From Gigantopelta aegis (lineage: Eukaryota > Mollusca > Gastropoda > Neomphalida > Peltospiridae): a DNA stretch of 64,000 nt. A program made the position numbers and the translations under genes. Positions 1 through 64,000 of this stretch are shown here, in pieces (the stretch's first letter is position 1; each line of letters begins with the position of its first letter). Where the stretch lies: assembly GCF_016097555.1 (NCBI RefSeq), contig NC_054707.1:48315766-48379765 (forward strand), in the 5' to 3' direction. The notes under the pieces were generated by a model. It did not search any database and was not told where the DNA came from. It saw only the letters and a program-made list of their open reading frames with translations.

Positions 1-200
1 TGTGAGGCCCAATTTGTTTTAATTACTTTACTCCAGAGAAACATTCCCGACGCAAGTCCGACGCATTATAGCCAACTGTGTGTGATATATCAAATACAAT
101 CCTGAATGCATTTAATCTAAAATCAGAGCAAATACGTTTTTGAAAAAAAAAGGATATCCTACATTTTTAATAAATTATTTTGTTTTCGGGTTGTGGAAAA

Positions 201-626
201 AGGTGTGTACGACTGTGTCCCCGTCGTTGTATTCTCGACACACTGGCAAGGGCACAATCTTCCTGTCACAAAGGTGTGTACGACTGTGTCCCCGTCGTTG
301 TATTCACGACACACTTGCAAGGGCACAATCTTCCAATCACAAAGGTGTGAACGACTGTGTCCCCGTCGTTGTATTCACGACACACTGGCAAGGGCACAAT
401 CTTCCAATCACAAAGGTGTGTACGACTGTGGCCCCGTCGTTGTATTCACGACACACTGGCAAGGGCACAATCTTCCAATCACAAAGGTGTGTACGACTGT
501 GTCCCCGTCGTTGTATTCACGACACACTGGCAAGGGCACAATCTTCCAATCACAAAGGTGTGTACGACTGTGTCCCCGTCGTTGTATTCACGACACACTG
601 GCAAGGGCACAATCTTCCAATCACAA
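201..626. repeat. Six tandem copies of a 71-base unit
   Basis: Units start at 201, 272, 343, 414, 485 and 556 and are nearly identical. They contain GTGTGTACGACTGTGTCCCC and GTCGTTGTATTCACGACACA, which includes a short inverted repeat. Because 71 is not a multiple of 3, open reading in several frames is accidental. The flanks 1-200 and 627-815 show nothing recognisable. Confidence 0.95.
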
Positions 627-817
627 AGGTGTTTCCTTACTGCAATTATTTTATGAATTATTTTGTAAAGTATATCAAAATTCCAATTTTCATTTAAACC
701 AGAATTAATAGTTTTCCGAACATTTTTCCTAATTAAGTTTTTGCAAAAAACCTTTTCTCATTTGACCTTACATAATACGTCTTTGTGTGTTTTCGTTAGA
801 TACCCGTGTACAATTCC

Positions 818-1022
818 TTCGTGGTCGACAACTGGACAAAGGCCGTGGTATGTGCTATCCTGTCTGTGGGAAAGTACATATAAAGATCTCTTGCTGCATT
901 AGAAAACATGTAGCGCATTTCCTCTGATGATTACATGTCAAAATTACCAAATGTTTGACATCCAATAGCCGATGATTGATTAATCAGTGTGCTCCAGTGG
1001 TGTCGTTAAACAAAACAAACTT
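818..1022 (+). mobile_element. SINE fragment, tail part
   Basis: This is the body and tail of the tRNA-headed SINE group that recurs through the window: GGCCGTGGTATGTGCTATCC, then CCAATAGCCGATGATTGATT and GTGTCGTTAAACAAAACAAAC at the 3' end. The head is absent. Confidence 0.75.
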
Positions 1023-1242
1023 CTTCTTGTTTCCTTGTGGTCGCGTCCTGTGTGTCGGTGAGCGTCTCGTCGGTTCCCCGCCACGGTCCTCGGTTTGTAA
1101 AGACCGTAGACAATTATCCTTTGTGTCGGTATAATGTCTGCGAAAAATCGCGTTGGATGCTACTGTCGGAAGTCGTTCGTCCGTACGTCACAAATGTCCC
1201 TAACTATATTTAGTCGAGCTCCTATCAGTCTGCTCTTGATCC

Positions 1243-1782
1243 ATGGTTCTTAAAGTTACAGTATCTGGTTACCATATTATAACATCATGTACAAATATGA
1301 AACACAAGCTCAAATGCACTTTTAAAAAACTCGTGTGTGTTCGCTATGAACGGAGATCGTCAAAAGTATACGCTCGATTCGTCGCCTATGTCGCCATTGC
1401 TCGGCAAAGCACAAACGACAGCCTGTTGTCAATTTCAGTTAACACGTGTGTTTGCGGATTTGAAATTGTAGGGTTTGTCTCAAAATATGAAATGAGAAAT
1501 CTTGCGCTGCACGAAGAACGTTCGGTTGAGTCTTTCGTTAAAACCGGTTTGATCTTAACAACGTATTATCGACAATCGTACCTTCCTATTTCCGAATTAA
1601 TATTTTATAAAGTGTTAGTAGGACTTTCAGAGTTTAGTTTGTATACTATTAACACATTGATCATGTGTATATTTTTTAAAATAAAATATACTAACGTAGA
1701 CAATGAACGTTTTTATTTCTTAATTTTACTTGTGCTAAAATCAACAAATTCAAATAAATATTCTTTCGTTTGGAAAGGGTAA
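1243..1782 (+). CDS. Unrecognised open frame, 179 codons, doubtful
   Basis: An uninterrupted frame from ATG to TAA in moderately AT-rich DNA, longer than most chance frames here. The N-terminal half is Cys/Arg/Lys-rich and the C-terminal third is hydrophobic with low complexity. I recognise no domain and no splice context. It ends where a SINE begins, so it may be a relic or chance. I do not assign a function. Confidence 0.15.
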   Translation: MVLKVTVSGYHIITSCTNMKHKLKCTFKKLVCVRYERRSSKVYARFVAYVAIARQSTNDSLLSISVNTCVCGFEIVGFVSKYEMRNLALHEERSVESFVKTGLILTTYYRQSYLPISELIFYKVLVGLSEFSLYTINTLIMCIFFKIKYTNVDNERFYFLILLVLKSTNSNKYSFVWKG

Positions 1783-2160
1783 ACTTAGTTTGTTTTGTTT
1801 AACAACATCAATGTTAGAGCATATTGATTTAAGAGGAAACGGGTGCATGTGCAGGGGGACAGTATTGGGGGTCGAAACCTTTACCTGCTCAAGCTAAAAA
1901 TATTTTTAAAATATATTCTGGGGGAGCATGACTCCATATAAACTTCGCTCAACACAGTCTATAACCCCAATCCCGTTGAAATCCCAGCACACGCGCCTTG
2001 GAAACCCGCTACATTTTTTTTAGCAAGGGATTGTTTATATGTACCATCCCACTGTCACAGACAGGATATCACATACCGTGGCCTTTTATATACCGGTCAT
2101 GGCGCATTGGCTGGAACGAGCCCGTCGATGGGAATCGATCCTAGACCGACCGCGCATTTA
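1783..2160 (-). mobile_element. SINE, minus strand, diverged
   Basis: Reads TTTGTTTTGTTTAACAACAT, GGAAACCCGCTACATTTTTT, CACAGACAGGATATCACATA and finally GATCGATCCTAGACCGACC-like tRNA head sequence. Order and motifs match the other copies. Confidence 0.75.
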
Positions 2161-2263
2161 AAAAAAACAATGAATAGAAATAACATATAGTCTTGATAAA
2201 TGTTACGTAAATCGAAACCAACACTCTCTTCCTCTACCCCTAGAGCGTTACGTAATTATTAAC

Positions 2264-2318
<55 letters not shown>
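2264..2318. repeat. (CA)n microsatellite
   Basis: About 27 CA dinucleotides. The stretch from here to about 2960 holds no gene or repeat that I recognise. Confidence 0.95.
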
Positions 2319-2319
<1 letters not shown>

Positions 2320-2962
2320 ATGTAACGCGTATGCCAACCGCTGGCCACTGTTAACATGTCAAGGCAAATTCCCCACCGACCCCTGGAAAGATGTTGTACC
2401 ATACATTTATGGATATAAATATGTTTTGGAGATATGAGACGACCCCTCAATCAAAACAGTTAAATTTGTACAAAATCACGTGAGAAGCTCAGCGCCTGCG
2501 CAAATCACGTAAAGTCCCAGTTCTACTGGCGTCCCGCTAAATGAAGAAAAACAAAGCTGGCCATTGCGTTTGTAGTTGACCTAGATAATGTAGATAAGCT
2601 ATAGCGATGTGGTCGACCTTTCATGTACCAAACAGAACTGGATTATCTATTCTAAATGCTTAAATAATAAAACTATTCCAGGGACTGCAGCTTTAAGGAA
2701 GTATTTCCTATGTAGGCCTTTTAAAATCCGGTGGAACTCTTTTTTAAAAGAGGGAGAAATACATTATACACTGCCTGAAGGGATAAAAATAAGATAATGT
2801 CATAAAAACTAATTACAAACACATTTTATTGATTTACTTTTTTTTAAATTTAAAAATGTTTTCAGTAATTATTTTTTTCTTCTAATAGCAGCAATATTGT
2901 TCGAGGGGTGTACAAATAACGTGAATTAAATTAATAAAAACAGCACATCTTGAATATAAATG

Positions 2963-3135
2963 TTAAAAGATATGTATTTTATTGGTGCATAACAATGTGG
3001 CTGAATAACATACTGTATTACTGTAATAGAAGCACACTTTTGTCAGCCTTTAAAAGATATGTATTTTATTGGTGCATAACAATGTGGCTGAATAACATAC
3101 TGTGTTACTGTAGTAGAAGCACACTTCTGACAGCC
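2963..3135. repeat. 87-base tandem duplication at the end of a Tc1 fragment
   Basis: Two copies start with TTAAAAGATATGTATTTTAT at 2963 and 3050. They differ by few bases, so the duplication is recent. It forms the truncated end of the transposase fragment that follows. Confidence 0.85.
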
Positions 3136-3495
3136 ATCACCATGTTGTAAAGAAAATCTGGATTCATCCGAAAAAAGAACGGTATTCCAGCGTCGCCGTA
3201 TCCAACGAGTGTGTACACGTGCCCAATTAAGACGATTTAGACGATGACGTTGCGTTAAAACGCATCCGACGTAAGGACGTCGTGCATGTAAACCGTTCTC
3301 CCGCAGACGATTACGAAGTTTGCCCACTGATTCGGTTATTTTGAAGCCCAGGTGTGTTAGCAGCCATGGGCGTACGACCCGGGGGTAGTTTTTATCTGGG
3401 TAAAATTTCGGGACATGTCGAACCATGCATGCACGTGCAAATTGAATTTCACGTTGTTGACGATTAACAGTGCAAAAATAATCGATAAAATTCAT
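3043..3495 (-). pseudogene. Tc1/mariner-like transposase fragment
   Basis: The minus-strand translation contains VGKLRNRLRENGLHARRPYV, LTQRHRLNRLNWARVHTRW and WNTVLFSDESRFSLQHGDG, the second DNA-binding part and first catalytic Asp region of Tc1-type DDE transposases. It stops after SLQHGDG, where a tandem duplication replaces the rest. The second Asp and last catalytic residue are missing, so it is a dead fragment. Confidence 0.88.
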
Positions 3496-3745
3496 GAATC
3501 CTGATAATACAGCTCAAGGCTAATACTACCTATATAATTTCATTACACAATGAATTCTTTAACACAACAAATACTGTATGTACAAATCGGAAGTTTCTTT
3601 TTTTGTTCATTATATATAGCTGCAATACATACCGTATAGTAATTTATGAAGGTATGTGACGCCGAACCAACACTCATCATGACTGCCCAGCCTACAGCTG
3701 ATCACACGACGTTATATCACATATAGACTGTTTCACAATCAGGAA

Positions 3746-4207
3746 GGAAATGTTTTATTTAACGACGCACTCAACACATTTTATTTACGGTTATATGGCA
3801 TCAGACCTATGGTTAAGGACCACACTGGTATTGAGAGAGCAAACCCGCTGTTGCCACTTCATGGGCTACTCTTTTCGAATAGCAGCAAGGGATCTTTTAT
3901 ATGCACCATCCCACAGACAGGATAGTACATATCACGGCCTTTGCTACACAAGGCCCGTGCTTATAAACCTTAAAGTCTAGACTTTAATAAAGTCCAGACG
4001 TTAACGTCATGGCAACGCCATTCCAATAGCATTACGTTAAAGTCTGGACTTTATTAAAGTCTAGACTTTAAGTTTTATAAGCACGGGCCCTGTTATGGAG
4101 CACTTTCTGGAACGAGAAATAGCCCAATGGGTCCACCGACGGGGATCGATCCTAGGCTGACCTCGCATCAAGCGAACGTTTTACCACTGGGCTACGTCCC
4201 GCCCCGT
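3746..4207 (-). mobile_element. tRNA-headed SINE (short-head type) interrupted by a MITE
   Basis: On the minus strand the element starts with GGACGTAGCCCAGTGGTAAA and GGATCGATCC (tRNA A- and B-box-like), and ends TCGTTAAATAAAACATTTCC. At 3952-4089 it is split by a palindromic insertion; removing that restores the usual SINE order. Confidence 0.88.
3952..4089. mobile_element. 138-base palindromic MITE inserted in the SINE
   Basis: The ends are inverted repeats of more than 45 bases: GGCCCGTGCTTATAAA at the left and TTTATAAGCACGGGCC at the right, with CTTAAAGTCTAGACTTTAAT inside both arms. Only about 40 bases lie between the arms. It has no coding capacity. Confidence 0.88.
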
Positions 4208-4374
4208 TCCACAATCTGGGTCTTAAATGTGCTGGATGGAAACATTTATATAGTTAATAATAGACATGTTCACTTAAATAATTATTTTAAAAATTTCAAA
4301 ATGATGTTGATTTTTTTCTTTTTTCTTTTTTCTTTCTGTGTTTTGTTTGTTTGTTGTTGTTGTTTGCAGGAGTG

Positions 4375-4850
4375 TTTGTTTTATATAGCGCGGTTATTTG
4401 GCGAGCCTGTTACGCCATTATCGAACCGAGTCAAATTACGATATCAAAACGTCGTAACCTGATATTTTGTTTTACATGCAACCCCTTTCAAGATATATTT
4501 TTGACATATGTTTCAGTGAAACGCGGTATAAAGACTTTTGGTATCATCGTGTAGAAACTAGTATCGGAAGTCCGATAATAGCAGGTGCCTAAAAGCATCT
4601 TGGGAATGGCATAGCATAACAAGTTATGTGTCTCCAAATTATAAATAAAATGCTTTGATTATATTTCAAAGTCTGTTGTGTAACAACATTACAATTTTTG
4701 TACCTTTTTCTGTTAAAATAAACGCAAGTTATTGTAAAGCGAGAAGGAGATTTACATCACTGGCTGCTTGTGACTGCGTCGTCATTCTTTGCAAAAAGCT
4801 ACTTGACTTTTTGTTTTAAAATGTTTAATTGAAAAGTTTGGGTCGTTCCG
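4375..4850. repeat. Dispersed repeat, copy 1 (upstream of CNT1)
   Basis: It shares GTTATTTGGCGAG, ATCGAACCGAG, GATATCAAAACGT, GCATCTTGGGAATGGCAT, CAAAGTCTGTTGTG and CTTTTTGTTTTAAAATGTTT with 19725-20215 in the same orientation. Family unknown. Together the two copies bracket the first transporter. Confidence 0.85.
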
Positions 4851-5152
4851 AATGGGAGCTAAGGATGATGAATTGAAAAGTGTAAATGTTATTTTTATTT
4901 ATGCTGTTCAACAATTATTACTATAAGTAGATGTTTGAAACATGAGGAAACAGCCTACGGAAACATTTAGCCAACATCAGTCATACGCAAAACTCATTTC
5001 CTACTAACCTGCTAACCCATTGTCATGTGCCGAATTTCTTTCCTATTGTAAACTGATGGCGAATGTGTTCTGTGTTGTGATTGGTTAATTACATTCTTTT
5101 TCCGGATGAAATGCAAAATAACACCCGGAAAGCTAATGATGTCATTTTCTGA

Positions 5153-5288
5153 TGACGTCATATGGTTATTTCCTAAGTGACATAACACACAGCAAGGCCA
5201 TAGCAACGTAGGCGTTATCAGGAAGTGATATAAAAACAGTGCGAATTATCATGTAAGGGTCATCGGGTCACACTAAGCATGGTTGCAT

Positions 5289-5344
<56 letters not shown>

Positions 5345-5570
5345 TACGTACGTACGTCAATACATATACACACACATATATATATATTACATTCTCTTAT
5401 ATTTTCAGTGCAATCATAGTACATGGTATGTACTATTTTTCAGATCACATACTTTAAGAATTTGATAACTTTGCAAATTAGATGTAAATTAATTATAGTC
5501 ACAGCACTAGGTTTGTTGATTGTTGATACTTAATCAAACGTACTAGGATGACACTCCGTAATTGACGTCA
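5153..5570. promoter_or_regulatory. Two palindromic CRE-type sites in the CNT1 5' flank
   Basis: TGACGTCA occurs at 5153-5160 and 5563-5570, about 0.94 and 0.52 kb before the start codon. A third lies at 10879-10886 within the duplicated segment in intron 1. These are sequence matches to the CREB/ATF octamer only; no TATA box or start site can be fixed. Confidence 0.3.
5289..5341. repeat. (TG)n microsatellite
   Basis: About 25 TG repeats run into a short ACGT repeat. A second TG tract stands at the same relative place before the intron 1 copy of the following segment. Confidence 0.95.
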
Positions 5571-5935
5571 TCAAACAAAAACATTTCAATAGCAACTTTA
5601 CATTCAAAGCTGCCCAGTGTTCTGAAAACAAAACAATACGTTAAGCACTAGTTTATTTTTTATGTAAGGATATCCAAAATGACATCATTCGATTTGACAT
5701 CATTTCTATTCAAAAATACACCACGTCACATATTCTTACGTCATTTGACTGGAATTAAAGTTGCGTATACAGTTTACAAAAACACGTTGTATTATTAAGC
5801 TTGAGATTATATGATAAAGAGATTATTACCCTCGTGTGTTTCGATATCGCCAATATCATATGCTAAGGGAAAAAAGATGTACGAGGCTTGTATAATACAA
5901 TATTCCTAATATACGATATTGACGATACCGAACCA
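5380..5935. repeat. CNT1 5'-flank segment duplicated in intron 1 (copy 1)
   Basis: Shared with 10613-11105 in the same orientation: TTTTTCAGATCACATACT, CAAACAAAAACATTTCAATA, ACACCACGTCACATATTCTT, GGAATTAAAGTTGCGTATAC and GAGATTATATGATAAAGAGA. Both copies follow a TG tract and end in an inverted motif around CAATATCATAT and ATATTGACGATA. Confidence 0.9.
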
Positions 5936-5964
5936 TAATCAGGAAATTCCTATATATAATATAT

Positions 5965-6034
5965 ATTAATGTATGAAACGATATGCACGGTGTTGATTTA
6001 TGTAGAATGTTTGTTCTTGTAGGATTGCTTTTCG

Positions 6035-6037
<3 letters not shown>
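5965..6037 (+). pseudogene. Relic resembling the CNT2 terminal-exon acceptor
   Basis: GAAACGATATGCACGGTGTT, GATTTATG and TTGTTCTTGTAG/GATTGCTTTTCGAT closely match the minus-strand sequence around exon 10 of the second transporter (39890 down to 39810): GAAATGATATGCACGTTGTT, then TTGTTTTTGTAG/GATTGTTTTTCGAT. It stands about 50 bases before this gene's start codon. It could be a leftover last exon of a lost tandem copy, or an untranslated 5' exon boundary. Confidence 0.5.

Positions 6038-6084
<47 letters not shown>
6038..6084. repeat. (AT)n microsatellite next to the CNT1 start codon
   Basis: About 22 AT repeats end 5 bases before the ATG at 6090. It is polymorphic in principle and lies in the 5' untranslated or promoter-proximal zone. 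Confidence 0.95.
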
Positions 6085-6087
<3 letters not shown>

Positions 6088-6089
6088 AG

Positions 6090-19413
<13,324 letters not shown>

Positions 19414-19469
19414 CGTTTTTCTCAAATGAAAAACCATTGAATGATAAAGTGAAGTTCGCCATCATCAAC

Positions 19470-19471
19470 AT

Positions 19472-19547
<76 letters not shown>

Positions 19548-19577
19548 ATAAATAGAGAGATAGAGAGATAGATAGAC

Positions 19578-19634
<57 letters not shown>

Positions 19635-19715
19635 CATAGATAGATACATAGATAGATACATAGATACATATATACATAGACAGATATATAGATAGATACA
19701 CAGATAGATAGAATG
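19470..19715. repeat. (GATA)n microsatellite after CNT1
   Basis: About 60 GATA-type tetranucleotides with interruptions, beginning about 57 bases after the CNT1 stop codon. Confidence 0.95.
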
Positions 19716-19724
19716 TCAGGTTTG

Positions 19725-20215
19725 ATATCGTGGTTATTTGGCGAGGTTTAGATAAAGGTGTAACAGGTGAGCTTCACCGATCCTGTTACATCGTTATCGA
19801 ACCGAGCCAAATAACCACGATATCAAAACGTTGTAACCTGATATTTGGGGAGGGGGGTAACACGCAGCACCTTTTAAGTTATATTTTTGTCATGTTATAG
19901 TCAAACGAGGTATAGAAATTATTAGCATTCTCGTTTAGAAACTACTACCGGAAGTCTGATAATAGCAGATGCCCGAAGCATCTTGGGAATGGCATTGTCA
20001 ACCAGACAAGTTGTGTTTCTCCAAATTTTAAATAAAATAATTTCAAAGTCTGTTGTGACACAACAATGTTTTACTCTTTTTTTTCCTGTAAAAATAAACA
20101 TAAGTTTAGGTTTAATGCGAAGATATATGTCACAGGCTGCTAGTGACTGTGACGTCATACGCTTTTTCATTCTTTGCGGGAAGCGACTTGAATTTTTGTT
20201 TTAAAATGTTTAAAT
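19725..20215. repeat. Dispersed repeat, copy 2 (downstream of CNT1), with inverted ends
   Basis: Homologous to 4375-4850. At its left it has TGATATCGTGGTTATTTGGC and, about 75 bases on, the inverted GCCAAATAACCACGATATCA, so this copy can form a perfect hairpin. It carries AATAAA at 20031-20036. Confidence 0.88.
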
Positions 20216-20224
20216 TCAAAACGC

Positions 20225-20545
20225 GAAGTATGGAAAATTTAAACGACCTGAAAATTCATTCTATTTTCATATTTAGAACACCACCGTATATATCTGGCAT
20301 GTTTCTGGCCGTCCTAATGTTTCAAGTAGCTCATTGTGGATTTTATCTGATAAGAATTTCGTACGTACAAAAAGTGTATATATTAGAATAAAAGATGATG
20401 TTTGAGCCATTATAAAAACATAGGACGACCAGATACATCCTGGATTTTGTTTTGAGTCATTAAAACGTTTGTCTTTGTCGGAAACCCTTAAACAATGGCA
20501 GCAAACTCTGGAAGTGTCTTTAAGTTAACGTTCACCGTACTGAAA
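20225..20545. mobile_element. MITE related to the TTAAAGGGACATTCC family, diverged
   Basis: Shared words with 32843-33231 and 42640-43140: TTTCGTACGTAC, AGGACGACCAGATACAT and ATGGCAGCAAACTCTGG. The termini are degraded. Confidence 0.6.
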
Positions 20546-20699
20546 ATAGAAAAATAAAATTAAACTTGGAGAGAATAGAAAAACATTCTCACTGCATTTA
20601 TAATTAGTTTTATTAATGACATGGTGTTAATTTCTTTTTAAAAGAGCAAATGTAAGATATATTGTCATAATGTATTTGGAATAATATATTTGGATTGGT

Positions 20700-21095
20700 T
20701 TGAGGTAAGAAATAGAGAATAATACATGTGTGGCCGTTACATACCATTTATCTCACAACGAGTTGTTTTAAAATGTATGTAATGAGCGAAAGCAAGTTTC
20801 ATACGTTTTTAAACAACGAGTTGTGAGATAAATGGTATCAAACGGACACGAATGTGTTATTCTATTTCTTACATATCCTCAAAAAAACAGGTTTTAAGCT
20901 AATTTTAACATCTTTTTTCACTAAACGTGATTTACAACCGTTGCACTTGTAGCTGGCTTACGTGTCACAGATACATGATTGCCAGGTTAACTATACGTCA
21001 CAGTGAAATCGATTTCCATCGTGCTGTTTTTTATTGGACGTATGGCATTGGTGACCTAGTCATCATTTAGAAACAGCCAGTCGTATGTCGTGAGA
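20700..21095. mobile_element. Foldback element, copy 1
   Basis: Two inverted arms: ATACCATTTATCTCACAACG and AACGAGTTGTGAGATAAATGGTAT. Further right is the family's inner sequence (CACAGTGAAATCGATTTCCATCGTG, shortened here). Related copies lie at 46215-46870 and 55915-56745. Confidence 0.8.
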
Positions 21096-21261
21096 GAGAT
21101 ACAGATATATATAAAATTGATATCCGTTAAAATATTTGACTACACGTGTATCTTCATGCAGTTATATATATTGTACTTATATATCTCTTCTATCAAGTTC
21201 TGTGTACACATATATGTGGATCAGACAGATGCTATAGGTAGTACTAAACCAAATAACTTCC

Positions 21262-21720
21262 GGCTGGGTCAAAGTTCGAGGTGCACCCAACTTTTAATAG
21301 AGAAGTGAACACCACAAGTCCTGTGATTGGTTATAAATGTGAGTGTGTTGGTTGTAAAAAACATTAGTTTCATCTGGGCTAAAAAAGTATGCAATTTTAT
21401 TTCATCTAGTACCACTGTATCAAGTAGCCTTGTGCTTGGAACATGTATGGGGTACCTGTAAAAAAAAGTACTCAAATTTTGTGCGGAACTAGGGTAGTCA
21501 TAGACGCTACCCGTTATCTCAGAAATGAGCAGCTTGACACCCACTTTTTTGTGATTCACTTTAAGGGTGAGGGGTGGTAGTATTTATATCCGTGGCGTCT
21601 ATGTCGATTGATACGTTACAGGTAGGAGTTTTAGCCACATATGTTACTATTGTCGTCTATGGGATTTGATTTGGTAGTATACACCCTTTACAGTGCTGTC
21701 TTTGACCCAACGTTTTATGT
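21262..21720. mobile_element. Possible element with short inverted ends
   Basis: CTGGGTCAAAG at the left and CTTTGACCCAACG at the right are inverted. Nothing coding lies between. Only one copy is seen in the window, so this is a weak call. Confidence 0.3.
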
Positions 21721-22109
21721 GTACTAAGCAACCCAAGACGGGTTTGATCAAACAAGAAAAAAAACTAAAAATTATTTTTATATATGAAAAACATTTTGTT
21801 ATTATGGGGTAAATAATTCATACACTAGTTTTGCTCCACTATTTTATTCAGGCACACACACACGCGCACAAAAGATAAAACTCATTTTAAAAATAATAAT
21901 AATAAATTTTTAGAAAGCACCTTAAGATACTCTACTGTTTGATGTGCTATTGTCTTACGTGCTCATAATTATGAAGCCCTGACATCGACATTTTCCATCA
22001 CGATACAGTATCTACTAATAACAATATAATATAATATAACTGTCAAGCAAGTTTTCGCAAGGGACATAACTGCGGAGATTAAGCGTAAATAAATATTTTA
22101 TCACTTCTG

Positions 22110-22255
22110 TGATGTAGTGGTTAAGCCATCGGACTTAATGCTGGAAGGTACTGGGTTCGTGTGTGTGTTTCAAACAGTTTGACATCCAATAGCCGATGAT
22201 TGATAAATCAATGTGCTCTAGTGTTTTGTGCTTTGTTCTACATTGATAATTAATT
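22110..22255 (+). mobile_element. SINE, internally deleted
   Basis: A tRNA-like head, GATGTAGTGGTTAAGCCATC with GGTACTGGGTTCG, joins directly to the tail CCAATAGCCGATGATTGATA. The body is missing. Confidence 0.65.
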
Positions 22256-22917
22256 ATAAAATAATGTAATCCTTGTTTCAGCTTTTGGCAAATTGGCCTT
22301 TAAATTTATGGAGGTAATTATATTTGATTGTATGAACAGAAGCAAACAGTAAACACTAGTTACAGTTAATATTTATTAGCATTAAAATACATAATATTGA
22401 AAATATATTGAAATACATTAACAAACAACAATAATTAACAGTTGAAATCCCGTAACGTTCTCATGCACCTTGGTTGTCTCCGTTTCTAACAAATGCAACC
22501 AAACTTAGTATTGTCATGTCTTTTAGCTCTTAGCACTTTCATTATTTTAATCTGGGTGCTTATACTATCTAGCACTAGCTCGCACTAGTTATGCTAAAGT
22601 CGTTCTCGTCACTTCCATACCAGAATATTTCTCAGTTTTGGCAACGGTTTTACATTCATTGTTTCCAGGCCATTTGGGCGACAGGTTTTACATGCGGCTT
22701 CCTAAATTGTGTTCCTTTCACGTTACGGGGTGTTTATCGCCACGTCTGGATCATGGTAACAGGACAGCTGCCGAACCCACTACACTAGACCCGTCTTACT
22801 TAGTGTAGTGCACATAGCAGAATAGCAACGTGGTCGTTGCTGCTTCAGTTGTAACTCTGAGTCTGGATTCAGATCTCGTGTTGGTGCCTGCTACTTTCCA
22901 TTGGTCTTTATTAAGAT

Positions 22918-23067
22918 CACGTGAGGTAGTCTCGGTTTACATCACGTGGTGTGATCTTGGTGGAATTTACATCTTCTGATCTGCTTTGAAACAACGTACT
23001 ATCTGCTTGAAGATCAGATGTTGGCCTCCGTGTATAAATCACGTGATGTCTGCAGTCAGATCACGTG
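22918..23067. promoter_or_regulatory. Cluster of four CACGTG E-boxes
   Basis: CACGTG occurs at 22918-22923, 22943-22948, 23040-23045 and 23062-23067, several within TCACGTGA-like palindromes. It lies just downstream of the putative last exon of the BTB gene, so it could be in that gene's 3' UTR or be an enhancer. bHLH-zip factors such as USF, MYC or TFEB use this core. Confidence 0.35.
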
Positions 23068-23181
23068 GTCGCGATCTATCCAGTTCTATGTAGGGAGTAT
23101 TCAGGTGAAATCAACTGGAGTTGATTAACTCGAGTCTAGAACTCGGCACCAGCTTTCAGTGACACGATTCGTTCGTTCCGT

Positions 23182-23199
23182 TCAGCGTGTTTCAGAAAT
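23182..23199 (-). CDS. BTB gene putative terminal micro-exon (ISETR stop)
   Basis: A strong acceptor, TTGATTTTTCAG, is followed in the required phase 0 by ATT TCT GAA ACA CGC TGA. It is the first good acceptor-plus-stop found downstream of exon 4, but only 18 coding bases support it. A different last exon cannot be excluded. Confidence 0.4.
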   Translation of the reverse strand: MSETR

Positions 23200-23819
23200 C
23201 TGAAAAATCAAGTAACAAATATATACATTATGTATCAAATAAGCGTTGTTGTATCCCATATTTCACTCAAATATAACATACATGTAAACAACTATATATC
23301 ATTGGCCACAGCCAAAATACCTTGAACGACGTTTTAAATCAATGTGACGTCACAATAATGAGTAATAATTTTAGGAAACATGTTTATTTTGTGTTGGATT
23401 ATAACAGAAATGTATTCACAAACATTATGTTGTAAACGAAAATAGGGATACGGCTGCAGGGTTTTTCATGAGAGGAGGCGTTACGTCAAAAAGGGCACCT
23501 GCAGTGCTCCAAAGTAAATACAGAATGCATTATACAAAGACAGTTTTTCTCCAAAAACAATAACACCCATCCGACTGAGATGTTACGTCTTTCAACTAAA
23601 CAGATAAATCTATTTAAGTTATATGCGAAACACTGGATTTTCGGCACATTTTGAAGCTGGCGTACGCCCCTAAAAGCCACCTGCAGGTCCACCCTCGGCA
23701 CACTGGTCTCGTGTCCTGTTCATATATAATGTATAATGAGCATAATGCTGCAACATTCATTAGTTGATTTCAATTTATTTGTGTCCTTATATCGAATTAA
23801 AGTTCAAGCACGATGCCCT

Positions 23820-23857
<38 letters not shown>

Positions 23858-26161
23858 TAGCATCTAGGCTGTCTGTCCAGGACAGTGGGTTAGTGAGAGA
23901 GAAGTCGATATAGTGGTCTTGCATCTACCCACTGAGTTACCGGCTTCAGTGGCGTCGTGGCAGGCCATCGGTCTACAGGCTGGTAGGTACTGGGTTCGGA
24001 TCCCAGTCGAGGCATGGGATTTTTAATCCAGATACAGACTCCAAACCCTGAGTGAGTGCTCCGCAAGGCTCAATGGGTAGGTGTAAACCACTTGCACCGA
24101 CCAGTGATCCATAACTGGTTCAACAAAGGTCATGGTTTGTGCTATCCTGCCTGTGGGAAGCGCAAATAAAAGATCCCTTGCTGCTGATCGGAAGAGTAGC
24201 CCATGTAATGGCGACAGCGGGTTTCCTCTCAAAATCTGTGTGGTCCTTAACCATATGTCTGACGCCATATAACCGTAAATAAAATGTGTTGAGTGCGTCG
24301 TTAAATAAAACATTTTTTTCTTTCTACCACTGAGTCGTTAAAACTCGCTCTGTGTAGGAGCCGATACCGAGCTGCGAACCCAGTATCTACCAGCCGTATG
24401 ACCGATGGTTTAACCACGACAAAGATCAAATCTTATACTAGTGTGTTAGCTCAATACACAGAAATTACTCTTACCTCAGCAGCCAACCTCTGCGCCGCTT
24501 TCTTTCTGTTGTACTCGGCGCATGACCTCAGTAGTTTGTCTTTCTGACCTTGACCTATTCGTCTGATGAAATCCCAGCATGCCTTGGACAAGTCTCTCAG
24601 ACCGTATTCTGTTGCTGCGCACAATAATCCTGTTTTAAATTAAAACAAAATCTAATTAATAAATTTTATGAGTAGGCGTACATCAAAGTAGAATGGGAAA
24701 ACATAAAAGGCATACTTTCCATAAAAGCCAATAATATTAATAATTATACATGGTTATGGTACTAGCAAATATTAAAGCACTGTTTGAAATTAAAATAGGG
24801 ATTGCAACAAATTCAAGCCTGATTGAGAATACACTCTTATTTTAAGAAAAATCGTTTGCTTAGTTTAAAACATAATCCACACAAAGGACTGTATCCATCT
24901 ATACTATGATAATGAATATTACAATTTTGAAGAAAACAAAATTGCATCTTTTAATATGGCATCACATACAAGTTTTGGGGGTTTTTTTCTAAAAACTGTA
25001 TCATTAAAATCTTACCGACAACATTAGTGATGTTGACCTTGACCTTTCCACAGTGTAGAAACTTGACAAAACTGGTGAACACCTCAATGCTGTAGTCTGT
25101 TACTGGAATTGTCAACCCATTCACGACGCCGCGACGATTCGCTTTTCTCTTGGATGATTCGTCGCTGGTTTTCCTCTGGTGGTACAAGATCAGCTGGTAC
25201 ATAACCCTGAAATAACAATGTTATTCAATTTTGGTAAATACTTAAAATAAATATGAAAGACAAAAAGCATTATTATTTCTCAAATATTATCTCTGCATCA
25301 AGTTTGTTTTGTTTAGCAACACCTCTAAAGCACATTTATTATTAATCAACGGCTACTAGATTTGGCAATTCTGACCCTAAGTCTTCAGCGAAAACCCGCT
25401 ACATTTACCATAAACAGCATTTCATTAGACCGGCCATAACATATCACAGCCTTTGGTATATAAATCATGGCACGATGCTTAGAAATGGAGTAAAACACAA
25501 TCAGAGAATGGGTCCACCGAAGGGATTCGATCCTTCGACCAGGTACCTAAGGCAAGAGCTCTATAGTCGAGATAGATCTCGCTCCTCCTGAAGTAAGATG
25601 CGTTTTGGCAACATTATCATTACGTCTGCCAAGTGGTTCGTCATTAACAAGACTTTCAACTTTAGAGGACAAACAAAATAAAAGTAAGGTTGGACTGTGC
25701 GTCCCCGACCCCTCCCCCGCCACCCTTCGGTTTTTACGGGCCTGCCTAATGCTGGATTGAATGTTTAACTAGTCAATGAAGAGATAGCGGACAGTGTCCG
25801 ACACCCTATGATATAGTCGTCGATTCGGACATACCTGCTTCGTGTAGCCAAGATGGCTTTAACTCCGTGCACTGCCGCTCTCTCTTTACCCACTAAGAAT
25901 GTGACGTCACACAGCTCGGGCATGGTCAGGATGTACTGGAGACTGTCACAGAGGGCACTCGTGCTGCTAAATATCATCACTTCCGGTGGACTCTCGTGTC
26001 GAACTTTAGTGACAAGTGCAGGCTGTTCATGTCTGAGAGACGTGGAATCACTTGATGAGTAGCCAGATGTCGAGCCGCTATCTAAATGAGAAACATGACA
26101 CGTGTTTATATATAACGATATACTGTGTATATATATATTAAAATGCTACTATTACTATTAC

Positions 26162-26201
<40 letters not shown>

Positions 26202-26475
26202 CATACTATAGTTATGTAAACCAATCTACATTATATTATGTGTGAATAGGTACAGTGCAGCCAATCCAAGTATATATCATCAGTGGCGGATCCAAAAAAT
26301 CCATTTAGGGGGGCCCAATGACATGAGGCGGAATACCAAGGGAACTTTGGGGGAGGTTTGGTGGGTGATCGTAAAAAAAAATGAAAATTATAATATAATA
26401 AAATTAAAACTTTCGCAAAATTTAGGCAAAAAAGGTTCAGTTCGACGCCCGAACGTCTCCCCCCCCCCCCTTCCT

Positions 26476-26515
<40 letters not shown>

Positions 26516-27407
26516 ACTCGTGCGCATTTCTGACCTGGCTAGCTCGAGTCCTGGCTCTTATCAATATCAATAAGGGGTAGGGCTAGAGGTGACTCGAGCT
26601 ATGACCTGGCTATATATATTAAATTGTATTTTCTAGAAATGAAGACTTGTAACATTAGTATTGTCTGATACATATACATTCAAGAATGTGGCACAATTTA
26701 CTTTTAAGAAATGTCTGAAGAAAACGTTTTTTTGCGCTAGCGGTTGCTTAACAGTAGCTGTTGCTTAACAGTAGCGGTTGCTTAACAGTAGCGGTTGCTA
26801 AACAGTAGCGGTTGCTTAACAGTAGCTGTTGCTTAACGGTAGCGGTTGCTTAACAGTAGCTGTTGCTTAACGGTAGACACCTTTGTGAAACTGGCCCGGT
26901 CACCAATAGACTAGGTATGTCAAATTGTGTTTATAAACCTTGTGTATTAGACCGTAACGGTTGCGTGGTAAGTTTCCCATAGGGTGGCTGTCTGCAACTC
27001 GCTAGGTTGTGTAACAATACGTCTGTAAGTATTGTTCATTGTCCATTTAAGTTAAACTAACAGGCATATTCATGAATAGTTTAGAAAATGTGTCTTTCTA
27101 TGAGACTTTCACCAAAACATGTTTTATGTGCAGTCGCATATTTTACTCCTAATGATGTTAACAGCAGTGGCGTAGGCAGGAGGGGGCACGAGGGGCCATC
27201 CTCCCAATCAAACCTTATTTTTAAAACTATTAAAATTAATAAAATCATACATATATAAATAAATAAAATCATACATAAATAAATAAATAAATAAATGCAT
27301 ACATACATACATACATACATACAGACATACAGACATACAGACATACATACATACAGACATACATATGTATACATACAGACATACATATGTATACATACAT
27401 ACATACA

Positions 27408-27441
<34 letters not shown>

Positions 27442-29477
27442 CATACATATGTTGTTAGCCTTGCAATTTGCGGGCGATTCGGTGCCACAGGTTCGAGTCC
27501 CAGCAACGGCATGGGACAATTTGTGAGGCCAAAAAGGATTTAATTATCCCCTGCGCCAGTGCGTTAATATCTATGTATGTAACAGTCAACCTCGACATAA
27601 TACAATATATAGATATTCATACATCAATACATACTAGCCAGTGCCAGGTCTGCCCACTGTTTCATGCACGTAAGCGGGATCGACCGCGTAGATTGTAGGC
27701 CCCATGCATATGGTTGAGTTAAAGAACTTCCGTTTTTATGGAAGCTTCGATAGCTCAGAGCGTATCGTGGTTAGCCTTGCTATTTGCGGGCGATTCGGTT
27801 CACAGGTTCGAGTCCCAGCAATGGCATGGGACAATTTGTGAGGCCAGAAAGGATTTAATTATCCCCTGAGCCAGTACGTTAATATCTATGTATGTAACAG
27901 TCAACCTCGACATAATACAATATATAGATATGCATACATCAATACATACATACATACATACGTACATACGTACGTATGTACCTACATACATCATACATAG
28001 TGTCACGGGGATCCTATAATACCCGTAACTGAATAAAACACGATTATCCAAATATCTCTCCTAACTGTATATCTATTAGATCTCTCTGTAACGGGCAGTC
28101 CAATACCCGCGTGGCTCGGTTCTAGGTATAAACAGAGATAAGATCTATATAAAGTATATATATATATATAGCACGTTTAGTTCACTAGAAAACACAACAA
28201 AACACAATACACTTTGGAATCTGTATTAACCTTAAGCTGACAAATATATTTGCCGCAGTTAATTAGTTAATAACAACAATAATAATAACAACCCAGAACT
28301 AATCCCTTAATTAGTTAATCACTAGGTGTCTAGTTTCCACAATATTCTAATCACTTCACCGTGATACAACACACACACGTGTGATAATTGAGAAACGCTT
28401 CCAGGGGAACTTAATTAATAAAGGAATTACAACTCTATTCCTACTTGGTTAATTTTTAATTAACCCTTAACTACTCATTCAGTAACCTTGTAATACAGAA
28501 TTAATACTGGTACCTATCACAATAAAGACAATAACATACAGTTTACCTAGGTCTTCTAGGATGACCGGCTAAGCTTTATATTTTTAGAACAGTGAAGCCT
28601 ACAATTTACTTCGTCAGTTACCGGAAACACTGTCTAAATAATATTGTGTATAATACAGTATTAAAATAGTTAAAGTCACATCAATCACATCAAGGTTATA
28701 CAACAGAGCAGAAATAATATTTACCAAGTCCAAACGGACTAACGTTCCCTGGGGCCTTCCAATATGTTTCTCCTCGATAAATCTAAATCCTAGCTATTTA
28801 TTACAAAACCGAATATCGCCTGGGGGCACGTCGCGGTACTTCACGTATCATGTGAATTTTCCACAGCGACCAAGACGACATATTTTCTTAGATGGTCAGA
28901 CTAGATGTCGCCATTCCGCACAGAACTCGCGGAGGTATTACGTAACTACTGGCCACATGGCCTCCGCACCTGGTCTGGGTGTGTATTGGGCACAGCTCGA
29001 CCACCGTCGCGCGGAGGTATTACGTAACAAAGTGCCCACCTAGTCTAAGTGCATATTGGGACCGCACACGGCCCTCTAAAACAATTAATATCGCCACAGG
29101 CGAAAAGAAATAAGAGCATATTCCGTCACACATAGTGTGAGTCATCCCAATATAGGTCCGCCCCCCCCCCCCCCCAACATAAAATCAGTGATGTTCCCAT
29201 TTGACGGTGATTATTATGTACAGCACTATAACACCAGTATAATGAGTATTAATATCTCACTAAATGATTATACTTTCGAAATAAAACATTTTAACCAACT
29301 TGTGTTTCGTTTAGTTTTTACGATTTCGAAAAACTTATCGAATATACTTTCTTTTTAGTCGTCAGTATCTTTTTAAATGCACCTACCACTTAATTCTCCG
29401 TTTGAAATTCCACTGTCGAAATCAGCATTTAAAAAATCCGCGTCCAAAAGACGAGTCTTGGAATGGTAACTCTCCAT
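23182..29477 (-). CDS. BTB/POZ-domain protein, 5 coding exons, 233 residues
   Basis: This is an intracellular protein with a BTB/POZ domain, a dimerisation and Cullin3-adaptor fold. Coding exons in transcript order are 29387-29477, 25835-26081, 25016-25206, 24475-24629 and probably 23182-23199; the phases 1, 2, 1, 0 match at each junction. Residues 1-55 are hydrophilic and Ser-rich. The BTB fold starts about residue 62 (SALCDSLQYILTMPELCDVT then FLVGKERAAVHGVKAILATR) and ends around CAATEYGLRDLSKACWDFI. A basic insert, SSKRKANRRG, sits in the middle. The tail is short and charged, with no Kelch, MATH or zinc-finger part. It recalls the BTB segment of insect serine-enriched proteins, but orthology is not shown. 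The gene lies between two convergent SLC28 paralogues. The tiny last exon is the least certain part. Confidence 0.8.
23755..24420 (-). mobile_element. SINE type D, split by SINE type A
   Basis: The type D tail and body (23755-23937, including a CA tract) and its head (about 24325-24420) are separated by a complete SINE type A. The words either side, ACCCACTGAG and ACCACTGAG, are the target duplication. Confidence 0.85.
23938..24324 (+). mobile_element. tRNA-headed SINE type A, full length
   Basis: Head ACCGGCTTCAGTGGCGTCGT and GGTTCGGATCCC (B box), body GTAGCCCATGTAATGGCGAC, tail GCGTCGTTAAATAAAACATT. It is nested in an older SINE. Confidence 0.92.
24475..24629 (-). CDS. BTB gene exon 4 (residues 177-228)
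   Basis: The acceptor is TTTAAAACAG and the donor GAG/GTAAGA, phase 0. LLCAATEYGLRDLSKACWDF is the last BTB helix pair; the rest (QKDKLLRSCAEYNRKKAAQR) is a charged helix resembling the start of a BACK-like region. Confidence 0.9.
25016..25206 (-). CDS. BTB gene exon 3 (residues 113-176)
   Basis: The acceptor is GTTATTTCAG and the donor GTCG/GTAAGA. It encodes RVMYQLILYHQRK, a basic Ser/Lys/Arg stretch, and IPVTDYSIEVFTSFVKFLHC, the typical BTB helix and strand pattern ending in a Tyr/His plus Gly turn (HCGKVKV). Confidence 0.9.
25297..25590 (-). mobile_element. SINE (type C) between BTB exons 2 and 3
   Basis: TTTGTTTTGTTTAGCAACAC, GGCTACTAGATTTGGCAATT and the tRNA-like GGGATTCGATCCTTCGACC end. 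Diverged. Confidence 0.7.
25835..26081 (-). CDS. BTB gene exon 2 (residues 32-112), start of BTB fold
   Basis: The acceptor is TCTCATTTAG and the donor AGCAG/GTATGT. It encodes SGSTSGYSSSDSTSLRH and then the start of the BTB fold, MPELCDVTFLVGKERAAVHG with ILATRS. Asp-Val-Thr-Phe and the later His are typical BTB core residues. Confidence 0.88.
26158..26203. repeat. (TTA)n microsatellite
   Basis: About 15 TTA repeats in BTB intron 1. Confidence 0.9.
26281..26512. mobile_element. hAT-like MITE fragment plus C- and CA-tracts
   Basis: CAGTGGCGGATCCAAAAAAT, GACATGAGGCGGAATACCAA and GGGAACTTTGGGGGAGGTTT match the element at 37708-37890. The right terminus is lost in a C run followed by a CA microsatellite. 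Confidence 0.7.
26737..26876. repeat. 17-base tandem repeat, about 8 copies
   Basis: The unit GCGGTTGCTTAACAGTA alternates with GCTGTTGCTTAAC variants. Confidence 0.9.
27166..27440. repeat. CAGTGGCGTAGG MITE fragment followed by (CATA)n
   Basis: CAGTGGCGTAGGCAGGAGGG begins a short hAT-like fragment. From about 27240 the sequence is ATAA and then CATA/CAGA tetranucleotide repeats. Confidence 0.75.
27450..27960 (+). mobile_element. tRNA-derived SINE in two direct copies
   Basis: Copy 1 (about 27452-27640) and copy 2 (about 27748-27960) share CCTTGCAATTTGCGGGCGAT or its near copy, GGTTCGAGTCCCAGCAA (B box), CATGGGACAATTTGTGAGGC and ATGTAACAGTCAACCTCGAC. Copy 2 retains the A-box-like TTCGATAGCTCAGAGCG. 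It is not a functional tRNA gene, as no cloverleaf can be closed. Confidence 0.75.
28001..29130. mobile_element. Solo LTR of a retrovirus-like element
   Basis: A 1130-base unit starts TGTCACGGGG and ends CCGTCACA, so it has the TG..CA ends and short inverted tips of an LTR. A perfect 5-base target duplication, CATAG, lies at 27996-28000 and 29131-29135. No internal region or second LTR is present. It looks whole as a solo LTR, and the intact target duplication suggests it is not very old. Family not fixed; Ty3-like is likely from LTR size and 5-base duplication. It lies in BTB intron 1. Confidence 0.85.
29387..29477 (-). CDS. BTB gene exon 1 with start codon (residues 1-30)
   Basis: The ATG at 29477 opens MESYHSKTRLLDADFLNADF and DSGISNGELS. 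The donor is AGTG/GTAGGT, phase 1. Its last G plus AT from the next exon gives Asp, yielding a continuous reading frame into a Ser-rich stretch. The exon was found by phase, as it is too short to stand out alone. Confidence 0.72.
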
Positions 29478-29849
29478 AGTAAAACCAGGCGTGTTGTATA
29501 TTTAAGACGTTACGGTATTGACTAATGAAATCGAAATGGTGGCTCATCTATATCACTAGCAGTATTTAAGTAATGCTCGGCGCTGTCAGCAGAGCGGTAG
29601 CTGACAGATAGTAAAGCTCTAACGAGTGGAAGACGACACTGAGTGACATGATTACCCGTGTGCTAGACACCTGACTTGTAACAACATGTTCCACTCCGTC
29701 ACAGTAGGTGCTAAACGCCACCAGCTTAAAGTGTTCGCATTGACAAAAGAAAGTGTGTTTGTTGACAGCTCCTTAATTAGCTATCAGTGGTAAGTTCATT
29801 ACCGTAATTGTTTTGTAGAATTGTCGTGTCGTGTCAGTTCTGTGGTTAA

Positions 29850-30189
29850 TTAGTATTGTCAAAATTACAAAATGGCAAAGCTCGCTCATCATCTGAGAAA
29901 GGTATATGGTCATATTATTATTATACACGACCAAATACTCTCAAATTCAAACAACTCATGAACAATAAACGAATCAGTGTATTAAAGAATTTATCAAAAT
30001 TAATAAATGTTATTACTAATATCTTTAAACGCTCCCAATGCACCCAAACTAACAGTATTTAAGGATTGTACTGTTTATACTGGAAAATAACTTATTTACT
30101 GCATATATTGTCAACCACCATCTTGTCATGTGTATATTGTGAAGTGAATGTGTGTACATGTATACATTTATATTGTAAATCCCAAATTC

Positions 30190-30235
<46 letters not shown>

Positions 30236-30315
30236 CCTTTATATTATGTAGCCCTCCTATGCCGTTGCTGAACGGCCAGAGTGTAAATAAATTCTGTTCT
30301 GTTCTGTTCTGTCAA
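29850..30315 (+). mobile_element. LINE-like 3' end with (TTCTG)n tail
   Basis: The sequence CGTTGCTGAACGGCCAGAGT, then GTAAATAAATTCTGTTCTG, is the typical 3' terminus of non-LTR elements ending in a short tandem repeat. An AT microsatellite lies at 30195-30231. No reverse transcriptase remains, and the 5' limit is uncertain. Confidence 0.5.
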
Positions 30316-30504
30316 ATATACCCAGACAAAAGAAAGAAAAAAGAAAGAAAAAAACAAAAACATGAGCAATATTAGAGATGAGTTTTTCGTTATCATCTTA
30401 TATGTAGTAAATAATAAGAACTCTGAACTGAAATACGTTGGTAATTCTTTTTTTCAAAAAACCCAGAAACAAGCACAATTTAAAGTGTGCTATTTAGCTC
30501 GAAC

Positions 30505-30828
30505 GGAGCAGAACGTAGTCCAGTGGTAAACCGCTTGCTTGATGCGTGGTCGGTCTAGGATCGATCCCCGCCAGTGGGCCCATTGGGCTATTTCTCGTTC
30601 CAGCCAGTGCTCCACAACTGGTGTAACAAAGGCCGTGGTATGTACTACCCTGTCTGTGGGATGGTGCATATAAAAGACTCCTTGAAAAGAGTAGCCCATG
30701 AAGTGGCGACAGCGGGTTTCCTCTCTTAACATCTGTGTGGTCCTTAACCATCTCCGACGCCATATAACCGTAAATACAATGTGTTGAGTACGTCGTTAAA
30801 TAAAACATTTCCTTCCTTCCTATATATC
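30505..30828 (+). mobile_element. tRNA-headed SINE (short-head type B)
   Basis: AACGTAGTCCAGTGGTAAAC, GGATCGATCCCC, GGCCGTGGTATGTACTACCC and GTCGTTAAATAAAACATTTCC in order. It is joined to the same right-hand neighbour as the copy at 54838-55165. Confidence 0.88.
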
Positions 30829-30834
30829 ACCGGC

Positions 30835-31260
30835 CTCGGTGGCGTCGTGGTTAGGCCACGATTGGAAGACAGTTTGGAAAATTATACATTATTGTGATAA
30901 GACTTCGGAATTTGTTGACTTACATTTTAAGATAGCACATAACATTATATTCACATATTACAAATTATTTCAATTGGCCGCAATATGTGCTGTCCTGTCT
31001 GTGGGATGGTGCATATAAAATATCCCTTGCTAATGATAGCACATAACATTATATTCACATATTACAAATTATTTAAATTGGCCGCAATATGTGCTGTCCT
31101 GTCTGTGGGATAGTGCATATAAAATATCCCTTGCTAATGATGGAAAATTGTAGCTGGTTTCCTCTCTAAGACCATATGTCAAAATTACCAAATGTTGGAC
31201 TTCCAATAGCCGATGATTAATAAATCAGTGTGCTCTAGTGGTGTCGTTAAACCTTTTTAA
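30835..31260 (+). mobile_element. SINE head, LINE scrap and SINE body, with a ~103-base tandem duplication
   Basis: CGGCCTCGGTGGCGTCGTGG is followed by a LINE segment (CCACGATTGGAAG, ATTATACATTATTGTGATAA) also found at 54690-54803, then by SINE body GGCCGCAATATGTGCTGTCC. The last part of the LINE scrap plus the SINE start is duplicated in tandem (about 30937-31140). Confidence 0.8.
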
Positions 31261-31279
31261 AAATTATTATTTAGCTAGA

Positions 31280-31690
31280 TCTTTTGCTGACTAAGGCCAC
31301 TATACCCACTTTTTTCTCACTAGCCATTAGCTCTGTCTTGAACAGATAGCTAAGGTGCGTGCCTAGGACAGCGTGCTTGAACCGCAATTGGTTATAAGCA
31401 CGAAAATAAGTTGAATGAATACTGATTTTAAAATGTATCTATTTATGTGTGTATACATAGACTCTTTTAATACTGACTGGTTTCTTTATATATATATTTA
31501 TATTTATTTGTTATATGTGCATGTTTATAATCGTTCTGTAACCGGCCTCAGTAACGTTATGATTAAAGCTGGTACCCAGTGGTAGGTACAGGGACCCCAT
31601 TTCAATACTGGCCCCCACCCTGTGCAAGGTCCAGGATCTGCGGAGTGGAGGTGTAGTTAATTTGAAAGTGGGATGACACTGTCAGTTCTG
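31280..31690 (+). mobile_element. SINE fragments
   Basis: A type D tail (GACAGCGTGCTTGAACCGCA, GCACGAAAATAAGTTGAATG) is followed, after about 130 bases, by a degraded SINE head (ACCGGCCTCAGTAACGTTAT). Confidence 0.6.
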
Positions 31691-32048
31691 TGGTCTGGGG
31701 AATACAACAGTGAAACTCCGCTATTACGACCATCGGTGGGACTTATTAAAGCTGGTCTTATTGGTGGGGTGGTCCTTATACCGAATTACGAATATTCAGA
31801 ATGATGATTGTTGGTGAATATATTTATTGTGCATTTTACGTCCCACAATCCTTCCGAAATGTCGTCAACAATGTCTCAACTGATGAAAGAAATAGGTGAT
31901 GACGATGTATCTTTGTCATTTGCACTGGACTGCAAGAATAATCAAGTGGTAAGCTTCCTTCAGATTTTTTAAGCTTGGGTGTGTTAACTATTGTCAACAA
32001 TTGCAACTTACTGGATCAATAACACCCTACCGATGTGATAAGGTGTCC

Positions 32049-33826
32049 ATTAGAACTGTAACGATACGGCGATACAGTATCGTATCGCGATACGAGGGCC
32101 ACGATACGATACATCGATTCAGGACGGCTGTATCGCGATACGAGGGCCACGATACGATACATCGATTCAGGACGGCTGTATCGGTATACAATACGATACA
32201 TTCATGTTTTAATACTTTTTGGTAAACAAGTTGAAGCAGAAATTAACAAATTTAGGAACATGCACAGTAGAGCAATGAAAACGTAATTTCAACGTTCAGT
32301 TTCTGGAATTACCCAGCATTTGAGGTGTCTATTAATAGTCATCGATGTTGATATCTTTACGTACATCATAGGTTTATTTTTGTTTATGCAATTTACTAAG
32401 CTGTCCTTTACTATGGTGGAAGACAAATTCAGTGTACATTCCTATGCTTGCTACTGTTGCCAAAAAGTATCTGTGTGTTCCCTCTACGTCTGTACAGCAG
32501 GGGATGTTATAACTGTCCCGTGGTCTGCATTGAAACGTAAATATATTAACAAGTGGATTTTTCTCAATAACAACCTGAAATTCCATTGAACTGCATTGAA
32601 CAAGCATGTCACGTTCATTTTAATTTCATTTTTATTTCATTTTATTGTCAAGTGACGCGTGTCAAGTGACAATAAAACTATTTTGTAAGACTGGATTTCC
32701 ATAGAAGTTCACTTTCACGTGTAATGATACACTTTTCACCATGCACGCATGAACAGAAGAACGAACAAGTCATTTTCAAAGTGCAGGCTCCATAGGCGTC
32801 CACGTGTCACTTTACATCTTCATGCATGGGTCATGAGTGATTAAAGGGACATTCCTGAGTTGGCTGCAATTTTTTAAATGTTACTGACTAACAGAGACTT
32901 TTAACGATTATAATTATATATCAAATATAGTTTTCTGCATAAAACGTTAGTGGCTGTATATTAAACGTGTTTCTGATCGTTCTAATATTTGTACTAGTTT
33001 AAATTTCATTATATTTCCTAAAATAAATTTTTTTCGTACGTACGAAATTATTTGAGGACAAAATCCAGTTTGGGCTTCTTACAAATATTAAGACGACCAG
33101 AAACACATTGAATATACAGACACTGATATTTCAAACAAGAAAATATATTTAATATGTAAATTTAATCGTAGAACTATTTTATTAGTCAAAAACATCTTAC
33201 AATGCAGCAAACTCGGGAATGTCCCTTTAAAGAAACGAACATGCTCGTTTTTGGTGAAGTACAGTTACACTAGATTTGTAAGTATGCCTTTTTAAATTAG
33301 TTTATCCTTGTTGTTTGTCACAAATTGCTTTGTAGTTAAATTATGTTGAAAATTTAAATACTGTAGTTTCTTCCTGCATTGATTTTGGGTACATTTGACA
33401 AAAATCTTTGATTGATGTTTGGTTGCTAACTGGGTGGAAAGGATTAGATTATGGCACGGTGTGGGAATTATGGTACTGGAAAACGAAAGTGACAAATGGA
33501 CTTGGTGGAAACCGTCATGAAAGTGAATAGGGAAACGTTAATCATGACACGTGAAAAGTGAACTTCTATGGAAACCCAGCCTAATACAGATTGTGTCATG
33601 TCTTACATTTTAATTAAGGTTATCATGTTCCATAAACTTAAACTAAACAGTTTAATTGTCGATGATTGATATGAAAAGTTAAGTATTGCGATAGTATCGC
33701 ATCGCGACCCAGGTATCGGCATACGTATCGCATCGCGACCCAGGTATCGGGATACGTATCGCATCGCGACCCAGGTATCGGAATACGTATCGTATCGCGA
33801 CCTCCCGTATCGTTACAGCTCTAATG
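32049..33826. mobile_element. CGATA-rich element with TTAGA(A/G)CTGTAACGATACG ends
   Basis: The left terminus TTAGAACTGTAACGATACGG is inverted at the right (CCGTATCGTTACAGCTCTAA). It is flanked by TGTCCA on both sides, a 6-base target duplication. Subterminal arrays of ATACGATACATCGATTCAGG (left, two copies) and CGCATCGCGACCCAGGTATC (right, three copies) look like transposase-binding repeats. The interior lacks a recognised transposase. Confidence 0.78.
32843..33231. mobile_element. MITE with TTAAAGGGACATTCC ends, nested
   Basis: ATTAAAGGGACATTCCTGAG at the left, and AACTCGGGAATGTCCCTTTAA inverted at the right. The interior has CGTACGTACGAAATTATTTG and GACGACCAGAAACAC, shared with 20225-20545 and 42640-43140. 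Confidence 0.85.
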
Positions 33827-34424
33827 TCCACTGATCAAAGGTAATAAACACGCGTGACGTTTGAGTCACATTTCACAAATTAACCATGACGTACTAATTT
33901 GTAGACCAGCTGTTTGCTGGTACGAAAATACCTTTGTCTTCAGTTACATAATCACTTATTAGCTAGAAAGTTTATTGTTCGTCTGCTGATTGGAAAATAC
34001 ATCAATTTTAACTAGACAATATTTTACCACATTATTTATTTGTTTATTTGTTTGTCGCTTTGTGACAGGTAATTTGTGTGGTCTCATTTTTGGTGTAAAA
34101 ATTTATTGAAAACGACCATTGGGTCTGACTTTACTGGTCGTAATCCGTAGTAGTGGGGTGGTCTTAATACCGGAGTATTTTTACTTTAAAATAATATGGA
34201 ACTATTCCGGTCTTTAAAATATTGGTCTTTATAGAGGGGCGGTTTTAGAAATGGGGTGGTCGTTAGGCGAGGTTTAACTGTACATGGATTTGAGGACTTC
34301 CACTTGTTAGGGTGTTCGGGAACATTTTCCCAGGGAAAAGTGTGAAATTCAGGTGTTAAAATATACCATTCCCTGCCTTTTGATACCAATAACAGGGAAA
34401 AGTTGGAGACTGTGGTCTCCGCGG

Positions 34425-34930
34425 CCCCCGTGTTTTCAGGTCTTAACCAGTGTTCCACAACTGATATATCGAAGGCTGTGGTATGTGCTGGCCTGTTGGG
34501 GGGGGGGGGGGGAGTGGGTATAAAAGAGCCCTTGCTGCTTATGGAAAAATGTTGCGGATTTTCTCTGAAGTTTTTCCTACCATCTCTATCACAACTACTT
34601 TTAGAATCAGTCTTGTATATATAAAAATATATATGGTATTGAATGGGAGAGGGATTTAGCTGTCAGGTCTGTGGAAAAGCACTGCTAATAGAAAAATGTA
34701 GCGGGTTTCTTCTCTAAAACTACGTTAGAATTATCAAATATTTGATATCTAGTAATCGATGATTAAGAAATGGATGTGCTCTAGTGGGGTCGTTAAACAA
34801 AACAAACTTTTAACTTTAAAGGCCCTATGTCAAAGTCGAAACTACAATATTTGGTTATTGTCTCAATAGCCGATATGTATTTTTGTGCTGGGGTGTCGTT
34901 AAACAAACATTCATTCATTCATGCATTCAT
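34425..34930 (+). mobile_element. Two degraded SINE pieces
   Basis: 34425-34810 has CCAGTGTTCCACAACTGATA, a G run and a tail GGGGTCGTTAAACAAAACAA. About 34830-34930 is a second tail (GGGGTGTCGTTAAACAAACA then CATTC repeats). From 34930 to 35560 I see only AT-rich DNA with a G-rich patch at 35191-35222. Confidence 0.65.
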
Positions 34931-35561
34931 TTGTAATAAATAACTAAACATTAAACGTTCCCGCACATAATCGTTCCATAATTAACTCTAGCATGATAAT
35001 TAATTAAAAAGCCTAGTCTACTAGTAAATGGAATTATTTGGTTGTGATTGTTTATAGGCATATAGTTGAAGGTATAAACTATGTTTCAAAGATTAATAAT
35101 TCAAAATTAATATTTTTTGGCGGGAACCGGCATTATTGCAACTTTGACATAGTACCTTTAAAACCAGGGTCTTACCCTGATCAAAATTCGGGGGGGGGGG
35201 AGAGGGGGGAGGGGGGGAGGGCACTACTTTTAATAAACAAATGAAACACTATACAAATTAAACCCTGAGATGTGTATGCTATTTTCAGGAGTAAAAAAAT
35301 TAAATAGTGAGAGTCTTAGGGGGCAACTTAGTGGGGTACGGCCCTGAAAAACTGATTAATCGTTCGCGAAGTGTTGGGAGTATCCAACTTGTTCTCTTCA
35401 TCGATCATTCATGATACCTCGCATTCAAAACCAACAGGTATAATACTACTATGCGTTAATTTACTGGCTAGTAATACACCAAGACCATATACAATTCTAA
35501 TAATGTGTAATAGAAGAAGTGACACACTTGACGATTACGAATCTGTCATTAGCGTATTTTA

Positions 35562-35890
35562 AAGTTTGTTTTGTTTAACGACACTACTAGAGCACATCGA
35601 TTTCTTAATAATCGGTAACTGGATGTCAAATATATGATAATTCTAACATGTAGTCTTAAACAGTAAACCTGCTACATTTTTCTATTAGTAGTAGGCTAAG
35701 GGATATTTTATATGTACTTTTCCACAGACAGGACAGCACATACCACGGCCTTTGATATATCAGTCGTGGTTTTGACAAGAAAATAAGCCAGTCAGAGAAC
35801 GGATCCACCGAGGGGGTTCGATCCTACGACCAAAGCCTCTTACTGGTCTTAGGAGAGCGATCTACCGCCTCAGCTAGATCCCTCCCCCAT
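35562..35890 (-). mobile_element. SINE type C, nearly complete
   Basis: GTTTGTTTTGTTTAACGACA, CCACAGACAGGACAGCACAT and a tRNA-like GGGTTCGATCCTACGACC end are present in order. Confidence 0.82.
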
Positions 35891-36019
35891 TCAATACCAT
35901 ATATCTGTACAAGATCGATTCCAAAAGAAATTGCGATTGAATCGTGACGAAAGTGAGCCACGACTACCTGCCAGGTGCTGTGTCTACAGAGAGCTGATCT
36001 TATCCACTATATAGGGTTC

Positions 36020-36675
36020 CAACTCCATCCGTAGGACGTCGGTGGGTCCACTGGGCTATTTCTCGTTCCAACCAGTGCCTCACGACTGGAATATCAAAGG
36101 CATTGGTATGTGCTATGATGTCTGTGGGATGGTGCATATAAAAGATCCCTTGCTACAGTAGGAAACATGTAGCGGGTTTCCTCTGATGACTACGTGTCAA
36201 AATGACCGGCCTCGGTGGCGTCGTGGCAGGCCATCGGTCTACAGGCTGGTAGGTACTGGGTTCGGATCCCAGTCGAGGCATGGGATTTTTAATCCAGATA
36301 CCGACTCCAAACCCTGAGTGAGTGCTCCGCAAGGCTCAATGGGTAGGTGTAAACCATTTGCACCGACCAGTGATCCATAACTGGTTCAACAAAGGCCATG
36401 GTTTGTGCTATCCTGCCTGTGGGAAGCGCAAATAAAAGATCCCTTGCTGCCAATCGGAAGAGTAGCCCATGTAGTGGCGACAGCGGGTTTCCTCTCAAAA
36501 TCTGTGTGGTCCTGAACCATATGTCTGACGCCATATAACCGTAAATAAAATGTGTTGAGTGCGTCGTTAAATAAAACACTTCTTTCTTTACGTGTCAAAA
36601 TTACCAAATGTCTGACATCCAATAGCCGATGATTAATTAATCAATGTGCTCCAATGGTGTCATTAAAGAAAACAA
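36020..36675 (+). mobile_element. SINE type C split by SINE type A
   Basis: The outer element runs 36020-36203 and 36602-36675. It is split at a perfect 13-base duplication, TACGTGTCAAAAT, at 36191-36203 and 36589-36601. Confidence 0.92.
36204..36588 (+). mobile_element. tRNA-headed SINE type A, full length, with 13-base target duplication
   Basis: 385 bases, head GACCGGCCTCGGTGGCGTCG, B box GGTTCGGATCCC, tail GTCGTTAAATAAAACAC. Nearly identical to 23938-24324, so probably young. Confidence 0.95.
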
Positions 36676-36679
36676 ACTT

Positions 36680-36944
36680 CTCCTTCTTCCATCTGTAAGA
36701 CTGCCACTTTTATAGGGCGAATCAGTTCGGGTTTCAAAACCCTTTCTACACCATCCGTAAACAAAACGATGTCTGAATGCATATATGGATGTGCATGGAA
36801 TAATGTTTCAAGCAAAAAACAAACTTAAGTATTTTACAGAAATATTGCTCGAATTATTTTGAGGGCGAAAATCATTAATTTAATGCTTTCATTAATTTGA
36901 TTTACTTTAATTTATCAGTATATTTAATAGTGTGCTCTGCATTG

Positions 36945-36979
<35 letters not shown>

Positions 36980-37700
36980 TGCTGCTTTGTTGCTGTTTTC
37001 TCAGAAATAGTAAGAATATTTCAAACACAGCAGTTATTACTGTTATATAGTAACTGAAGTTCTGTTAAGGGAATTCTTTTAAACACCCATTGCCACAGGA
37101 GCTCGCCGTTTTCCTCCTCAGTTGGTGGTTCTTTCTATCACTGTGATTCTAAAATGTAAACATGCCATCAAAACGATATGCTTGAACAGACTAAACACAA
37201 GGCGTCGAAATCTGCTTAGTTCGTTTATTTCAAGAACATATCATAAAGCAGTATTGTGCTGATAAAGCTATGTATACAAATGTACTATGTAAACTAATAT
37301 TTTTAAAAATACAGTAAAAACAAACATATATATGTATATGTATGTATATGTAGATAGATATATATATATATTAAAAAATAACATATAAACTAAATTGCTT
37401 TTGTATACAGCTTGGTCGGGGGCGTAGAAGCACCTGCATAAAATGTTTTTATTAAAAACGAGTCCAAAAGTAGAGTATCGTAAAAATAACCGTGAGTGTT
37501 ATCTTCCTATAAATATGTATGTATGCCTACAAAATGTATATTTTTTGGCAAAAAAATAAAATGTGTGTTTATTATATTTTACAATTAAATAGCAAAATCT
37601 AATTTTGATCTAGAGCTGTGGTAGTAATTAAAGACGAGCAACTATAGGTTACCTTTCAGTTGTAGTTGAAACTATTGACTTTTCAGTATTAAAGTATCAG
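36680..37700. other. No gene found; (TTG/CTG)n at about 36942-36987
   Basis: AT-rich sequence with a short CTG repeat. A minus-strand open stretch near 37084-37148 behind an acceptor-like ACATTTTAG is too short to call. Confidence 0.6.
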
Positions 37701-37707
37701 GGCAAAC

Positions 37708-37890
37708 CAGTGGCGGATCCAGAAAATCCATTTATGGGGGCCTCAATGACATGAGGCGGAATGCCAAGGGAACTTTGGGGAGGTTTGGAGAGGAATAGTA
37801 AAAAATATATATATACATATATAATAAAATTATAACTCACAAAATGTAGGGGGGCCGGGGCCCCTGCCCCTCTCCCTTGATCCGCCTCTG
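37708..37890. mobile_element. hAT-like MITE, 183 bases
   Basis: CAGTGGCGGATCCAG at the left and TTGATCCGCCTCTG at the right form inverted ends. GCAAAC lies on both sides as a probable target-site remnant. Same family as 26281. Confidence 0.8.
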
Positions 37891-38223
37891 CAAACAAATA
37901 AATGACTACTTGCTGCTGGTGGCATATAGTGTTTCAATTAATACAGAATACTATCTGCAGCTCTAGTCGTTATAACTTCCCAGATTTGTTTTAAACAGTC
38001 GAGATTCGCTCCTACGCCTGGTATGATTATTTAAGCATCCCCGCAATACATAATATTAACCACGTTATTAGTCTGAGTATAAAGCTTTAAAACTGAATAT
38101 CATATAGTATCTGATTATACATTCTAATAACGTAGTTCATATAATTATAAATTTTGAAGTTCATATTTGAGCATGTATGAAGCATTTTGCCGTTTTGTGG
38201 TTCCTGCCCTCTTCGCCATTTCG

Positions 38224-38337
38224 GGAAGGGACGTAGCTCAGTCGTACAGCGCTCGCCTAGTGCGCGATCGATCTAGGATCGATTCTCGTCGGTGTGCCCA
38301 CTGGGCTATTTCTCGTCCCAGCCAGTGCTCCATAACA
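38224..38337 (+). mobile_element. SINE type B head fragment
   Basis: GGGACGTAGCTCAGTCGTAC and GGATCGATTC (A and B boxes) to CCAGTGCTCCATAAC; the rest is absent. Confidence 0.75.
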
Positions 38338-38509
38338 ATATGAATTTAATATTTTTTTAAGAACTAGTTTTATCCTGGATGTTACATCACAAATATTATT
38401 TTTATTCACCTAATATGTTTATGGAATTCTTGTTTATTATTACTTTTTCTTATTCCAATTAGTCGCGACATTATAATTTTACAGTGGAATGAAATGTCGA
38501 AGAAGGAAG

Positions 38510-39230
38510 AAAGGAAATGTTTTATTTAACGACGCACTCAACACATTTTATTTACGGTTATATTAAGGACCACACACACATATATATAGAGAGAGAGGAA
38601 ACCCGCTGTCTCCACTTCATGGGCTACTCTTTTCGATTAGCAGCAAGGGATCTTTTATATGCACCATCCCACAGACAGGGTAGTCCATACCATGGCCTTT
38701 GATATGCCAGTCGTGGTGCACTGGCTGGAACGAGAAATATCCCATTGGGCCCACCGACGGGGATCGATCCCAGACCGACCGCGCATCGAGCACATGGGCG
38801 GATCCAAGGGGGGGGGGGGGGACCAGGGGGACGCGTCCCCCCAAAAAATGGTTCAAGTGCCCTCAAAATGTCCAAGTGCCCTTTTTGTTTGTAGAATTTT
38901 TTTTTTTTTAAGTAAACAATAATTATATTGTAGATAAATGAAATCAAGATTTTCGTGTACATGCGCAAGCTTGCAGATATGTGTCTGTGTTATTGAGTCT
39001 CAATGGGGCCCCATTGAGGTTCTAACGCGAGTGACGCCAATTTACTTCATTATTGCTAGTATATTATGACGTAGAACTGTAGGAATTCATATTAATTGTA
39101 AATATCAAAACTTGTAGTAAGGTGCCCTTTTGACGAGTCAATGTGCCCTTCTTTTTTGGTCCCCCCGTAAAAATATTTCCTGGATCCGCCCATGGAGCAA
39201 GCGCTTTACAAGTGGGCTACACCCCGCCCG
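38510..39230 (-). mobile_element. SINE type B split by a 402-base element
   Basis: Tail at 38517 (TTTTATTTAACGACGCACTC), body with CACAGACAGGGTAGTCCATA, and head ending at about 39230 (GGGCTACACCCCGCCC). It is interrupted at 38793-39194. Confidence 0.9.
38793..39194. mobile_element. 402-base non-autonomous element, 14-base inverted ends, 5-base duplication
   Basis: CATGGGCGGATCCA at the left is exactly inverted at the right (TGGATCCGCCCATG). GAGCA is duplicated at 38788-38792 and 39195-39199. The interior is non-coding with a G run and a T run. Confidence 0.88.
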
Positions 39231-39568
39231 CAGCTCTAGAAGAGAAGTAAATGCGGTCTCAAATACCATGTGCTCTTTATTTGTTTCTACCAGCAATACA
39301 CGTCGACAAGCCAGTATTAATCAACTGCTGTTCAACGGCAAGCTTTCTTTGTTATCCTTTTTCTTTTCAAACATCTCGGTCATGTCATACTAAAATGTAG
39401 ACGTTTTAATTATGTTACTAAAATAATAAGACCTTGCCCATGAGGTAAATAGCATGAGCATTGTTGTAAGAGAATAAAATGTCAAATGTTTCTGGTCCGC
39501 CAACTGCTATATTACTGGAATGCGTTGCTAAAACATATCACAGTAAATTGTATGAAACAAAAGACCTG

Positions 39569-39574
39569 TTTATT
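39569..39574 (-). terminator. CNT2 poly(A) signal candidate
   Basis: AATAAA on the minus strand about 215 bases after the TAA of exon 10. This is consistent with the 3' end of the transporter transcript. Confidence 0.5.
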
Positions 39575-39787
39575 TTATGCACTTCAACTATGAAGATACT
39601 GCATTGTCGCCTCAGATGAAAATGATATTAACTACAGCTGGCTCACCCAGTGACTGCCGTCTTCCGAAGCAGGGTGTGTACACATTGTGTTTTAATTACT
39701 AGTGGTTGCTACATGTTAATTACGTGTTGACATGGCAGTTCACTTCATCACTCGGTGGCACTTCACTGGAAGAACATATTCGGTAAC

Positions 39788-58272
<18,485 letters not shown>

Positions 58273-58299
<27 letters not shown>

Positions 58300-61200
58300 C
58301 TACAAAGGAAAACCTTCAGTCAGGTACACCATGGAGCCACTGCTGACACCACGGACAGGACCCTACAAAGGAAAACCTTCAGTCAGGTACATCATGGAGC
58401 CACTGCTGACACCACGTACAGGACCCTACAAAGGAAAACCTTCAGTCAGGTACCCCATGGAGACACTGCTGACACCACGTACAGGACCCTACAAAGGAAA
58501 ACCTTCTGTCAGGTACACCATGGAGACACTGCTGACACCACGTACAGGACCCTACAAAGGAAAACCTTCAGTCAGGTACACCATGGAGCCACTGCTGACA
58601 CCACGGACAGGACCCTACAAAGGAAAACCTTCAGTCAGGTACACCATGGAGCCACTGCTGACACCACGTACAGGACCCTACAAAGGAAAACCTTCAGTCA
58701 GGTACACCATGGAGCTACTGCTGACACCACGTACAGGACCCTACAAAGGAAAACCTTCAGTTAGCATGGAGACACTGCTGACACCACGTACAGGACCCTA
58801 CAAAGGAAAACCTTCAGTTAGGTACATCATGGAGGCACTGCTGACACCACGTACAGGACCATACAAAGGAAAACCTTCAGTCAGGTACATCATGGAGCCA
58901 CTGCTGACACCATGTACAGGACCCTACAAAGGAACACCTTCAGTTAGCATGGAGGCACTGCTGACACCACGTACAGGACCCTACAAAGGAAAACCTTCAG
59001 TTAGCATGGAGACACTGCTGACACCACGCACAGGACCCTACAAAGGAAAACCTTCAGTTAGGTACACCATGGAGGCATTGCTGACACCACGTACAGGACC
59101 CTACAAAGGAAAACCTTCAGTCAGGTACACCATGGAGACACTGCTGACACCACGTACAGGACCCTACAAAGGAAAACCTTCTGTCAGGTACACCATGGAG
59201 ACACTGCTGACACCTCGTACAGGACCCTACAAAGGAAAACCTTCAGTCAGGTACACCATGGAGCCACTGCTGACACCACGGACAGGACCCTACAAAGGAA
59301 AACCTTCAGTCAGGTACACCATGGAGCCACTGCTGACACCACGTACAGGACCCTACAAAGGAAAACCTTCAGTCAGGTACATCATGGAGCCACTGCTGAC
59401 ACCACGTACAGGACCCTACAAAGGAAAACCTTCAGTTAGCATGGAGACACTGCTGACACCACGTACAGGACCCTACAAAGGAAAACCTTCAGTCAGGTAC
59501 ATCATGGAGCCACTGCTGACACCACGTACAGGACCCTACAAAGGAAAACCTTCAGTCAGGTACACCATGGAGCCACTGCTGACACCACGGACAGGACCCT
59601 ACAAAGGAAAACCTTCAGTCAGGTACATCATGGAGCCACTGCTGACACCACGTACAGGACCCTACAAAGGAAAACCTTCAGTCAGGTACACCATGGAGCC
59701 ACTGCTGACACCACGTACAGGACCCTACAAAGGAAAACCTTCTGTCAGGTACACCATGGAGACACTGCTGACACCACGTACAGGACCCTACAAAGGAAAA
59801 CCTTCAGTCAGGTACACCATGGAGCCACTGCTGACACCACGGACAGGACCCTACAAAGGAAAACCTTCAGTCAGGTACACCATGGAGCCACTGCTGACAC
59901 CACGTACAGGACCCTACAAAGGAAAACCTTCAGTCAGGTACACCATGGAGCCACTGCTGACACCACGTACAGGACCCTACAAAGGAAAACCTTCAGTTAG
60001 CATGGAGACACTGCTGACACCACGTACAGGACCCTACAAAGGAAAACCTTCAGTTAGGTACATCATGGAGTCACTGCTGACACCACGTACAGGACCCTAC
60101 AAAGGAAAACCTTCAGTCAGGTACATCATGGAGCCACTGCTGACACCATGTACAGGACCCTACAAAGGAACACCTTCAGTTAGCATGGAGGCACTGCTGA
60201 CACCACGTACAGGACCCTACAAAGGAAAACCTTCAGTTAGCATGGAGACACTGCTGACACCACACACAGGACCCTACAAAGGAAAACCTTCAGTTAGGTA
60301 CACCATGGAGGCATTGCTGACACCACGTACAGGACCCTACAAAGGAAAACCTTCAGTCAGGTACACCATGGAGACACTGCTGACACCACGTACAGGACCC
60401 TACAAAGGAAAACCTTCTGTCAGGTACACCATGGAGACACTGCTGACACCTCGTACAGGACCCTACAAAGGAAAATCTTCAGTCAGGTACACCATGGAGC
60501 CACTGCTGACACCACGGACAGGACCCTACAAAGGAAAACCTTCAGTCAGGTACACCATGGAGCCACTGCTGACACCACGTACAGGACCCTACAAAGGAAA
60601 ACCTTCAGTCAGGTACACCATGGAGCCACTGCTGACACCACGTACAGGACCCTACAAAGGAAAACCTTCAGTCAGGTACACCATGGAGCCACTGCTGACA
60701 CCACGTACAGGACCCTACAAAGGAAAACCTTCAGTCAGGTACACCATGGAGCCACTGCTGACACCACGTACAGGACCCTACAAAGGAAAACCTTCAGTCA
60801 GGTACATCATGGAGCCACTGCTGACACCACGTACAGGACCCTACAAAGGAAAACCTTCAGTTAGCATGGAGACACTGCTGACACCACGTACAGGACCCTA
60901 CAAAGGAAAACCTTCAGTCAGGTACACCATGGAGGCATTGCTGACATCACGTACAGGACCCTGCAAAGGAAAACCTTCAGTCAGGTACACCATGGAGCCA
61001 CTGCTGACACCACGTACAGGACCCTACAAAGGAAAACCTTCAGTCAGGTACACCATGGAGCCACTGCTGACACCACGTACAGGACCCTACAAAGGAAAAC
61101 CTTCAGTCAGGTACACCATGGAGACACTGCAGACACCACGTACAGGACCCTACAAAGGAAAACCTTCAGTCAGGTACACCATGGAGACACTGCTGACACC

Positions 61201-64000
61201 ACGTACAGGACCCTACAAAGGAAAACCTTCAGTCAGGTACATCATGGAGCCACTGCTGACACCACGTACAGGACCCTACAAAGGAAAACCTTCAGTTAGC
61301 ATGGAGACACTGCTGACACCACGTACAGGACCCTACAAAGGAAAACCTTCAGTCAGGTACACCATGGAGCCACTGCTGACACCACGAACAGGACCCTACA
61401 AAGGAAAACCTTCATTCAGGTACACCATGGAGCCTCTGCTGACACCACGGACAGGACCCTACAAAGGAAAACCTTCAGTCAGGTACATCATGGAGCCACT
61501 GCTGACACCACGTACAGGACCCTACAAAGGAAAACCTTCAGTTAGCATGGAGACACTGCTGACACCACGTACAGGACCCTACAAAGGAAAACCTTCAGTT
61601 AGGTACATCATGGAGGCACTGCTGACACCACGTACAGGACCCTACAAAGGAAAACCTTCAGTCAGGTACATCATGGAGCCACTGCTGACACCATGTACAG
61701 GACCCTACAAAGGAACACCTTCAGTTAGCATGGAGGCACTGCTGACACCACGTACAGGACCCTACAAAGGAAAACCTTCAGTTAGCATGGAGACACTGCT
61801 GACACCACGCACAGGACCCTACAAAGGAAAACCTTCAGTTAGGTACACCATGGAAGCATTGCTGACACCACGTACAGGACCCTACAAAGGAAAACCTTCA
61901 GTCAGGTACACCATGGAGACACTGCTGACACCACGTACAGGACCCTACAAAGGAAAACCTTCTGTCAGGTACACCATGGAGACACTGCTGACACCTCGTA
62001 CAGGACCCTACAAAGGAAAACCTTCAGTCAGGTACACCATGGAGCCACTGCTGACACCACGGACAGGACCCTACAAAGGAAAACCTTCAGTCAGGTACAC
62101 CATGGAGCCACTGCTCACACCACGTACAGGACCCTACAAAGGAAAACCTTCAGTCAGGTACACCATGGAGCCACTGCTGACACCACGTACAGGACCCTAC
62201 AAAGGAAAACCTTCAGTCAGGTACACCATGGAGCCACTGCTGACACCACGGACAGGACCCTACAAAGGAAAACCTTCAGTCAGGTACATCATGGAGCCAC
62301 TGCTGACACCACGTACAGGACCCTACAAAGGAAAACCTTCAGTCAGGTACACCATGGAGCCACTTCTGACACCACGTACAGGACCCTACAAAGGAAAACC
62401 TTCAGTCAGGTACACCATGGAGACACTGCTGACACCACGTACAGGACCCTACAAAGGAAAACCTTCAGTCAGGTACACCATGGAGCCACTGCTGACACCA
62501 CGTACAGGACCCTACAAAGGAAAACCTTCAGTTAGCATGGAGGCACTGCTGACACCACGTACAGGACCCTACAAAGGAAAACCTTCAGTTAGCATGGAGA
62601 CACTGCTGACACCACGCACAGGACCCTACAAAGGAAAACCTTCAGTTAGGTACACCATGGAGGCATTGCTGACACCACGTACAGGATCCCACAAAGGAAT
62701 ATCTTCAGTTAGGTACATCATGGAGCCACTGCTGACACCACGTACAGGACCCTACAAAGGAAAACCTTCAGTCAGGTACATCATGGAGCCACTGCTGACA
62801 CCACGTACAGGACCCTACAAAGGAAAACCTTCAGTTAGCATGGAGACACTGCTGACACCACGTACAGGACCCTACAAAGGAAAACCTTCAGTCAGGTACA
62901 CCATGGAGGCATTGCTGACACCACGTACAGGACCCTACAAAGGAAAACCTTCAGTCAGGTACACCATGGAGCCACTGCTGACACCACGTACAGGACCCTA
63001 CAAAGGAAAACCTTCAGTTAGCATGGAGACACTGCTGACACCACGTACAGGACCCTACAAAGGAAAACCTTCAGTTAGGTACACCATGGAGGCATTGCTG
63101 ACACCACGTACAGGACCCCACAAAGGAAAACCTTCAGTTAGCATGGCGACATTGCTGACACCACGTACAGGACCCTACAAAGGAAAACCTTCAGTCAGGT
63201 ACACCATGGAGCCACTGCTGACACCACGGACAGGACCCTACAAAGGAAAACCTTCAGTCAGGTACACCATGGAGCCACTGCTGACACCACGGACAGGACC
63301 CTACAAAGGAAAACCTTCAGTCAGGTACATCATGGAGCCACTGCTGACACCACGTACAGGACCCTACAAAGGAAAACCTTCAGTCAGGTACACCATGGAG
63401 CCACTTCTGACACCACGTACAGGACCCTACAAAGGAAAACCTTCAGTCAGGTACACCATGGAGACACTGCTGACACCACGTACAGGACCCTACAAAGGAA
63501 AACCTTCAGTCAGGTACACCATGGAGCCACTGCTGACACCACGTACACCACCCTACAAAGGAAAACCTTCAGTTAGCATGGAGGCACTGCTGACACCACG
63601 TACAGGACCCTACAAAGGAAAACCTTCAGTTAGGTACACCATGGAGGCATTGCTGACACCACGTACAGGATCCCACAAAGGAAAACCTTCAGTTAGGTAC
63701 ATCATGGAGCCACTGCTGACACCACGTACAGGACCCTACAAAGGAAAACCTTCAGTTAGCATGGAGACATTGCTGACACCACGTACAGGACCCTACAAAG
63801 GAAAACCTTCAGTCAGGTACACCATGGAGCCACTGCTGACACCACGGACAGGACCCTACAAAGGAAAACCTTCAGTCAGGTACACCATGGAGCCACTGCT
63901 GACACCACGGACAGGACCCTACAAAGGAAAACCTTCAGTCAGGTACATCATGGAGCCACTGCTGACACCACGTACAGGACCCTACAAAGGAAAACCTTCA
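58273..64000 (-). repeat. Minisatellite of exon-2 splice acceptors, about 90 copies, runs off the window
   Basis: Tandem units are 63 bases, with a 57-base variant. Read on the gene's strand, each unit has CTGAC or CTAAC, then GGTTTTCCTTTGTAG, then GGTCCTGTACGTGGTG and TCAGCAGTGGC, which is the exon 2 acceptor and its first 27 or so coding bases. The unit nearest the gene (58273-58299) merges into the true exon. Variant strings recur in the same order, for instance units with CACCATGTAC near 58910, 60146 and 61692, showing higher-order duplication. Both unit lengths are multiples of three. Confidence 0.97.

Follow-up and report, generated by a model that had tools for sequence, protein, structure and literature searches.

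Copies of its own splice sites flank exon 2 of an SLC28 gene on both sides in the snail Gigantopelta aegis

Exon 2 of gene B and its flanking arrays

The window, by which we mean the whole stretch of 64,000 nucleotides of DNA from the deep-sea vent snail Gigantopelta aegis that was analysed, carries on its minus strand exons 2 to 9 of a nucleoside-transporter gene referred to here as gene B. The features of this locus are as follows, with a slash marking the splice junction:

58300..64000, minus strand: acceptor array, 92 extra copies of the 3' splice site of exon 2, with junctions from 63981 to 58362
58155..58299, minus strand: true exon 2, 145 nt, with the true acceptor TTTGTAG/GGTCCTG before 58299 and the true donor CCAGG/GTGAGT after 58155
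57101..58161, minus strand: donor array, 41-bp units such as ATAGCTAGG/GTGAGTCCTACAG, about 26 copies with 77% matches (TRF)
53257-53063, 50599-50438, 48464-48339, 47390-47260, 45179-45011, 42317-42054 and 40778-40598, minus strand: exons 3 to 9
50614..51176, minus strand: 41-bp array before exon 4, stopping 14 nt short of its acceptor

Exons 2 to 9 join into a single open frame of 457 codons, which is 100% identical over its full length to part of an annotated SLC28A3-like protein of 633 aa from this species (P0001). The domains Nucleos_tra2_N, Gate and Nucleos_tra2_C all scored over their cut-offs in P0001, identifying it as an SLC28 (CNT) transporter. The stretch 58155-58299, on whose membership of a transcript the first-pass annotation had let its reading depend, is therefore a real exon, and the annotated protein results from splicing at the last acceptor, the one that annotation had expected to be used. 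This protein is intact, uses the innermost acceptor-donor pair, and is listed with no isoform label. No exon 1 turned up in the 31 kb past a run of N that follows the window or in the next 10 kb; it is within the N run or farther away.

On the minus strand, 93 junctions lie between 63981 and 58299, corresponding to 92 copies plus the true acceptor, in good agreement with the original proposal that this acceptor is repeated, nearly unchanged, about 90 times. TRF reports the array as one row (58273-64000, period 63, 92.7 copies, 92% matches), and the junctions are spaced by 63 bp in 73 cases and by 57 bp in 19. Each unit consists of the first 27 nt of exon 2, a spacer, CTGAC or CTAAC, a pyrimidine tract and TTTGTAG, so that the 63-bp form holds 27 exon and 36 intron nt. 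The AG is intact in 88 of the 92 copies and the branch motif (CTGAC or CTAAC) is present in 90, one of the two exceptions being cut by the window edge; both elements occur together in 86. The last 18 intron bases are the same as those of the true acceptor in 83/92 copies, positions -24 to +6 in 52/92, and all 27 exon bases in 27/92. When the copies were read straight on in the frame of exon 2, a stop was met by the 14th codon in all 92, as expected from the earlier claim that use of a decoy would truncate the protein. The presence of stops in every copy was considered as a sign of design and rejected, because all units derive from a single sequence. Since a stretch of exactly 5000 N begins at 64001 and cuts the array off, 92 copies is a minimum.

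A search of the G. aegis genome with the unit, in which very common words were skipped and counts are lower bounds, returned at least 58 matches, every one of them in the arrays of gene B or of its paralogue, gene C. Among the 73 units of the 63-bp form, differences per position were 1.7% in the intron part and 4.0% in the exon part; these differences are dominated by a few variable positions, probably variants spread by copying within the array, and were not taken as evidence of selection on the copies.

The 41-bp donor array, which was absent from the first-pass account, extends 7 nt into exon 2, and the true donor is its first unit. In gene B, therefore, exon 2 sits between an array of its own acceptor and an array of its own donor. 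When the true sites and one out-of-phase row are counted, GT is kept in 20 of 27 donor rows in gene B and in 15 of 18 in gene C, and the losses in gene B are restricted to units distal to the exon. The sequence of the donor array gave no support to recursive splicing through it.

Site strength and missing partner sites

To score splice sites, weight matrices were built for acceptors and for donors from 39 sites each, the judged sites being among them; the acceptor set came from the SLC28 family and included the true acceptors of genes B and C. On this scale, the true exon 2 acceptor of gene B lies at the 56th percentile, and 77 of the 91 acceptor copies that could be scored do as well or better, indicating that site strength cannot account for the choice of acceptor. 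Partner sites were scarce in both kinds of array. Only 2 of the 871 GTs in the acceptor array of gene B reach the weakest of the 39 real donors (best array score 6.7, weakest real donor 5.8, true donor 11.8), and none of 264 do so in the acceptor array of gene C. Conversely, 3 of 99 AGs in the donor array of gene B and 0 of 72 in that of gene C reach the weakest real acceptor, and none in either comes up to the lower quartile of real acceptors. The count of 2/871 also speaks against array copies acting as self-contained mini-exons.

With ninety-odd copies, most of them as good as the real acceptor, the locus offers a natural experiment on spliceosomal choice between identical sites. The use of the last acceptor in the annotated protein favours pairing of sites across the exon, over the strength of individual sites, as the likely basis of that choice.

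Paralogue C and other exon boundaries

Gene C has both an acceptor and a donor array at exon 2. Its acceptor array contains 28 junctions, is bordered on both sides by non-array sequence, and keeps the AG in 27 of 27 copies. Distances between units are nearly equal within B (3.05), within C (3.00) and between the two (3.17), and fourfold sites, which could be counted for exons 2, 4, 5 and 6 only, differ between B and C at 0/30, 6/29, 9/16 and 1/21 sites, respectively. These sequence comparisons suggest that the arrays and exon 2 were probably exchanged between the two genes. Since exon 6 is as alike as exon 2, and only four exons are countable, exchange, though likely, is not peculiar to the part of the gene that holds the arrays. 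At least two isoforms, X2 and X3, are annotated for gene C. X2 uses the true exon 2 acceptor and lacks exon 5, an exon that bears a donor array of 11 copies of a 58-bp unit. X3 begins with an ATG within exon 2, which is what use of an array copy or of a start in the intron would produce. Together, the two isoforms hint that the arrays may disturb splicing.

The neighbouring SLC28 gene in the window, gene A, has the homologous exon without either array, although other repeats lie nearby:

12071..12215, plus strand: second exon of gene A; its boundaries score 14 (junction not spanned) and 10
ending at 11923: 116-bp array of other sequence, about 150 bp upstream of gene A exon 2
14825..15657, plus strand: 41-bp repeat before exon 4 of gene A, in two TRF rows; the repeat is common to the flank of gene B exon 4

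At exon 4, the array of gene A shows weak similarity spanning the junction (score 24), and in that of gene B no junction-spanning copy was found (boundary score 10). Short arrays of the same design were found at other exons. With a score cut-off of 21, chosen after the scores were known, junction-spanning copies are present at 9 of the 78 boundaries placed in six SLC28 genes, at acceptors as well as donors and with units of 36 to 151 bp. Shuffled flanks scored at most 16, and mismatched probes up to 48, the latter being ascribed, not case by case, to neighbouring exons within the 1.5-kb flanks. Outside the family, 13 flank tests on 8 open frames, hand-picked mostly by length and ending at frame ends that are not proven junctions, gave one score above 20 (31, at locus L039), followed by 18 and 14. 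The one probable junction-spanning case from these tests lies in a NACHT gene.

Origin, tolerance and comparison with known systems

We consider it likely that tandem duplications spanning the exon boundaries were amplified by unequal exchange, and that they are tolerated since partner sites are missing and exon definition picks the innermost pair. A short duplication over the intron end and exon start would have founded the acceptor array, and a second one, over a few bases at the exon end plus the beginning of the intron, the donor array; unequal exchange would then have lengthened both outward from the exon, leaving the exon edge inside homogenising arrays. According to the general principle of exon definition, exon 2 would be recognised as a pair of nearby sites. 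The innermost acceptor and donor, 145 nt apart, would win, because nearly all acceptor copies lack a usable donor and nearly all donor copies lack an acceptor of the usual strength, and the protein would stay intact. The anatomy, the copy counts, the site scores, the arrays in gene C and the recurrence at other exons are direct observations, from which we infer that the arrays grew by unequal exchange, that exon definition makes them tolerable and that they lack a function; the arrays seem to be tolerated rather than used, and the neutral by-product that was initially offered as an alternative fits best.

It is unlikely that the arrays instead form a splicing device, in which surplus sites titrate or slow pairing, such that exon inclusion and truncated, unstable transcripts follow array length. 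The retention of AG and the branch motif in most acceptor copies (88 and 90 of 92) and of GT in exon-proximal donor units, with losses exon-distally, speaks for such a device, as do isoforms X2 and X3 of gene C, which differ at array-bearing exons. However, homogenisation of an array yields high unit identity without selection, the gene B protein has no isoform label, and gene A encodes the same kind of protein with no array at exon 2. Even less probable, and indeed very unlikely, is that noisy long reads created or inflated the array. The gene B array does run into N, and the assembly was made, according to the part of its report consulted (PMC7895826), from PacBio reads by way of Canu correction and wtdbg2; but the same array stands in gene C, 28 junctions long, between non-array sequences, and short arrays of this design recur at other exons. 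The copy number of gene B may nevertheless be wrong.

Chance birth, in which minisatellites arise anywhere in the introns of a repeat-rich genome and those at exon edges are merely the ones noticed, gives the boundary no special role. It is compatible with amplification and tolerance as proposed above, which leave the starting sites of the duplications unstated, and we give it a substantial chance, somewhat short of even. Of 32 arrays in SLC28 genes, 24 touch no exon, and random placement alone would bring 3.2 into contact with a boundary. The observed number is nevertheless 8, reached in 13 of 3000 random placements, and falls to 6 of 30 (3.1 expected; 184 of 3000) when the exon 2 arrays of gene C are removed, a weak excess. 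Contact above random suggests that something beyond plain tolerance of arrays placed at random may be involved. More tentatively still, and less likely than not, splice-junction minisatellites could be a genome-wide class in this species that arises by preference at acceptor and donor edges of exons and can enclose an exon from both sides. The homogenising tracts would let entire exons pass between paralogues together with their splice sites, and copies that gained the missing partner could lead to exon skipping or new isoforms.

In the work of Zhuo et al. (2007) and in the Rogers model, introns reportedly arise from tandemly repeated exonic sequence. The snail arrays resemble these as tandem repeats with splice sites, possible raw material for intron change, but the models create new introns inside exons, whereas here the edges of a pre-existing intron are multiplied. 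A further likeness, splice sites inside tandem repeats, is found in the dual-specific sites of genes such as UBC, where, in the sections consulted of PMC10809524, which also mention exon definition, an AGGT core doubles as 5' and 3' splice site within coding repeats. In the snail, by contrast, the two kinds of site occupy separate arrays, and in the gene B sequence the acceptor units as a rule read TAGGGT and the donor units as a rule AGGGT, rather than AGGT, with donor-unit exceptions at 57994 and 57508 (AAGGT). The unit at exon 3 of gene D contains CAGGT.

The closest relatives are the mirages of amphioxus, described, in the parts of two reports considered here (PMC3087553, PMC3902484), in Adh3, the globins BflGb6 and BflGb9, TnC and PGBD5. 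The claim that no minisatellite of this design had been described is therefore not supported. A mirage is a minisatellite-like repeat whose unit spans an exon-intron boundary on the acceptor or donor side, carrying part of the exon into the intron and keeping AG or GT in many, not all, units; mirages reportedly leave splicing undisturbed. Length differences between haplotypes and within the soma also count among their traits, the BflGb6 mirage having 6 and 3 units in two haplotypes. The snail arrays share this architecture: the acceptor unit spans the boundary with exon and intron sequence, AG or GT is kept in many units, and the extra copies all lie on the intron side, upstream of exon 2 for acceptors and downstream for donors, with the true edge kept. 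The likeness is weaker for the donor array, which has about 7 exon nt in the repeat. Compared with the amphioxus mirages as those passages present them, and as far as we have seen, what is new is the mollusc (gastropod) host, the copy number (no fewer than 92 extra copies, where BflGb6 has 6 and 3 units), the layout with one exon arrayed at both acceptor and donor, and the sharing between two paralogues. Their occurrence in a mollusc suggests that mirages may be spread more widely than the amphioxus of these reports and may have been overlooked, perhaps hidden by repeat masking.

Arrays flanking exon 2 of an SLC28 gene

The window covers C9:48315766-48379765 in the 1.15 Gb genome of the vent snail Gigantopelta aegis. 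On its minus strand lies an SLC28 (CNT) gene, gene B, whose exons 2 to 9 join into a single open frame with a 100% match to the annotated 633-aa protein P0001, in which all three CNT Pfam domains are present. Exon 1, encoding the first 164 residues of P0001, was not found in the 41 kb past the N run at the end of the window (L009 9001-10000, L010-L012, L038). Exon 2 and its flanks comprise:

58299-58155, minus strand: true exon 2
Upstream of 58299 to the window end, minus strand: acceptor array, 63- and 57-bp units
57101-58161, minus strand: donor array, 41-bp units, about 26 copies, 77% matches

The existence of the acceptor array is beyond doubt. We counted 93 junctions, comprising 92 copies and the true site, with AG intact in 88 copies, a CTGAC or CTAAC branch motif in 90, and a stop by the 14th codon in all 92 when read onward in the exon's frame. 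Under a scoring matrix derived from 39 acceptors, the true acceptor was equaled or exceeded by 77 of the 91 scored copies. The array breaks off where exactly 5000 Ns begin, and since runs of 5000 and 2500 also occur elsewhere in the assembly, this run is most likely an assembly gap, making 92 a minimum copy number. The exact run lengths were 5000 from window position 64001 onward (L009 4001-9000), 5000 at L042/L036, and 2500 at L044; tandem arrays probably break this assembly, because two of these three runs directly adjoin one.

The second array, after exon 2, was overlooked in the first-pass annotation. Its units copy the exon's donor context, most commonly as AGG|GTGAGT, with about 7 exon bases. 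Of 27 rows, 20 have GT, and the seven without it, among them an out-of-phase match, all lie within the exon-distal half. With acceptor copies on one side and donor copies on the other, exon 2 is thus boxed in by its own splice sites. Intron 7 of gene B holds a further array (50 bp x 18, window 43208-44124), with GTAAGT in the minus-strand unit and no exon adjoining.

Both arrays also flank exon 2 of a paralogue, gene C, ∼110 kb away (28 acceptor junctions and 18 donor units, counting the true sites). Its acceptor array is bounded upstream by non-array sequence, and GT is present in 15 of its 18 donor units, the three losses being units 15 to 17.

Splice site choice within the arrays

Because most copies equal the true site, acceptor choice is not explicable by site strength. 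Partner sites are scarce within the arrays: only 2 of 871 GTs in the gene B acceptor array, and 0 of 264 in that of gene C, score at least as high as the weakest among 39 real donors, while 3 of 99 AGs in the gene B donor array, and 0 of 72 in that of gene C, reach the weakest real acceptor (none reaching the lower quartile). The sole strong donor nearby belongs to exon 2 itself (score 11.8). It lies 145 nt from the true acceptor, and each acceptor copy adds 63 or 57 nt to that distance. Pairing of sites across the exon would favor its innermost acceptor and donor, leave the remaining units as orphans for want of partners, and thereby allow both arrays to grow outward harmlessly.

Two annotated gene C isoforms lean against harmlessness: X2 is without exon 5, which bears an 11-copy donor array, and X3 begins at an ATG inside exon 2. 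The true exon 2 acceptor is used in X2. A role of the arrays in splicing is possible; we infer that they are probably a neutral by-product, tolerated through exon definition.

Junction copies in SLC28 paralogues

Six SLC28 loci were identified by PF07662, and a genome search found the acceptor-array unit in genes B and C only. Copies of the 48-nt junction were sought up to 1.5 kb on the intron side of the 78 boundaries that could be placed, which cover part of the exons of genes D, E, and F. Nine boundaries were positive (score at least 21 with the junction spanned; shuffled-flank maximum 16), and three others, scoring 16 to 17, were left out.

SLC28 boundaries with junction-spanning copies
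Gene B exon 2: acceptor and donor
Gene C exon 2: acceptor and donor
Gene C exon 4 acceptor: 151 bp x 1.9
Gene C exon 5 donor (L033 7521-8164): 58 bp x 11, 97% matches
Gene D exon 3 acceptor (L035 2824-3014): 56 bp x 3.4, 98%
Gene E exon 9 donor (L016 1679-2637): 36 bp x 26.6
Gene A exon 4 acceptor: weak, score 24

The same test found neither array at exon 2 of gene A, the plus-strand gene between B and C. The gene C exon 5 unit is almost wholly coding (54 nt from exon 5 and GTAT), and the gene E array repeats the donor context ATATCAG|GTAACTC. In the gene D unit, 48 nt are exonic and 8 intronic; the true acceptor thus has a pyrimidine tract that looks exon-derived.

Units are almost as similar between the B and C arrays (3.17 differences) as within B (3.05) or within C (3.00). 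At fourfold sites, counted in exons 2, 4, 5, and 6, genes B and C differ at 0 of 30 in exon 2, 6 of 29 in exon 4, and 9 of 16 in exon 5; exon 6 is also close (1 of 21). These sequence comparisons fit, without proving, patchy exchange between the two genes, which the arrays perhaps helped.

Placement, other families, and amphioxus mirages

A preference of arrays for exon edges is less sure than the acceptor array itself. Among minisatellites of the SLC28 genes, 8 of 32 touch an exon boundary vs. 3.2 expected, a count reached in 13 of 3000 random placements; without the gene C exon 2 arrays the figures are 6 of 30, 3.1, and 184 of 3000. Outside the family, one of 13 flank tests (8 open frames) was positive: at C3:20.0 Mb, a 79-bp x 4.4 array (L039 1511-1857) copies the last bases of a NACHT-domain frame and a putative donor, GTAAGA. 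This is probably a boundary-spanning array, although an LRR match just below cut-off near the end of the frame leaves some room for a decayed coding repeat.

In amphioxus, minisatellites that span an exon-intron boundary have been named mirages. Two reports (PMC3087553; PMC3902484) describe one at an acceptor of globin BflGb6, where one haplotype has 6 units and another 3, a duplicate at a donor of BflGb9, and somatically unstable units of 10-72 bp in Adh3; mirages are reported to leave splicing undisturbed. The exon 2 arrays of Gigantopelta aegis fall within the structural definition of a mirage. Mirage descriptions in the literature searched, as far as its accessible text extends, came from amphioxus only; unlike those described there, the present arrays belong to another phylum, and differ in copy number, in their two-sided layout, and in being common to two paralogues. 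The structure is real and striking, an extreme example, in a new setting, of something already known, if obscure.
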